From the NCBI RefSeq assembly GCF_000743525.1, contig NZ_JQGK01000001.1:1-64000 (forward strand): a stretch of 64,000 nucleotides of DNA, written 5' to 3'. Positions 1 through 64,000 of the stretch are shown here, in pieces. This DNA comes from Sulfurospirillum sp. SCADC (GTDB lineage Bacteria; Campylobacterota; Campylobacteria; Campylobacterales; Sulfurospirillaceae). Position numbers and translations under genes: made by a program. The notes under the pieces were generated by a model that was not told the origin of the DNA, made no database searches, and was given only the letters and a program-made list of their open reading frames with translations. Within the stretch, counting starts at the first letter, position 1. Each line of letters opens with the position of its first letter.

Positions 1-165
1 TGTTTAACTAGCAGTTTGAGTTATTGTAATTATACACTAGTAGGTGGATACGATACCCGCTTTGGCTCTAAACCATCAAAATATGCGCAACGTCCACTAG
101 TATTGGATTACGGCAAAGTACTTTTAGAAAATCAACAAACCAACACCACCACACAGGAGAAATAG
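1..165 (+). CDS. C-terminal end of an unrecognised protein (partial)
   Basis: An open frame runs from the first base to a TAG at 163-165 and gives the last 54 residues of a protein whose beginning lies outside the window. The tail is polar and rich in Asn, Gln and Thr. I see no motif that names a family. The next small frame starts only four bases after the stop and has its Shine-Dalgarno GGAG inside this gene, so the two are probably cotranscribed. Confidence 0.45.
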   Translation, partial: CLTSSLSYCNYTLVGGYDTRFGSKPSKYAQRPLVLDYGKVLLENQQTNTTTQEK

Positions 166-168
166 AGT

Positions 169-312
169 ATGGCAAATGCAAACTATATCAAAGAACAAAT
201 CGCAAAGTCTTCCGCAAAACAACAAGCGGTTTCAGAAGTCACACAAATATTGAAAGCAGTATTGGGTGAAAATTCGGCAGATTATGTCGATGCGGGCAGT
301 AAACAATCCTAA
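169..312 (+). CDS. Small unknown protein, 47 residues
   Basis: ATG at 169, preceded by GGAG at 155-158, leads to TAA at 310-312. The predicted peptide is hydrophilic and probably helical, with no signal peptide, membrane segment or cysteine. It is translationally close to the truncated gene upstream, which argues that it is real, but I do not recognise it and there is no functional clue. Confidence 0.4.
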   Translation: MANANYIKEQIAKSSAKQQAVSEVTQILKAVLGENSADYVDAGSKQS

Positions 313-375
313 GGAATATTTGCCAATACAATCAATAAATGCAATTATCCGAAAAATATCTTTTACATGTAAAGG

Positions 376-2277
376 CTAATTATACGCTTTCGTCGCTTTT
401 TTGATCTCGAAAATGAGCTCTTTTTGGCGGTTGTACATGTAGCGAAGTAGATAGTCATCGTAAGGTTTTGGGAGATTCCCGAGCATGACGACGATTTTTG
501 TGGTGTCGTCTTTTTGTGAAATGTAGGTAACTTTTGCCTCGATGTCCATGATGACGTAGCCATTTTCGCCTTCTTCGTTGGGAAGCGAAAAGTTGAGGCG
601 GACTTTTTGGTTGAGCATCTCCTCTTCGCGGAACGATTTGCCGACTTTCATCGCAATCGAAGTAACTGAAATGTCGAGAATGTCGCCTTGGGCAGATGAG
701 CGTTGGGCGTATTTGATGAGCACAGGAGTTCGGATGCTGGTTTGAACGCGCGTGTGTTGTCTGCTATTGGCACTGCTTGGCATAAACGAGAGATTTTTAA
801 TGACCGCAAACGAGCGTTTAATGTCAACGAGCGAAACCTCTGCTTTGATGTCTTTGGGAAAATTGGGCGCTTGTAAAACCGTCTCTTTTTCGATCTGCAT
901 CGCGTAACCTTGGAGGTTTTCGCAACTCATCTGATAGCTGTCTTCCGCCATTTTTTGAATGAACGACGTGGTGTTGATGCAGAGACCTTTGTAGATATTG
1001 AGCAGTTTGATCGGAATTTTGTTATTGACACAGTTGTGCATCAAGTACGTGATCTGCTCTTGCTCTTCGATGACATTATCAAGGTAGTCTAACTCAAAGT
1101 ATTTGATCTTTTCAATGTCGTGTGGCAGAAGCGTTTTGGTGTTGATTTTCTCGATATAGTCGATGACAACGTTGAGATCGTCCGATTCGACATGAAACGC
1201 GGACGTGAGAATAATCGGCGTGATTTTTTCATTGATAGTCGCGTGAATCAGCTCTTGTTGCAGGTGTTTGGTCTGTTCGCACGCATGTTCAAAACTTCGA
1301 TCTTCTCCCATCAAAATGTAAAGATTGGGGCTCCATTGGATGACCTCTTGGTCTTCTTCTTTAAGTTGAAACAGTTTGAGCATCAAGTTTTTAAACGCAT
1401 CATACAGTGTGGTGCTCGTGAAGGTTTTGCTCAGTTTATCAAGGTTTGAGATGTTGATAAAAACGAGAGAAATAGGCGCTTTTGTCACACTTTGTTGCGC
1501 CAAACGGTCTTTGAGTTTGTCGACAAAATCAAAACGGTTTAAAATGGACGAGCAATTCTTGGTCTCACTTTCAGGATCATAATTGATGAGCGTTACGATC
1601 TTCTCACGGCTTTGAGGAAACGATTTGATGACGCACAGATAAACCTCTTTTTCAGCCGATGCGGTTTCGATGACAATGCTTCCTTGCGCATCTTCATCCC
1701 CTTTAAGCGCTTCACAGAGCTCTTCGTCGCGGTTTAGTTTGACTTGAAGGGCGGCAAGATCATTGGTTTCATAGAGCATTTTCGCTTTGGCATTGGCGTA
1801 GGTGAGCGTTTCGCCTTGAAAAACGAGAAAAGGAAAAAAGTGCTCTATCTTTTTTTCCAGTTCGATTTTTTGGAAGGTATAAAGTTTGTCATCGAGTTTA
1901 TTGGCATTTTTTGAGAAGATGGAAAAGAGGAGATTTTCTTCATTTTTAAGCGGTAAAACATCGGTGATGCCAAAGTGCAGTGCAAATTTTAACAGAAGTC
2001 TGTTTTCCACATCGTCAGCAAAAAGATAGGCGATAATCGGTTTATGTTTGGCAAAAAGACTGACCAGAAGTTTGAGTTTGTCTTTACTACTTTCACCTAT
2101 TTCGATAAAAAGGATGTCTGCCATAGGAACTGTTTTGAGATCTTTTGCAAGATCAAACGATTGAAATGCAGCATGTTCTTTTTTGGCGCGACTCAAAATG
2201 GTGAGTTTTTCTTCGTCAAAATAGAGATGAGCGATAGAAAGATAGCGCGTTTCATGCAAAAACTGTTCTAAAAGCAT
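376..2277 (-). CDS. Multidomain regulator with degenerate GGDEF and C-terminal PilZ domain
   Basis: 633 residues, cytoplasmic, no membrane segment. The first ~120 residues look like a receiver-type fold. Residues ~150-180 resemble a PAS segment. From ~245 (start SILNRFDFVDKL, then SLVFINISNLDKL) the sequence follows a GGDEF domain but lacks the GG(D/E)EF signature, so it should not make c-di-GMP. Residues ~505-625 form a PilZ domain with the binding motif RxxxR (RQHTR) and a DIS...G element, so it likely binds c-di-GMP. It probably senses and transmits rather than makes the nucleotide; the target is unknown. It stands alone, with a TTTACATGTAAA motif just past its stop. Confidence 0.7.
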   Translation of the reverse strand: MLLEQFLHETRYLSIAHLYFDEEKLTILSRAKKEHAAFQSFDLAKDLKTVPMADILFIEIGESSKDKLKLLVSLFAKHKPIIAYLFADDVENRLLLKFALHFGITDVLPLKNEENLLFSIFSKNANKLDDKLYTFQKIELEKKIEHFFPFLVFQGETLTYANAKAKMLYETNDLAALQVKLNRDEELCEALKGDEDAQGSIVIETASAEKEVYLCVIKSFPQSREKIVTLINYDPESETKNCSSILNRFDFVDKLKDRLAQQSVTKAPISLVFINISNLDKLSKTFTSTTLYDAFKNLMLKLFQLKEEDQEVIQWSPNLYILMGEDRSFEHACEQTKHLQQELIHATINEKITPIILTSAFHVESDDLNVVIDYIEKINTKTLLPHDIEKIKYFELDYLDNVIEEQEQITYLMHNCVNNKIPIKLLNIYKGLCINTTSFIQKMAEDSYQMSCENLQGYAMQIEKETVLQAPNFPKDIKAEVSLVDIKRSFAVIKNLSFMPSSANSRQHTRVQTSIRTPVLIKYAQRSSAQGDILDISVTSIAMKVGKSFREEEMLNQKVRLNFSLPNEEGENGYVIMDIEAKVTYISQKDDTTKIVVMLGNLPKPYDDYLLRYMYNRQKELIFEIKKATKAYN

Positions 2278-2380
2278 CCAAATTCCTCACAATCATAGTA
2301 ATTTAAATTCTACCCAAATTCATAGAAAATTTAATCATTTTTTAACTACAATACTATAACATTTAAAAAGGAACAGAGTA

Positions 2381-3649
2381 ATGATGTATTATTTAGCGAT
2401 CAAAGGGAAACAAAAGCTGAGCGGAACGGTTCTGATTTCAGGAGCCAAAAATGCCGCACTACCCCTTTTAGCGTTAACCCTCCTCTCAAAACGAACGATT
2501 ACGATTTCAAATATGCCTCAAGTTGCTGATGTCAAAACACTCTTACAGCTGCTGACAAACCTAGGTGCAAGCTTTACATGTAACGATAAAAATGTGGTAG
2601 AAGTCAATGCTACAACAGTCAATTCGGCATGTGCAAACTATGACATCGTGCGTAAAATGCGCGCTTCCATCTTGACACTTGGGCCGCTTTTAGCACGTTT
2701 TGGACACTGCGAAGTCTCCTTGCCTGGAGGTTGTGCCATTGGTCAGCGACCGATTGATCTGCACTTAAAAGCGTTGGAGCAAATGGGTGCGGAGATCGAG
2801 ATCAAGCAAGGGTATGTTTTAGCCAAAGCACCGAAAGGGCTTAAAGGTGCTACGATCATTTTCGATAAAGTCACCGTCACAGGCAGTGAAAATATCATTA
2901 TGGCGGCAGCACTTGCGCATGGAACGACCACACTTGTCAATGTCGCCAAAGAGCCCGAAGTGGTTCAAGTGTGCGAAGTCTTAGCCGAAGCTGGGGTGAG
3001 CATCGAAGGTATTGGTACTTCAAAACTGATCATCAAAGGTAGCGGTGGCGAACTCTTAAATATTCCTGATTTTAGCGTCATTCCTGATCGCATTGAGGCG
3101 GGAACCTATTTGTGTGCAGGTGCGATTACGAAGTCAAAAATTACCCTTAAACATGTCAATCCACGACATCTCGACGCTGTGATCTTAAAATTAGAACAAA
3201 TGGGCTTTAAAATCGATGAAAAAGACGATACGCTCACCCTTCATCCTGCGGAAAAAATCACCCCTTCTGACATTGAAACTTCCGAATACCCAGGCTTTCC
3301 CACCGATCTTCAAGCGCAATTTATGGCACTGTGTACCCAAGCAAAAGGAACGAGCATCATCGATGAGCGTCTGTTTGAAAACCGTTTTATGCACGTCAGT
3401 GAGCTTTCACGTATGGGTGCAAACATCAAACTCAAAGGTCATAGCGCAACGGTTGAGGGAAAAGCCAAGCTTAATGCTGCCGATGTGATGGCAACTGACC
3501 TTAGAGCAAGTTCCGCGCTTATTTTAGCGGCACTCGTGGCGGATGGAACGACCAAAATTCACAGAATTTATCACCTTGATCGTGGGTATGAAGACTTAGA
3601 AGGTAAATTCTCCAAACTCGGTGCACACATCGAAAGGCTTGAGGAGTAA
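2381..3649 (+). CDS. murA: UDP-N-acetylglucosamine 1-carboxyvinyltransferase MurA
   Basis: 422 residues, the usual MurA length. The enzyme transfers enolpyruvyl from PEP to UDP-GlcNAc, the first committed step of peptidoglycan synthesis, in the cytosol. The N-terminal SGAKNAALP motif and the flexible active-site loop [11 protein letters not shown] are present; the loop carries the catalytic Cys at ~118, so the fosfomycin-sensitive Cys type is expected. Two ATGs in a row allow a start at 2381 or 2384; AAGGAAC sits upstream. moeA follows after three bases, so the two are cotranscribed. A TTTACATGTAAC motif lies inside the gene, read as Phe-Thr-Cys-Asn. Confidence 0.96.
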
Positions 3650-3652
3650 CCC

Positions 3653-4849
3653 ATGGGCAATGAGCACACCGTTAGTTTTGATGAGGCGATCGCGCTCAGC
3701 CTTGGGCTTGCATCTTCTAAACCCCATCACGAATGGGTGAGTGTCTTTGAAGCGCTTGGTCGTACGCTCGCGTGTGAGATTACATGTAAGAAAAATCTCC
3801 CCTCCTACAATAACGCTGCCTTAGATGGTTTTGCGTTCAAATACCAAGAAGGCTTAAGCGAACTTGCGATTAAAACAACGATTTTGGCAGGCAGTGTCGT
3901 TGAGCCATGTTTGGATGCTAAGGAGTGCTATAAAATCATGACGGGAGCAAAAGTCCCAAGCGATGCCGATACGATCATCCCTTTTGAAGAGTGCCTTTTG
4001 TATGATGAGCAGAAAATTGTTATCTCTCCCAGCATAAAACAAGGCAATGCGCTTCGTCTCAAAGGTGAAGAAGAGCGTGTGGGCGCTTCTTTGCTCAGCG
4101 AAGGAACCTGCTTAACGTCACGTGATATTGCCCTCCTCGCATCGCAAGGTATCAATATGGTTGATGTGTATAAAAAGCTCTCCATTGCCGTTTTTTCAAC
4201 GGGCGATGAGCTCAAATCGCCTTGGGAAAATGCCACTGAAGATGAAATTTATGACATTAATGCGCTCTCTTTGGTCGCACTTTTGGCAGAACACGGCTTT
4301 GGTGCGCATTACTGTGGTGTTATTCCCGATCATTTAGAAGCGGCAACAGAGTACTTTGCGCGGATGAAACAGTACGATGTGCTTGTGACCAGTGGCGGTG
4401 TGAGCAGAGGCGAAGCGGATTTTGTGGAGCGCGCTCTTTTGAAAAATGGCTTTAAAGCTTCGTTTCATGGCATCAACATTAAACCCGGTAAACCCACAAT
4501 GATGGGTAAGATGGGCGAAACGATTGTAGCGTCTATGCCTGGAAATCCTCTAGCAGCGTACGTGAACGCCTTTTTGTTTTTAATTCCTGTGCTTAAAAAG
4601 TTACAAGGTCAAAAAAAGTTTAACTTTGAACCCATTGATGTACACAATGCGGAGTCTTTCAAGGTAAAATCAGGTCGTGTCAACCTTGTTTTAGGATCTG
4701 TCATAGATGGAAAATTTCATGTCTTTGGTGCGAACAAATACGGCTCAGGCATGGTAAAACCCCTTGTTCAGAGCAATGCGTTATGGATCAGTGACGAAAG
4801 TATTGACCACGTTGGGGAAAATGCACCGATGCGTATTTTAGTATTTTAG
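3653..4849 (+). CDS. moeA: Molybdopterin molybdenumtransferase MoeA
   Basis: 398 residues. MoeA inserts molybdate into adenylylated molybdopterin to complete the molybdenum cofactor needed by formate dehydrogenases, nitrate reductases and polysulfide reductases. Recognisable parts are the N-terminal NNAALDGFAF segment, the MTGAKVPSDADTIIP motif, the central ST/VSGGVSRGE-type MoCF loop (TSGGVSRGEADFV) and SMPGNPLAA. The start ATG lies three bases after murA, with GAGGAG over the murA stop. No other cofactor gene is adjacent. Confidence 0.95.
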   Translation: MGNEHTVSFDEAIALSLGLASSKPHHEWVSVFEALGRTLACEITCKKNLPSYNNAALDGFAFKYQEGLSELAIKTTILAGSVVEPCLDAKECYKIMTGAKVPSDADTIIPFEECLLYDEQKIVISPSIKQGNALRLKGEEERVGASLLSEGTCLTSRDIALLASQGINMVDVYKKLSIAVFSTGDELKSPWENATEDEIYDINALSLVALLAEHGFGAHYCGVIPDHLEAATEYFARMKQYDVLVTSGGVSRGEADFVERALLKNGFKASFHGINIKPGKPTMMGKMGETIVASMPGNPLAAYVNAFLFLIPVLKKLQGQKKFNFEPIDVHNAESFKVKSGRVNLVLGSVIDGKFHVFGANKYGSGMVKPLVQSNALWISDESIDHVGENAPMRILVF

Positions 4850-4969
4850 AAGGATCTGTTACGATTAAATATTGCTTATAGTTCATGAGTTTAAAAAACT
4901 TGACCTTGTGAATCTTTTTTGGATACTATTGCTACATAAAATTTGCAAGTGTTTTGGTAAAGGTGTGTA

Positions 4970-6595
4970 ATGTTTAACGAAATAAAGATTTCGACGAAGC
5001 TTCTTTTTATCTCAATTGTCACGGTTCTTGGTTTGATAATTCTCTCGTATATCAGTATCAACTCCAGTCTTATTGGCAAAAATTCACTGGAAACGATTTA
5101 CGAAAAAAATGTGATTCCTGATAGTGAAATTGCGCTTGCGCACACGACGTTCGAGATGATTTTAAACGATCTCATTCATGTGACCAGCGAGTTCTTACCT
5201 ACAGGTCAGGCAAAAGATCATATTCCTATGATTGAAAAAGAGCTCAATGCGTTTTTTGAAAAAGCACTCGTGAGTGATTTTTATGCGGAACCCACTCTAA
5301 AACAGAATCTTCACGAAGCGTATGAACGCTATAACCAAAAAATCGCTCCTAATCTTAAACGCATTCATGAACTTTATATCAAAGACAATCGTGAAGACAT
5401 CGGTGATATGGCAGTTGAAATCGAGACAGATTGTAAGTATATTTCCCAACGTTTTGATAATATCTCACACTTTACAAGGCAAAGAGTTAAAGATATTAAC
5501 CTGCAAATTGGCAGAAAACTCAATAGCAATCTCTATTTGGTCATCGTGATCTCTTCGCTTGTTTTAGTGATTACCTCCACGCTTTTACTCTCTATTACGC
5601 GCTACATTGTCAAGCGCATTGCCCGTATAGGGGATCATCTCTCAGACATTACCAAAGATTTGGCACTCAATCGTCCTATCGAGATTTCAAACAAAGATGA
5701 GATAGGTCATATCAGTGAAAACCTCAATACCCTTCTTTTTACGCTTCAACAAGCACTTATTAAAGCAAAAAAGACGATGACAGCCAATTCTCAAACCAAT
5801 AAAAGTATGCAAACGTTTGCGCAGACCATCACCAGTGTTGCTCAAAATCAAGACCGTATTGTGGATAATGTTAAAAAATTGACGTCACACATCAATCAAG
5901 AGTTGCAAGAATCTCGCGACATCTCTGAAACCTCTGCTGCGTATATGAAAGAGGATTATGCGATGTTGGACCAAATGATTGAGACCCTTGATACGATTGT
6001 TGAGAGCATTAATCAAGTGAGCCAAGATGAACAACATATCTCAACCCAAATGCACGACCTCTCCGAACAGACACGCCAAATCCGCTCCGTGTTGGAGATG
6101 ATCAAAGATATAGCCGATCAGACCAATTTACTCGCCCTCAATGCCGCCATTGAAGCAGCCAGAGCAGGTGAACATGGACGTGGCTTTGCGGTCGTTGCCG
6201 ATGAAGTGCGAAAGTTAGCAGAGCGAACCCAAAAATCACTCTCAGAGATCGATGTGACGATCAGTGTGGTGGTTCAAAGTGTCTCAAATGCAAGCGATAA
6301 TATCAAAGAGAACAGTCAAAAAGTGGTTGATTTGAACGAAAATGCTATCAAGATTTCGACTTTGGCCAATGAAACCAAAGAAAAAACAGCCAAAAGCTTA
6401 GAAATCACGAATATTGCCTATGAAAAAACGTTAAGTATCACCAAAGAGATCGACAACCTGACGCAAGGGGTCGAAGAAGCAACAGGACTGGCGCACGAAA
6501 ATAAAAAAATTGCCGATGAATTGATGAGTGTTTCCAGCAGTTTAAATCTCTCGACCGCTGAATTGGAGCAAGAAATTACGATTTTCAAGGTATAA
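4970..6595 (+). CDS. Methyl-accepting chemotaxis protein, transmembrane, 4-helix sensor type
   Basis: 541 residues. Membrane segments at ~10-30 and ~187-209 enclose a periplasmic helical domain of ~155 residues that resembles the four-helix-bundle ligand-binding type. A HAMP segment follows (~210-262), then a cytoplasmic signalling coiled coil whose hairpin tip ([20 protein letters not shown], ~381-400) is the CheA/CheW contact. The ligand cannot be told from sequence. It is monocistronic; the tRNA-Gly promoter starts about 55 bases after the stop. Confidence 0.93.
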
Positions 6596-6651
6596 AAAGC
6601 TCTTCTAAGCCCTTTAAAATCTATTTGTGCTACAATTATTGTCACAATAGA

Positions 6652-6680
6652 TTGACACAAAGGGTTTTTTTTGGTAGAAT
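6652..6680 (+). promoter_or_regulatory. Sigma-70 promoter of tRNA-Gly
   Basis: TTGACA at 6652-6657 and TAGAAT at 6675-6680 are separated by 17 bases. The predicted transcription start is about 6687, a few bases before the tRNA. It is the best canonical promoter in the window and bears on which flgA starts can be transcribed. Confidence 0.75.
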
Positions 6681-6692
6681 TCCGTCCGTTTT

Positions 6693-6766
<74 letters not shown>

Positions 6767-6767
<1 letters not shown>

Positions 6768-7657
6768 TTTTAATCCTACTTCTTTTTTTCACCTCCCTTT
6801 TTTCACAACCTCTTTATATTGATAAAACTTATTGCATTGAAGAAGATACGCTTAGAGCCTCTTTCTTTGGCTATCAAAGCAGTGATGATCCTATTATCCT
6901 CACCATTCCCAAAGAACGCGTGCAATACACCGTTCCTACTAGTACCTTGCGTGCTGCTTTTAGTGATCACAATGTCACTATCATCGATAGCAGTGATGGT
7001 GTGGTGATTTTTAGACGCAATTGTTCTTTGATGGGTAAAGCAGATGCCATGATCAAACTCTTTTTAAAAAAATTTCAAGAAGCCTCTCCTTTGGTGATGA
7101 TTGATGAAAAACCGCGTATCTCCATTAAAACCTCTTTACCTGCCGATTTTCAACGTTATGAACTGATTGATATTGTAATTTCAGATGCGATGCTTAAGAA
7201 AAACAGTGGCTCTTTTGTGGCTGTTTTTAAAGTAGGTGATCGGAACAAAAAGCTCTATTTTGCGTATGAGATGAATGCAAAAGTGATGGTGTTTAAAGCA
7301 AAACATAATTTGCTTAACGGTAAAATCCTCACAAACGATGACTACGAGAGTGTTTGGGAGAGTTTAGATGCCCTTCCAAACCGTGTGATTACCCATGAAA
7401 TACCTCACAATGCCATGATCAAAAATGGCGTGAAAGAGGGGCAAATCTTGACGGATTTTCATGTGGATATTAAAAAAATGCTGAGTAAAAAATCAAGCAT
7501 AAAAGCACTTCTCAAAGAAGAAGGTTTGGTCATCGAAGTCCAAGCCACCCTTTTGGAAGATGGCAATATCGGAGATGTTGTCAAAATCAAAACAGAACAA
7601 GGCAAAATGTTGAATGCAAAAATTCTATCGCACCATGAAGCGATTATCCTCGAATGA
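6767..7657 (+). CDS. flgA: Flagellar basal body P-ring formation protein FlgA
   Basis: FlgA is the periplasmic chaperone for P-ring assembly. The C-terminal ~130 residues form a SAF domain ending in VVKIKTEQGKMLNAKIL, typical of the family. A hydrophobic signal segment starts immediately after the tRNA and ends near FTSLFSQ. The start is odd: downstream of the tRNA there is no ATG, GTG or TTG before the signal segment. Options are ATT at 6767, GTG at 6707 inside the tRNA (with GGGA upstream), or TTG at 6671, which lies upstream of the predicted transcription start. I give 6767 as the point from which coding is certain. The stop overlaps the ubiX ATG. Confidence 0.85.
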
Positions 7658-8181
7658 AACGCATTATTGTTGGCATTAGCGGTGCGAGTGGTGTGGAACT
7701 TGGACTCTCCTTCATTAAGGCACTTCCGAGTGAGATTGAAAAGTACGTTATTGTCTCCGATCATGCCAAAATCGTTCTCGCAAAAGAGTCCAATACCTTT
7801 TTACTGGATGATGAGAACATTGGAGCCATTACGGCGTCAGGCTCCTTTAAAACAGACGCTATGGCGATTATTCCATGCAGTATGAATACACTGGCTAAAA
7901 TTACCCATGGTATTGCAGACAATCTTCTTACGCGTACCGCTTCAGTGATGATCAAAGAGAAGCGCCCTCTTCTTTTGGCTCCTCGCGAAATGCCTTTTTC
8001 CGCGATTGCTTTGGAAAATATGCTCAAACTCTCCATGCTTGGCATACATATTGCACCTCCTGTGCTTGGGTATTATGCCAAGGCTTCCAGCCTAGAAGCG
8101 ATGGAAAATTTTTTGATTGGCAAATGGTTTGATCTTTTAGGGATTGAACACAACCTGTTTCAACGTTGGGAGGGAGCATGA
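7654..8181 (+). CDS. ubiX: Flavin prenyltransferase UbiX
   Basis: 175 residues. UbiX attaches a dimethylallyl group to FMN to make prenylated FMN, the cofactor of UbiD-type decarboxylases. The N-terminal FMN-binding motif GISGASGVELG and the central PCSMNTLAKITHGIADNL and APREMPF segments match the family. The ATG overlaps the flgA stop (ATGA) and the TGA overlaps the coaD start (ATGA), so translation is coupled. No ubiD is in the window. Confidence 0.93.
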   Translation: MKRIIVGISGASGVELGLSFIKALPSEIEKYVIVSDHAKIVLAKESNTFLLDDENIGAITASGSFKTDAMAIIPCSMNTLAKITHGIADNLLTRTASVMIKEKRPLLLAPREMPFSAIALENMLKLSMLGIHIAPPVLGYYAKASSLEAMENFLIGKWFDLLGIEHNLFQRWEGA

Positions 8182-8660
8182 GAGTCGCGATTTACCCAGG
8201 AACCTTTGATCCTATCACCAATGGACATATGGATGTCATTAAACGTGCGCAAAAGCTTTTCGACAAAGTCTTGGTTGCCGTGGCACTCTCCGAAGAAAAA
8301 CGCCCCGTTTTTGACATCACTACGCGTGTTGAGATGGTGCAAGCTGCCATTAAAGATATGCAAGGTGTGGAAGTGGAGCCCTTTGATAACCTTTTGGTCA
8401 GTTTTTCAAAAGAGAAAGATATTCGCGTGATGATACGAGGATTGCGTGCTGTGAGTGATTTTGAGTTCGAGCTCCAAATGGGCTATGCCAATGCCTCGTT
8501 GTGGAGCGAAATTGAGACGGTTTATTTGATGCCCAGTCTTAAAAATGCGTTTATTAGCTCCTCTGTGGTACGCTCCATCGCCAAACACGGCGGAAATGTG
8601 GCACATTTAGTACCTCCTATGGTTTTACCTTATTTACAAAGTAGATTTACATGTATGTGA
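8178..8660 (+). CDS. coaD: Phosphopantetheine adenylyltransferase CoaD
   Basis: 160 residues. CoaD makes dephospho-CoA from 4'-phosphopantetheine and ATP. The nucleotidyltransferase motifs YPGTFDPITNGH and SSSVVRSIAKHGG are intact. An upstream TTG at 8166 is in frame, but the ATG at 8178 has GGAGGGAGC just upstream and overlaps the ubiX TGA, so I take it as the start. The end overlaps tmk by 10 bases. Confidence 0.95.
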   Translation: MRVAIYPGTFDPITNGHMDVIKRAQKLFDKVLVAVALSEEKRPVFDITTRVEMVQAAIKDMQGVEVEPFDNLLVSFSKEKDIRVMIRGLRAVSDFEFELQMGYANASLWSEIETVYLMPSLKNAFISSSVVRSIAKHGGNVAHLVPPMVLPYLQSRFTCM

Positions 8661-9235
8661 TTTTTGAAGGCATTGATACAACGGGCAAAAGTACCCAAGT
8701 GGCACTTTTTGCACAAAGAAAAAAAACTGTTTTAGCGACCAAAGAGCCTGGTGGAACGCCAACGGGTTTGCACTTTCGTGAAATGTTATTGGGTGGAGCG
8801 CTGAAAAGTTCGTTTAACGCGGAGCTTTTTTTGTTTTTAGCCGATCGAGCACTGCATTATGACCATGTTGTCAAACCTGCACGCAATGAGCATTTGGTCA
8901 TCAGCGATCGTGGCTTTTTATCGGGCATTGCGTATGCGTGTGCCAATCATGAAGAGGTGGATGGCGAGTTATTGCTTGCGATGAACCGTTTGGCATTGCA
9001 AGAGTCTTACCCTGAAAAAATCGTACTGTTCCTTACCCATGGAGCACTGATGAGAGAACGGATGGGCACAAAAGAGCACGATGCGATTGAAGCGCGCGGT
9101 GTAAGCTATTTGTTACGGATTCAAGATATAATGCGTCGCGTTGTTAAAACCTTGCCGATTCAGGTCTTGGAAGTCGATGCTTCACACGAAATTGAAACGA
9201 TTTATAAACAGATTGAGGATTTTTTAAATGATTAA
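8651..9235 (+). CDS. tmk: Thymidylate kinase Tmk
   Basis: 194 residues. The enzyme phosphorylates dTMP to dTDP. The P-loop FEGIDTTGKSTQ is at the N-terminus, with the ISDRG substrate motif and a lid segment (RMGTKEHDAIEARG) further on. The start ATG sits in a variant of the window's palindrome (TTTACATGTATG at 8646). It overlaps both coaD and hisS, as part of one operon. Confidence 0.95.
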   Translation: MYVIFEGIDTTGKSTQVALFAQRKKTVLATKEPGGTPTGLHFREMLLGGALKSSFNAELFLFLADRALHYDHVVKPARNEHLVISDRGFLSGIAYACANHEEVDGELLLAMNRLALQESYPEKIVLFLTHGALMRERMGTKEHDAIEARGVSYLLRIQDIMRRVVKTLPIQVLEVDASHEIETIYKQIEDFLND

Positions 9236-10436
9236 TGCTTTGCGTGGAATGAAAGATACCCTCTCTCCACAGAGTGAAACCTATGTCTACATGATTAAAA
9301 CCTGTTCACGTATTGCGGAACAGTATGGCTTTTCATTTGTGGAGACGCCTATTTTAGAAGAGACCGCACTTTTTAAACGCAGTGTGGGTGAGAGCAGTGA
9401 CATTGTTGGTAAAGAGATGTACCAGTTCATCGACAAAGGTGAAAACGATGTCTGTTTACGTCCTGAAGGCACTGCGGGTGTTGTAAGAGCGTTTATTCAA
9501 CAAAAATACGACAAAGCGGGTGAAAAAAAACGCTTCTTTTACCATGGACCGATGTTTCGTTATGAAAGACCGCAAAAAGGTCGTTTGAGGCAATTTCACC
9601 AGTTTGGTGCGGAGAGTTTTGGCGAAAGCGACGTCAGAGAAGATGCAACGATTATTTTGATGCTTAAAGCGATGTTTGAGGCACTTGGTATTGGGTTTAC
9701 GCTGGAAATTAACTCTTTGGGTTGCCCTGCGTGTATGCCGCAGTACCGCACGACATTGGTGAAATTTTTAGAGACGCGTGAAGGGTTATGTGAAGATTGT
9801 GAAAGACGAAAACTGACCAATCCAATTCGCGTGCTCGATTGTAAAAATGAACACTGCAAAGTGTTGCTTGCGGATGCACCTTTGATTATTGACCATTTAT
9901 GCGTTACATGTAAAGAGGATTTTACAACATTAAAACATATTTTAGATCAGTTTGATGTGGCGTATGTGGTCAATCCCAAGTTGGTTCGTGGGCTTGATTA
10001 TTATTCCAAAACGGCGTTTGAGTTTGTCAGCAATGAAATTGGTGCGCAAAGTGCCATCGCTGGTGGCGGACGATATGACCGTTTGGTGGAATTTTTAGAT
10101 GGCAAGGCAACGCCTGCTGTTGGCTTTGCGATGGGCATTGAGCGATTGATGGAACTGGTCAAGATGCCAGAAACAAGACGCGAGGGCTATTATATCGCAG
10201 CGTTGTGTGATGAGGCGAAAGAGATCGTCTTTAAACTGGTCGATGAAAAACGTAAAACCGAGAAAGTTTTAACCTCGTATGCGTCAAAGTCACTCCAAAA
10301 TCATCTTAAAGCGGCTGATAAATTGTATGTAAAATTTTGTGTATGTATCGGTGAAGACGAGCTTGCGAAGCAGAGTGTTTGGATCAAAGATCTTGAGAGT
10401 AAAGAAGAAAAAATTATCAATATGGCACATTTTTAA
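9228..10436 (+). CDS. hisS: Histidyl-tRNA synthetase HisS
   Basis: 402 residues, slightly short for the family. Class II motifs are visible: motif 2 (YHGPMFRYERPQKGRLRQFH), the histidine-specific loops LVRGLDYYSKTAFEF and AGGGRYDRL, and motif 3 (GFAMGIERL). A C-rich insertion (CPACM, CEDCE, CKNEHC, CVTC) in the middle resembles a zinc site. The start overlaps tmk by eight bases. An in-gene TTACATGTAA copy encodes Val-Thr-Cys-Lys. Confidence 0.95.
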   Translation: MINALRGMKDTLSPQSETYVYMIKTCSRIAEQYGFSFVETPILEETALFKRSVGESSDIVGKEMYQFIDKGENDVCLRPEGTAGVVRAFIQQKYDKAGEKKRFFYHGPMFRYERPQKGRLRQFHQFGAESFGESDVREDATIILMLKAMFEALGIGFTLEINSLGCPACMPQYRTTLVKFLETREGLCEDCERRKLTNPIRVLDCKNEHCKVLLADAPLIIDHLCVTCKEDFTTLKHILDQFDVAYVVNPKLVRGLDYYSKTAFEFVSNEIGAQSAIAGGGRYDRLVEFLDGKATPAVGFAMGIERLMELVKMPETRREGYYIAALCDEAKEIVFKLVDEKRKTEKVLTSYASKSLQNHLKAADKLYVKFCVCIGEDELAKQSVWIKDLESKEEKIINMAHF

Positions 10437-10447
10437 GGAGCAAAACA

Positions 10448-12292
10448 TTGGACTACGGAATTAAAACATGGGGAAACGATAACTTTTTTATCGAAGATGG
10501 TAAGGTAAAAGTGAACACGGGCTGTGAGCCTTCTTTGATAGAGATCATTCAAGAGATACGACGCGATGGTATCCGTGGTCCTATTTTACTTCGATTCCCA
10601 CATCTGATTCAAAAACAGATCCGTATGATTTACAAAAGTTTTGCTGATGCAAAAAAAGAGTTTGGATATGAAGGTAATTTTAGTGCGGTTTACCCACTTA
10701 AAGTCAATCAATTTCCCAATTTTGTTAAAAACCTTGTCACCTTAGGGCAAAAGTATCACTATGGTCTAGAAGCTGGTAGTAAAGCGGAGCTGATTTTAGC
10801 GATGGCGTACAACAATCCGGATGCTCCGATCACCGTGAATGGCTTTAAAGACAATGAGATGATCTCATTAGGGTTTATTGCCGCAGAGATGGGGCATAAC
10901 ATCACGCTTACCATTGAAGGACTCAATGAGCTTGAGAGCATCATCTCCATTGCCAAAGATCGTTTTGGCTGTGTGCCTAATATTGGTCTACGCATTCGTC
11001 TTCACAGCTCAGGTATTGGTATTTGGGCGAAGAGTGGTGGTATTAACTCCAAGTTTGGGTTGACGTCTACTGAGCTTTTAGAAGCGGTCAATATGCTGCG
11101 TGATGCCAATTTGCTTGAAAAATTTACGATGATTCATTTTCATATCGGTTCCCAAATCACCGACATTGCCCCTTTGAAAAAAGCACTTCGTGAAGCGGGA
11201 AATATTTACGCGGAACTCTGTCGTATGGGCGCGACGCATCTTCGAGCGATTAATTTAGGGGGCGGTTTGGCAGTTGAGTACTCCCAACACAAAACCACCC
11301 TGCATAAAAACTATACCTTAAGCGAGTATGCCAACGATGTTGTCTATCTGCTTAAAGACATCGCAACCCAAAAAGGGGTTCATGAACCGGATATTTTCAT
11401 CGAATCTGGACGTTTTGTTGCCGCACACCATGCCGTGCTTATCGCGCCTGTTTTGGAGCTTTTTTCGCAAGAGTACACCGATCAAAAACTTAGACCCAAA
11501 GAGGTCAACCCTCCTCTTGTGCAAGAGCTGTACGATCTTTTAGGTACGATGAACCGCAAAAATGCGCTTGAATTTTTACACGATAGTATTGATCATATGG
11601 AGTCATTATTGACACTGTTTGATTTGGGCTACATTGACCTTCAAGATCGCTCCAATACGGAGATTTTGGTCAATCTTATCATCAAAAAAGCGGTTGGTTT
11701 GGTGGCCGATAAAAAACTCAGTGAGATTTTGGACATTCAAGATCGTGTGCAAGAGCGTTACTTAGTTAACTTCTCCCTCTTCCAAAGTTTGCCTGATTTT
11801 TGGGGTATTGGTCAGACATTTCCTGTGATGCCACTCGACCGTTTGGATGAAGTTCCAACACGTTCAGCCTCTTTATGGGACATCACCTGCGACAGCGATG
11901 GTGAAATTGGGTTTAATACCGAAACACCACTCTTTTTACACGATGTGGATATTAAAAACCGTGACTATTTCTTAGGCTTTTTCTTAGTGGGGGCTTATCA
12001 AGAAGTATTGGGTATGAAACACAACCTCTTTACTCATCCAACAGAAGCTACTATTATTATCGACGATGATGGCTATTCGATTGAAAATATCTTAGAGTCG
12101 CAAAGCATTAGTGACATTTTAGAAGACCTTGATTATGACATCAAAGAGGTTCAAGAAAATCTCAATGATCGCATTGAAGCGTCTGACATCATCAGTGAAA
12201 AAGAGAAAAAACACATTTTAGGTGAGATTTACCTCTTCTTAAATGACAACGGCTATCTTAAAACGATTAACAATGAGGATAATTCGCAATGA
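10448..12292 (+). CDS. speA: Biosynthetic arginine decarboxylase SpeA
   Basis: 614 residues, PLP-dependent, alanine-racemase-like fold. It makes agmatine from arginine as the entry to putrescine and spermidine. The PLP-lysine motif VYPLKVNQ, GLEAGSKAEL, HFHIGSQI and the substrate Cys motif TCDSDGEI are all present. The start is TTG at 10448 with AAGGAG seven bases upstream; no ATG fits. The stop overlaps the cysE ATG (ATGA). Confidence 0.94.
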   Translation: MDYGIKTWGNDNFFIEDGKVKVNTGCEPSLIEIIQEIRRDGIRGPILLRFPHLIQKQIRMIYKSFADAKKEFGYEGNFSAVYPLKVNQFPNFVKNLVTLGQKYHYGLEAGSKAELILAMAYNNPDAPITVNGFKDNEMISLGFIAAEMGHNITLTIEGLNELESIISIAKDRFGCVPNIGLRIRLHSSGIGIWAKSGGINSKFGLTSTELLEAVNMLRDANLLEKFTMIHFHIGSQITDIAPLKKALREAGNIYAELCRMGATHLRAINLGGGLAVEYSQHKTTLHKNYTLSEYANDVVYLLKDIATQKGVHEPDIFIESGRFVAAHHAVLIAPVLELFSQEYTDQKLRPKEVNPPLVQELYDLLGTMNRKNALEFLHDSIDHMESLLTLFDLGYIDLQDRSNTEILVNLIIKKAVGLVADKKLSEILDIQDRVQERYLVNFSLFQSLPDFWGIGQTFPVMPLDRLDEVPTRSASLWDITCDSDGEIGFNTETPLFLHDVDIKNRDYFLGFFLVGAYQEVLGMKHNLFTHPTEATIIIDDDGYSIENILESQSISDILEDLDYDIKEVQENLNDRIEASDIISEKEKKHILGEIYLFLNDNGYLKTINNEDNSQ

Positions 12293-13002
12293 ACTCTGTC
12301 TCCTTGTGGGAAAAAATTAAAGAAGATTTTTCCCAACCGATTCTGCATGACCCAGCCATCAACTCTAAAGTAGAGCTTTTTTTTAACTACCCAGGAGTTT
12401 GGGCACTGGTTAATTACCGCATCGCACATGCGTTACATGTAAAAGGTTTTAAAGTATTGGCGCGCGCACTGATGGGCATTTCACAGATTATTACCAACAT
12501 TGATATTCACCCTGCCTGCACCATTGGTCGTCGTGTTTTTTTAGACCATGCGTTTGGTGTGGTTATCGGCGAGACGGCGATTGTGGGAGATGATGTACTC
12601 ATCTACCAAGGTGTCACACTCGGTGGCGTCAGCTTAGAGCGTGGTGTTAAACGTCATCCAACCATTGGCAATCATACGGTTATTGGCTCAGGTGCTAAAA
12701 TCTTAGGCGATATTACTATCGGTGAAAACTGCCGTATCGGTTCCAATTCTGTGGTCGTCAAAAGCATCCCTGATGATTCGACAGCGGTGGGTTTGCCTGC
12801 TCGTATCATCGACAAAGGGCGCGACAAAAACCCTATGGCACACAATAAAATTCCCGACATCAACAAAGAGCTTTTCATCTATATGTTTAAACGTATCAAG
12901 ATTTTGGAAGAGGCGGTGCTTACCACCAACAAAGATCTTAAAATCAAAGATGACGAACTCGAAGCCATTTACAAATGCTATTTGGAATCCGTTAAAGAGT
13001 AA
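12289..13002 (+). CDS. cysE: Serine O-acetyltransferase CysE
   Basis: 237 residues. It acetylates serine for cysteine synthesis. The C-terminal half is a left-handed beta helix of hexapeptide repeats, with the active-site stretch HPTIGNHTVIGSGAKILG. It is the last gene of the flgA-cysE run and ends in a strong terminator. In C. jejuni the next gene is aspB; here 12.5 kb of accessory DNA intervenes. Confidence 0.94.
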   Translation: MNSVSLWEKIKEDFSQPILHDPAINSKVELFFNYPGVWALVNYRIAHALHVKGFKVLARALMGISQIITNIDIHPACTIGRRVFLDHAFGVVIGETAIVGDDVLIYQGVTLGGVSLERGVKRHPTIGNHTVIGSGAKILGDITIGENCRIGSNSVVVKSIPDDSTAVGLPARIIDKGRDKNPMAHNKIPDINKELFIYMFKRIKILEEAVLTTNKDLKIKDDELEAIYKCYLESVKE

Positions 13003-13032
13003 ACTGTTTTAGACGCGTTTACTCTTTTTTCT
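12994..13032 (+). terminator. Rho-independent terminator after cysE
   Basis: AAAGAGTAAAC (12994-13004) pairs with GTTTACTCTTT (13017-13027), giving an 11-bp perfect stem with a 12-base loop and followed by a T-rich run. The stem includes the cysE stop codon. Confidence 0.85.
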
Positions 13033-13182
13033 TCTTTTTACCTCTCCAACTCTTTTACATGTAAGCTTTACATTTTCATCGTTTTGTACATACTTACCTT
13101 TACAATTTTGTTAAAATAGCCCTCCTCTTTTTTCCAATGAGTTCTTCAAAAGCCCTTCAATAGCCACTTTTATCCTTTTTAA

Positions 13183-13970
<788 letters not shown>

Positions 13971-14217
13971 TATAGTGCATACCTTTCCTTCTGTTTTGTC
14001 GATAAAAGGATAGCGTATTTACCTCTCACTTAACCTTTCTATCGACTTTTTAGAACTTTTTGCACTTATGGGTTGAATTGGCGATTCAAAAAATATATTA
14101 GTAGCTTTGAAACACACAAAGATTAATGTGAAAATATAAATGATTGATCATTCCCAAAAGTGAAAGCTTGTTTATGAATTGAACTAGGTAGTGTAAAATA
14201 ATAGTTTCTTTATTATT
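13971..14217. other. AT-rich non-coding stretch of the accessory block
   Basis: No credible reading frame, RNA gene or complete repeat is visible. A short perfect inverted repeat AATGAT-TG-ATCATT lies at 14139-14152. Together with the flanking transposase fragments, this is best read as decayed mobile-element DNA. Confidence 0.4.
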
Positions 14218-14283
14218 CTAAAACTCTGGCACTTTTTCAAACTTTTTTATTTCTGACTCAGATAGATATTCAATTCTTGCCAT
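14218..14283 (-). pseudogene. Possible Tn3-family transposase N-terminal fragment, 21 codons
   Basis: On the minus strand an ATG at 14283 opens MARIEYLSESEIKKFEKVPE and ends at TAG 14218-14220. This resembles the first residues of DUF4158/Tn3-type transposases (pattern: YLS..EI..FE.PP.F). Nothing after the stop continues it. I take it as a scar rather than a gene; the assignment rests on about 20 residues. Confidence 0.35.
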
Positions 14284-14344
14284 AAAAATTATCTTCCTTT
14301 AATTATTTAAAATATAAAAGAAAATAATAACTAAATATTATTAA

Positions 14345-14360
14345 ACTTGTCTATACAAGT
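14345..14360. promoter_or_regulatory. Probable PhnF (GntR/HutC family) operator
   Basis: ACTTGT-CTAT-ACAAGT is a perfect inverted repeat whose centre, GTCTATAC, fits the GT-N-TA-N-AC core known for HutC-subfamily GntR regulators. It lies about 75 bases upstream of the GntR gene heading the phn operon. A related half-site ACTTGTACATATAC follows at ~14404-14417. Autoregulation and control of the phn genes are inferred. Confidence 0.6.
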
Positions 14361-14433
14361 GTAACCAGATTGTAACCAATATTTTTGTACTATTACATCA
14401 TAAACTTGTACATATACCTTGAATGGACACCAA

Positions 14434-15162
14434 ATGATAAAAAAATTTGATTATGAAATCATATATGAATATTTAAAAAACCATATTAAAAATGATTTAA
14501 ATCCGAATGAAAAAATACCTTCTGAAAATAAACTTTGTACAATGTTTAATCTCACAAGAACTACAGTTAGACAGGGTATCTGTAAACTTAAAAACGAAGG
14601 TCTTATTTTTTCAAAACAAGGAAGTGGATATTTTGTTGTAGATGAGAAGATAGAGTACAGGCTTTCAGAAAATACAATTTTTTCAAAAGAGATATTAAAA
14701 CTTGGTAAAACTCCTAAGATTAAGATACTTGATATTCAGACGATAGATCCAGATGATTTTATTGTAAAAAAAATGGGTATTGCCAAAAATCAAAGTATCT
14801 TAAAAATTACACTTATCAGAATAGTAGATGAGATTCCTATTCTTCTTGGTTATAGCTATTTAAATACAACTTTAACTCCAAATATTGATTTAAAAATAGT
14901 TACAACAACCTCTTTTACAAAAACTTTTGAAGAATATGAACTAGTGCCAATGAGAAATCATTCAGAACTTGAAATAATACCCAGTGATGAAAAATCGATG
15001 CAACTACTGCAAATTCAAAACAATCTTCCACTTATAAAAATTGCAAGTACTTCAATTGATAAAAAAAGTGGGGAGATTATTGAGTATGTCGAATCTTACT
15101 TTAGAAGCGATATGGTAAAAATTTCTATTGATTTTAATCAGTCCAAGGAGGTGACAGTTTAA
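14434..15162 (+). CDS. phnF: GntR-family regulator of the phn operon (PhnF-like)
   Basis: 242 residues from the ATG at 14434; a TTG at 14419 is also in frame. Residues ~5-70 form a winged helix-turn-helix (KIPSENKLCTMFNLTRTTVR, then a wing with QGSGYFV). The rest is a UTRA effector domain as in HutC/PhnF regulators. Its place at the head of the C-P lyase operon, and the operator upstream, support the PhnF role. Codons are AT-rich (AGA for Arg), unlike the flanking genes. The ligand is probably a phosphonate or phosphate-related metabolite, not shown by sequence. Confidence 0.82.
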   Translation: MIKKFDYEIIYEYLKNHIKNDLNPNEKIPSENKLCTMFNLTRTTVRQGICKLKNEGLIFSKQGSGYFVVDEKIEYRLSENTIFSKEILKLGKTPKIKILDIQTIDPDDFIVKKMGIAKNQSILKITLIRIVDEIPILLGYSYLNTTLTPNIDLKIVTTTSFTKTFEEYELVPMRNHSELEIIPSDEKSMQLLQIQNNLPLIKIASTSIDKKSGEIIEYVESYFRSDMVKISIDFNQSKEVTV

Positions 15163-15296
15163 AAAACTAAAGTTGTCAGTAGAAAATTAAAGGTACCACC
15201 TATCCAAAAACTGCAAATTTACCTAGATAGATGGCTTTGTGTTGAGTTTTAAAACTCTAATTCATTATAACTAAAAGTAAATTAAGGAAATGAAAA
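15163..15296 (+). promoter_or_regulatory. phnF-phnD spacer with perfect palindrome
   Basis: The 134-base gap has GAGTTTTAAAACTC at 15245-15258, a perfect 14-base palindrome, and AAGGAA upstream of phnD. It may be an mRNA structure or a second regulator site; no clear promoter is visible. Confidence 0.3.
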
Positions 15297-16193
15297 ATGA
15301 AAAAAATGTTAGCCAAAATATCTTTAGTAGCTGCGATGGCAGTAACCGTCTCCAATGCAAGTGAGTGTTTAAAATTTGGGCTTATTCCAGCAGAAGATCC
15401 AAAAGCGATGATAGAACAATATACCCCAATGGCAAAATGGCTTGAAAAAGAGATAGGTCAGTGTATTGAGCTTAAAGTTTCAACCGATTATACAGGCGTT
15501 ATTGAGGCGATGAAAGCAAAAAAAATTGATATTGCTTGGTTTGGACCGTTTTCATATGCCATGGCGGCACAGAGAGCTGGTGCTGAAGCATTTGCAGTTG
15601 GTATGGATGCAAAAGGAAGTACCACTTATACATCATACTTAGTAGCAACGGATACGGTTGCCAATGATTTAAATATCAAGGAGCCTCTAAAGGGTCATGA
15701 GGGTATGAAACAAATTAAAGAGAAAATTTCTGCTCAAAAATCAAAATACCTCATGGCATTTACCGATGTAGCTTCAACTTCAGGATATGCAGCCCCTAGA
15801 TACTATATGCACAAAGCGGGAATTGACCCCAATAAAGCATTTAAAAAAGTAGCGTATGTCGGAACGCATGATGCCGCTGAATTGGTTATCAAAAATAAAA
15901 TTATGGATATTGTTGCAGATAATGACATCGCTTATCCAAAAATGGTAGAGAGTGGAAAAATCAATCCAAAAGAAAATGTGATTATTTGGGAATCTGATCC
16001 ACTTCCAGGAAGCCCTTTGGCATTTAGAGGAAGTTTAGATAGCAAAACAAAAGAAAAAATCAAAGCAGCTATCGTGAAAGTTCCAAAAGACATCGTTACG
16101 GGATATGGAAAAATCACGGGTTACCAAACAGTGGATGACAAAGAATTTGACATCATCAAAGATATGAAAAAAGTGATTGATGAAGTAAAATAA
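15297..16193 (+). CDS. phnD: Phosphonate ABC transporter substrate-binding protein PhnD
   Basis: 298 residues with a signal peptide (MKKMLAKISLVAAMAVTVSNA). PhnD captures organophosphonates in the periplasm. The FGLIPAEDPKAMIEQYTPMA start, IAWFGPFSYAMAA and TDVASTSGYAAPRYY, whose Ser/Thr-rich loop binds the phosphonate group, match the family. phnC follows after a stable intercistronic hairpin, a common way to make more binding protein than transporter. Confidence 0.94.
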   Translation: MKKMLAKISLVAAMAVTVSNASECLKFGLIPAEDPKAMIEQYTPMAKWLEKEIGQCIELKVSTDYTGVIEAMKAKKIDIAWFGPFSYAMAAQRAGAEAFAVGMDAKGSTTYTSYLVATDTVANDLNIKEPLKGHEGMKQIKEKISAQKSKYLMAFTDVASTSGYAAPRYYMHKAGIDPNKAFKKVAYVGTHDAAELVIKNKIMDIVADNDIAYPKMVESGKINPKENVIIWESDPLPGSPLAFRGSLDSKTKEKIKAAIVKVPKDIVTGYGKITGYQTVDDKEFDIIKDMKKVIDEVK

Positions 16194-16211
16194 TCTACTC
16201 TTAAACTCTCC

Positions 16212-16245
16212 AATGGGGTCTATTACGTTTTCAATAGACCCCATT
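16212..16245 (+). terminator. Intercistronic hairpin between phnD and phnC
   Basis: AATGGGGTCTATT (16212-16224) and AATAGACCCCATT (16233-16245) form a 13-bp perfect stem with an 8-base loop. No T-run follows, so it more likely stabilises the phnD transcript or attenuates weakly than terminates fully. Confidence 0.6.
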
Positions 16246-16262
16246 CAAACAAAGGCATATAC

Positions 16263-17051
16263 ATGAAAATAGAGATTCAAAATCTATCTAAAACATTTGG
16301 TGAACACAAGGTTTTAGATCATATCAATTTAACCATAAAACAAGGGCAAAGAGTCGCTTTTATAGGGCTAAGCGGTTCTGGAAAAACAACATTGATGCGA
16401 AGTATCAATGGATTTGTCACACCCGATAGTGGGGAGATATTCGTCGATGGTCAAAAAATAGACTACTCGTGTAAAAAACAACTCAAAGAGTTAAGAGCTA
16501 ACGTTGCAATGGTCTATCAACTCTTTAATCTCATAGAGCGAACGACCGTTTTACACAATGTTCTCACGGGTACATTGGGTAAAAAAAGAGATTTAGCTGA
16601 AAGTGTCGCGGTAAGTATTGGTTTTTTCAAAAAACACGATAAGAAAAAAGCAAAAGATATTTTAGAGTTTGTAAAACTTCAAGATAAACACGATGAAAGA
16701 GTGGATAGTCTAAGCGGCGGGCAAAAGCAAAGGGTTGCCATTGCTAGAGCGTTAATGCAAGAACCAAAAATCCTTTTAGCCGATGAACCAACGGCAAATC
16801 TTGATATAAAAACAGGAAAAAAAATACTCAAATTATTTTCTAAAATTAATGAAAAAGAGCATTTAACAACCATCACTGTTATCCATCAATTAGAGCTCAT
16901 TAGTGAAAAATATTTCGATAGAGTTGTGGGGCTCGCTCATGGAAAACTTATTTTTGATGGGCATCCCAAAGAGCTCACTCATGAGATTTTGACCTCTATT
17001 TATGGAGATTTAGAATCCAGTGAAGATGATGAAGAGTTTGGTGATGAATAA
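16263..17051 (+). CDS. phnC: Phosphonate ABC transporter ATP-binding protein PhnC
   Basis: 262 residues. The P-loop GLSGSGKTT (~34-42), the ABC signature LSGGQKQRVAIARAL and the Walker B ILLADEP are intact, so it should energise phosphonate import. The last codons overlap the phnE start (ATG at 17044). A short acidic C-terminal tail (SSEDDEEFGDE) is present. Confidence 0.93.
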   Translation: MKIEIQNLSKTFGEHKVLDHINLTIKQGQRVAFIGLSGSGKTTLMRSINGFVTPDSGEIFVDGQKIDYSCKKQLKELRANVAMVYQLFNLIERTTVLHNVLTGTLGKKRDLAESVAVSIGFFKKHDKKKAKDILEFVKLQDKHDERVDSLSGGQKQRVAIARALMQEPKILLADEPTANLDIKTGKKILKLFSKINEKEHLTTITVIHQLELISEKYFDRVVGLAHGKLIFDGHPKELTHEILTSIYGDLESSEDDEEFGDE

Positions 17052-18570
17052 AAAAGTTGAATATATCCTTTGGATAATAGCTTTTTCGGTAACGCTTTGG
17101 TCGTTTCAGGTTTCACAAGTAAGCATGACCGCTTTAATAGAAGGGTATCAATACGGTATAGATTTGATAAAAGAGATGTTCCCACCAAATTTTAAAAACT
17201 TTGACACCATCGTTGCACTTTTGCTTGAAACCGTTGCCATGGGAGTCTGGGGGACCATTATTGGGACGATTATCTCTTTGCCTCTTGGTTTTTTGGGTGC
17301 TAGAAATTTAAGTCCCAATACAATGGTCTATTTTTTGATCAACGAACTCACAAATATTTTACGCTCTATCCCTGATATTGTCTATGCCCTTATGTTCGTA
17401 GTCTCTATAGCGGTGGGGAGTTTGGCTGGAATACTGGCTATTGTCTTTGCCACTATTGGGCTTTTGACAAAGTTTTATATTGAGAGTTTTGAGAGTATCG
17501 ATATGAAACCCATAGAAGCTATCAAATCAACAGGAAGCAGTTATGCCTATATGCTTCGTCACGGCATTTTTGAACAAGCACTGCCGCTTATTAGCAACCA
17601 TACACTCTATTTGCTAGATCACAACATCCGAATTGCTATGGCGCTTGGGCTTGTTGGTGCTGGTGGGATTGGGATGGAGCTTTATGGGGAGCTTCGGTAC
17701 TTTAACTATGACAAAGTGGCGGCTATGCTTATGTGTATCTTGGTAATATTGAGCTTAATCGATAGAGTTTCAAACTACGCAAGAGATATTATACTTCACT
17801 CAAGCAAACACAATAAAGAGTATTTTAAAAAGTCATTTGTGGCGATTGCATTTATTGCCCTTGGGATTATTTCCATGATGTATAGTCCTGCTGAATTTGC
17901 TTCACTGATCTCTGGAATACCAAGGCTCTATGAAGCAATCACAGGGTTCTTCCCCCTTGATTTTAAACGAGTGAATGCGTTCGCTTTTTTAATGCTTGAA
18001 ACCATAGCTATGGCTATTGCAGCGACTGTTATTGCAATAGGATTTTCCCTACCTCTAGGATTTATATTGGCAAAAAATATAAAAGTATCCGCACCTATAA
18101 GGATTATTGTAGCAGAGTTTATTAACTTTTTGCGCGCAATGCCTGATTTGCTTTTTGCGATTATTTTGGTTTCCGTTATTGGACTTGGACCATATGCTGG
18201 AGTTTTGGCGATTGCTTTACATGTAACAGGATTTTTAGCAAAGTTTTATGCGGAAACCATAGAGAGTATCGATGAAAAACCAATCGAGGCACTCAACTCT
18301 ACGGGTTCTTCAAAACTCCATATTTTATACCATGGATATTTTAAACAAATTGTCCCATTGTTTCATAGCTACAATCTTTATATGCTCGATAGAAATGTCA
18401 GAGCATCCACAACGATGGGACTTGTTGGCGCTGGTGGGATTGGGTTTGAATTGATTATGAGTATAAAACTTTTTGAGTATCAACAAACAGGAACCATTAT
18501 ACTCCTCATCATTATAGTGGTTTCAATCATCTCTAAAGTCTCATCATACTTTAGAAAAAAATTAGTTTAG
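17044..18570 (+). CDS. phnE: Phosphonate ABC permease, two PhnE domains fused
   Basis: 508 residues, about twice a single PhnE. Each half carries the same series of motifs: ETVAMGVWGT / ETIAMAIAAT with PLGF, LRSIPDIVYA / LRAMPDLLFA, and ESIDMKPIEAIKSTGSS / ESIDEKPIEALNSTGSS. The joint is near residue 260. A single chain can therefore supply both permease domains for a PhnC2 dimer. The ATG at 17044 overlaps phnC. It holds the only TTACATGTAA copy in the phn block (18216). Confidence 0.92.
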   Translation: MNKKVEYILWIIAFSVTLWSFQVSQVSMTALIEGYQYGIDLIKEMFPPNFKNFDTIVALLLETVAMGVWGTIIGTIISLPLGFLGARNLSPNTMVYFLINELTNILRSIPDIVYALMFVVSIAVGSLAGILAIVFATIGLLTKFYIESFESIDMKPIEAIKSTGSSYAYMLRHGIFEQALPLISNHTLYLLDHNIRIAMALGLVGAGGIGMELYGELRYFNYDKVAAMLMCILVILSLIDRVSNYARDIILHSSKHNKEYFKKSFVAIAFIALGIISMMYSPAEFASLISGIPRLYEAITGFFPLDFKRVNAFAFLMLETIAMAIAATVIAIGFSLPLGFILAKNIKVSAPIRIIVAEFINFLRAMPDLLFAIILVSVIGLGPYAGVLAIALHVTGFLAKFYAETIESIDEKPIEALNSTGSSKLHILYHGYFKQIVPLFHSYNLYMLDRNVRASTTMGLVGAGGIGFELIMSIKLFEYQQTGTIILLIIIVVSIISKVSSYFRKKLV

Positions 18571-18579
18571 GAAAGAAAA

Positions 18580-19014
18580 ATGGTAAGAGAAGATCTGAAT
18601 TTTATCCTTCAAAAGGCTGATTTCAAAGCCCTTGAAGCGTTATATAACACAATAAAAAATAGCCTAGAGATAAAAGTGCTTCAAGCACCCGTGCAGCAAA
18701 CACTTTTACAGCCTATTTATGAGCCAATTAGTAAAGGGGAATTTTATGGTGGAGAGATACTTGTTACAACTACAATTGTCCAACTCACAAAAGCAGACCG
18801 TTCACACAAAGGATGGGCGATGGTTCAAGACGACAACGACAAGCTATCCCTATATATCGCAGTTTGTGATGGATGTTTTGGTGGGGATATTTTCAAAGAA
18901 GAGATTGAAGAGCTGGCTACCCAAACACTACGCAACATACAAAAGGCTCAAAAAGAGTTCAATCAAAAAGTAAATAGCACTAGGGTCAATTTTGACCTTA
19001 TGGCAGGAGCGTAA
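18580..19014 (+). CDS. phnG: C-P lyase subunit PhnG
   Basis: 144 residues. PhnG is part of the PhnGHIJ core and, with PhnI and PhnH, helps join phosphonate to ATP ribose. GEILVTTTIVQL and the end ..STRVNFDLMAG fit the family. It lies nine bases after phnE and two bases before phnH. Confidence 0.9.
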   Translation: MVREDLNFILQKADFKALEALYNTIKNSLEIKVLQAPVQQTLLQPIYEPISKGEFYGGEILVTTTIVQLTKADRSHKGWAMVQDDNDKLSLYIAVCDGCFGGDIFKEEIEELATQTLRNIQKAQKEFNQKVNSTRVNFDLMAGA

Positions 19015-19016
19015 AC

Positions 19017-19565
19017 ATGGAAACTTTAGATATCGAAAAACTCAATAGACAAAATTTTAAAAGTTTAAGTGATGCCCTCTCAATGCCTGGGAAAATTACA
19101 CACATTCAAGAACTATTTTCATCACACTTTTTGGCGGTGGCGAATGTCCTTTTGTACAGTGAGGTCTCTTTTTATTATAGTGGCGATGAGGATATGACAC
19201 TTGTTGAAGCAATTACACATCCTAAGGCTACTACTTTAAAAGAGGCTGATTATATTTTCAGCGATACGATTGATGTGGTTTTGATAGGTGAAGCTAAAAA
19301 GGGAGACTATCTGAGTCCCGATTTTAGTGCTACTTTGATTTTTAAATGTGAAGATTTTAACGCGGATAGATACCGTTTAAGTGGCCCTGGAATTGATGGA
19401 ACTAAAGAGATAAGTTTACCTTGTAAGGCAGAGTTTATAGAGCGTTTAATGGAAAAGAATCGTGACTATCCCCTTGGAATTGAGGTGTTCTTTATCAATC
19501 GTTGTGGTGAGGTATTGGCACTTAGCCGTACAACCAAAGTGGAGGGTTTATCATGGGATATGTAG
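19017..19565 (+). CDS. phnH: C-P lyase subunit PhnH
   Basis: 182 residues. PhnH is a PLP-transferase-fold protein without cofactor, a structural subunit of the C-P lyase core. N-terminal LNRQNFKSLSDALSMPGKI and the LSGPGID motif match the family. It overlaps phnI by 13 bases. Confidence 0.9.
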   Translation: METLDIEKLNRQNFKSLSDALSMPGKITHIQELFSSHFLAVANVLLYSEVSFYYSGDEDMTLVEAITHPKATTLKEADYIFSDTIDVVLIGEAKKGDYLSPDFSATLIFKCEDFNADRYRLSGPGIDGTKEISLPCKAEFIERLMEKNRDYPLGIEVFFINRCGEVLALSRTTKVEGLSWDM

Positions 19566-20608
19566 CGATAAAAGGTGGTGAAGAGGCTATTAAAAACTCT
19601 TTAGCATTTTATGAAGAGGCGATACAAACACATCAAAACATAGAGGCTTCTTTTGTAGAAAATGCTCTGCGATACGGGGTTGATAGAGTGATGAGTGAGG
19701 GGAGTTTATATTCGAAAAAACTAGCAAGTCTTGCGATACTCAAATCTGGTGGAGACCTGCTTAATGCTTCTTTTTTCTTAAGAGCTCATAGAAGTTCATG
19801 TGCTAGAGCTGGGATTGCTAAAACTATTTACACTGATGATATGAGAGTGGCTAGACGAATATCTTCTGCTTTTAAAGATATCAAAGGTGGGCAAATTTTA
19901 GGACCTTCAAATGACTATGAAGTGAAGCTCATTTTGAAAAAAACACTAAACAAAACCGTGTGGAATGAGTACAAAGATGAAGATATTTTTGTAGAATCAG
20001 CACTCAAACCTCTAAGAGATGCAAATATGGTCAAAACTTTACCAAAAGATAAAACAATAAGCGACATCACAAGAGTCTTCCCCTCAGCACCCTATCCAAG
20101 AAGTGCCGTGATGCAAGTGATGGCAAGGGGTGAGAGTGGAAGTATGCTAGGCTTTGCTTATACCTCCATGAGGGGATATGGGGATATTCACCCTACTATT
20201 GGAGACCTTAGGCTAGGAAGCTGTGAGGTAAAATTTACCCATCCATTGACCAAAAATGAGGTAAAAATCGGGGAGATTGATATGACGGCATGTGAAGTAG
20301 CGGCTACTTTTGAAAAGCAAAATGATGGAAGTACGAAACTTACTACGGGGTTTGGGTGTTGTTTTGGGTTCAATGAGACAAAAGCTATTAGTATGAGCAT
20401 TTTGGATACAACACTCTATAACAAATCCCACACCATAGGGCAAGGTGGCATAGCTGATAATTTTGAGATGATAGTCCATCATATTGACGGTATTGAGTCT
20501 CAAGGATTTACCAATCACTATAAACTCCCCCACTATGTAACATTTCAAGCAGACTTACAAGTCTATGAAAATGCAAAGAATTACGCTAAAGATGGGGAGA
20601 AAAAATAG
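19553..20608 (+). CDS. phnI: C-P lyase subunit PhnI
   Basis: 351 residues. PhnI acts as the nucleosidase that, with PhnG, H and L, forms the alpha-D-ribose-1-methylphosphonate-5-triphosphate type intermediate. MGYVAIKGGEEAI, the central LGFAYTSMRGYGDIHPT and GFCFGFNE-type Cys stretch (GFGCCFGFNE) match PhnI. Its stop directly abuts the phnJ ATG. Confidence 0.92.
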   Translation: MGYVAIKGGEEAIKNSLAFYEEAIQTHQNIEASFVENALRYGVDRVMSEGSLYSKKLASLAILKSGGDLLNASFFLRAHRSSCARAGIAKTIYTDDMRVARRISSAFKDIKGGQILGPSNDYEVKLILKKTLNKTVWNEYKDEDIFVESALKPLRDANMVKTLPKDKTISDITRVFPSAPYPRSAVMQVMARGESGSMLGFAYTSMRGYGDIHPTIGDLRLGSCEVKFTHPLTKNEVKIGEIDMTACEVAATFEKQNDGSTKLTTGFGCCFGFNETKAISMSILDTTLYNKSHTIGQGGIADNFEMIVHHIDGIESQGFTNHYKLPHYVTFQADLQVYENAKNYAKDGEKK

Positions 20609-21433
20609 ATGAGATACGGTTTTTTAGATGAAGATGCAAAAAAAGAGATACGACGAGCAACACTCAAAGCGATAGCAATCCCTGGGTATCAAGTATCGTT
20701 TGCCTCTCGTGAACTTCCCATTGCTCGAGGTTGGGGAACGGGTGGGTTGCAAGTGACATTGTCCATTATCAATGAAGATGATTGTTTAAAAGTGATTGAT
20801 CAAGGGTGTGATGGAAGTGTGAATGCGGTTAATATTAGAAATTTTATCGTTTCAGTAACGGATAATGCGACAACTTTAGATACACAAGAAGCGACCATCA
20901 TCCAAAGTCGCCACAGAATCCCAGAAGAGCCACTTAAAGAGGGGCAAACGTTGGTTTTGCAAGTGCCCTATCCTGAAGTTTTGACCAATGTTGAAGCCGA
21001 TAGCTTTAAGCAAAAAGTGATGCACGCTAACAGTGACTATGCGAAACTGTGGGTACTTTTGTATGAAGATACTGCCCAATTTGGAGATAGCAGAATAGGT
21101 CACAGATACCCTGTTATGGTACATGATAGATATGCTATGGATCCTTCCCCCATTCCTAAATACGACACAAGAAAGCTCCATAACAATAAAGCTTTGATTC
21201 TTTTAGGAGCAGGAAGAGAGAAAAAAATCTATGCAATTCCTCCTTATACAAAAGTAGAGCCCCTTAAATTTGAAGACAGAGCGTTTAAAGTAGAGAGTTT
21301 TGAGAACAAAAAATGTGCACGATGTGGTGCTAGTGGGGTGTTTATGGATGAAGTGCATACAGATGATGGAACTGTAAAATACTACTGCAACGACACGGCA
21401 TATTGTGACAAAAAGTTAGAGGGGAAACTATGA
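20609..21433 (+). CDS. phnJ: Carbon-phosphorus lyase PhnJ (radical SAM)
   Basis: 274 residues. PhnJ cleaves the C-P bond of ribose-1-phosphonate 5-phosphate by radical chemistry, releasing the alkane. The C-terminal cysteines are arranged CX2CX20CX5C (CARCG ... CNDTAYC), close to the CX2CX21CX5C I recall for the Fe4S4 site of the enzyme. YNFAYLDEQTK in E. coli is replaced by a normal family start (YGFLDEDAKKEIRRA). It overlaps phnK (ATGA). Confidence 0.94.
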   Translation: MRYGFLDEDAKKEIRRATLKAIAIPGYQVSFASRELPIARGWGTGGLQVTLSIINEDDCLKVIDQGCDGSVNAVNIRNFIVSVTDNATTLDTQEATIIQSRHRIPEEPLKEGQTLVLQVPYPEVLTNVEADSFKQKVMHANSDYAKLWVLLYEDTAQFGDSRIGHRYPVMVHDRYAMDPSPIPKYDTRKLHNNKALILLGAGREKKIYAIPPYTKVEPLKFEDRAFKVESFENKKCARCGASGVFMDEVHTDDGTVKYYCNDTAYCDKKLEGKL

Positions 21434-22266
21434 TTCTGGACCTTAAAAATGTCAATAAAGTCTATGGTAGATTTTGCGATAGATGTTTAGAAAGCACAGG
21501 TGCGGAGTTTGAAAGCTCCATTTGCCCACATTGTGGCAGTGTGGTAGCAGTCAACAGTATCAATCTTCATCTTAAAAGAGGTGAGATTTTGGGTATTGTT
21601 GGAGAGAGTGGCAGTGGAAAATCAACCCTTTTACAACTTATCTATCAAGACCAAAAAGCCAGTTCAGGAATTATCCATATGGATACATTTGTCAATGCAA
21701 TGGGTGGATACAAAAATGTCCTTGAAGCCAATGCCAATGAGCTGGGATATCTAAGAGATGCGTTAATGTCGATGATTTATCAAAATCCACGATTGGGACT
21801 TAACTATCAATTTAGTGCCGGTGGAAATATTGCTGAAAAAGTCATCATGAGTGGAACAAAAAAATATGAAGAGATACGAAATAGGGCTTTATACTTTTTA
21901 GAAAAAACTGAAATTCCCGTTCAAAGAATCGATGACTATCCAGATAGATTTAGTGGGGGACAGCAACAAAGAATTCAAATCTCAAAAGCACTCTCAAGCA
22001 ATCCAAAGATTTTGCTTCTTGATGAACCAACCACAGGACTTGATTTGTCGGTTCAAGCAAAAATACTAGACCTTATCAAAGAGCTACAAAAAGAGATAGG
22101 CTTTGCGATGGTGATAGTGTCACACGATTTAGGGGTGATAAAACATCTCACCGATATTTGTATCGTGATGAAAAATGGAAAAATAGTTGAGTATGGACTA
22201 ACGGATCAAATTTTAGAAGACCCGCAGCATCCCTATACTCAAGTGCTCGTTTCAAGTGTATTGTAG
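21430..22266 (+). CDS. phnK: C-P lyase ABC-type ATPase PhnK, with Cys-rich insertion
   Basis: 278 residues. PhnK docks on the PhnGHIJ core and is needed for C-P cleavage. Walker A (GESGSGKST), signature (FSGGQQQRIQISKAL) and Walker B (ILLLDEP) are intact. Between the first strand and Walker A lies an insertion with cysteines at 16, 19, 32 and 35 (CX2CX12CX2C, CDRC ... CPHC), absent from E. coli PhnK as I recall it; a zinc or iron-sulfur site is possible. Confidence 0.92.
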   Translation: MILDLKNVNKVYGRFCDRCLESTGAEFESSICPHCGSVVAVNSINLHLKRGEILGIVGESGSGKSTLLQLIYQDQKASSGIIHMDTFVNAMGGYKNVLEANANELGYLRDALMSMIYQNPRLGLNYQFSAGGNIAEKVIMSGTKKYEEIRNRALYFLEKTEIPVQRIDDYPDRFSGGQQQRIQISKALSSNPKILLLDEPTTGLDLSVQAKILDLIKELQKEIGFAMVIVSHDLGVIKHLTDICIVMKNGKIVEYGLTDQILEDPQHPYTQVLVSSVL

Positions 22267-22274
22267 GAGTGGTT

Positions 22275-22976
22275 ATGGAAAAAATAAAAGTTAGAAATTT
22301 ATCAAAAGAGTTTACGGTGCACACACGAGGTGGCATCAAGATACAAGGGTATGAACACATCAATTTTGAAGTGAAAAAAGCTGAATTTTTATCCCTTTAT
22401 GGACCAAGTGGAATGGGAAAATCGTCGATTTTAAAAGCCCTTTTTAGAACTTATACTACAACAGGTGGAGAGATAATATTTACGAAAGAAGATGGCAAAA
22501 GTGTCAATATCGCAACTTGTGATGAGAGCACAATGCTGGATTTGCGAAAAAATGAGATTGGCTATGTGTCACAATTTTTAAAAGTATTGCCCCGAATTGG
22601 TGCTGTGGATGTGGTGGCTGCGCCTTTAATAGACAAAGGGGAAGATGAAAGAAAAGCAAAAGAGGTCGCTAAAGAGTTGCTCTCGTATCTAGGGATTAAA
22701 GAGGAGCTTTTTAATGTCTCCCCTCTTACATTTAGCGGCGGAGAACAACAAAGAGTCAATATTGCCAAAGGGATAATCGCCCCAAAATCAGTCCTTTTAC
22801 TCGATGAGCCAACCGCATCACTGGATCATAGCAATACCATGAAAGTGATACAAAGACTTCAAAAAATCAAAGCAGAGGGTGTGGCGATGATAGGTATCTT
22901 TCACGACATGGAAGCGATGAGAGCGATTAGTGATACAGTCTATGACCTTCAATCAAAAAACTATGTGGAGATATAA
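22275..22976 (+). CDS. phnL: C-P lyase ABC-type ATPase PhnL
   Basis: 233 residues from the ATG at 22275, which has TAGGAG over the phnK stop; a GTG at 22269 is also in frame. Walker A (GPSGMGKSS), signature (FSGGEQQRVNIAKG) and Walker B (VLLLDEP) are present. PhnL works with PhnI, G and H in the first step of the pathway. Confidence 0.92.
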   Translation: MEKIKVRNLSKEFTVHTRGGIKIQGYEHINFEVKKAEFLSLYGPSGMGKSSILKALFRTYTTTGGEIIFTKEDGKSVNIATCDESTMLDLRKNEIGYVSQFLKVLPRIGAVDVVAAPLIDKGEDERKAKEVAKELLSYLGIKEELFNVSPLTFSGGEQQRVNIAKGIIAPKSVLLLDEPTASLDHSNTMKVIQRLQKIKAEGVAMIGIFHDMEAMRAISDTVYDLQSKNYVEI

Positions 22977-22980
22977 CAAG

Positions 22981-24126
22981 ATGCAAACCATACTAAGAAG
23001 CACCAATGTTTTGGTGGATGATGCGTTTATACGTGCCGATATTGTTATCCAAGGAGATAAAATAACGGCCATCAAACCTTATCAATCAGTTGATGTTGCA
23101 ATAGATTTGGGGGATAGAAGAGTGGTCGCTGGATTTGTAGATCTTCACGGAGATGCGATAGAAAAAGAGATAGAACCTCGCCCTGGGGCTAGATTTCCTA
23201 CCGTTATGGCAGTGGTTGAACTTGACAAAAAGCTCTCTATGTCTGGGATTACTACGATGTTTCATGCCATTGGATTTAATGATGAAGAGCTACGAAAAGG
23301 CAGAGGCACTGAGCAATCCAAATCGCTCATACATGAGATTTATGAAGCCAATAGAGAACATTTGGGAGTTGATAATCTCATACACGCACGATTTGAAATC
23401 ACCAGTGAAAGTTCAATTTCAACCGTTAAAAGCCTCATTAAAGAGAGAAAAATCAATATGCTCTCTATTATGGATCATAGCCCAGGGCAAGGTCAGTTTA
23501 AGACATTGGAAGCTTGGAAGAACTATTTTCTTAAAACCTATACCATTAATGAAGAGGAAGTAGAACAATACCTTGCTGACAAAAACGCCAAAGATAAAAA
23601 CTCAATCGTTCAAGATTTAGTCACATTTGCCATAAATCATCACTTGCCCGTTTTAAGTCACGATGATGATTGTTTGGAAAAACTCACTGTATTAAAAGCA
23701 CTGGGGGTGACATTTTCAGAATTTCCACTCTCTCATGACGTGGCAAAAAATGCAAAAGAGATGGGCATCAAAACAGGCATGGGTGCTCCAAATGTAGTAA
23801 GGGGCGGAAGTCAAAGTGGAAATATCGCCGCTCGTGAACTCATACAAGAGGGGGTTTGTGACTATCTTTGCAGTGATTATCACCCTGCATCGATGCTTCT
23901 TAGCCCTTATCGACTTAAAGAAGATATTGGCTTACCCCTTGAAAAGGGCTTTGCAATGATAAGCCAAACACCTGCCGCTTTAGCAGGACTGAGTGATAGA
24001 GGAGAGTTAAAAGAAGGGCTTTTAGCTGATATTGTCGTTATTGATGAGTCCCATTTTCCAAAGGTTGTCCTGACCTTTAAAGAGGGTGAAATTGTTTATA
24101 ATGGCATTAGAGGATTTTCACTTTAA
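22981..24126 (+). CDS. phnM: Alpha-D-ribose 1-methylphosphonate 5-triphosphate diphosphatase PhnM
   Basis: 381 residues, amidohydrolase superfamily. It removes diphosphate from the triphosphate intermediate. The metal-site motifs GFVDLHGD, EIEPRPGA, MDHSPGQGQ, SHDDD and SDYHPASML are visible. The ATG at 22981 follows phnL by four bases; the TAA overlaps the phnN ATG (TAATG). Confidence 0.93.
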   Translation: MQTILRSTNVLVDDAFIRADIVIQGDKITAIKPYQSVDVAIDLGDRRVVAGFVDLHGDAIEKEIEPRPGARFPTVMAVVELDKKLSMSGITTMFHAIGFNDEELRKGRGTEQSKSLIHEIYEANREHLGVDNLIHARFEITSESSISTVKSLIKERKINMLSIMDHSPGQGQFKTLEAWKNYFLKTYTINEEEVEQYLADKNAKDKNSIVQDLVTFAINHHLPVLSHDDDCLEKLTVLKALGVTFSEFPLSHDVAKNAKEMGIKTGMGAPNVVRGGSQSGNIAARELIQEGVCDYLCSDYHPASMLLSPYRLKEDIGLPLEKGFAMISQTPAALAGLSDRGELKEGLLADIVVIDESHFPKVVLTFKEGEIVYNGIRGFSL

Positions 24127-24638
24127 TGAAAAAAATAGTTTTAATAGTCGGGGCTAGTGGCGTTGGAAAAGATACACTTTTAAAAGCTGTTAAAAATGAG
24201 ATTAAAGCAAATTTTGTGAAACGATATATCACACGAGAACCAGACACTAATGAATCTAATTTTTATTTGGATAAAGAAGCATTTGAAAATCTTGAAAAAA
24301 GCGACTATTTCGTATCTGTTTGGAAGGCTCATAATAACTATTATGCAATCGCCAAATCACATATAAAAGAGGGGCTCAATATCATATCAATTTCAAGAGA
24401 GGCTATCAAAGATTTTGAAAATAGTTTTGATGATGTTACAACGATAGAGATTGGAATACCCAAAGAGATGCTTTATGCTAGGCTCAAAAACAGGGGGAGA
24501 GAAAATGAAGAGGCTATTTTAAAAAGAATAGAGAGATATGGGCAAAAAATAGAGGCTAAAAATCTAATCTATTTTGACAATTCTAGGCCACTAGAAGAGA
24601 GCAAAAAAGCGTTTTTGGCACTTTTAAACTCTTTATAA
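24126..24638 (+). CDS. phnN: Ribose 1,5-bisphosphate phosphokinase PhnN
   Basis: 170 residues, guanylate-kinase-like P-loop fold. It converts ribose 1,5-bisphosphate to PRPP, salvaging the ribosyl carrier of the pathway. The P-loop GASGVGKDTLL and the KRYITREP segment match the family. phnP follows after 11 bases. Confidence 0.9.
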   Translation: MKKIVLIVGASGVGKDTLLKAVKNEIKANFVKRYITREPDTNESNFYLDKEAFENLEKSDYFVSVWKAHNNYYAIAKSHIKEGLNIISISREAIKDFENSFDDVTTIEIGIPKEMLYARLKNRGRENEEAILKRIERYGQKIEAKNLIYFDNSRPLEESKKAFLALLNSL

Positions 24639-24649
24639 AAAGGCTTTTT

Positions 24650-25369
24650 ATGTTTGAATTAAGATTTCTAGGAACGGCTGATAGTGGAGGGATTCCGTCT
24701 CATAATTGTGAGTGTAGTATTTGCCAAGAATACAGACAAAAAGGTCAAAAGAACTTAGCAACAAGTGCTTATATTGAGTGTGAAAATGGCGAAATCATAC
24801 TTCTTGATGCTGGGATAGAAGATAGTGCTTCTATTTTTGATGGGAAAAAAATTGTTGCGATACTTTTGACTCATTTTCACCCAGATCATGCAGTAGGACT
24901 TTTACGGCTTCGATATAGTAGTGATAAGATAAACTGCTACCACCCAAAAGATAAAGATGGTTTTGCAGATCTATTTAAACATCCAAAAGCGATAAAATTT
25001 ATAGAAAATTCTCCCTTTCAATCAATAGAAATAAACAATCTTAAATTTACCCCTATTCCCTTAAAACACTCTAAAAATACTACTGGTTATTTAATACATT
25101 CCAAAAATAAAACCATTGCTTATTTAACCGATTGTGCAGGAATAAAAGAAGAATCAATGATGTTTTTGCTTTTACAAACTATAGATGAATGCTATATTGA
25201 TGCTTGCTTGAGTCCTAATGTTCAAAAAGGAAACCACTTAAATTATCAAGAAGCAAGTAAAATACTGGATAAAATAAATGCTAGAAAATCCTATTTAATT
25301 CATGGTAGTCATGTTACTTTAGAGTATATTAGAAAAAATAATTTACAGCTCAAATACAATTATATATAG
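24650..25369 (+). CDS. phnP: Phosphoribosyl 1,2-cyclic phosphate phosphodiesterase PhnP
   Basis: 239 residues, metallo-beta-lactamase fold. It opens the cyclic ribose phosphate left by PhnJ. The structural cysteines CECSIC follow the LGTADSGGIPSHN start, and LTHFHPDHAVGL carries the metal ligands. It is the last gene of the phn operon; no terminator is visible behind it. Confidence 0.92.
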   Translation: MFELRFLGTADSGGIPSHNCECSICQEYRQKGQKNLATSAYIECENGEIILLDAGIEDSASIFDGKKIVAILLTHFHPDHAVGLLRLRYSSDKINCYHPKDKDGFADLFKHPKAIKFIENSPFQSIEINNLKFTPIPLKHSKNTTGYLIHSKNKTIAYLTDCAGIKEESMMFLLLQTIDECYIDACLSPNVQKGNHLNYQEASKILDKINARKSYLIHGSHVTLEYIRKNNLQLKYNYI

Positions 25370-25531
25370 TTGAATTTTCAAAATTATCTAAAAAGTAATC
25401 TCAATGGTTTAATAAATATACTTACGTTGCAGGAATCTACCTATAAAGTTCTTAGCTTTGCACACGAACTCATTCAAACCCTAGACGATCCTTTCTTCAC
25501 AATGGTTTTTCACAAAGCACCATGGGAATAG
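25370..25531 (+). pseudogene. Open reading remnant after phnP, 53 codons without a start
   Basis: The frame stays open after the phnP stop to a TAG at 25529-25531. Its last part, from ESTYKVLSFAHELIQTLDDP on, has protein-like composition. There is no start codon with a ribosome site. It may be the 3' end of a gene displaced when the phn block arrived, or chance. Confidence 0.2.
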
Positions 25532-25574
25532 CTTTTTTTGTAAAAAATATAAGAGAAATAGGCTAATTTTTCGC

Positions 25575-25580
25575 TATAAT
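25575..25580 (+). promoter_or_regulatory. -10 element upstream of aspC
   Basis: A perfect TATAAT lies 30 bases before the aspC ATG in an AT-rich context without a clear -35, as is usual for vegetative promoters of Campylobacterota. It marks the right edge of the accessory block. Confidence 0.6.
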
Positions 25581-25610
25581 CTGCACGATATTTTTATAGG
25601 GGAAAGTTTC

Positions 25611-26780
25611 ATGCTGTCTAAAAGAATCCAAGTTTTATCACCGTCTCTTACTATGGCGATTACATCCTTAGCGAGAGATCTTAAAGCACAAGGTCGAGAT
25701 GTTCTGAGTTTTTCAGCGGGTGAGCCTGATTTTGATACGCCACAAATTGTCAAAGATGCGGCGATTGCGGCGATTAACGATGGTTTTTCAAAATACACCG
25801 CGGTTGGCGGTACTCCAGAAGTGCTTAAAGCGATTGCTGGAAAATTGAAGCGAGAAAACAATCTTGACTATAAACCCTCCGATATTGTGGTCAATGTGGG
25901 TGCGAAACATTCATTGTTTAACATTTTTCAAGCGATCATTGACGAAGGTGATGAAGTCATTATTCCTGCCCCTTACTGGGTAACGTATCCTGAAATTGTC
26001 AAGTACAGTGATGGAACACCCGTGTTTATTGATACCGATGAAACCAGTGGTTTTAAAATCACCCCTGCACAGCTTAAAGCGGCGATCACACCTAAAACAA
26101 AAGCACTCTTACTCAACACGCCATCCAACCCTACAGGTTCTGTCTACTCCAAAGAGGAGCTGACTGCTTTAGCAGACGTGTTAAAAGGAACCAACGTTTT
26201 AGTGGTTTCCGATGAAATGTATGAGAAAATTCTCTTTGATGGTCATCTGTTCACTTCCGTTGCATCGATCAGCGAAGATATGTATAAACGCACCATTACG
26301 GTTAACGGTCTGAGTAAATCGGTCTCCATGACAGGATGGCGTTTTGGTTACTTTGCCTGTCCTATTAAAGAGATTACCGATGCGATTGTTGATTTTCAAG
26401 GACAAAGTACCTCAAATATTAACTCCATTACGCAAAAAGCAGCGGTGCCTGCTCTTAATGGTTTAGCCGATGCGGATATTGAAATCATGCGTTCAGCGTT
26501 TGAGCGAAGACGCAATCTTGCGCATGAACTTTTAAATCAAATTGAGGGTCTTTCGGTCTTAAAACCAGAAGGTGCTTTCTATCTGTTTGTCAACACCAAA
26601 GCGGTTGAAAATGACTCCATGAAATTTTGTCAAAAATTGCTTGAAGAAAAAGGTGTTGCGGTCGTTCCAGGTATTGGATTTGGTACGGAAGGGTATTTTA
26701 GGCTCTCTTTTGCGACCGATGATGCAACGATTATCGATGGGATTGAGCGTATTGCCTCTTTTGTTAAAAATTACAAGTAA
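25611..26780 (+). CDS. aspC: Aspartate aminotransferase (class I, AspB/AspC type)
   Basis: 389 residues, PLP-dependent. It interconverts aspartate and oxaloacetate with 2-oxoglutarate. The PLP-lysine region NGLSKSVSMTGWRFGY, NTPSNPTG and the C-terminal FRLSFA arginine are intact. In C. jejuni the counterpart aspB directly follows cysE; the intervening block here breaks that order. Two hairpins follow the gene. Confidence 0.93.
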   Translation: MLSKRIQVLSPSLTMAITSLARDLKAQGRDVLSFSAGEPDFDTPQIVKDAAIAAINDGFSKYTAVGGTPEVLKAIAGKLKRENNLDYKPSDIVVNVGAKHSLFNIFQAIIDEGDEVIIPAPYWVTYPEIVKYSDGTPVFIDTDETSGFKITPAQLKAAITPKTKALLLNTPSNPTGSVYSKEELTALADVLKGTNVLVVSDEMYEKILFDGHLFTSVASISEDMYKRTITVNGLSKSVSMTGWRFGYFACPIKEITDAIVDFQGQSTSNINSITQKAAVPALNGLADADIEIMRSAFERRRNLAHELLNQIEGLSVLKPEGAFYLFVNTKAVENDSMKFCQKLLEEKGVAVVPGIGFGTEGYFRLSFATDDATIIDGIERIASFVKNYK

Positions 26781-26812
26781 GCTTGTAAAGGGTACTCCAA
26801 AAAAAGTACCCT
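26771..26812 (+). terminator. Twin hairpins terminating aspC
   Basis: TTACAAG-TAAG-CTTGTAA (26771-26788, containing the aspC stop) is followed at once by AGGGTACT with AGTACCCT (26789-26812) around an A-rich loop and then CTTTCGTT. The second looks like the terminator proper. Confidence 0.6.
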
Positions 26813-26905
26813 CTTTCGTTAAGTTAAAACTTCTCAAAAAAATCTTATAGTTTTGATACAATTCCGACACTATTTTTACATACTTATCACGAAAGGCTTA
26901 AAGCG

Positions 26906-28102
26906 ATGAACAAATACGTCATTACCCTTGCAAAAACCTGTTTGGGTTGTAAAAAACCATCCTGTCGTACGGGATGTCCTGTTGGCACTCCTATTCCTGA
27001 GATGATTCGCCTTTTTTTGGCAGGAGAGATTAAACAAGCCGGCAAAATGCTGTTTGAAAATAATCCTCTCTCCGTCATCTGTTCTATGGTTTGTCCGCAT
27101 GAAAAACATTGTGAGGGACACTGTATTCTCAATAAAAAGGGAACGGCGGTGAGTGTGGGAAGTATTGAGAATTATATTTCCGATCTTTACATGAACGATC
27201 TTCAGTTTGAAAAACCACTCAAAAATGGCAAAAAAGTTGCAATTATTGGAAGTGGTCCTGCTGGTATTGCGCTTGCGGTTATTTTAGGTGTGAAAGGGTA
27301 TGAGATCACGATGTACGATGCCCATGATAAAATCGGTGGCGTATTGCGCTATGGTATTCCTGATTTTAGACTCAATAAAGAGATTCTAGATACGATTGAG
27401 ACGAAACTGCGTCAATTAGACGTGACGATTCGCCCGAACATTACCATTGGTAAAAACATCACGATTGCCGATCTTTTCCGTGATGATTTTAAAGCTGTTT
27501 TCATCGGAACGGGGGTTTGGGCTCCGAAAAAATTGGGTATTAAAGGTGAAAGCTTAGGGCATGTTCACTTTGCGATTGACTATCTTAAAAATCCTGATGT
27601 GTACCGTTTAGGTCATAGAGTGGTGATTTTAGGAGCTGGAAATGTGGCAATGGATGTGGCACGAACAGCGGTGCGTCATGGTGCACGTGAAGTGATTATT
27701 ATGTACCGAAAAGGTATGGAGGATATTCCTGCGTCACATCATGAGGTCGAGTGTGCCAAAATCGATGGTGTTAAGTTTGAGCTTTATAAACAGCCTATCG
27801 AAATTAACGATCAAGGTGTTCTGTACAGCAGTACCGATGAGAGTGGCGAAGAAGGATTGTTGGAAGCGGATTCGATCTTAATTGCTATTAGTCAAAATCC
27901 AAACGATCATATTGTTCAAAGTGCCCGACAAATCGAAGTGGATGGAAAAGGCTTAGTGATTACCGATGAGAGTGGACGCACAACGATGCAAGGTGTTTTT
28001 GCTTCAGGTGACGTGGTAACGGGAGCTCGAACGGTAGTCGAAGCAGTCGCTTTTTCAAAACGTGCTGCGGTTGCCATTGAAGAGTATGTCGACTCACTTT
28101 AA
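26906..28102 (+). CDS. GltD-like FAD/iron-sulfur oxidoreductase
   Basis: 398 residues. The N-terminal ~110 residues have two clusters of cysteines (CLGC..PSCRTGCPVG; CSMVCPHEKHCEGHC) as in the Fe-S domain of glutamate synthase small subunit and related proteins. FAD (IIGSGPAGIALA) and NAD(P) (ILGAGNVAMDVA) Rossmann motifs follow. There is no gltB nearby, so it more likely serves as an NAD(P)H-linked electron-transfer subunit for another partner (NfnB/SudA-like relatives are possible). The substrate is unknown. Confidence 0.8.
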   Translation: MNKYVITLAKTCLGCKKPSCRTGCPVGTPIPEMIRLFLAGEIKQAGKMLFENNPLSVICSMVCPHEKHCEGHCILNKKGTAVSVGSIENYISDLYMNDLQFEKPLKNGKKVAIIGSGPAGIALAVILGVKGYEITMYDAHDKIGGVLRYGIPDFRLNKEILDTIETKLRQLDVTIRPNITIGKNITIADLFRDDFKAVFIGTGVWAPKKLGIKGESLGHVHFAIDYLKNPDVYRLGHRVVILGAGNVAMDVARTAVRHGAREVIIMYRKGMEDIPASHHEVECAKIDGVKFELYKQPIEINDQGVLYSSTDESGEEGLLEADSILIAISQNPNDHIVQSARQIEVDGKGLVITDESGRTTMQGVFASGDVVTGARTVVEAVAFSKRAAVAIEEYVDSL

Positions 28103-28164
28103 GAGAGTTTTTGCTGAACTCTCAACACGCTTTTGAATTGAGTTTTACAAGAATCGAATGAGAA

Positions 28165-28199
28165 CGTTTTACATGTAAAGATTCTTTACATGTAAAACG
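28165..28199. terminator. Inverted pair of TTTACATGTAAA between convergent genes
   Basis: CGTTTTACATGTAAAG (28165-28180), ATT, CTTTACATGTAAAACG (28184-28199): 16-bp perfect arms, each holding a full copy of the dispersed palindrome. It lies between the GltD-like gene and a convergent minus-strand gene, so it probably ends both transcripts. Confidence 0.65.
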
Positions 28200-28207
28200 A
28201 TTGTGTA

Positions 28208-28453
28208 TTATTTTGAAGGTGTTCCAAAACGTACTTTGGCATCTTGAAGTGCTGCGATGAGTTCATCAAGATTTTCGTAAGGGATATGTGCTTTCCAATC
28301 TGGCTCTTCACCATTTTTCTTCAATGCAATACCGATGCTTACAACAGGGAATGAACCACTTCCATACGGTTCTTCTAAATGTGAGATCGAAATAATGCCG
28401 TTTTTTGTTCCTGCTAATGGAAATTTTGTCAATATTGTGTTTTTTCCGCCCAT
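28208..28453 (-). CDS. Small conserved-looking protein of unknown function
   Basis: 81 residues, soluble, start MGGKNTILTKFPLAGTKNG, end ALQDAKVRFGTPSK. It lies 12 bases after lpxD on the same strand, so it is likely the last gene of the ilvB-ilvH-lpxD operon. I do not recognise a domain; no cysteine or membrane segment is present. Confidence 0.7.
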   Translation of the reverse strand: MGGKNTILTKFPLAGTKNGIISISHLEEPYGSGSFPVVSIGIALKKNGEEPDWKAHIPYENLDELIAALQDAKVRFGTPSK

Positions 28454-28465
28454 GGCTTGATCCTT

Positions 28466-29416
28466 TTAATGCTTTGTAAAAAATTTCGCTATTTTTGCGT
28501 GCGTTTTAAGCCACTCACTTTGCAACGTCAGTGGGAAACCGCCATACGTTTTACCGCCCTCTATTGATTTTGAAACGCCACCGCGTGCAGCAATCGTTGC
28601 AAAATCACCAATTTCCAAATGTCCAGCTGTCGCACTTTGTCCACCCATCACGACGTTACGTCCGAGTTTGGATGAACCTGCTAGTCCTGATTGTGCGACA
28701 ATAATACAATACTGCCCCAGTTCACAATTATGTCCAATTTGAACAAGGTTGTCTATTTTTGTCCCTTTTCGAATGATCGTTGATCCAAAAACAGCTTTGT
28801 CTATCGTTGTATTTGCCCCTACTTCCACATTCTCTTCCAGAATGACATTCCCCGTGTGATAGATCTTAATATGCTCACCCAATTTTGTATGAGCATAACC
28901 AAAACCGTCACTTCCAATCACCGTTCCCGCTTGAATAATGCACCCCTCACCAATGACACAACCATCGTAAATGACTGCATTAGGGTAAATGACCACATTT
29001 TTACCAATGGTTACGTTAGAACCAATCGTGACATTGGGCATAATCTGCACGCCCTCTTCCACCACACTGCCACTGCCGATCACTACATTTGCACCCAGAC
29101 TACTTTTCTCAGAAATGGTAGCAGGAGACGCGGTATCAAAGGGTTTTTTAGCAAAAAAGGCACTCGCATATGCCATGCTCAAATAAGGATTGTCACTGAT
29201 CAGTGCTTTCGAACTTGAAGGAAGGTGTTCAAGGAAAGCAGCAGGGAGAATAACGACCCCTGCTTTGGTGTTTTGTAAATCGCCTAGAAGTTTAGGATTG
29301 ACAAAAAAAGCGATTTGAGACGAGGTCGCCTCCTTGAGTGTTGCAAAGGAAGTAACCTCTTGATCGATTCCTGAAAATTCAAGCGAAATTGCTTGGGCTA
29401 GAAGGCTTAGTTTCAT
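28466..29416 (-). CDS. lpxD: UDP-3-O-acylglucosamine N-acyltransferase LpxD
   Basis: 316 residues. It adds the second acyl chain in lipid A synthesis. An N-terminal uridine-binding domain is followed by a left-handed beta helix of hexapeptides (IGSNVTIGKNVVIYPNAVI) with the catalytic His in QIGHNCELG. It abuts ilvH without a gap, the ilvB-ilvH-lpxD order also known from C. jejuni. Confidence 0.93.
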   Translation of the reverse strand: MKLSLLAQAISLEFSGIDQEVTSFATLKEATSSQIAFFVNPKLLGDLQNTKAGVVILPAAFLEHLPSSSKALISDNPYLSMAYASAFFAKKPFDTASPATISEKSSLGANVVIGSGSVVEEGVQIMPNVTIGSNVTIGKNVVIYPNAVIYDGCVIGEGCIIQAGTVIGSDGFGYAHTKLGEHIKIYHTGNVILEENVEVGANTTIDKAVFGSTIIRKGTKIDNLVQIGHNCELGQYCIIVAQSGLAGSSKLGRNVVMGGQSATAGHLEIGDFATIAARGGVSKSIEGGKTYGGFPLTLQSEWLKTHAKIAKFFTKH

Positions 29417-29890
29417 CTAAATATCCATCGCGACGGAGCCGCTTCTAACGATGTCGGTTGGATTGTATTTTTTAACCGCTTTTAAAAAATTGTCGATGCG
29501 ATCATAATCATCGGCAACCATGACAACGATAAAATCCTCACCACTGCTTGCAATTGTGCCATTGTAGGCTTTAAGCATCGCATCAAGACCGTTAAAATCT
29601 TCCGCGAGGGGGATTTTAACAAGTGCCATCTCTTTTTCAACAAACTGACCCGATTCGATGACTTTGTAGGTCGGAATCAGCTTGTGCAACTGCTTCACGA
29701 TCTGTTCCAAAACAGGCGCACTTCCAGAGGTAACAATCGTCAATCTTGATAGATTCGTTTTAGGGATGGGCGCCACGGTAAGGGAATCAATGTTGTAACC
29801 ACGACCTGCAAAAAGACCTGATATACGCGATAAAACGCCATCTTCATTTAAAACAATAACCGACAAAACTCTTCTCGTATAGTGTTCCAT
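29417..29890 (-). CDS. ilvH: Acetolactate synthase small (regulatory) subunit IlvH
   Basis: 157 residues. The N-terminal ACT domain (VLNEDGVLSRISGLFAGRGYNI) gives valine feedback to IlvB. It lies three bases after ilvB and directly before lpxD. Confidence 0.94.
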   Translation of the reverse strand: MEHYTRRVLSVIVLNEDGVLSRISGLFAGRGYNIDSLTVAPIPKTNLSRLTIVTSGSAPVLEQIVKQLHKLIPTYKVIESGQFVEKEMALVKIPLAEDFNGLDAMLKAYNGTIASSGEDFIVVMVADDYDRIDNFLKAVKKYNPTDIVRSGSVAMDI

Positions 29891-29893
29891 CGC

Positions 29894-31585
29894 TTACTCC
29901 TTATACTCAAGCATCATATTATAAAGCGTTCCACCTGCTGGAACCATTGGTAAAACGTTTTCAAAGCGATCGACCTGAACATCGATCATACAGACGGTGT
30001 TGCTCTCAACTGCCTCTTTAAGGGCTTTGTCAAACTCATCTTTGGTGGTAACTCTAAAGCCACGACCACCAAAACTCTCAATCAGCTTGACAAAATCAGG
30101 CTGAACCGAAAGGTCGGTTGATGAATAGCGTTTATTGTAAAAGAAGGTTTGCCATTGTCGAACCATGCCTAAGAATTGGTTGTTTAAGATGATGTTCACC
30201 ACTGCAACGTTGTTTTCAACCGCGGTCATCAGCTCTTGAATGTTCATGAGAATGGAGCCATCACCCGTGAAGTTAATGACGGTTTTGGAAGGCACTGCTA
30301 CTTTCGCGCCAATCGCGGCAGGAAGACCATACCCCATCGTTCCAAGTCCGCCGCTGCTGAGCCACTGGCGAGGGTAGGAAAAGGGATAAAACTGTGCTGC
30401 CCACATTTGGTGTTGCCCAACGTCGGTGCAGATAATCGCTTTATCGCCCAGCAATTGCCCTACGCGTTCAATCGCCCATTGCGGTTTAAGAATCTCATTT
30501 GAGTCTTCGTATTTCAGCGGATGAATCTCATCGTAGCGCTTTAACAGATCGCGCCATGGTTTGTATTTACTCTCATCGATTTGCTCTTTAGCCAGAGGGA
30601 TCATCGCTTCAACCACGTTTTTAAGATCGCCTACGATGGGGTAATCAATTGGAACGATTTTCCCAATGCTACTTGGATCAATGTCTACGTGAATGATTTT
30701 GGCATGTTTGGCAAATTCACTGAGTTTGCCCGTAACGCGATCATCAAAACGTGGGCCAAAGGCGATCATAAGATCGGCTTCGCTCATTGCCATATTGGCA
30801 CTGTAACAGCCGTGCATTCCTAACATTCCAAGCAGTAGTGGGTTCTCATCGCCCATAACACCACGCGCCATTAAGGTTTCAACGGCAGGAATGCCGCAAA
30901 GTTTCGCAAATTCCCTTACTTCAGCGCTGGCATTAGAATTGATCGCACCACCACCGATATAAAGTACCGGACGTTTAGCCGCTTGGATCGCTTCAATCGC
31001 CTTTTTAATCTGGCGAGGATTGCCTTTATAGGTTGGCTTATAGGTTTGCATCTTAATTTCACTTGGATACGCAAAATGCCCCATTTGTGCCGTAACATCT
31101 TTTGGAATATCCACATGAACGGGACCTGGTCTGCCACTTCGTGCAATGTAAAACGCCTCTTTTAAGATACGAGGCAAATCTTTGACATCTTTCACCAAAT
31201 AGTTATGTTTGACACAGGGGCGACTAATACCTACTGCATCGATCTCTTGAAACGCATCCGTTCCAATCATACTAATAGGAACTTGACCGCTAATAACCAC
31301 CATCGGAATCGAGTCCATATACGCCGTGGCAAGTCCCGTCACCGCATTGGTAAAACCAGGACCACTCGTGACAAAAGCAACGCCTACTTCCCCACTGGCT
31401 CTAGCATAACCATCGGCTGCGTGAAGGGCTGCTTGCTCATGACGTGTTAAAATATGTTTAAAATAGTTTTGTTTGTAAACTTCATCGTAAACATTCATGA
31501 TAGCACCACCAGGATAGCCAAAGACGACGCTGACATTCTCCTTACGTAGTGCTTCTATGACCATTTGGGAACCGCTTAACTCCAT
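29894..31585 (-). CDS. ilvB: Acetolactate synthase large subunit IlvB/IlvI
   Basis: 563 residues, ThDP-dependent. It forms acetolactate or acetohydroxybutyrate, the first common step to branched-chain amino acids. The ThDP glutamate (YPGGAIMNVYD; HEQAALHAADGYARASG) and the metal site GDGSILMNIQEL are intact. Its leader has AAAGGAGAGG before the ATG, a hairpin and a -10 box about 110 bases upstream. Confidence 0.95.
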   Translation of the reverse strand: MELSGSQMVIEALRKENVSVVFGYPGGAIMNVYDEVYKQNYFKHILTRHEQAALHAADGYARASGEVGVAFVTSGPGFTNAVTGLATAYMDSIPMVVISGQVPISMIGTDAFQEIDAVGISRPCVKHNYLVKDVKDLPRILKEAFYIARSGRPGPVHVDIPKDVTAQMGHFAYPSEIKMQTYKPTYKGNPRQIKKAIEAIQAAKRPVLYIGGGAINSNASAEVREFAKLCGIPAVETLMARGVMGDENPLLLGMLGMHGCYSANMAMSEADLMIAFGPRFDDRVTGKLSEFAKHAKIIHVDIDPSSIGKIVPIDYPIVGDLKNVVEAMIPLAKEQIDESKYKPWRDLLKRYDEIHPLKYEDSNEILKPQWAIERVGQLLGDKAIICTDVGQHQMWAAQFYPFSYPRQWLSSGGLGTMGYGLPAAIGAKVAVPSKTVINFTGDGSILMNIQELMTAVENNVAVVNIILNNQFLGMVRQWQTFFYNKRYSSTDLSVQPDFVKLIESFGGRGFRVTTKDEFDKALKEAVESNTVCMIDVQVDRFENVLPMVPAGGTLYNMMLEYKE

Positions 31586-31606
31586 GACCTCTCCTTTACA
31601 TAATTT

Positions 31607-31707
31607 TTATACGATATTGGTGCTAAAGCGTGCCGAACAGGTCGGCAGAGGCTTAATCATTATTTACAAAGTCTCGTAATACTCTGTAAAAAAAGTGGGT
31701 TATTATA
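31607..31707 (-). promoter_or_regulatory. ilvB promoter and structured leader
   Basis: A TATAAT on the minus strand (31702-31707) would start a leader of roughly 100 bases. It contains the hairpin TGCCGA-ACAGG-TCGGCA (31631-31647) and a 17-codon frame from ATG 31660 to TAA 31607 (MIKPLPTCSARFSTNIV). Branched-chain residues are few, so classical attenuation is doubtful. Confidence 0.4.
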
Positions 31708-31729
31708 GCAAAGAAAGATTAAAAAGGGT

Positions 31730-32653
31730 TCATTTGGAAGGTGTATTTGAGGATCGTGCTAAATTGTAACACTGCTCTAAAACAACCCCTTCTCTGAGTC
31801 CATCATCGACGACAACGCATTTTTCAAAGCCAAGTTTACGCATCATCGCTTTAACAATTAAAATCCCAACAACCACCAAATCCCTACGGTTTGTACCGGT
31901 GAAGCGCTCTGCATCACTCTCATTCATACTAATTAAGCGTTCATACGCCTCTGCAAAATCCTTTACATGTAAGATTTTACCATTGACTCGTCTTACATCA
32001 TAATGAGCATAATCCAGCCCTTCTAAGAAAGCGGCAACCGTGGTAGGCGTTCCTGCAGTTGTTACTAATTGTAAAAAAGTGGAAGAAATATCAGGTTGCG
32101 TTTGCATAAAGGGACTAATAGACTCCACAATACGTTCAACATGTGCTTCACGTTCTTGCGTGTAGCGTTCCGCGGTGTTAATAATGCCAAAGGGAAAGCT
32201 TTGAGAGTGCTTGATACCATTAAGACAAAACGTGAGTTCCGTTGAACCGCCACCAAGATCGAACAAGGCGTAGGTTTGATGCTCAAAACCCTCACGTTTA
32301 AGCGCATGCTCAATCGCCAACGAGGTTAGGTACGCTTCTCTTTCCCCTGAAATAATTTCAAAATGAAGCCCAAATTCTGCCTCGATTTCATCTAAAATCG
32401 CTGCGGCATTGGACGCTACACGCATCGCTTCGGTGGTGACACAGAAGCATTTTTCTTCTTTAAAATCAAACACTTTAGAAGCTTCATGCAGGGCATTTAT
32501 AATGTTTCGTTTGGAAGTTTCGCTAATCATACCCGTTACATGTAAATCTTTTGCCGTGCGCACAATGCGCTCAAACGCTTTCACACGGGTTTTACTCTCA
32601 CAGGCTATTTGTACAATGCGAAGCGTATTGGAACCTAAATCACACCCAATCAT
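31730..32653 (-). CDS. Ppx/GppA-family phosphatase
   Basis: 307 residues, the short single-lobe form. The ASKHA-type ATPase core is visible: GCDLGSNTLR, the central FDLGGGSTELTF and TTAGTPTT. Members hydrolyse polyphosphate or pppGpp; which one cannot be decided. Two TTACATGTAA copies lie in the gene. It follows a small membrane protein gene after seven bases. Confidence 0.87.
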   Translation of the reverse strand: MIGCDLGSNTLRIVQIACESKTRVKAFERIVRTAKDLHVTGMISETSKRNIINALHEASKVFDFKEEKCFCVTTEAMRVASNAAAILDEIEAEFGLHFEIISGEREAYLTSLAIEHALKREGFEHQTYALFDLGGGSTELTFCLNGIKHSQSFPFGIINTAERYTQEREAHVERIVESISPFMQTQPDISSTFLQLVTTAGTPTTVAAFLEGLDYAHYDVRRVNGKILHVKDFAEAYERLISMNESDAERFTGTNRRDLVVVGILIVKAMMRKLGFEKCVVVDDGLREGVVLEQCYNLARSSNTPSK

Positions 32654-32660
32654 TTTCAGC

Positions 32661-32882
32661 CTATTTTCGTCTAAAAAGTTTCATAATCGCCTTGATAACC
32701 GCGCGAATCAATCCTAAAAAAAGGTAGAGGATTGCGGTGTAAAGCAGAGGATGGTAGGGCATTTTATGGATGGAGAGTTGTTGTAAATGCTCCAAAGGGT
32801 GCGAAAGCCATTGGTTCATGTGCATGCCTAAGGATAAGACTAAAAAAATGACGATAAAAATAAGAACTTCTCGTTTTAACAT
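32661..32882 (-). CDS. Small membrane protein of unknown function
   Basis: 73 residues with two hydrophobic segments (~5-22 and ~45-66) and a basic C-terminus (KLFRRK). It is cotranscribed with the Ppx/GppA gene. No family recognised. Confidence 0.65.
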   Translation of the reverse strand: MLKREVLIFIVIFLVLSLGMHMNQWLSHPLEHLQQLSIHKMPYHPLLYTAILYLFLGLIRAVIKAIMKLFRRK

Positions 32883-33003
32883 AGTGCCTACTTGAGCTAA
32901 AGTGAATAGAGGATTTTAGGAAAAAGAAACTTAAGGTTAGGTTTGGATAATATTACATTATGAGGACAATTTCAGAAGATTATAAACAACTAAAATAATC
33001 AAG

Positions 33004-33009
33004 TATAAT
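33004..33009 (+). promoter_or_regulatory. -10 element of the sulfide-type respiratory module
   Basis: TATAAT about 75 bases before the flavoprotein ATG, in a 200-base AT-rich gap that holds nothing else recognisable. No good -35 is seen. Confidence 0.5.
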
Positions 33010-33083
33010 ATTTATAACCAAGGAAAGCCTCAGATTGTTGGAAGTAGAATAGAAAAACATACAACCAAAAGGATGGGAAAACG

Positions 33084-34556
33084 ATGAAATCAGACAAAAT
33101 CATTGAGGAGATACTCATTGAGATTGAAAAGCATGATGGTGGAATGTCTCGCCGCCATGCGATGAAGTTATTGGCAGCATCTCCAATTGCTGCAAGTGTT
33201 ATAGCAAGTGCGACCATTGCAACAGAAGCTGAGGCTTCTAGTTCGAGCGCAACGGGCAAAATTGTGATCGTAGGGGGTGGTCTTGCGGGTGTTGCAACCG
33301 CTGCAAAGTTGACACACCGACTTGCAAATCCTGATATTACACTAATCGAGCCAAATCCACACTCTGTTTCGTATCAACCCGGGCAAACGTTGATCGCGGC
33401 TGGTGTGTGGGACAAAAGTGATATTACCTATGAAACGGCGAATTTTATCCCAAAAGGTGTCAAGTGGATTAAAGATACCGTAGTGAGTTTCGACCCTAAA
33501 AACAATAAAGTAACCACAGCTGATGGTACAGAAATCGGGTATGATTATTTAGTCGTCGCAACGGGATTAACACTGAATTTTGCTGCGATTAAAGGGCTTG
33601 AGGGTGAAATCACCTCCATGGGTGCGAATGATGTTGTACGCAAAAAAGTGGGCAAAGATGGCGTTTACTCTGTCTATTTTGCCGATGGTGCTGTGGATAC
33701 ACGCAAAGGCATTGATGAACTGATCGCAAAAGCGAAAGCACACAAAGGTCCTGAGAAACTTCAAGCACTTTTTACCGATCCTGATACAGCGATAAAATGT
33801 GGAGGTGCGCCTAAAAAAGTTATGTACATTACCCATGACCTACTCAAAAAAGCGGGTGTCAGAGATAAAGTAGAATTAACCTTTTGTCCATCAGGCGATA
33901 AAATGTTTGGTGTGCCTGAATACAATGCTGCCATTTTTGAGCAGTTTAAAGTCAGAGATTTTAAATGGGAGTTTAAAACCAATTTAGTTGCGATTGATAC
34001 TGAGAAAAAAATGGCAACCTTTGAGAAAAAATGGCTTGAAAAAGGTGAATACGACGAAGATCTTAAAGAGTACACCATGGTCTCTATGAGCAAATTGGTC
34101 GAGAAAAAATACGATTTTATCCACATCACGCCTCCTCAAAAAGCACCTGATCTTGTGGGCAAATCACCGATTGGATCAAGCAAAGGCTGGGTTCCTGTTG
34201 TCAAAGAAACCCTGCAACACGTTACCTACAAAAATGTCTTTGCACTAGGCGATGTTGCGGCTGTTCCTATGGGAAAAACAGGCGGAAGTGCGCGTAAACA
34301 GTACAATGTCGTTGCCGAAAACTTAATTGCTGTGATGGAAAAACAAGAAAAACTTCCTGCCGCGTATGATGGCTACACCGTGTGTCCTTTGATCACGAGT
34401 ATTGGAACGGTGGCAATGCTTGAATTTAACTGGACAGCCAAACCAGCACCTTCTTTCCCTCTCGATCCAACCCAAGAGCGCTGGATATGGTGGTTGGTTA
34501 AAGTTTATGCCCTTAAACCTATGACAATTTACGGCATGCTCTCTGGTAGAGCCTAG
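33084..34556 (+). CDS. Exported FAD flavoprotein, sulfide:quinone reductase / flavocytochrome c type
   Basis: 490 residues. Residues 21-28 (SRRHAMKL) and the hydrophobic, AxA-ending stretch to ~residue 52 look like a Tat signal, so the folded FAD protein would act in the periplasm. The FAD motif IVIVGGGLAGVATAAKL, the central AIKCGGAPKK cysteine and the C-terminal TVCPLITS cysteine fit the SQR/FCSD family, where two cysteines handle the sulfur chain. Downstream c- and b-type cytochromes suggest electrons leave through them. Oxidation of sulfide or reduction of polysulfide are both possible. Confidence 0.85.
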   Translation: MKSDKIIEEILIEIEKHDGGMSRRHAMKLLAASPIAASVIASATIATEAEASSSSATGKIVIVGGGLAGVATAAKLTHRLANPDITLIEPNPHSVSYQPGQTLIAAGVWDKSDITYETANFIPKGVKWIKDTVVSFDPKNNKVTTADGTEIGYDYLVVATGLTLNFAAIKGLEGEITSMGANDVVRKKVGKDGVYSVYFADGAVDTRKGIDELIAKAKAHKGPEKLQALFTDPDTAIKCGGAPKKVMYITHDLLKKAGVRDKVELTFCPSGDKMFGVPEYNAAIFEQFKVRDFKWEFKTNLVAIDTEKKMATFEKKWLEKGEYDEDLKEYTMVSMSKLVEKKYDFIHITPPQKAPDLVGKSPIGSSKGWVPVVKETLQHVTYKNVFALGDVAAVPMGKTGGSARKQYNVVAENLIAVMEKQEKLPAAYDGYTVCPLITSIGTVAMLEFNWTAKPAPSFPLDPTQERWIWWLVKVYALKPMTIYGMLSGRA

Positions 34557-34585
34557 TTTTGATGATACATAATAAGGAAAAATGC

Positions 34586-34957
34586 ATGAAAAAAATGAAT
34601 TTAGCACTCTGTCTGATGGCATTGGTTGTTTTAAGTGGATGTGGTGATAAACCAAAATCGGATGTTGTCACGTATAAATACACGCCAGAACAAGTGTATA
34701 AAGAGACATGTTTACACTGTCATGGTCCAAAAGGTGAAGGTGTAGCAGAGAAAAAAGGACCTGCTATTAATAAGCAAACGATCCAAGAGCTTGAGATGTC
34801 ACTCTTTGACATTAAAAACGGCGGTCTTGGACAATCCACGGCTACAGAGCACGATGTTATGGAACATAACATGAAAAAATTGGCTGAAAAAGGGTATGAC
34901 TACGACATTAAAATGATGGCGACGTATATTCACAATACCTTTAACATCACTAAATAA
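34586..34957 (+). CDS. Monohaem cytochrome c lipoprotein
   Basis: 123 residues from the ATG at 34586 (AAGGAA upstream; a farther in-frame ATG at 34559 is less likely). A lipoprotein signal ends in the lipobox LSGC, so it is membrane-anchored in the periplasm. One haem motif CLHCH is followed by a short class I cytochrome fold with several Met candidates for the sixth ligand. It is the probable redox partner of the flavoprotein 29 bases upstream. Confidence 0.88.
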   Translation: MKKMNLALCLMALVVLSGCGDKPKSDVVTYKYTPEQVYKETCLHCHGPKGEGVAEKKGPAINKQTIQELEMSLFDIKNGGLGQSTATEHDVMEHNMKKLAEKGYDYDIKMMATYIHNTFNITK

Positions 34958-35017
34958 AAATTTGAGTATGATGTTTTTTGATGTTTCACCGCATCAAAAA
35001 ACATCTGAAAGTTACGT

Positions 35018-36148
35018 ATGAATAAAAAATCTCATGAAGTTTTTGTATGGCCTTTGTGTACACGCATTATTCATTGGATTATGGCAATATCCTTTCTTCT
35101 CTCTTTTTCTACCTCTTTTTTCCACCATCTGTTTAGGTGGCATCTTGCCTTTGGTCTTATTTTTGGTATTGTGTTACTTTTTCGACTCATTTGGGGATTT
35201 GTTGGTCCCAATTATGCCACCTTTAAAACGTTTAAATTAAGCCCAAAAGAGCTGCGAGACTATTTTGTCCAAAAAGTTCAAAACAGATGGCGTAAAATTC
35301 ATGCAGGACACAATGCTGCGTCGAGTTGGTTTACGCTGATTGTTTTAGGATTGGGGAGTTGGATCGTTCTCAGTGGGCTACTTTTGCAAGGAATCCAAGA
35401 AGGCAGTGGAATTTTTAAAGAGCTCAATGAGCACTATTTTCAGTTTTCATCCATGCTTTTGCTGCTCCATGAAGTGCTCTCGTACCTGCTCTTTATCTGG
35501 GCATTGATTCACATTGTGGGTGTTTTAATTGAACAGTTTTACCATAAAACACAGATGCTTTTTGCGATGATCACGGGCTATAAAAAAGCGGAAGGTAGTG
35601 ATGCGCGTGTTTCGATGGTGCGCCATCTTTTTGCTTACGCGGTGATTGGGTTATCGATGGTAACGTTGTATAGTGTGGCATGTTCTAACGAGACATTTTT
35701 GACACGAAGCAGGTTTGAGAAGCGCGATTTTAAAGCAGAAAATCCTGTTTTTTTTGAAAAATGTGGTAAATGTCACAAAACGTATCCACCTTTTATGTTA
35801 CCACATGACTCATGGGTGCGTCTTATGGATGGGTTAGAGAACCATTTTGGCGAGCAAATCAGAGAGAATAATATCACCAAAAGCGAGCAGATGAACATCA
35901 AAGCGTATCTTTTAAGTCAGAGTGCGGAGCATTCAACCCATAAAGTTGCTTTTAAAACACTGGAATCCTTGGGTGAGATGCGCCCTATTTCGATGAGCAA
36001 GGTTCCTTATTGGCGTGAAGCACACAAAGGAATTGATCAAACTATCTATCACTCTTTACATGTAAAAGGTGCTGCAAACTGTTTTGCCTGTCATCCAGAT
36101 TTTGAGTATGGCATTTTAGATAACACACGGATTCATATTCCCAAATAG
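35018..36148 (+). CDS. Cytochrome b561-type membrane protein fused to a diheme cytochrome c domain
   Basis: 376 residues. The first ~215 residues are a b-type cytochrome with about four membrane helices and several intramembrane His (RIIHWIM, FRWHLAFG, LLLHEVLSY, WALIHIVG). The C-terminal ~150 residues are periplasmic, with two haem motifs CGKCH and CFACH, as in diheme cytochrome c (DHC-like) proteins. Such a fusion can pass electrons between periplasmic c-haems and the quinone pool. It closes the three-gene module. A TTTACATGTAAA copy codes Leu-His-Val next to the second haem. Confidence 0.85.
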   Translation: MNKKSHEVFVWPLCTRIIHWIMAISFLLSFSTSFFHHLFRWHLAFGLIFGIVLLFRLIWGFVGPNYATFKTFKLSPKELRDYFVQKVQNRWRKIHAGHNAASSWFTLIVLGLGSWIVLSGLLLQGIQEGSGIFKELNEHYFQFSSMLLLLHEVLSYLLFIWALIHIVGVLIEQFYHKTQMLFAMITGYKKAEGSDARVSMVRHLFAYAVIGLSMVTLYSVACSNETFLTRSRFEKRDFKAENPVFFEKCGKCHKTYPPFMLPHDSWVRLMDGLENHFGEQIRENNITKSEQMNIKAYLLSQSAEHSTHKVAFKTLESLGEMRPISMSKVPYWREAHKGIDQTIYHSLHVKGAANCFACHPDFEYGILDNTRIHIPK

Positions 36149-36180
36149 CCATTGAAATTTTTTAGAAATCATATTTTAGC

Positions 36181-36186
36181 TATAAT
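36181..36186 (+). promoter_or_regulatory. -10 element of pdxJA
   Basis: TATAAT 25 bases before the pdxJ ATG; the -35 region is not canonical. Confidence 0.5.
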
Positions 36187-36210
36187 AATCCCTAAAAAAC
36201 GAAGGATACA

Positions 36211-36993
36211 ATGATGCTTCTAGGCGTAAATATCGATCATATTGCAGTGCTAAGAGAAGCGCGAAAGATTAATGATCCTGATCCATTGGACGCCATTTCT
36301 TTAGTCAAGCGTGCAGGTGCAGATCAAATCACGATTCATTTACGAGAAGATCGTCGTCATATTAACGATGAAGATGCGAAAAAAATCATTGAAATTTCCC
36401 AACTCCCGATTAATTTGGAGTGTTCCATTACCCCAGAAATCATTGAAAAAGTGATTGAACTGCGTCCACACCGTGCAACCTTAGTGCCTGAGAAACGTGA
36501 AGAGGTGACAACAGAGGGCGGACTTGACGTCGTGAAGAACAAAGAGGTCATTCAAAAAATTGCCCAAAGACTGAAAAAAGAGCAGATCGAGCTTTCACTT
36601 TTTATTGACCCTAACAGCGCGATGATTGAAGCGGCAAAAGAGATTCAAGCCGAATGGATCGAACTTCATACGGGCTCTTATGCCAATATTTACGCAATGC
36701 TCTACTCTAACCTTTCTCGCTCACGCCACAGCATTAAGGAACTTGAATTGGATCGTGAATCTTTACATGTAAAACTGATTGATGCAACGCATGAGCTGGA
36801 ACGCGCCTCTAAACTCGCATACCAATTAGGACTCAAAGTCGCGGCTGGGCATGGACTGAATTATCACAATGTGAAACGCATTGTAGAGATCAACGAGATT
36901 AGCGAGCTTAACATTGGTCAAAGCATCATTGCGCGCGCTGTTTTTGTGGGTTTTGAGCAAGCGGTTAAAGAGATGTTAGGATTGGTACGATGA
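36211..36993 (+). CDS. pdxJ: Pyridoxine 5'-phosphate synthase PdxJ
   Basis: 260 residues, TIM barrel. It joins 1-deoxyxylulose 5-phosphate and 3-amino-2-oxopropyl phosphate in DXP-dependent vitamin B6 synthesis. LGVNIDHIAVLREAR, ITIHLREDRRHI and AAGHGLNYHNV are family motifs. The ATG may be 36211 or 36214. The stop overlaps pdxA (ATGA). Confidence 0.95.
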   Translation: MMLLGVNIDHIAVLREARKINDPDPLDAISLVKRAGADQITIHLREDRRHINDEDAKKIIEISQLPINLECSITPEIIEKVIELRPHRATLVPEKREEVTTEGGLDVVKNKEVIQKIAQRLKKEQIELSLFIDPNSAMIEAAKEIQAEWIELHTGSYANIYAMLYSNLSRSRHSIKELELDRESLHVKLIDATHELERASKLAYQLGLKVAAGHGLNYHNVKRIVEINEISELNIGQSIIARAVFVGFEQAVKEMLGLVR

Positions 36994-37928
36994 AAAAAAT
37001 AGCTATTAGCATCGGTGATTTAAACGGTATTGGTTTAGAAATTGCCTTGAGAGCGCATAATGAGGTGAAAAAACACTGCTATCCCCTCTACTGCATCAAT
37101 GAAAATATGTTAGGTTGGGGCACTGCGCTTTTGGGACTCGATGTGCCAAGTGACTTTGAGATACGCGATTGTGGCAAAGTTTTTGAGATAGAACCCGGTG
37201 TCTGTTCTGCAGAAGCCGGTGAGAGCTCGTATGACTCGTTTATCACCGCGGTGGCACTCGCCAAAAGCAATGAAGTGAGTGGCATCGTGACCTTACCTAT
37301 CAACAAAGAGTCATGGGCGATGGCAGGACTGGAATACAAAGGGCACACGGACGCCCTGAGCGATCTTTTGGGTTGCGAAGCGATTATGATGCTTGGATGC
37401 GAGGAGATGTTTACCATTTTGTACACGCACCACATTCCACTGCGCGATGTGCCACATGAGATCAAAGCTAAAAAAATTAAGCCATTTTTGCTCAAAGTGT
37501 ATGAAGAATTGGGTGCAGAGCGCATCGCTGTTTTAGGGCTTAATCCGCATGCAGGCGATCATGGTGTGATTGGAACGGAAGATGAAGAGATCGAAAAAGC
37601 AATTCTGAAAGTCAATCACTTTTTGGAACGCGAAGTGTTTGTGGGACCCCTCGTGCCTGACATCGCTTTTTCAAAACATAATCGTGAGAATTTCACCTAT
37701 TTCGTCTGTATGTACCACGATCAAGGATTGATTCCGCTGAAAACGCTCTATTTTGACGAAAGCATCAATGTCAGCCTCAATGCGGGCATTGTGCGAACAT
37801 CGGTGGATCATGGCACCGCATTTGACATCGCTTACAAAGAGGGAAATCCTTCGTGTTTAAGCTACATCAATGCGATCAAAGAGGCGGTTAAACTTTCATC
37901 TGGGAAAGAGCCTCTTTTAACGTTTTAG
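36990..37928 (+). CDS. pdxA: 4-hydroxythreonine-4-phosphate dehydrogenase PdxA
   Basis: 312 residues. It oxidises the precursor consumed by PdxJ. The metal-binding KGHTDAL, LNPHAGDHG and YHDQGLIPLK motifs and the C-terminal RTSVDHGTAFDIA are intact. The substrate pathway is completed by the coupled pdxJ. Confidence 0.95.
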   Translation: MKKIAISIGDLNGIGLEIALRAHNEVKKHCYPLYCINENMLGWGTALLGLDVPSDFEIRDCGKVFEIEPGVCSAEAGESSYDSFITAVALAKSNEVSGIVTLPINKESWAMAGLEYKGHTDALSDLLGCEAIMMLGCEEMFTILYTHHIPLRDVPHEIKAKKIKPFLLKVYEELGAERIAVLGLNPHAGDHGVIGTEDEEIEKAILKVNHFLEREVFVGPLVPDIAFSKHNRENFTYFVCMYHDQGLIPLKTLYFDESINVSLNAGIVRTSVDHGTAFDIAYKEGNPSCLSYINAIKEAVKLSSGKEPLLTF

Positions 37929-37949
37929 GAGCCTTTTCTTTAAGCACCA

Positions 37950-38043
37950 AGGGTGCGTGGGCGTGCCGCCGAGGCAAACCCAGTGTTAACGTAGTTTTGA
38001 AAGCTTTGCTTTAAAAACGTGTTAAGAGTTCTGAAAGAACTTT
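37950..38043. terminator. Structured spacer between convergent pdxA and nikO
   Basis: Three hairpins follow one another: GGG..TGCC-GCCGA-GGCA..CCC around 37960-37982, a longer imperfect one (37986-38025, arms beginning TTAACG and ending GTTAA), and AGTTC-TGAAA-GAACT (38027-38041). They probably end transcription from both sides. Confidence 0.45.
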
Positions 38044-38053
38044 CTAATGGGAT

Positions 38054-38764
38054 CTAATGTGTATGAGGATGATCACCATGCTCGTGGTGGTGGTTATGCT
38101 CATCTTTGAGATTGAGTGAACAGCTCAGTCCTGTGGGCGTTATCTCATAAATTTTTTCAACCACCAACTCAATAAACTCTTTATGGTGCGAGACAATAAT
38201 AATACTCTTATCAATGCGTCCTAAAATATCCACCAGACGTAACTGCATCGCTTGATCGAGTCCATTGGTGGGTTCATCCAAAAGCATCAATTTGGGCTCC
38301 ATAATCAGCACACCTGCGAGTGCGACCAGTTTTTTTTCTCCGCCTGAGAGATGGTAGACGATTTTTTTTGCTAAATGCGAAATACCCAAATCTTGCAGTA
38401 TCATCGCTGTTTTGAGTTTGGTTTCCTCTTTGGAAACACCACTGGCTAAAAGGCTAAAGGCGACATCATCTTCGACTACGGGAGCCAAAAATTGGTTATC
38501 GGAGTCTTGAAAAAGGTAACCGATGAGATGACGCATGTTTTTAAAATCTTCCAAAGAGTGCATCGGCTGGTGAAAGAGCTCTAAAGTGCCCTCTTCTAGG
38601 TTTCGAAGTCCTGCGATAATCTCTAAAAGCGTTGTTTTACCGCATCCATTAGGACCAATAATGGCGATCTTCTCTTTGTGCGAGACATCGAGTGTCACAT
38701 TTTCATACAAACGCACACCATCGCGTGAGGTGGAGAGGTTTTTGATATTCACTGAACAGCTCAT
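38054..38764 (-). CDS. nikO: ECF transporter ATPase for nickel/cobalt (NikO/CbiO), His-rich tail
   Basis: 236 residues from the ATG at 38764, which has AAGGAG upstream and overlaps the nikQ stop. Walker A GPNGCGKTT, signature LSGGEKKLVALAG and Walker B LMLLDEP are intact. The C-terminus is an unusual tail of histidines (HNHHHEHGDHPHTH) that could bind or sense the metal. It is the last gene of nikK-M-L-Q-O. Confidence 0.88.
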   Translation of the reverse strand: MSCSVNIKNLSTSRDGVRLYENVTLDVSHKEKIAIIGPNGCGKTTLLEIIAGLRNLEEGTLELFHQPMHSLEDFKNMRHLIGYLFQDSDNQFLAPVVEDDVAFSLLASGVSKEETKLKTAMILQDLGISHLAKKIVYHLSGGEKKLVALAGVLIMEPKLMLLDEPTNGLDQAMQLRLVDILGRIDKSIIIVSHHKEFIELVVEKIYEITPTGLSCSLNLKDEHNHHHEHGDHPHTH

Positions 38765-39438
38765 ATAAGGGCTCCTTGTCGCCAAACTAGCGATAAAATC
38801 GTGATAAAAGCAAGCAGCGTATCGTAAACACTAAAGTCTTGATGCGCTTCTAACGTATAGACTTCACCACAAAAACCACGCAGGTGCATCGCTTTTTGAA
38901 GCCAAAGTGAGCGCTCCAATGCTTTAATGAACAAAATGCCCACAAATCCTGCCATTGTTTTATAGGTTAAAAGATTGGTTTTAGGCATAAAACCTCTTAC
39001 ATGTAACGTGTTTTTGAAAAGTGTAAACTCTCGTTTGATGAGAAAAATGGACTTCGCCGTGAAAAAGAAGATTGAAGTGAGTTTGTGCGGCAGATGCAAA
39101 CGCTGCATCGCAATGGCGATGGAAAATTCATCCTTGCCTTGAAAAATCATTAATACAAACAATAAAATGAAATTGGATCGTAAAAAAACAAGCAGTGCAA
39201 GCTCATAGTTTTCTTGCCACAGCATGCTTGCCGCAACAATAGCAATTAGCGTATTGAGCCAAAAGAGTCGCTTGAAGATACTCCAAAGTAACGCTCTGTG
39301 AAGCCAACCAAGCAACAACAGTGGCAGAAGCATGGGGGCATAAAGATGCTCTTGTAATGCCACAACGGTGCTGTACGACAGTGCTAAAAGAAGCGCTGTC
39401 GTCGGTGCTATGCGTGGCTGGGTTTGCGTTTTGTCCAA
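38761..39438 (-). CDS. nikQ: ECF transporter transmembrane (T) component NikQ/CbiQ
   Basis: 225 residues, about five membrane helices. The coupling motif pair of T components appears as LHVRGF and MHLRGFCGE (A-R-G-like). It overlaps nikL upstream by 31 bases and nikO by four. A TTACATGTAA copy encodes the LHV of the first motif. Confidence 0.85.
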   Translation of the reverse strand: MDKTQTQPRIAPTTALLLALSYSTVVALQEHLYAPMLLPLLLLGWLHRALLWSIFKRLFWLNTLIAIVAASMLWQENYELALLVFLRSNFILLFVLMIFQGKDEFSIAIAMQRLHLPHKLTSIFFFTAKSIFLIKREFTLFKNTLHVRGFMPKTNLLTYKTMAGFVGILFIKALERSLWLQKAMHLRGFCGEVYTLEAHQDFSVYDTLLAFITILSLVWRQGALI

Positions 39439-39830
39439 TAAAGTGCTCCAAAGAAAAAGACAATTATAGCCAATCCTAAGAGCATTTTATCCCATGGTGT
39501 ATCGGAGGGCAATGTTTTTGCTTCTTCTTTGGTATGACTTTGTGCGACATAATTCGTTTGTGTCTGATGTCCCATGCCTGCTTCTACGATAATCGTAAAC
39601 TCAGCAGAGGGCAATTTAACGGACGCTTTGCCCTCATCATCGGTATTGAAGACTAAAAGCTCTTTTTGATTCGCATCTAAGAGCTTTACAACACATTGTT
39701 TACACGGCGAAGATTGGGTGAAATAGCTTTGAACGTAGAGTTGTCCCGCTTCATCGTAGGCAAAAAGATTGATTTTATGCGCCCATACACTACTAAAGAG
39801 CAGAACGCTAAGCAGGCTTATGCGTAGCAT
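39408..39830 (-). CDS. nikL: Nickel ECF accessory membrane protein NikL-like
   Basis: 140 residues: a signal peptide, a ~85-residue periplasmic beta domain, and one membrane helix (~113-133) with basic end KRKPSHA. The mature protein likely begins HKINLFAYD, with His first. Its place between NikM and NikQ matches the NikL of NikKMLQO systems. A CKQC pair lies in the periplasmic domain. Confidence 0.75.
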   Translation of the reverse strand: MLRISLLSVLLFSSVWAHKINLFAYDEAGQLYVQSYFTQSSPCKQCVVKLLDANQKELLVFNTDDEGKASVKLPSAEFTIIVEAGMGHQTQTNYVAQSHTKEEAKTLPSDTPWDKMLLGLAIIVFFFGALYWTKRKPSHA

Positions 39831-40431
39831 AACACTCCTTTACATGTAAAAGATTGGGGGAGACTTTTTCAATGAAACGAAGGGCAAAAAGCGTGATAAA
39901 TCCTTCGATAAGCATCGCGGGCAAGTGTGCCAAAAGAGCTAGTTTGGCAGCATCTACAAACGCGTCACCGTTCAGAGCTAAGGTAAGTGAAAGCAGAAAA
40001 GCTGAAAGGGCTAAAGGAACAAACCCAATTAAAAACCAGAGCAGATCTTTGTGCCAGCGTTTGGTGGTAGGAAGCATAAAAAGCCAATACCCAACCAGTG
40101 TTGGCGTGGCAAGATTAAAGAGGTTGATGCCCAGCGTCGTAAGTCCTCCAAAGCCAAAAAGAACGCCTTGGAGTAAAAGGGCGACAAAGATAGCAATGAA
40201 AGCTCTCAACCCTAGCATGGCGCCTATAATGCCCCCTAAAACAAGGTGTACCGATGTGGGACCAATGGGAACATGAACAAAGGACGCTAAAAAGAAAAGG
40301 GCCGAAAGTACGGCCGTTTTAGGAATCTCGTCATCTTTGAGTGTTTTAAACGCATACAAGGTAAAAGCAGCCGAAACGACTGCTCCACCGATTAAAATCT
40401 CAGGTCTGAGTAATCCTTCACTGAGGTGCAT
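39808..40431 (-). CDS. nikM: ECF transporter substrate-specific component NikM/CbiM
   Basis: 207 residues, membrane protein of about six helices. The N-terminal MHLSEG carries the His that ligates the metal in CbiM/NikM. VHVPIGPTSVHLVLGG is the conserved metal-site loop. Nickel is more likely than cobalt because of the NikK and NikL partners and the absence of cobalamin genes. Confidence 0.88.
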   Translation of the reverse strand: MHLSEGLLRPEILIGGAVVSAAFTLYAFKTLKDDEIPKTAVLSALFFLASFVHVPIGPTSVHLVLGGIIGAMLGLRAFIAIFVALLLQGVLFGFGGLTTLGINLFNLATPTLVGYWLFMLPTTKRWHKDLLWFLIGFVPLALSAFLLSLTLALNGDAFVDAAKLALLAHLPAMLIEGFITLFALRFIEKVSPNLLHVKECYATHKPA

Positions 40432-40432
40432 T

Positions 40433-41179
40433 TTATTTCATCGCCTCTGTTTTAAGCCACAATACTGCGCCCAACTCGACAGGATAACTTTTACCCTCTT
40501 TTTTGATCTTTTCATCATCATCCATAAGTGCTGCAAATCCCCACCAGCCTTCTTGAGGAAGTGCTACATAAAACACGCCGTTTTTATCGGCTTTGTACAC
40601 TTGCGTAACGTACATTTCATTCGGCGCTTTGAGCCCTTTGGTGTTGTAAAATTCGACTTCAACTTCAGCATTCGCAACGGGTTTGCCTTTGTAGAGGACT
40701 TGTCCACTGAAAAGATTGCCAGCATAAAGGGAATAAGGGCGAGAAAGTGGGACAATCTCCGCTTTTAGACCAATGGGTTTATCCCAGCCCTCGCCTGAGC
40801 CAAAGGCGTCCACAATCGTTTTGGTTTGATGGCGGATAAATTTCTCTTCAGCCGGTTCAAAATAAGGTATAGGATCGACATAAAATTGGTATACGCTTGG
40901 ACCTTTGATAGTGTATTCACTCTTCCATGAGGTGATTGCACCCTTTTTTACTTCTTGAAACGAAGGTAGAAGGGATGTTTTTTTGCCCTCCGTAAAAACG
41001 CCTGCCTCTTTAGGCTTTTCCATATTCATGCTGTTTTGCTCAAAGGGATGGGTAAACTCATACTGAACCGCTACTTTTGGGCTGCTGCCTTGCTCGATAA
41101 CCGATCTATCTGTCATCACTGTTTGAAAATGTGCCAACAACGATGATGCGCACACAATAGAAGTCAATAATATTTTCAT
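40433..41179 (-). CDS. nikK: Periplasmic nickel-uptake accessory protein NikK-like (DUF4198)
   Basis: 248 residues with a signal peptide cut near LLAHFQTV, leaving His at or near the mature N-terminus. The rest is beta-rich, with two Ig-like halves, and matches DUF4198 proteins encoded beside nickel ECF systems. It is the first gene of the operon; I saw no clear NikR site upstream. Confidence 0.75.
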   Translation of the reverse strand: MKILLTSIVCASSLLAHFQTVMTDRSVIEQGSSPKVAVQYEFTHPFEQNSMNMEKPKEAGVFTEGKKTSLLPSFQEVKKGAITSWKSEYTIKGPSVYQFYVDPIPYFEPAEEKFIRHQTKTIVDAFGSGEGWDKPIGLKAEIVPLSRPYSLYAGNLFSGQVLYKGKPVANAEVEVEFYNTKGLKAPNEMYVTQVYKADKNGVFYVALPQEGWWGFAALMDDDEKIKKEGKSYPVELGAVLWLKTEAMK

Positions 41180-41265
41180 ACGAATACTCCTCTTAAATAA
41201 GACTGAACTATATTTGGTATTATTGTGGCATTTTGTGGATAAGAAAAGACTTAAAATGAGATGTG

Positions 41266-42279
41266 TTAAACGGTTGAGAGTTTTACATGTAACGCGTTAA
41301 GCGCTTCGAGTGTTGCGCTCTCATCCGCATTATCAAGGATGGCATCGATGTGACGAGGTTTTTTATACACAAGATCATAATACTCAATCAAAAGGATCTT
41401 TGCTACTTCTGAAAGATTGCCCTCTTCGTACGCGTGTAAGACAGCTTCTTTCACCGTTTTTTTAATGTACGGTGCGATCATCTGCATTGCTTGGTTAAAA
41501 AAGGCAGGTGTCATACTCTCATACTCTTTGAGGATTCGCTCTATGCGTTGCTCAAGTGGTGCTGTAATTTCGATGCGATACCCTTGCAATAGTCTTACAT
41601 GTAAAAGAGCTGGAATGGTGCATGTACCCATTTTTTTGCTTTCTGCTTCAATGAATATATAGGCATTGGGATCAATTTTACATAAAATTTCACATAAACT
41701 ATTTTCAAACGCTTTTTGGCTCGGTTGGGCTCCTTTGATGCTTCCAAAGCTCGAACCTAAATGATTGGCAAGCTTTTCAAGATCGATGGAAGGTTGAAGC
41801 GATTGCAAGAGTTCACTTTTCCCACAGCCTGTGTTGCCACCAAGGACGATGAAACGGTAATGGGGCAAATTTTCAAGGTAACTTAACACATAAAAACGAT
41901 ACTGTTTATAACCGCCACCCAATCGAAAAACTTGGTAGCCGATGTGTGAGAGAATGATGGCTATTGAGCTTGATCTAAGCCCTCCCCTTGCACAGTAAAT
42001 GCCTATTTTTGAGCCTATTTTATAGGATTTTGCGATGTGTTCAAGGTGGTGTGCTACGTTTTGACAGATGTAACGCGCACCCAGTAGTTTGGCGTCATTT
42101 CGTGAGACTTGCTTGTAGAGTGTACCTACTTCTTGATGCTCCTCATCACTCAGAGCATAAAAGTTTTGGGCATTGGCAATGTGCGATTCGTAAAACTCTT
42201 TAGGACTTCGTGCATCGATTAAAAGATCAAATTCTGATTTTTGGGCAATGAAAGCGTCAATGTCAAGCTCAATTAACAT
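41266..42279 (-). CDS. mnmH: tRNA 2-selenouridine synthase MnmH (SelU)
   Basis: 337 residues. The N-terminal rhodanese domain has the catalytic Cys in YCARGGLRS; the C-terminal P-loop domain has VLGGNTGCGKSELL. The enzyme replaces the 2-thio group of wobble uridine by selenium, so the host is expected to use selenium through SelD. Two TTACATGTAA copies lie in the gene. It overlaps the HIT gene by seven bases. Confidence 0.93.
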   Translation of the reverse strand: MLIELDIDAFIAQKSEFDLLIDARSPKEFYESHIANAQNFYALSDEEHQEVGTLYKQVSRNDAKLLGARYICQNVAHHLEHIAKSYKIGSKIGIYCARGGLRSSSIAIILSHIGYQVFRLGGGYKQYRFYVLSYLENLPHYRFIVLGGNTGCGKSELLQSLQPSIDLEKLANHLGSSFGSIKGAQPSQKAFENSLCEILCKIDPNAYIFIEAESKKMGTCTIPALLHVRLLQGYRIEITAPLEQRIERILKEYESMTPAFFNQAMQMIAPYIKKTVKEAVLHAYEEGNLSEVAKILLIEYYDLVYKKPRHIDAILDNADESATLEALNALHVKLSTV

Positions 42280-42764
42280 GCCAAATACTCAGGAACGAGC
42301 CCTTTAAGCTGTGTATAGATTTTCTCAAAATCGGTTCCATAGACTCTGGTATTGGCGATGGTGGTGATAAAATTGGTATCGCCACTCCACCTGGGAATCA
42401 CATGGTGGTGAATGTGCTCTGCAATGCCAGCTCCGCCACTTTGGCCAAGGTTCATCCCTAGATTGACCCCCTGCGCACCAATACCAACTTTTAGCATCTT
42501 GACACAGCGTTGCACGATCAAAGAGAGATGCAGCCACACTTCAGGCTCCAACGCCTCAATCGCATCGGTATGGTGATGGGGAATGACCATAAAATGCCCA
42601 GGAGAATACGGATAGCGATTCATCACGATAAAACAGTGTTCATCACGGTAGAGCACATGATGCTGCTCATCAAGCTCAGGATGCTCACTAATGGTACAAA
42701 AAACACACCCTTCTGGTTTTTCACTAAAGTAAACATCACGCCAAGGCGCGTACATGTAATCCAT
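42273..42764 (-). CDS. HIT-family nucleotide hydrolase or transferase
   Basis: 163 residues. The catalytic triad motif HIHHHVIPRW and a CVFC zinc pair near the N-terminus are as in Fhit/Ap4A-phosphorylase-like HIT proteins. It probably acts on dinucleoside polyphosphates; the exact substrate is unknown. The ATG overlaps the trpC stop (TGATG). Confidence 0.85.
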   Translation of the reverse strand: MDYMYAPWRDVYFSEKPEGCVFCTISEHPELDEQHHVLYRDEHCFIVMNRYPYSPGHFMVIPHHHTDAIEALEPEVWLHLSLIVQRCVKMLKVGIGAQGVNLGMNLGQSGGAGIAEHIHHHVIPRWSGDTNFITTIANTRVYGTDFEKIYTQLKGLVPEYLAC

Positions 42765-43552
42765 CAGTCAACTTTCTTAAAAGCTTCGAGCGCTGTTTGT
42801 ATATCGGGTTGGCGCATAAAATGTTCACCGATTAAAAAGGCATCCGCACCGATTTTGCTCAGGTATTGAATCGTCTCTTTATCGTTCAATCCACTCTCTG
42901 CTACGATAATTTTTCCTTGTGGGATGAGTGGCATGAGCTTTTCGGTTAAACTCATATCCATCTCAAAGGTCTCTAGGTTTCGGTGGTTAATTCCGATGAT
43001 AGTGGCTCCCGCAAAGATGGCTTTCACCAAATCCTCTTTGTCATGGATTTCAACTAAAACTTCTAGTCCTAGTCGAAATGCGTACTCTAAAAGGTGTTTG
43101 AGCTCCGTTTTTGTGAGCGCTTTTGCAATCAATAAGATAAAATCAGCCCCATACACCAGCGCTTCTAAGATTTGATACTCATCGACAATAAAATCTTTGC
43201 GTAAAAGAGGGGTTGGCACATAGCGACGAATCTGCGTTAAATACTCCAAATTCCCTTGAAAATAGTGAGGTTCTGTTAAAACTGAGATGGCATCAGCACC
43301 ACCTAACTCATACGCTTTTGCAATCATCAATGGGTCAAAATCGGCTTTAATAATCCCTTTACTAGGGCTTGCTTTTTTCACTTCAGCAATAATACGATAC
43401 GGATTTTGGGGCGTTGCTTTGAGGTAAGGTTTCACGTCACGTGGCATAAACGGGTTAAACGCAAGGCTTCTGCCTAACCAATCCATCGTGTACTCTTTTT
43501 TCTTTTTTTCTAGATCCTCACGCGTACGTTTGATAATTTCATCTAAGATCAT
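42764..43552 (-). CDS. trpC: Indole-3-glycerol phosphate synthase TrpC
   Basis: 262 residues from the ATG at 43552 that overlaps the upstream stop. TIM barrel; motifs [34 protein letters not shown] and VAESGLN mark the active site. It makes the indole ring precursor of tryptophan. It is separated from other trp genes and embedded in a mixed operon. Confidence 0.95.
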
Positions 43553-44814
43553 TGTTTCTCTTTCAAACATTTTTTAATCGCTTCAATATGTGCCTTAACC
43601 TCTTCTTCCATCACGTGCTCACCAAAATATTTCATAATGTTATACGCCTCATTGCATTGCCCTTGTTTATAAAGTCCCCACGCTAAGGAGTCGAGATAAT
43701 AGGGAGAATTGGGCTCTAATTTAAGCGCTTCTTGCACGAGTGTAAGACCTTTTGCAATGTCTATATCATGGTCAATAAGTAGATACCCATAGTAGTTAAG
43801 ATAGACAGAGTCTTTCAGCAAACTGGTCACTTCATCAAATTTATGCGCAATGGATTGCAAGACTTCAGGTGTAAGATTTAGTTTATTGAGCTCATACTCA
43901 TAAATAGCCATTTTACCTAGATAATCAAGATTTTTACTCTCATCGTAAAGTTTTTCAGCCAACGTATAGGCTTCTTTAAATTTTTTCTGCGTAGCATAGA
44001 TTTGAAGGAGCATATCTTGGTTAAACCCTGTCTTTTCCAAAAAGGTTGTCGCCCCTTTGACATCTTTAATGTACAGCATCAGTTCAACAATTTTTTTGGC
44101 TATCTCTTCGCTTTGTTGTTCTTTATAGAGTTTTTTATAAGTGGCAATTAACCCTTGCACATTGCGATCACGTCCATAAATTTCGACCAGTTTAAAGCAG
44201 GCATGCTCACCACACCCTTCCATGTTCGCATACGTCTCAAGATAGGCAATGGCATCGTCTTTGCGTCCTAAAAAGCGGTTTAACAGCTCGACAATATTGA
44301 TCAAAATATCTTCATTTTGATCTTGTTTGTAAGCGCTCTCAAAGTATTTAAGCGCCAAATCATAGGCTTTCATCTGCAAATAAAGATTACCTGCGATGCT
44401 AAGATGTTGGACACTTTTATCAAGTTCAATGAGTTTAAGAATCTCTTTTTCAGCCTCTTCATAGCGCTTCTCTTTGACCAATTGCCCTACTAAAAGTCGG
44501 TTGAAGTTTTTCTCATCAGGGTATTTTTTAATCCCTTGCATAATTAAGTCGTGCGCATCAGGATCACCAAGGACAAAAGCAAGTCCTGCATCTTCGGTGA
44601 GATACACTTTTTTTTGACTCTGTTCATACAGGGTATGATAAATTTTGCGCGCGTTGACGTAATCGCCATTTTGCTGATAATCTAACGCCTGCAAAATAAG
44701 ATTATCCTCTTCTTCAAAAACCTTTTTAGTAGTTTCATTCGTAATAACAACCTCTTTGGTGCTACATCCCACCAATAAAACAAGAACGACTATAAGCGAA
44801 TAATACCGGGACAT
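43549..44814 (-). CDS. TPR-repeat lipoprotein
   Basis: 421 residues. A lipobox LVGC follows the signal segment. The rest is helical with several tetratricopeptide-like repeats (for example [39 protein letters not shown]). It is likely tethered in the periplasm as a scaffold; partners are unknown. It overlaps both neighbours in a dense operon. Confidence 0.8.
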
Positions 44815-45170
44815 TCTGTGACTACCTCGTCAATATTTTCTTTAAAATATTCCCAAAAAGGGAATGTACGACACTGTTGTGGACGTACGTCATAGATACG
44901 ACACATCTTTTTTTCCATATCAAAAAAGACGCAACCATAGCCGCCTTCGTACGCGATCTCTTTGATCGTGAAACGATAGCGAATTTTTAGTAAATAGTTA
45001 TTGATAAATGCCTCTTTGGACAAAGAAAGTTTCAAAGCAATAGCGTTTATCTCTTCGTGTGTAACCCAAATGTATCCACTCTCTCCAATACAACACTTTC
45101 CCGAACAGTTTTGACACGCTTTGGGATCGAAGGCATACGGATAGCCTTCGCACTTCATTAAACCATCCAT
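44790..45170 (-). CDS. YkgJ-type zinc/iron-chelating cysteine-cluster protein
   Basis: 126 residues from ATG 45170, or 122 from ATG 45158, which overlaps the upstream TAA. Eight or more cysteines, including CQNCSGKCC and C.IYDVRPQQCRTFPFW, define the UPF0153/YkgJ family, thought to bind metal. Function is not established. Confidence 0.82.
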   Translation of the reverse strand: MDGLMKCEGYPYAFDPKACQNCSGKCCIGESGYIWVTHEEINAIALKLSLSKEAFINNYLLKIRYRFTIKEIAYEGGYGCVFFDMEKKMCRIYDVRPQQCRTFPFWEYFKENIDEVVTECPGIIRL

Positions 45171-45856
45171 TCACAACTCTTCGTAGCAGATCGCTCAAAA
45201 ATGGCTTTCACACGCACGCTGATATGCTCACCCGTATAGATAAAAAGCGGTGGATGAATTTTACAGAGTGTTTTTGAATTTTTACGCGCACGTATCAACA
45301 CCAACGATGCCTCTTTCTCCTCTTTCGGGTAGACAAAACAGAGGTCTTCGACATTGAGCCCATTTCCAAGCAGAGATGCCATCACGTGGTCTATCTGTTT
45401 CGCATCATAGCAGAAACAAAAATATCCCCGATTGGAGAGCGTTTTACTCACTTTTTGAGCAAACGCAGCAAAGGGAAGTGCGCTGCTGTGGCGACTTAGG
45501 AAAAGGGCATTGTCTTCATTTTGAACGCCACCTTTGTGGTAAAAAGGAGGATTGGAGACAATCATGTCCCATTTATGCTCAAAAGTTGCTTCTAAAAAAT
45601 CTTTACATGTAATGTTTTCTATCGCTAAAAGATTGGCTTTGGCATTGGCTTTTGCGATCTCACAATTCAAAAATTGAATGTCCAAAAGGCTTACATGTAA
45701 ACGAGGAAAGTCACGTTTAAGCAACAGCCCTAAAATACCACAGCCACAGCCCACGTCTAAGAGTTGCCCTTTGGGATGAAAGGAACTGATAAAATCATAG
45801 AGTAAAAGGGTGTCGCTGTTGTAACGATACCCTCGCTTGGGTTGAAAAAGATTCAT
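45158..45856 (-). CDS. TrmN6-like tRNA (adenine-N6) methyltransferase
   Basis: 232 residues. The SAM motif LDVGCGCGILGLLL and the catalytic IVSNPPFYHKGG (NPPF) mark an amino-methyltransferase of the YfiC/TrmN6 group, which modifies A37 of tRNA-Val in E. coli. The target here is inferred. Two TTACATGTAA copies lie in the gene. It starts three bases after the coiled-coil gene. Confidence 0.83.
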   Translation of the reverse strand: MNLFQPKRGYRYNSDTLLLYDFISSFHPKGQLLDVGCGCGILGLLLKRDFPRLHVSLLDIQFLNCEIAKANAKANLLAIENITCKDFLEATFEHKWDMIVSNPPFYHKGGVQNEDNALFLSRHSSALPFAAFAQKVSKTLSNRGYFCFCYDAKQIDHVMASLLGNGLNVEDLCFVYPKEEKEASLVLIRARKNSKTLCKIHPPLFIYTGEHISVRVKAIFERSATKSCEWMV

Positions 45857-45859
45857 GAT

Positions 45860-48800
45860 TTAGTGGTACACCCTGATTTGGAAGCCGCGTGCTTTATTTT
45901 GTTCGATGTTGGAGAGCGCATAACTGATTTTTGCCCCCTCACCTACGTAAGATTCAACCAGATCGCCACCGGCTTTGGCTCTGGCTTTCCCCAATCCGAT
46001 GTTAGCAAGCCCACTGATACGATCGATCTCCGTATCTTCAACGCCCACTTTTTTGCTTTTGATCAGTTTAAGCGATGCAAAACCACCATTGTCGACAATG
46101 GGCGCAACCTCAAAGAAGTAGCTGCTGTCGTATTTTGCAAGAACAGCTTGCACCTCTTTTTTGCACGCTTCTGTGATGGCATTTACCCCTGTGCCCATGT
46201 CCGTACATGTCACTTTGTCGATCATGGTAAGTTTTTGACCTTTGGATGGTGGCGTTGCTTTGAGCGCGGCTATTTTTGGTGTGGCTGTCTCTAAAAGCTT
46301 GATTTTTTCATTGAGCGTTTTAATGATCTGCTCATTGGCTGCCATGCGTTTGTTCAACTCCTCTTGGCTTTGGACAAGCGCACTCTCTTTGGCTTTGAGC
46401 TCTTTTTCAAGCACTATGATTTTAAGCGTCTCCTCTTTTTTACTTGAACCCAGTTGGCCTTCTTTCGTCTTGAGTTCGGCTTGCAAGGTTTTGGTCACCT
46501 CTAAATGCTGGAGCTCTTTTTGTTTAAACTCCTCTTTGAGTTTGGCTAAATTTTCCTCCAAGGAAGCTTTGAGCGCTTCTGTTTTTTTATAATTTTCTTT
46601 GTTGGCAACGATGGTCGCCTCTTTGGCTCTTAGCTCTTTTTCTAACGCACTGCTTTTGAGAGAATCTTCTTTGTTAAACGCAGCTATTTGGCTCTCTTTG
46701 ACTTTAAGATCACTTTGAAGGGCTTTGATTTCGGCGAGGCGTTGAAGCTCTTTTTGTTTGAACTCCTCTTTCACTTTGGTAAGGTTCTCTTCGGTTGAGG
46801 CTTTGAGCATTTCTATCTTTTTAGCACCCTCTTTATTGGCCACTATCGTTGCTTCTTTGATTTTGAGCTCTTTGTCTTTCTCTTTGATGATGTCCAAATA
46901 CTCAATCTCTTTGCGACGCAGTTCGTCTTTAAGTCCGACCATTTTGGCATCTTCGCTGATACGATTTTTTTCAAACGTTGCCACTTTTGCTTTGAGTTCC
47001 TCAATGTTTTTACTGGTTGCTTTGGTCGCATTTTCTTCTGCATCTTTGAGCTTTACATGTAAGGTTTGAATCGTACCTTCATGACGTGCATTTTCCATCT
47101 GAATTTTCTGAAGCTCTATCGCTTTGGTTTTGATCTCTTTTTCCAAAGCTGCGATTTTGAGGGCTTCTTCTTTTTTCGCTGATGCAATCACGCCCTCTTT
47201 TTCTTTGATCTCAGCTTGCAGTAGTTGCATTTTGGCTATGAACTCGCTCTCTTTGGCTTTACTACTCGCCTTTAACTCATCCACGGTTGCACGAAGCTCT
47301 TTAAGCTTATTTTCATCGCCTTCTCTACTTTTTTGTGTCTCGGTTCTAAACGTCACTATTTGCGTTTTTAGGCTTTGAAGCTCTCTCTCTTTTTCGTCAT
47401 TTTTGGCTTTAAGTTCGTTGTTGGAAGTTGCAAGTTCATTGATGTGAAACTGAGTACGCTCACTGTTCTCCGTGTTTGAGGCTTTGTACTCATTCATCTG
47501 TTTATCTAAGTTTGCGATGAGCTCTTTTTGAGAAGCGTCAAAAGTGGCAATTTTTTCATTAAAGACTTTATAATTTTTATTGTGAATTTTGTCATTTTCA
47601 TCGAGGCGTTTTTTCACTTCCACTTCAAAATTGGCTTTTTCGCTGTTGAGAAGGGCTATTTTATCATTCAACTCTTTGATCGTACTCTCTTTTTGAGCGA
47701 TCTCTCCTTTGAGCTTTAAGATAGCAGCATTGAGGGTTTTTTCGCTGTTTTGAGCACTCTCTTCGAGGGTTTTATTGGCGACACTCAGCTCTTTATTGAG
47801 TTTTTTCTCATCTTCAAGGTAGGTTCTAAATTTATTAAAATCTTTTTCGTTTTCCAGCATCAGCGCTTCAATATGTTTTTTAGCACTCGCCAGTTCTGTG
47901 TTGAGACTTTTAATCTTTTCTTCATTGAGTGCCATTTTTTTCGCGTGATCTTCATCTTGAGAGGCCATATCCTGACGATTTTGCGCTATCAATTTTTCCG
48001 TATCGACTTTGAGCTGCTCAATCGTTTTGGTGTACTGCGCGATCTCTTCTTTATGTTTTTGCTCATTGATCACAAGCGTTTGCGTCTGCTTACTCATGAT
48101 CTCATTCTTCTCTTTTGCCGCGAGTACGATCTCTTCTTTGAGTTTGGTAATCTCCTCTTGCTTGCGAGCACAAGCACTTTTAGCGGTTTCATTGGTGGTG
48201 TTGATTTGCTCATTTAAAAGGGCAATTTGATCGTTTAAAAATTTAATTTTCTCTTTATAGTCGCCCAATTTTGACTGCTCGTCTTCCCTAGCGTTTGCAA
48301 TGGCGATCTGTTTTTTAGCTTCATCTTCAACGGCTTTGGATCTGAGTTCTTCGATTTGGCTACGCAAGGTATTGGCTTCGATATTCGCTTTTTGGGAGAT
48401 CAGCACATTCTCTTTTTGAAGCTCATTGATCTTCATGGTCAGATCACTGATGTTTCGGTAATGTTGCTGTTCGGCTTCATTCAAACGTTCGGTGTTTTTA
48501 TTGGTCCATTGATTTCGTTGTTCTTCAAGTTCATTTTGTTGTTCTTCAAGTTTTTTTGAGAGCTCATCTTTTTCATTTGACATTAAGAGGTTGTCATGTT
48601 GCACAAAAAGAAGGGTCTTTTGCAGTTTATTGATCATGCGTTTAAAATCTTGCTTAGAAAGTTCAGACTCAGGAATAGGCTTACCCTGCTCATCGTAATA
48701 GGCATCTTCAAATAACGTACCATCTTTGCTCTGCTCTATGGTTGCCTCTTTGTCGATGTACTGCTTTTGCACTTCAAAGGGAAGATCACTAAATTTGACA

Positions 48801-48940
48801 TCGCTTTTAGGAATGTATTTTTCGGTGAGTTCATCATAGGAAATGCCACCAAAATTACCGTATTGGGCGGAGGCAAAGCCTCCAACGACCATAGCAAAGC
48901 CTAGTGCAATATTTAAAAGCTGAGAAGAAGTAAGAGCCAT
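45860..48940 (-). CDS. Very long coiled-coil protein with OmpA-like end
   Basis: 1026 residues. A membrane or signal segment at ~7-27 is followed by a ~75-residue acidic region, then ~750 residues of Glu/Lys/Leu-rich coiled coil, and a C-terminal ~115 residues with two Cys and a GLGKARAKAGGDLV / QIRVYH pattern reminiscent of OmpA-like peptidoglycan-binding domains. Two adjacent units of 78 residues (234 bp; DNA 46619-46621 and 46853-46855 are equivalent codons) are near identical: EATIVANKE... / KEEFKQKELQ... . It could span the periplasm. Function is unknown. Confidence 0.75.
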   Translation of the reverse strand: MALTSSQLLNIALGFAMVVGGFASAQYGNFGGISYDELTEKYIPKSDVKFSDLPFEVQKQYIDKEATIEQSKDGTLFEDAYYDEQGKPIPESELSKQDFKRMINKLQKTLLFVQHDNLLMSNEKDELSKKLEEQQNELEEQRNQWTNKNTERLNEAEQQHYRNISDLTMKINELQKENVLISQKANIEANTLRSQIEELRSKAVEDEAKKQIAIANAREDEQSKLGDYKEKIKFLNDQIALLNEQINTTNETAKSACARKQEEITKLKEEIVLAAKEKNEIMSKQTQTLVINEQKHKEEIAQYTKTIEQLKVDTEKLIAQNRQDMASQDEDHAKKMALNEEKIKSLNTELASAKKHIEALMLENEKDFNKFRTYLEDEKKLNKELSVANKTLEESAQNSEKTLNAAILKLKGEIAQKESTIKELNDKIALLNSEKANFEVEVKKRLDENDKIHNKNYKVFNEKIATFDASQKELIANLDKQMNEYKASNTENSERTQFHINELATSNNELKAKNDEKERELQSLKTQIVTFRTETQKSREGDENKLKELRATVDELKASSKAKESEFIAKMQLLQAEIKEKEGVIASAKKEEALKIAALEKEIKTKAIELQKIQMENARHEGTIQTLHVKLKDAEENATKATSKNIEELKAKVATFEKNRISEDAKMVGLKDELRRKEIEYLDIIKEKDKELKIKEATIVANKEGAKKIEMLKASTEENLTKVKEEFKQKELQRLAEIKALQSDLKVKESQIAAFNKEDSLKSSALEKELRAKEATIVANKENYKKTEALKASLEENLAKLKEEFKQKELQHLEVTKTLQAELKTKEGQLGSSKKEETLKIIVLEKELKAKESALVQSQEELNKRMAANEQIIKTLNEKIKLLETATPKIAALKATPPSKGQKLTMIDKVTCTDMGTGVNAITEACKKEVQAVLAKYDSSYFFEVAPIVDNGGFASLKLIKSKKVGVEDTEIDRISGLANIGLGKARAKAGGDLVESYVGEGAKISYALSNIEQNKARGFQIRVYH
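46388..46855 (-). repeat. Tandem 234-bp coding repeat in the coiled-coil gene
   Basis: Two successive 78-codon units beginning EATIVANKE and ending LEKEL(R/K)AK; more diverged copies of the same pattern (KEGVIASAKKEEALK...) lie upstream in the protein. It indicates recent duplication of a coiled-coil segment in multiples of the heptad-like phase. Confidence 0.7.
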
Positions 48941-48955
48941 TCGTAGGTGCCTTCG

Positions 48956-49909
48956 CTAGTTTGATTTTAAGATATGTGACACAATATGATAGGCGTGATT
49001 GAGCGCAATGGCAATGCTTCCTCCACTTTTAACCGCAATGTCGCCAGCTACGTAAAGCCCTTTGGTCTTGGTTTCATAATTTTCATCAAACTCTGGTTTG
49101 CCTTCATCATCGAGGGTGATGCCACATTTTCTTAGAAAATCAACCGGTGTTGTACCTCCAATGGCATAAATCACACGATCGTAAATCGTATAGTATCCAT
49201 CGCTAAAATTGACTTTGACCAGACCATTCTCATTTTCAACAGAGACGATGTCCATCCCAAGACGCAATCGAAGTTTTTCTTGTCCGTTGTACTTTTGAAT
49301 CAACTCAAGGTTGATCTCATTGAGGCGACTAAAGGTATCGCGACGGTAATTGAGAGTGACATTGTTGGTTTTGGAAAGCTCGATGGCATATTCCACTGCA
49401 GAGTTTCCCCCACCGACGATCAGTAACTTTTCACGTTGCGAACATTTATCGAGGTTAAAGTTGATGCGCTCTTTGAGTGAAAGCGGCAGTGTGTAGTCTG
49501 GTCTATTGGGCTTACCCATCGTGCCAATGGCGACAATGACATGCTTTGCGCGATACCCCGCTTTGGTTGTAACAATGCGAAACTCGTCATCTTCTTTGAT
49601 GATGCTTTCCACTTCAGCGTTAAACGCGGAGTCAATCTCACCTTTATCCAAGAGTGAATCAAAGTAGTTCAGCGTGCTCTCTTTTGTGCCATCGCGAAAG
49701 TCGATCGAGCCTTGAAGCTCGATCTCTTGACCTTTATAATTTTTATCAACGCGTTTATTGTCTTTGTAAAATTTTCGGATCGTTTGCGAGTGGTTGTCAC
49801 CCTTTTCAATCATCATGATATGCTTTAATCCAAGCACTTTTGCTTCAACCGCTGCACCAATACCTCCAGGACCTCCACCGATAATGACTAAATCGTAAAT
49901 TTGCTGCAT
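48956..49909 (-). CDS. Thioredoxin-reductase-like FAD/NAD(P)H oxidoreductase without CxxC
   Basis: 317 residues. FAD motif IIGGGPGGIGAA, NAD(P) motif IVGGGNSAVEYA and the closing GLYVAGDIAVKSGGSIAIAL fit the family. The redox CxxC of thioredoxin reductase is missing, so it resembles YpdA-type or ferredoxin-NADP-reductase-like members. Substrate unknown. It starts the minus-strand run and is divergent from proA. Confidence 0.82.
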   Translation of the reverse strand: MQQIYDLVIIGGGPGGIGAAVEAKVLGLKHIMMIEKGDNHSQTIRKFYKDNKRVDKNYKGQEIELQGSIDFRDGTKESTLNYFDSLLDKGEIDSAFNAEVESIIKEDDEFRIVTTKAGYRAKHVIVAIGTMGKPNRPDYTLPLSLKERINFNLDKCSQREKLLIVGGGNSAVEYAIELSKTNNVTLNYRRDTFSRLNEINLELIQKYNGQEKLRLRLGMDIVSVENENGLVKVNFSDGYYTIYDRVIYAIGGTTPVDFLRKCGITLDDEGKPEFDENYETKTKGLYVAGDIAVKSGGSIAIALNHAYHIVSHILKSN

Positions 49910-50029
49910 TGCGTATCCCTTCCTTAATTATCTTCTAATGGTAACTATTATACCCCGATCATACTTATGACATATTAAATACAAACGTGGTAAAATCCCC
50001 GTCAAATTCCACTCTAAGGAAGCTAGAAC

Positions 50030-51265
50030 GTGCAACATTTTTTAGAACACGCCAAATCCGCTAGCCGCATCATTGCGACACTCGATCCTAAAACAAAAAT
50101 CGATGTGTTAATGCACATGGCAGATGCGTTGGAAGCACACAGCAAGATCATCATCACCGAAAACCAAAAAGATTTAGATGAGGCAAAGAAAAACAACCTC
50201 AGTTCAGCACTCGTGGATCGCCTTTTGCTCAATCCAAAACGCATTGAGGAGATGGCAAATGCGATTCGTGAAATCGCCGCACTTAAAGAGCCTGTGGGTC
50301 GTATTTTAGAGGGTTGGGTTGTGCCAAGTGGGCTTCGCATTGAAAAAGTAAGCATTCCGATTGGTGTGATTGCCATCATTTATGAGAGTCGCCCCAATGT
50401 CACGAGTGATACCGCAGCGTTGTGCTTTAAAAGTGGCAATGCGTGTGTTCTTAAAGGCGGTAAAGAGGCGTTTTACAGTAATGCCATCATCGCGTCATTA
50501 CTGCAAGATGTGCTTGAAAAATTCAACCTTCCAACAGAGATCATCTCGCTTTTGCCAGATTACAGTCGTGAGGGGGTTGCCAAGCTCATCAAAATGGACA
50601 AATACGTTGATCTCATCATTCCTCGTGGTGGCGAAGCGCTGATTCGTTATGCGAGCGAAAATGCGACCGTTCCTGTAGTCAAACATGACAAAGGTGTATG
50701 TCATACCTATGTCGATAAAGAGGCGAATTTAGACCAAGCGATAGAGATAGTCCTCAATGCCAAATGCCAACGTCCCAGTGCGTGTAATTCGCTGGAAACG
50801 CTTTTGGTGCATGAAGCCATCGCAGAGACTTTTTTACCACGCATGAAAGCAGCACTTGATCTCACGGGAGCGCAGATAAAAGGGTGTGAAAAAAGCGAAA
50901 AACTTTTACATGTAAAGCGTGCCACCGATGAAGATTACCATACCGAACACCTCAGTAACGCGCTCAATATCAAGATCGTGGAGAGCGTGGATGAAGCGAT
51001 TGCGCATATCGCGCAGTTTGGCTCTTCGCACTCTGAGGCTATATTAAGCGAAAATTATACAACGGCGGAGCGTTTTTTAAATGAAGTGGACGCCGCGTGT
51101 GTCTATATCAACGCTTCGACGCGTTTCACCGATGGCGGTGAGTTTGGTTTTGGCGCGGAAGTGGGCATCAGTACCAACAAACTTCACGCACGAGGTCCCA
51201 TGGGTATTAATGACCTAACGACCTACAAATTTAAAGTCTACGGTAAAGGGCAGATTCGCGCATGA
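50030..51265 (+). CDS. proA: Gamma-glutamyl phosphate reductase ProA
   Basis: 411 residues. It reduces glutamyl phosphate to the semialdehyde in proline synthesis. The catalytic Cys lies in KCQRPSACNSLE; IPIGVIAIIYESRPNVT and VPRGGEAL-type (IPRGGEALI) motifs are family marks. The start is GTG at 50030 with TAAGGAAG upstream. The stop overlaps the next gene (ATGA). No proB is adjacent. Confidence 0.95.
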   Translation: MQHFLEHAKSASRIIATLDPKTKIDVLMHMADALEAHSKIIITENQKDLDEAKKNNLSSALVDRLLLNPKRIEEMANAIREIAALKEPVGRILEGWVVPSGLRIEKVSIPIGVIAIIYESRPNVTSDTAALCFKSGNACVLKGGKEAFYSNAIIASLLQDVLEKFNLPTEIISLLPDYSREGVAKLIKMDKYVDLIIPRGGEALIRYASENATVPVVKHDKGVCHTYVDKEANLDQAIEIVLNAKCQRPSACNSLETLLVHEAIAETFLPRMKAALDLTGAQIKGCEKSEKLLHVKRATDEDYHTEHLSNALNIKIVESVDEAIAHIAQFGSSHSEAILSENYTTAERFLNEVDAACVYINASTRFTDGGEFGFGAEVGISTNKLHARGPMGINDLTTYKFKVYGKGQIRA

Positions 51266-51840
51266 ACCACGAGGTTTTACGCATTGAAAACCTAAGCTTT
51301 GCCTACGCTCATTCCAAGCTTTTGTATGACAATTTCTCTTTACATGTAAACATCGGAGAAGTTGTCTCGATCTTGGGTGAGAGCGGTAGTGGCAAGAGCA
51401 CACTGTTTGAACTCATCACGGGAAATCTTAAAGCCAAAAGTGGCACGATTACAATCACAAAACTGTCGCAAATTTTCCAAGACCCTTACACCTCGTTTCA
51501 TCCAACCTATACGATCATCAATCAAATAAGCGACGTTGCAGCGCTACATGACTTGCACCAACTCTGCCACGCGCTCGATCTTGACCCCGATGTCTTGGCG
51601 CAAAAACCCCATCAACTCAGCGGAGGACAGCTTCAAAGGTGCTCCATTTTAAGGGCACTTTTGATGAAACCTTCCCTCATCTTAGCCGATGAACCCACTT
51701 CAGCACTCGATAACATCACCGGCTTACATGTCATGCAATTACTGATGCAGTTTTTAGACCAAGTGGGCATTTTGCTGATCACCCATGATAAAAATTTAGC
51801 CTCATGGTGCAGTGATCGTATGATTGAATTAAAAGCCTAG
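51262..51840 (+). CDS. Small ABC-transporter ATPase (peptide/nickel type)
   Basis: 192 residues, shorter than usual but complete: Walker A GESGSGKST, Q-loop FQDPYTSFHP, signature LSGGQLQRCSILRAL, Walker B LILADEP and the His switch LLITHD. The Q-loop context resembles DppF/NikE-type ATPases. There is no permease nearby, so its partner is unknown. Coupled to proA. Confidence 0.8.
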   Translation: MNHEVLRIENLSFAYAHSKLLYDNFSLHVNIGEVVSILGESGSGKSTLFELITGNLKAKSGTITITKLSQIFQDPYTSFHPTYTIINQISDVAALHDLHQLCHALDLDPDVLAQKPHQLSGGQLQRCSILRALLMKPSLILADEPTSALDNITGLHVMQLLMQFLDQVGILLITHDKNLASWCSDRMIELKA

Positions 51841-51892
51841 TTATTTCAATTTTTAAAGATATTCATTGTACGATTCAACGAAAGGATAAATC

Positions 51893-52282
51893 ATGCCAAA
51901 AATTTTTTCTCCCCAAACGTTTAGTCCTGAAGAGCGCGAAGCTCGCAAAGATTTTATCGACAAACATACGCCTTACATCTACTGTGATACAGCGCTTCAA
52001 AAAGATGTTCCCTCTTTTGTACGCGTTCGTGTCGGAAGAGAGCATGCGCATATTGATGATTTTAACCATTATATCTCGACCATTACGCTCTTTGATGCGG
52101 ATCATATGCTAGCCAAAGTGGAACTGGCCGCGTGCATCGTGAGTACGGATGAGCGAAAGGGTAATGCCGAAGTGGCATTTTCCATTGTTCCAAGTAAAGA
52201 CATCTACCATTTTAACGCTCAATGCTACTGTACCAAACACGGTTTATGGCAAGGTGAAGAGGTCGAAGTGAGTGTTCAATAA
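51893..52282 (+). CDS. Superoxide reductase (class II, neelaredoxin type)
   Basis: 129 residues. The iron centre ligands are visible as EHAHIDDFNHYI (His) and QCYCTKHGLW (Cys and His); an N-terminal desulforedoxin domain is missing, hence class II. It reduces superoxide to peroxide, typical of anaerobes and microaerophiles. The ATG has AAAGGA upstream. Monocistronic or leading the DedA gene. Confidence 0.9.
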   Translation: MPKIFSPQTFSPEEREARKDFIDKHTPYIYCDTALQKDVPSFVRVRVGREHAHIDDFNHYISTITLFDADHMLAKVELAACIVSTDERKGNAEVAFSIVPSKDIYHFNAQCYCTKHGLWQGEEVEVSVQ

Positions 52283-52299
52283 CAAAAAGTAGGAGTTTT

Positions 52300-52923
52300 A
52301 TGCACGCAATTATTGATTGGATTGTTCAGACGGTTGGAGCTTTTGGGTACATTGGTATTTTTGTGATGATGCTGATTGAAAGCAGTATTTTCCCGCTTCC
52401 AAGTGAAGTGGTGATGATTCCTGCTGGGTATTTGTGTGCCAAAGGCGAGATGAATTTGGTGATTGTCATTCTGCTTGGTACACTAGGAAGCATTGCAGGG
52501 GCACTTTTGAATTACTATTTGGCAGTGAAATTGGGTCGAAAGTTGATTTTGAAGTACGGTCATTACGTCTTTTTCAAGCCAGAAACACTGGAAAAAGTGG
52601 AAATCTTTTTCAAAACACACGGTTCGTTTTCAACGTTTACCGGAAGGCTGATTCCCGTCATTCGCCATTACATCTCTTTGCCTGCAGGGCTTGCACGGAT
52701 GAATGTGTGGCTTTTTTGTTTTTACACAGGATTTGGTGCAGGTATCTGGGTGAGCATCTTGAGCTTTTTAGGCTATTATTTTGGGCAAAATGAAGCGCTG
52801 CTCAATGAGCATCTGCACACGATTACCATCGCGATAGTTGTCTTTATCGTGATTTTTGGCGCAATTTACATCTGGCTTCATCAGAAAAAAGAGCGCAAGC
52901 GCAGAACCAAAAAGATCTTATAG
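52300..52923 (+). CDS. DedA-family membrane protein
   Basis: 207 residues, about five membrane segments. The ESSIFPLPSEVVMIPAG start and FTGRLIPVIRHYISLPAG with its conserved Arg are DedA signatures; members are thought to be lipid flippases or proton-dependent transporters. A basic tail (KKERKRRTKKIL) ends the protein. Confidence 0.9.
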   Translation: MHAIIDWIVQTVGAFGYIGIFVMMLIESSIFPLPSEVVMIPAGYLCAKGEMNLVIVILLGTLGSIAGALLNYYLAVKLGRKLILKYGHYVFFKPETLEKVEIFFKTHGSFSTFTGRLIPVIRHYISLPAGLARMNVWLFCFYTGFGAGIWVSILSFLGYYFGQNEALLNEHLHTITIAIVVFIVIFGAIYIWLHQKKERKRRTKKIL

Positions 52924-52931
52924 GAGCAACC

Positions 52932-53210
52932 ATGATCCAAGGTTTAGAGTACAGCGATTTTGAAAAAGCGCTCACAACCTTGGGCGTTGTCGCCAAAACC
53001 GACAAAAAAACCCTTCATAAACTCTACCTCGCCCTCTCCAAAGAGTTCCATCCCGATGCACCAAATGGCGATACTGCTAAATTTCAAGAGATTAATGATG
53101 CGTATCAATTAGTGAAAGTATATATGGAAAATTACCGTTTTGATTTTGACGAGGCTGAGTTTAAAAAGCAGTATCCGTTTTCAAAGAGTGATTGGCTCTG
53201 TGGAAGATAA
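52932..53210 (+). CDS. Small J-domain protein
   Basis: 92 residues that are almost all J domain, with the HPD motif (FHPDAPNGD) that stimulates DnaK. It lacks the other DnaJ domains. It begins eight bases after dedA and ends at a palindrome-pair terminator. Confidence 0.85.
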   Translation: MIQGLEYSDFEKALTTLGVVAKTDKKTLHKLYLALSKEFHPDAPNGDTAKFQEINDAYQLVKVYMENYRFDFDEAEFKKQYPFSKSDWLCGR

Positions 53211-53213
53211 AGG

Positions 53214-53245
53214 TTACATGTAAAGATTTTCATCTTTACATGTAA
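53214..53245. terminator. Second inverted pair of TTACATGTAA between convergent genes
   Basis: TTACATGTAAAGAT (53214-53227), TTTC, ATCTTTACATGTAA (53232-53245): 14-bp perfect arms, each containing a copy of the dispersed palindrome. It sits between the J-domain gene and the convergent DAHP synthase gene. Confidence 0.65.
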
Positions 53246-53252
53246 AGCCGTT

Positions 53253-54617
53253 TTACTGTGCTAAAAATCTCTGACGAGCCGCTTTGAGCGAGTCTGCGAT
53301 CAAAAATGCAAGCTCTAACGCTTGGTTCGCGTTGAGGCGTGGGTCGCATTGGGTGTGGTAGCGACATGCGAGTTTTTCTTCGGTGATCTCTTGTGCGCCA
53401 CCGATGCACTCGGTCACATCTTGACCGGTCATCTCTAAGTGAACGCCACCAGGGAAGGTGCCTTCTTCTTCGTGAACTTTAAAAAAGCCTTTGACTTCGC
53501 GAAGCACTTCATCGAACGAGCGTGTTTTATAGTTGTTGGAAGCTTTAATGGTGTTGCCGTGCATCGGATCGATGCTCCAAAGCACATGAGCACCTGCTGC
53601 TTTGACCGCTTGAACCAATATTGGGAACTCTTTTTCGATCTTGTCTGCACCCATTCGTACGATGATATTAAGACGTCCTGGCTCATTTTCAGGGTTGAGT
53701 TTATAGATAAGCTTCATCAAGCCCTCCGCGGTCATACTAGGCCCTGCTTTAATGCCGATAGGGTTTTTGACACCTGTGAGGAATTCTACATGTGCATTAT
53801 CCACATCACGGGTTCGATCCCCAATCCAAAGCATATGCGCAGAACAGTCATACCAGTCGCCTGTCAAACTGTCTTGACGTGTAAGCGCCTCTTCGTAGTT
53901 GAGAAGCAACGCTTCATGCGAGGTGTAAACGACGGTTTCGTTGATATTTGGCGTATTGGCAGAGGTGATGCCACACGCTTCCATAAAGGCTAACGTCTCG
54001 GAGATGCGATCACACAGGTGTTGATAACGCTCTCCCAAAGGACTCTCAGAAACAAAGCCTAACGTCCATTTGTGGACTTGGTGGAGGTCTGCCAAACCAC
54101 CGCGTGAAAAAGCACGCAAAAGGTTCATCGTCGCAGCCGATTGGTTGTAGGCTTTAAGCATGCGTTTGGGATTTGGGATTCTCGCATCTTCGGTAAATTC
54201 AATGTCGTTGATGATGTCACCACGGTAACTTGGAAGTGAAACGCCATCCATCTCTTCATAATCTGACGAGCGCGGTTTGGCAAATTGCCCAGCAAGTCGC
54301 CCTACTTTAACGATGGGACAGCCACCTGCAAAGGTTAAAACAACCGCCATTTGAAGCATGACTTTGAACATATCACGGATATTGACAGCATTAAATTCGC
54401 TAAAACTCTCCGCACAATCTCCACCTTGAAGCAAGAAAGCTTTTCCTGCAACCACATCGGCTAATGAAGCTTTAAGTTGTCTTACTTCTCCTGCAAAAAC
54501 GAGAGGAGGATATTTGCTCAGTTCTTGTTCAACACTTTTTAACAACTCTTGGTTACTGTAGGTTGGTTGTTGCTTAATTGGTTTTTCTCTCCATGATGCA
54601 CGCGTCCAAGAACTCAT
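53253..54617 (-). CDS. 3-deoxy-7-phosphoheptulonate synthase, class II
   Basis: 454 residues, the plant/Mycobacterium/Helicobacter-type DAHP synthase that begins aromatic amino acid synthesis from PEP and erythrose 4-phosphate. [32 protein letters not shown] and DPMHGNT are class II signatures. Monocistronic. Confidence 0.94.
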
Positions 54618-54649
54618 AAATGACCCTTATTTAGAATTTTTATTGATTA

Positions 54650-54810
54650 GACTTCTTTCATAGCCCTTGAAAACTAAAGAGTTTGCTTTGAGTACGTTAA
54701 TTTTTAAAACTCAAAATTGAGTCATAGCCAAAGCTATGGCGATGTTCTTAGTTTTAAAAAGTGATGTGCTATAAGCGATACTCTTTTTTCATTGGGTTAT
54801 GAAAGAAGTC
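54650..54810. mobile_element. MITE-like 161-bp imperfect palindrome
   Basis: Terminal inverted repeats GACTTCTTTCATAGCCC (54650-54666) and GGGTTATGAAAGAAGTC (54794-54810) differ at one position and are flanked by TA on both sides, as a TA target duplication. The interior is also self-complementary in parts (AAAGAGT...; TTTTTAAAACT...; CATAGC-CAAA-GCTATG at 54723-54738), so the whole element folds as one long hairpin. It has no coding capacity. It fits a non-autonomous relative of an IS with TA targets (IS630 or IS5-like), unproven. Confidence 0.6.
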
Positions 54811-54812
54811 TA

Positions 54813-55030
54813 TTATATTGAGATTGGCTTTAAAGAGAATTGAATAGTACAATGGCATTATGAAGTTTTAAGATGGATGAGAGGGAACGACTTAAAATTA
54901 CAAAGTTGTTTCAAAGTAAAACTAACAAAAGAATGTGCAAAAAAATGAACATAGTTTCAATAGATGTAGATTTTACTCACCTGATTATACTGATTAATAA
55001 ATAGGCAGTTTTTTCGCCAAAAAATAAAAT
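54813..55030. other. Remaining spacer before aapJ
   Basis: AT-rich, without a convincing reading frame or RNA gene. It must contain regulatory sequence for aapJ, but no operator is recognisable. Confidence 0.3.
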
Positions 55031-55037
55031 TTAGTGT

Positions 55038-55043
55038 TAGAAT
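55038..55043 (+). promoter_or_regulatory. -10 element of the aap operon
   Basis: TAGAAT 28 bases before the aapJ ATG, after a T-rich/A-rich stretch without clear -35. Confidence 0.45.
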
Positions 55044-55070
55044 TCTTGCATCAACTTTGAAAGGAAGATA

Positions 55071-56099
55071 ATGATGTTACGTTCTAAACTCGCTAAAATC
55101 TCTTTAGCAACAATTACAGTGTTGGGTCTTGGCTCAACAACACTCAGTGCTGATACACTCAGCGAAGTACAAAAACAAGGTTTCGTAAAATGTGGTGTTG
55201 ATGGTGGGCTTCCAGGCTTTTCTGAAGTAGGTGGTGATGGTGTTTATAAAGGTATCGATGTTGATTTATGTCGTGCCGTAGCAGCAGCCGTTCTTGGCGA
55301 TGCTAAAAAAGTTAAATACGTTGCACTCAACGCAAAAGAGCGTTTGACAGCACTTCAATCAGGTGAGATCGATATGCTCTCACGTAATACAACATGGACA
55401 CAAACCAGAGATACAACCCTTGGTCTTAACTTTATGGTTGTGAACTATTACGATGGTCAAGGCTTTATGGTGACTAAAAAACTGGGCGTTAAGAGTGCTA
55501 AAGAACTAGATGGTGCTTCTATTTGTCTTCAAACAGGGACCACAACAGAGCTTAACGTCGCTGATTATTTTAGAAGCAACAAAATGAAATACAAACTTGT
55601 CTCTTACGATACCAACGATCAAGTTGTTAAAGCGTATGAATCAGGTCGCTGCGATGTTTTAACCTCTGACCAATCACAACTCTACGGTTTGAGAATCAAA
55701 TTGGCTAAACCAGATGAATCTGTCGTTCTTCCAGAAGTGATCTCTAAAGAGCCTTTAGGACCAGTTGTTAGACAAGGTGATGATAAATGGTTTGACATTG
55801 TTAAATGGTCATTCTATGCTATGTTAACCGCTGAAGAATCAGGCGTTACCAGTGCCAATGTTGATGCAATGCTTAAATCTGACAATCCAGACATCAAACG
55901 CCTTTTAGGTGTTGAGGGTCAAATGGGTGAAAACTTGGGTCTTAAAAAAGATTTTGCCTATAACATCGTTAAACAAGTCGGTAACTACGGTGAATCATTT
56001 GATAAAACCGTAGGGGCTGGTTCTCCTCTTAAAATTGCACGTGGCTATAATGCCCTTTGGAATCAAGGCGGATTACAATACGCGCCTCCTTTTAGATAG
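55071..56099 (+). CDS. aapJ: General L-amino acid ABC substrate-binding protein AapJ
   Basis: 342 residues with a signal peptide ending near TTLSADTLS. The family 3 solute-binding fold starts VQKQGFVKCGVDGGLPGFSE and includes DVDLCRAVAAAVLG and DMLSRNTTWTQTRD, the AapJ/BztA pattern for acidic and other amino acids. GAAAGGAAG precedes the ATG. A hairpin separates it from aapQ. Confidence 0.93.
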   Translation: MMLRSKLAKISLATITVLGLGSTTLSADTLSEVQKQGFVKCGVDGGLPGFSEVGGDGVYKGIDVDLCRAVAAAVLGDAKKVKYVALNAKERLTALQSGEIDMLSRNTTWTQTRDTTLGLNFMVVNYYDGQGFMVTKKLGVKSAKELDGASICLQTGTTTELNVADYFRSNKMKYKLVSYDTNDQVVKAYESGRCDVLTSDQSQLYGLRIKLAKPDESVVLPEVISKEPLGPVVRQGDDKWFDIVKWSFYAMLTAEESGVTSANVDAMLKSDNPDIKRLLGVEGQMGENLGLKKDFAYNIVKQVGNYGESFDKTVGAGSPLKIARGYNALWNQGGLQYAPPFR

Positions 56100-56127
56100 T
56101 CGTTCGTCACACTATTCAAAGATGCAA

Positions 56128-56149
56128 AAAGGGCAGTTCGCTGCCCTTT
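56128..56149 (+). terminator. Attenuating hairpin between aapJ and aapQ
   Basis: AAAGGGCAG-TTCG-CTGCCCTTT, a 9-bp perfect stem with a stable UUCG loop and then GATTTTAAC. Partial termination would make more binding protein than permease. Confidence 0.75.
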
Positions 56150-56173
56150 GATTTTAACTATTAAAGGACACGT

Positions 56174-57328
56174 ATGTTAGCACTTTTGAGAAATCAAAAG
56201 ATTCGAGGAATTTTTTTCCAACTCTTAACCGTTATTGGCTTGGTTGCTTTTTTGTGGTATATTGGTAGCAACACTGTAGCCAATATAGAACAAAGAGGCA
56301 TTCAAACAGGCTTTGGCTTTTTGGATGGAACCGCAGGATTTGGCATTGACCAATCCCCTATTGCCTACACAGAAGAAAATACCCATGGGCGCGTTTTCGT
56401 TGTAGGACTTCTCAATACCCTGATTATCGCTTTTGTGGGTATCCTCTGTGCAACTATTGTAGGTTTACTGATTGGTGTATTACGACTCTCAAACAACTGG
56501 CTGATTGCAAGACTGGCAAAAGCCTATATTGATTTTTTTAGAAATATACCTCTTTTGCTTCAAATACTCTTTTGGTATAACGTCGTACTGCGTGCTATGC
56601 CCAATCCCAAACAGAGTTTCAATTTTTTCGACATTTTTTTCATTAACAATCGCGGACTTTACTTTCCGCTACCCGAATACAATGCAACATTTTTCACAAT
56701 ACTTGCCAGTGTTATTGGCGCGTTTGTTGCTTCCATTGTCTTAAATACATGGGCGAACAGACGCAAATTAGCCACAGGAAAAGATTTTATGGTCTTCCCT
56801 TTTGCGATAGGCATGTTTATTCTTTTCCCCATCTTGGCGTATTTTATCGGTGGTTCACACCTTAATTTTAGTTATCCTGAGCTAATGGGCTTTAACTTCA
56901 AAGGGGGAAAGACACTTTCACCTGAATTTTTAGCACTAACGTTTGCGCTCACCATTTACACAGCTACATTCATTGCTGAAGCGGTGCGTTCTGGCATTGA
57001 AGCGGTCAGTCATGGACAAAAAGAGGCGGCTATTTCGCTAGGATTTAGTCCTTATCAAGCTTTAAAATTGGTTGTCTTACCGCAAGCCATTCGTATTGCC
57101 ATTCCTCCGATTATTAACCAATACCTCAATCTTATTAAAAACTCCTCATTGGCAACAGCCGTTGGTTATCCTGAGATTGTGACCGTTTTTGCAGGTACGT
57201 CTCTCAACCAAGTAGGACAAGCCATTGAAATTATTTCGATGACAATGCTCGTCTATCTTATTATCAGTTTGATTGTATCGGCGATACTCAACTGGTTTAA
57301 CCATAAAATGAAGATTCAGGAGCGTTAA
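56174..57328 (+). CDS. aapQ: General L-amino acid ABC permease AapQ
   Basis: 384 residues, about eight membrane segments. The EAA loop SHGQKEAAISLGFSPYQALKLVVLPQA contacts the ATPase. FRNIPLLLQILFWYN is typical of polar amino-acid permeases. aapM follows after one base. Confidence 0.92.
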   Translation: MLALLRNQKIRGIFFQLLTVIGLVAFLWYIGSNTVANIEQRGIQTGFGFLDGTAGFGIDQSPIAYTEENTHGRVFVVGLLNTLIIAFVGILCATIVGLLIGVLRLSNNWLIARLAKAYIDFFRNIPLLLQILFWYNVVLRAMPNPKQSFNFFDIFFINNRGLYFPLPEYNATFFTILASVIGAFVASIVLNTWANRRKLATGKDFMVFPFAIGMFILFPILAYFIGGSHLNFSYPELMGFNFKGGKTLSPEFLALTFALTIYTATFIAEAVRSGIEAVSHGQKEAAISLGFSPYQALKLVVLPQAIRIAIPPIINQYLNLIKNSSLATAVGYPEIVTVFAGTSLNQVGQAIEIISMTMLVYLIISLIVSAILNWFNHKMKIQER

Positions 57329-57329
57329 T

Positions 57330-58415
57330 ATGGCAATTTACAACAAAATTAATGAACGAAAAGCTCCTTCCAATACAAAAGGTCCAACCGTTTGGATCAG
57401 AGAAAATCTCTTCTCGACACCGCTGAATGTTGCGTTGACGATTCTAGGGATTATGGTCCTTTTTTGGGTTATTCCTCCTTTTGTCAAATGGGCTTACATC
57501 AATGCGAATTTTGCAGGAACAACACGTGAAGATTGTACCAGTGGTGGTGCCTGTTGGGTCTTCATACGCATGAAAATCGATATGTTTATGTATGGTTTTT
57601 ACCCATCCGAGCTTCGGTGGAGAATCAACACGGTTTACGGGCTCTTCTTTGTGCTGATGGCAGCGTTTAAGTATCTTAAAAGTCCTCTGCTCAAGGTTGC
57701 TTTAGCCCATGTCTATTTTATTGTTGGATTTTTGTTGGTACATGGTGGCTTTTTTGGAATCGAAATGGTTCCAACCGATAAATGGGGCGGTTTGATGCTT
57801 ACCATCATGGTTGCCGCCGTTGGTATTGTGTGTGCCTTCCCCATTGGTGTTCTTTTGGCGCTTGGTCGTGCGTCGCATTTGCCGATTATCAAAAGTATCA
57901 GCGTGACGTACATCGAGTTTATCAGGGGTGTTCCACTGATTACGATTCTTTTTATGTCGTCTATTATCTTGCCACTCTTCTTTCCTGAGGGAGTGACATT
58001 TGATAAATTGCTACGTGCGCTCATTGGTATTGCAATGTTTGAAGCGGCGTATATTGCTGAAAATATTCGTGGTGGACTTCAGTCTATCCCCAAAGGTCAA
58101 TTTGAGGCCGCTGATGCCATTGGGCTTTCGTATTGGCAGAAGATGTTTTTGGTGATTCTTCCACAAGCGTTAAAAGTGGCTATTCCTAACCTTTTAAGTG
58201 TTGCGATTTCCCTCTTCCAAGACACAACACTGGTTCTTATTATTGGTCTTTTTGACCTACTAGCGATGGTACGTTTGAGTGCGGCTGATTCATACTGGCT
58301 GGGCTATGAGACGGAAGGCTATGTGTTTGTTACCTTTATCTTTTGGTTCTTTTGTTACTCAATGTCAACCTTTAGCCAAAAGCTTGAAAAACGATTTAAT
58401 ACCAATTTGAGATAG
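57330..58415 (+). CDS. aapM: General L-amino acid ABC permease AapM
   Basis: 361 residues. The second permease has FIRGVPLITILFM and the EAA loop IPKGQFEAADAIGLSYWQKMFLVILPQ. It has longer N-terminal and inserted regions than simple permeases, as usual for AapM/BztC. Confidence 0.92.
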   Translation: MAIYNKINERKAPSNTKGPTVWIRENLFSTPLNVALTILGIMVLFWVIPPFVKWAYINANFAGTTREDCTSGGACWVFIRMKIDMFMYGFYPSELRWRINTVYGLFFVLMAAFKYLKSPLLKVALAHVYFIVGFLLVHGGFFGIEMVPTDKWGGLMLTIMVAAVGIVCAFPIGVLLALGRASHLPIIKSISVTYIEFIRGVPLITILFMSSIILPLFFPEGVTFDKLLRALIGIAMFEAAYIAENIRGGLQSIPKGQFEAADAIGLSYWQKMFLVILPQALKVAIPNLLSVAISLFQDTTLVLIIGLFDLLAMVRLSAADSYWLGYETEGYVFVTFIFWFFCYSMSTFSQKLEKRFNTNLR

Positions 58416-58424
58416 GAATAGAAG

Positions 58425-59171
58425 ATGAAAGATAGAAAAGAAATTATAGAAATTAAAAACTTAAACAAGTGGTACGGTGACTTTCACGTCTTAAAAGATG
58501 TCAATTTAACCATCAATAAAGGTGAAATTATCGTTGTCTGTGGTCCTTCAGGTTCGGGAAAATCAACACTGATTCGGTGTATCAACTATCTTGAGCAGTT
58601 TCAAGAAGGTAGTATCATTGTGGATGGTATTGAGCTTGTCAATGATGTTAAGAAAATTAAAGCGATTCGTGAAGAGGTTGCCATGGTATTTCAGCATTTT
58701 AACCTTTTCCCTCACTTAACGATTTTAGACAACCTTACCTTAGCGCCTATTTGGGTTAAAAAGACGCCACGTAAAGAGGCAGAAGCTACGGCGATGAAGT
58801 ATTTGGAGCGCGTAGGGATTGCCAATCAAGCACACAAATACCCCAATCAGCTCTCAGGCGGTCAACAACAACGCGTTGCGATTGCTCGAAGTTTGTGTAA
58901 AAATCCAAAAATCATGCTCTTTGATGAACCCACATCCGCACTTGATCCTGAAATGGTAGCCGAAGTTTTGGATGTTATGATAGAATTAGCACGCGAAGAT
59001 AAAACGATGGTCTGTGTAACGCACGAAATGGGTTTTGCAAAAAAGGTAGCCGATAGGATTATCTTTATGGATGCAGGTCAAATTGTCGAGGAAAATACAC
59101 CTGAGGAGTTTTTCCAAAATCCTGAGTCAGATCGTCTCAAACTCTTTTTGGAGCAAATCTTATCGCACTGA
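58425..59171 (+). CDS. aapP: Amino acid ABC ATPase AapP
   Basis: 248 residues. Walker [10 protein letters not shown], signature [15 protein letters not shown], Walker B IMLFDEP and the His switch VCVTHEMGF are intact. It completes AapJQMP. A TTTACATGTAAG motif follows the stop. Confidence 0.94.
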
Positions 59172-59197
59172 TTTTGGTTTACATGTAAGGATAAGAG

Positions 59198-59650
59198 ATG
59201 ATGGAACAATTGATTCCTGTTGTGATGATTGTAGCGATGGTGGCGTTTGTGTTAATCAAACAGATCGGAAAACTAACCAACAAACTAGATTCCTTGTCAG
59301 ATGAGGGCTCGTTTGAGCGTTATGCGCAGTTTTCAGCCATCATCCAAGAGCATGTGCGCAACATAAAGCTCAGTCTTGATAGTTCTAAAACACCGGATGA
59401 GCGTCCTTTTAAACTAATAGAGGGCAAAAAGGAAGAAGAGGCTTTAGAGATTCTTTCTGATTTTATTCGTAAATTGGTCTTTTTTGAGACAATGATGGCG
59501 AAAAAGAAAAGTGCTAAAGAGATCGAAGCCGATCTCTTTGAGCTTCTGAGTCATTTGGACAGTTTCTTAAAAGAGTATTGTGAAAATGGAGAGACACTCT
59601 CAGACGCTCTTCGCGAAACACTGTTAGAAGCATACCAACAACTCGACTAA
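59198..59650 (+). CDS. Small membrane-anchored protein of unknown function
   Basis: 150 residues: an N-terminal membrane helix (~5-22) and a soluble helical, Glu/Lys-rich rest. It starts 26 bases after aapP on the same strand, possibly cotranscribed. No family recognised; a bitopic scaffold is the only structural guess. Confidence 0.65.
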   Translation: MMEQLIPVVMIVAMVAFVLIKQIGKLTNKLDSLSDEGSFERYAQFSAIIQEHVRNIKLSLDSSKTPDERPFKLIEGKKEEEALEILSDFIRKLVFFETMMAKKKSAKEIEADLFELLSHLDSFLKEYCENGETLSDALRETLLEAYQQLD

Positions 59651-59652
59651 AC

Positions 59653-59671
59653 GTGAGGGTTTACCCCTCAC
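59653..59671. terminator. Bidirectional terminator between convergent genes
   Basis: GTGAGGG-TTTAC-CCCTCAC, a 7-bp GC-rich stem flanked by AAAC and GTTTA, between the 150-residue gene and ilvA. Confidence 0.65.
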
Positions 59672-59680
59672 TAACTTCGT

Positions 59681-60892
59681 TTAAACCTCTTCTTTAAAAT
59701 CATATCCTGCGGCTTCTAAAAGTGAGCCGATCATCTTTTGATGCTCGATCCCTTTAGTCTCTAACATAATCGTAATTTGTGCATCGCCATACGAAAGATT
59801 GGTTGAAAAGCGGTCGTAATCAATCTGAATAATATTGGCATTCGCATTTTTAAACAAGTCTGTCAGACGCATCAGTGAACCCGGTTTATCAATGAGTGTA
59901 ATCACCAACTTCATCTTACGATGCGACTTAATCAAACCTTTTTCAATAATGACGGAAAGCATTTGCACATCGATATTTCCACCGCTTAGCACAGCGCCTA
60001 TTTTCATATTTTTGGTAAAGTTAAATTTTTGGTGTATAATGGCTGCCACACTCGCCGCACCACCACCTTCAACGACCAATTTTTGACGCTCAAGCAAGAA
60101 CAAAATCGCTGCGGCGATCTCTTCATCATCGACCGTTACCACTTCATCCACACACTCTAAGATGTGCGCTAAGTTGGATTCACTGACATCACGTACGGCG
60201 ATACCATCGGCAATGGTGCGTACGCTTTTGGAGTTGATCGCTTTTTTGGCATAAAAAGATTCACACATCGCAGGCGCACCCGTTGCATTGACACCGATGA
60301 CTCTGATTTTGGGATCGATCTGCTTGATGGCAGAAGCCATACCGCTGATAAGCCCTCCTCCACCGATGGGAATAACGATTATATCAAGATCATTGATCTC
60401 ATCGATCATCTCTAATGCAACCGTTCCTTGCCCTGCGATCACAACATCATCTTCAAACGGGTGAATAAACGTCAATCCGTGTTCTTTGGCGTAGGTGAGC
60501 GCATAGGCATACGCTTCATCGTAATTATCACCACTCAAAATCACTTCAGCCCCTAAGGCTTTGGTGCCCGTTACTTTAAGAAGAGGGGTCGCTTCAGGCA
60601 TAACGATGGTGGCAGAAATGCCAAAACTTCGAGCTGAGTAAGCAACGCCTTGAGCATGGTTTCCTGCACTCGCGGCAATCACGCCTTGAGCACGCTCTTC
60701 TTTGGTTAAGGAAGCGATTTTATTATAAGCACCTCTGAGTTTATACGCTCCTGTAATTTGGAGGTTCTCTTTTTTGAGATACACCTGTGCGCCTACTTCT
60801 TCACTCAAATGAGGAGCGAGTGCACACGGTGTTTTGGTGACAACATTGGCAAGTTGTCGTTTTGCTTTGACTATTTCACTTAGAGCTATCAT
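59681..60892 (-). CDS. ilvA: Threonine dehydratase IlvA with ACT domain
   Basis: 403 residues, PLP-dependent. It makes 2-oxobutanoate for isoleucine. PLP-lysine motif ITGAYKLRGAYNKI, the Gly-rich loop IPIGGGGLISG and a C-terminal ACT domain (VITLIDKPGSLMRLTDLFKN) are present; the form is that of short, ACT-ending dehydratases. The ATG overlaps the upstream TAA. Confidence 0.93.
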   Translation of the reverse strand: MIALSEIVKAKRQLANVVTKTPCALAPHLSEEVGAQVYLKKENLQITGAYKLRGAYNKIASLTKEERAQGVIAASAGNHAQGVAYSARSFGISATIVMPEATPLLKVTGTKALGAEVILSGDNYDEAYAYALTYAKEHGLTFIHPFEDDVVIAGQGTVALEMIDEINDLDIIVIPIGGGGLISGMASAIKQIDPKIRVIGVNATGAPAMCESFYAKKAINSKSVRTIADGIAVRDVSESNLAHILECVDEVVTVDDEEIAAAILFLLERQKLVVEGGGAASVAAIIHQKFNFTKNMKIGAVLSGGNIDVQMLSVIIEKGLIKSHRKMKLVITLIDKPGSLMRLTDLFKNANANIIQIDYDRFSTNLSYGDAQITIMLETKGIEHQKMIGSLLEAAGYDFKEEV

Positions 60893-61326
60893 TATTTCAT
60901 TAACCTTTCATATTCTACTTTAGTGCATCGATTTTGCACGGCAATGATGCCGTTTTCATGTGCTTTAGCACACGCATGATTATTGACGATGCCCAGTTGC
61001 AACCAAAAGACTTTTACATCACCTTTTTTTAAAACCTCTTCGATCAAACTATCGGCGATTTCAGGCTTTCGAAACATATCTACCATATCCACGCTCTCAG
61101 GAATATCCAAAAGACTGCGGTAAACTTTTTCACCTAAAATCATCTCTTCTTTGGGATAGATCGGATAGATTTTAAACCCACGTTCTTGCAAGTAGCGTGC
61201 CACTTTATGGCTATCTTTGGTAGGATCTGGAGATAAACCAATAATGGCAATATTCTTACACATCGAAAAAATGTCTTTTATGCCTGCATCACCAGGCATG
61301 CTAATAGTTGAAATGTCGCATTCCAT
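60892..61326 (-). CDS. CoA-binding domain protein
   Basis: 144 residues from the ATG at 61326, which has AAAGGAGT upstream. Rossmann-fold motif IAIIGLSPDPTKDSHKVARYLQ and the VFWLQLGIVNN segment match the YccU/CoA_binding_2 family. Function is not known. Translationally coupled to ilvA. Confidence 0.85.
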   Translation of the reverse strand: MECDISTISMPGDAGIKDIFSMCKNIAIIGLSPDPTKDSHKVARYLQERGFKIYPIYPKEEMILGEKVYRSLLDIPESVDMVDMFRKPEIADSLIEEVLKKGDVKVFWLQLGIVNNHACAKAHENGIIAVQNRCTKVEYERLMK

Positions 61327-61417
61327 TATTGACTCCTTTAAAAAAATTTTAAGTCGTGAGTATAGCACACTCAATCTTTTGCCTCGATTATCCATAGCTT
61401 TTATCATATGAATTTGT

Positions 61418-61423
61418 TATAAT
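61418..61423 (+). promoter_or_regulatory. -10 element of the second chemotaxis receptor
   Basis: TATAAT 28 bases before the ATG, followed by a near-perfect ribosome site AAGGAGGAG. Confidence 0.55.
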
Positions 61424-61450
61424 CAAAGGGTTTACATTCAAGGAGGAGTA

Positions 61451-62632
61451 ATGTTTCTTAATCACATTAAGATAAAAACAAAGGGATGGTTTTTAGCCAT
61501 CGGAACGTTGTGTGGGTTTATGGCAAATATTATATTGGTGTCATTGTTAATTACAGGTTCTGAGCGATTGATGTTAATTGTAGGATCGGTCTGTGGAATG
61601 GTTTTCTTCTTTATCTTTACACGCGTGATGGTCATCAGCATGACCAATTCAATCGATGCACTCTCCACGATTACCCTCGATCTTGCACAAGGAAGCGGCG
61701 ATCTTACCAAGCGCATTCAGATCAACTCTAAAGACGAGATTGCAGCTTTATCTGAAAATATCAATCAATTTATTGAAAAAATTCATCAAACCGTTGTTGC
61801 TTCAACCAAAACATCGACGGAGAGTGCTTCGATGGCACATCAATTTTCAAGCATATCACATGAAGTCGACAAACGTATGGTTGCAGAGCGCGATTTTGTC
61901 AAACAGACCAAAGATCTAGGCGATACGATGAAAACAACATTGGAGCAAAATACGCTTAATGCGACACAAACGAGTGAAAATATCTTAAATGCGTCTAAAA
62001 CACTCAACACCACAGCGCAAGAGATCAAACATTTGGTTGCCAATATTCAACAAGCTTCCGAAGTTGAATCGCACACCTCTGAGCGCTTACAACAGCTCAG
62101 CACGGACGCCAATCAAGTGAAAAATGTCCTCACCGTCATCTCCGATATTGCCGATCAGACCAATCTTTTGGCACTCAATGCTGCGATTGAAGCGGCGCGT
62201 GCGGGAGAACACGGTCGTGGATTTGCCGTTGTCGCGGATGAAGTACGCAATTTGGCAGAGCGAACGCAACGCAGTCTTACGGAGATTAACGCGACCATTA
62301 ATGTCATTGTGCAGAACATCATGGATGCAAGTGGGCAGATGAGTGAAAATTATAAATTTATTGAGCAAATGGCGAATAATTCTGAAGAGGTTGAGCTTAA
62401 GATTAGCACCACGGAAGCGATTATCAAAGAGGCGTCCGATGCTTCACAGATCGCATCTGAAGTGTCTCAGCGTCTTTCGCTTGATACCGCGACGATGATT
62501 AAAAATATTGGTCAGATTTACGAATCATCTCTGCAAAATAGCAGCGATGTGAAGAACCTCAATGCCTCTTCGGATGAGCTTCTTAATCTCTCCAATACTC
62601 TTGCTTCAAAGCTAGCGCTCTTTAAGATTTAG
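61451..62632 (+). CDS. Chemotaxis receptor lacking a periplasmic sensor domain
   Basis: 393 residues. Two membrane helices (~13-35 and ~40-62) are separated by a very short loop, so there is no periplasmic ligand domain. A HAMP-like segment (~62-115) and the signalling coiled coil with tip [20 protein letters not shown] (~228-247) follow. It likely senses through the membrane or internally, for example energy state, but no PAS domain is present. Confidence 0.88.
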
Positions 62633-62651
62633 CCCTTTACATGTAAAAAGG

Positions 62652-63755
62652 TTAAAGGCGTTTTAAGATCACGCCAGATTCCAAATGCTCGGTGTTCGGG
62701 AATTGATCGAACAGGGCAAAATGGAGGATGGCGTACTGAGACGTTAAAATTTCCAAATCGCGTTTAAGCGTCTCAGGATTGCACGAAATGTAGATGATAT
62801 TTTCAAACTGGGAAATAAATGCTAAGCTCGCCTCATCCATCCCCGAACGAGGAGGATCGACAAAGACATGAGAAAATCGATACTCTTCTAAATCGATGCC
62901 CACCAAGCGGTTGTATTCACGCTCTTTTTTCAGCGCCGAGGTCAACTCTTCAGCGCTCATACGCAAAAAAACGATGTTATGGACATCATTGAGTTCACAG
63001 TTTTGAAGCGCTGATTTGATAGAGGTTTTAGAAATCTCCGTGGCTAAAACTTTTTGAAATTTCTGTGCCATAGGAATCGTAAAATTGCCATAACCACAGT
63101 AGAGTTCCAATAAATCTTCACAATTTTCAAGATGACTTAACACCCAATGAATCATTGTTTGATTCATCAGACGATTGGGTTGGGAAAAGCCTCCTTCGAT
63201 GATGTGATAACGATAGGTTTTACCTGCAATCTCCAAACGATCTTCCACAAAATCTTGACTAAGGACACGCTTCATCCCACGACTGCGCCCTATGATAAAA
63301 ATACCAAACGCTTGCTCCAATATTTTGGCTTCTTCCTCCCACTCACCATGTAAAGGTTTATGGTAGATAAGCGTAACCAAAAGATGTTCAGAGGAAGCTA
63401 AGAATTCAATCGCAAAAAGCTTTTCGCGAAGCATCGCAGACGCTTCAATTTTTTTTAATAACGCAGGCATAAGTGTATAGATTTTAAGCTCTACCTTAGG
63501 GCATGATTCTATGCAAACAGCGCCCTTTTTATCGAATGCACCCATAGCATAACTGATGGTATCGCCCTCTTTCCAAATGCGAAATTCAGAACGTCCACGG
63601 TAGTGTTCGGAGGGTGTTTGGAAGTACTCAAATGCGTTTACATGTAAAGGGGTAAATAACGTCTGCATCTGTGCTTTTTTATGCTCAACTTGCGCCTCAT
63701 AATCCAATGTATACAGCGTACAACTCCCACATTTCCCAAAATACGAACACTCCAT
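62652..63755 (-). CDS. trmA: tRNA (uracil-5-)-methyltransferase TrmA-type
   Basis: 367 residues. It makes m5U54 in the T loop. LLELYCGYGNFTIPMA is the SAM site, FVDPPRSGMD and the catalytic Cys motif IYISCNPETLKRDL complete the core. N-terminal cysteines (CSYFGKCGSC) hint at an iron-sulfur site as in RlmD-type relatives, so rRNA as target is not excluded. Confidence 0.9.
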   Translation of the reverse strand: MECSYFGKCGSCTLYTLDYEAQVEHKKAQMQTLFTPLHVNAFEYFQTPSEHYRGRSEFRIWKEGDTISYAMGAFDKKGAVCIESCPKVELKIYTLMPALLKKIEASAMLREKLFAIEFLASSEHLLVTLIYHKPLHGEWEEEAKILEQAFGIFIIGRSRGMKRVLSQDFVEDRLEIAGKTYRYHIIEGGFSQPNRLMNQTMIHWVLSHLENCEDLLELYCGYGNFTIPMAQKFQKVLATEISKTSIKSALQNCELNDVHNIVFLRMSAEELTSALKKEREYNRLVGIDLEEYRFSHVFVDPPRSGMDEASLAFISQFENIIYISCNPETLKRDLEILTSQYAILHFALFDQFPNTEHLESGVILKRL

Positions 63756-63786
63756 GAAACCTCTTTAGTATGTATTATTTTATGTA

Positions 63787-64000
63787 TTATAGAACGAGCG
63801 TTGAAAGCAGACCGATCACTGCACCAAAAAAACCGCCCCAAACGACGAGCCAGCCTAAATGATCTTTGATGAAATTCTGCACGATCTCTTTCACCATTTG
63901 CGGTGTCAGCTCATTCAGCCGTGCATCGATCATCTGTTCGATGGTAATGAGCATATCATCACTAAGTGATGAATTTTGGATACTTTGAGCTATTTTTTGT
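63787..64000 (-). CDS. DUF445 family membrane protein, C-terminal part
   Basis: The minus strand is open from the window edge to TAA at 63787-63789, giving the last ~70 residues. They include LTPQMVKEIVQNFIKDHLGW and a final membrane helix (VVWGGFFGAVIGLLSTLVL), which fits the C-terminus of DUF445 proteins. The start lies outside the window. Confidence 0.75.
   Translation of the reverse strand, partial: QKIAQSIQNSSLSDDMLITIEQMIDARLNELTPQMVKEIVQNFIKDHLGWLVVWGGFFGAVIGLLSTLVL

Follow-up and report, generated by a model that had tools for sequence, protein, structure and literature searches.

Abundant DNA uptake sequences are described, in the literature cited here, from the Neisseriaceae and Pasteurellaceae only. 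The Neisseria DUS is GCCGTCTGAA, and inverted pairs of it serve as terminators (PMC1852404; PMC2397512; PMC3630211). The Pasteurellaceae USS reads AAGTGCGGTnrwwwwwnnnnnnrwwwww (PMC1626085; PMC1852404), and a route from uptake sequence to co-opted terminator was proposed for it by Kingsford et al. (PMC1852404). Perfect copies of USS and DUS outnumber mismatched ones, a property named as setting them apart from regulatory binding sites (PMC1626085), and the drop from exact to one-mismatch copies amounts to 92-fold in Haemophilus influenzae and 82-fold in Neisseria gonorrhoeae (PMC1939737). For Campylobacter jejuni, a statement in PMC10046745 that cites Beauchamp 2017 has it that DNA uptake requires methylated RAATTY, the methylation being carried out by CtsM. 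The literature we searched yielded no earlier report of self-DNA uptake tags in Campylobacterota, none that joins uptake sequences with Sulfurospirillum or Sulfurimonas, and none of natural transformation of Sulfurospirillum.

A hairpin between two convergent genes

The locus compared here with these systems lies in a window of 64,000 nucleotides, part of contig 1 of the Sulfurospirillum sp. SCADC genome (2.66 Mb, 99.99% complete). The original prediction placed two full copies of a palindrome, forming 16-bp perfect arms around a 3-base loop, between convergent genes. A reading of the window bears this out at 28165–28199, where the sequence is CGTTTTACATGTAAAG-ATT-CTTTACATGTAAAACG. The flanking genes (+ strand, 26906–28102; − strand, 28208–28453) converge on the hairpin, which begins 62 nt past the stop codon of the former and ends 8 nt from that of the latter. 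The locus comprises the following features:

26906–28102, + strand: upstream gene, NAD(P)-dependent oxidoreductase related to glutamate synthase small subunit (Fer4_20 + Pyr_redox_2)
28151–28164, − strand: weak T-rich tail for transcripts arriving from the right (TTCTCATTCGATTC on the − strand), from orthologue comparison and terminator scan
28165–28199, no strand: stem-loop with 16-bp perfect arms (28165–28180 and 28184–28199) and loop ATT (28181–28183), proposed bidirectional intrinsic terminator
28168–28179, no strand: copy 1 of the iterated palindrome TTTACATGTAAA, from motif scan of the window
28185–28196, no strand: copy 2 of the iterated palindrome TTTACATGTAAA, from motif scan of the window
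28200–28215, + strand: weak T-rich tail for transcripts arriving from the left (ATTGTGTATTATTTTG), from sequence and terminator scan
28208–28453, − strand: 81-aa protein, family unassigned, in 22 of 24 Sulfurospirillum genomes searched; 3′ end 8 nt from the hairpin
28466–29416, − strand: lpxD, the next gene, on the same strand as the 81-aa gene

The upstream gene scores under the NCBIfam cut-offs and is therefore given no more precise name. Related loci located through lpxD come from Sulfurospirillum and other Campylobacterota, the nearest being a Sulfurospirillum MAG at 95% protein identity. The 10 kb immediately before the focal pair (18216–28168) are free of the palindrome core, a length near the chance maximum.

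As RNA, the focal hairpin has a folding energy of −19.2 kcal/mol on one strand and −18.8 on the other (z −5.9 and −6.3, respectively), values that none of 200 shuffles matches on either strand, and a terminator scan detects it in both directions. As in rho-independent terminators, a stable stem-loop lies shortly 3′ of a stop codon; unlike the G+C-rich stem of such terminators, the focal stem has G-C at 5 of its 16 pairs. Runs of T never exceed four on either strand, leaving weak U-tails: the U-tract is clear as an average over convergent pairs and in several orthologues, and weak at the focal copy. The stem that two adjacent palindrome copies supply would be long and A/U-rich and closed by a tight loop, with T-rich stretches following on each strand.

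The 22 Sulfurospirillum genomes in which orthologues of the 81-aa gene were found formed the set for comparing the focal site, and a stem-loop lies 3′ of the stop codon of this gene in all 22. At 19 of these loci the hairpin is built from the palindrome, at times with one copy degraded and the stem intact. In G010, G021 (S. cavolei) and G002 the stem consists of unrelated sequence, and the S. cavolei replacement is followed by TTTTTTT. Across the 17 alignable orthologues, two-sided changes at stem pairs occupy 14 cells where shuffling gives 6.0 (0/500), and none of the slid registers reaches the true one in this test of compensatory change. The number of stem pairs with a two-sided change in these 17 orthologues is 5, an ordinary value (186/500), since the palindromic core is almost invariant. 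Judged from these alignments, what is conserved is the hairpin, and the palindrome is its usual building material. A conserved, complementary hairpin with T-rich tails argues for a co-opted bidirectional terminator, and the focal pair is very probably a rho-independent terminator serving both convergent genes.

The iterated palindrome, its pairs and its dialects

The 12-mer TTTACATGTAAA occurs 11 times in the window (0.02 expected) and 657 times genome-wide, as against 0 for its reversed control. Its core, the 10-letter palindrome TTACATGTAA, has 1,309 copies in the 2.66-Mb genome, with about 1 for the reversed control. The core is restricted to the Sulfurospirillaceae: it is abundant in most genomes of the family, with up to 1,496 copies, and stands at chance level (0–6 copies) in 56 searched genomes of other families. 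We found no report of TTACATGTAA as an iterated element, the publications that contain the string being unrelated by title and abstract.

Placement was examined in 597 kb of the genome, of which contig 1 (284 kb) alone is unbiased as to pairs; genes were called by a simple home-made codon model and compared with the ORF list. On the unbiased contig, TTACATGTAA has a density of 0.36/kb in genes, 1.61 in tandem gaps, 1.51 in divergent gaps and 11.36 in convergent gaps, and the pair-biased 597-kb sample agrees with this pattern. Half of the single intergenic copies (52/104) lie within 40 nt 3′ of a stop codon, a zone covering 23% of intergenic DNA. Stretches devoid of TTACATGTAA were considered as possible foreign DNA, but the longest measures 13.3 kb, near the chance maximum of 10.8 kb. 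Coding copies in the 597-kb sample favour one frame, with Leu-His-Val at 124 of 189 and Thr-Cys at 58, the stop-making third frame accounting for 7. Further copies in the window include:

362–373, no strand: single copy 3′ of a − strand gene
31962–31973, no strand: intragenic TTTACATGTAAG; the orthologous site of S. cavolei is TGACATGTAA
32535–32546, no strand: intragenic GTTACATGTAAA; the orthologous site of S. cavolei is TGACATGTAA
36055–36066, no strand: intragenic copy, same site kept in G007, G019, G011, G012, G014, G023 and G004
36762–36773, no strand: intragenic copy, same site kept in nine relatives; S. cavolei has TTACATGTCA
53214–53245, no strand: second close TTACATGTAA pair of the window, in a convergent gap, spacer AGATTTTCATCT
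62636–62647, no strand: single copy inside a 19-bp convergent gap

Close pairs, defined as two TTACATGTAA copies with a gap of 0–16, number 46 genome-wide: 23 are convergent, 11 tandem, 9 in genes, 2 at stretch edges and 1 divergent. Congeners with more than 600 copies have 10–46 close pairs each, and genomes outside the family have none. The original prediction proposed to look for an enrichment of close pairs at gene 3′ ends elsewhere in the genome, and this is what we find, with 35 of the 37 extragenic pairs starting within 40 nt 3′ of a stop codon and half of all pairs lying in convergent gaps. The significance it attached to a head-to-head arrangement does not survive: since the unit is a perfect palindrome in its own right, every pair of copies forms an inverted repeat, and neither their pairing nor their orientation is informative. 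Nor is the number of pairs in the unbiased 284 kb significantly in excess, at 6 against a density-null mean of 3.8 (854/5000); convergent pairs on this contig number 5, where crowding at gene ends predicts 2.5. An earlier null drawn from the pair-biased sample (15 pairs, mean 8.0) overstates the excess and was replaced by the 284-kb test.

The case for hairpins therefore rests on complementarity and conservation, and not on pair counts. In the spacer ends, 74% of positions are complementary as against 45% once arms are re-paired between pairs (0/5000), the outer flanks lengthen the stem by 1.70 rather than 0.91 bp (0/3000), and the T fraction of convergent pairs reaches 0.43–0.65 outward at +4 to +9. 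The complementarity of spacers and flanks, together with the outward T, shows that pairs have been retained as stem-loops. The earlier suggestion of co-option as a terminator finds support in the extended stem, the T-tails and the compensatory changes seen at the focal site.

The palindrome is replaced by other words in some lineages. None of ten aligned copies is kept in S. cavolei, where six of the ten sites read TGACATGTAA, TTACATGTCA or TGACATGTCA instead, and TGACATGTMA is ~10–20 times commoner there than in most congeners. The dialect of the S. arcachonense group is CTACATGTAGA, and CTTACATGTAAG is a variant in isolates from other Campylobacteraceae MAGs. G083, a genome from a different family within the order, has 1,549 copies of TATCATGATA, usually followed by G and mostly intragenic, with less intergenic concentration and weakly oscillating flanks; a member of the Sulfurospirillaceae (G026) has 166 copies of this word. 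A Campylobacterales MAG (G104) carries 553 copies of TTAGTACTAA, an iterated palindrome centred on GTAC, of which few sites were sampled. A directional motif, TTTCCACATGCCA, occurs as well, its core CCACATGCC having 623–915 copies in each of four Sulfurimonas-like genomes (G100–G103; Sulfurimonas or Helicobacteraceae MAGs). Close pairs of the Sulfurimonas motif are inverted in 10 of 10 cases and extragenic in 8 of 10. Nearly all of the dialects are centred on CATG. As separate observations, Campylobacter concisus over-represents the AT-rich words TAAATTTATC and TTTAAATTTA alongside other repeats, AAATTT fitting the C. jejuni RAATTY, and G002:C1:1-20000 holds a 22-copy repeat whose unit contains TATAGCCCACCA / AGTGAGATGGTG.

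One complete Sulfurospirillum genome, G008, has just 49 copies. At 80% identity it keeps 1 of 38 aligned orthologous copies; the other 37 are lost, more than neighbouring sequence predicts, and the proteins therefore do not force the core bases. A search of 220 kb of G008 found no replacement dialect, and its CATG frequency (1.01 of the zero-order expectation) gives no strong sign of avoidance through a restriction system.

Uptake-like features and rival explanations

Exact copies of TTACATGTAA stand at 331 times expectation and one-mismatch copies at 2.2 times, a ~150-fold drop; the 597 kb hold 325 exact and 63 one-mismatch copies (28 expected by chance), counted at positions 1–5 on both strands, which cover all positions of the palindrome. 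An oscillation of ~11 bp period runs through the A+T content of both flanks, starting at +4 and continuing past +40, coding copies included, at an amplitude of 1.60 where the control maximum is 0.49 (0/500 controls reach it). Its first two peaks, at +4 to +8 and +14 to +20, fall where the extended USS of H. influenzae has its two AT tracts (PMC1852404). One-sided tracts of the directional USS type were considered and rejected, as left and right are uncorrelated and tracts occur on both sides. Motif-rich relatives at 75–82% nucleotide identity keep 50–100% of aligned copies as against 2–11% of nearby 10-mers, on small samples of 6–8 copies per genome. ComEC is present in the SCADC genome (G000) and in nearly all relatives, the motif-poor ones included; its presence or absence was therefore discarded as an explanation for motif differences among genomes.

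TTACATGTAA thus shares with USS and DUS a copy number of about one per kb or two, the excess of perfect over mismatched copies, inverted pairs at 3′ ends, phased AT and clade variants; its core is its own reverse complement, unlike the directional cores of USS and DUS. An uptake-like history had been read from the pairing of the focal copies. The pairing itself gives no support to such a history; other, independent features do, and on balance we favour TTACATGTAA as a putative DNA uptake sequence of the Sulfurospirillaceae.

That motif density produced the hairpin by chance, with no part for it in transcription, is improbable. Such a reading could point to pair counts mildly above the density-preserving null and to the weakness of the focal T-tails, but it leaves the complementary spacers and outer flanks unexplained, along with a hairpin kept at every one of 22 orthologous loci, three of them with an unrelated replacement stem, and the compensatory changes within it. 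An operator of a global transcription regulator would be palindromic and of this size, and copies do occur in divergent gaps. The ~1,300 copies and a density of 11.4/kb in convergent gaps against 1.5/kb in divergent ones, where a single one of 46 pairs is found, make this reading extremely unlikely.

A HIP1-like palindrome that owes its upkeep to an orphan methyltransferase or to methyl-directed repair, with no link to uptake and with the near-stop pairs as by-products, is the rival that fits a perfect palindrome as highly iterated as HIP1 (PMC4390886), with many coding copies and dialects nearly all centred on CATG, a plausible methylation site. We nonetheless regard it as unlikely, given a density 30-fold higher in convergent gaps than in genes, a two-sided AT phasing over 45 bp unexpected from methylation alone, a Sulfurimonas motif that is not palindromic and one lineage centred on GTAC. 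Since C. jejuni uptake needs methylated RAATTY, a methylated CATG centre is a real possibility, as a rival to the plain uptake reading or as a complement to it. The symmetry of the palindrome and of its phased AT flanks would also suit a DNA-bending homodimer, such as a nucleoid or chromosome-organising protein bound about every 2 kb. The extreme enrichment past stop codons and the scarcity of one-mismatch copies, however, typify uptake sequences and not the sites of regulatory proteins (PMC1626085), and the dialects turn over fast; binding by such a protein appears quite improbable.

We consider likely, as a whole, a two-step account that combines uptake sequence and terminator. The palindrome on incoming double-stranded DNA would be read by a pilus-linked receptor, and the helically phased AT tracts on both sides would ease bending into an outer-membrane pore. 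Biased uptake and recombination would let the palindrome accumulate, its copies settling mainly just past stop codons, where the cost would be lowest; close copies in these positions would then be retained as terminator hairpins.

Comparison with known systems

Like the Neisseria DUS, the Sulfurospirillum unit is a 10-mer found about once per 1–2 kb whose close inverted copies form hairpins, most frequently in tail-to-tail gaps (94 of 231 hairpins in N. meningitidis; 23 of 46 pairs in Sulfurospirillum). In both groups dialects are arranged round a conserved core, CTG in Neisseria DUS and mostly CATG in the Campylobacterota motifs. Unlike the DUS, the Sulfurospirillum unit is palindromic and has phased AT flanks, the two share no sequence, and the uptake role is putative here. 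With the Pasteurellaceae USS it has in common AT tracts one helical turn apart at near-equal offsets, the predominance of perfect over one-mismatch copies, sub-clade variants and partial use as terminators; it differs in having AT tracts on two sides rather than one, an unrelated and palindromic core, and a host from another phylum. Known USS and DUS cores are directional, as is the Sulfurimonas CCACATGCC, whereas TTACATGTAA is palindromic. Cyanobacterial HIP1 (GCGATCGC; PMC4390886) is likewise a highly iterated, lineage-restricted perfect palindrome, but the word iterated here is TTACATGTAA, which gathers at gene 3′ ends and forms hairpins in pairs. With RAATTY as reported for C. jejuni, the Sulfurospirillum motif would share a phylum and a role for a short motif in self-DNA discrimination, putative in Sulfurospirillum. 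Discrimination in C. jejuni, as stated there, works through methylation by CtsM, and the Sulfurospirillum motif is known here from its sequence.

For a wider reading, the balance is about even: Campylobacterota outside Campylobacter and Helicobacter may have an uptake-sequence system of their own, mostly CATG-centred and with lineage dialects, in which the Sulfurospirillaceae form would be the first palindromic uptake sequence, with symmetric AT tracts, read either way and presumably by a two-fold symmetric receptor. If true, this would add an independent origin, the third, in a different phylum and with dialects traceable site by site, and would separate general rules (3′-end placement, hairpin co-option, phased AT, mismatch depletion) from accidents of two groups. 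A palindromic uptake sequence would also constrain how its receptor reads DNA. The motifs would also suggest barriers that can be tested where Sulfurospirillum and Sulfurimonas species exchange genes, and would help to annotate terminators in these genomes. Set against the described systems, the terminator reading has good support and is of a known kind, and the new part is the palindromic, family-specific, uptake-like carrier with dialects across the Campylobacterota.
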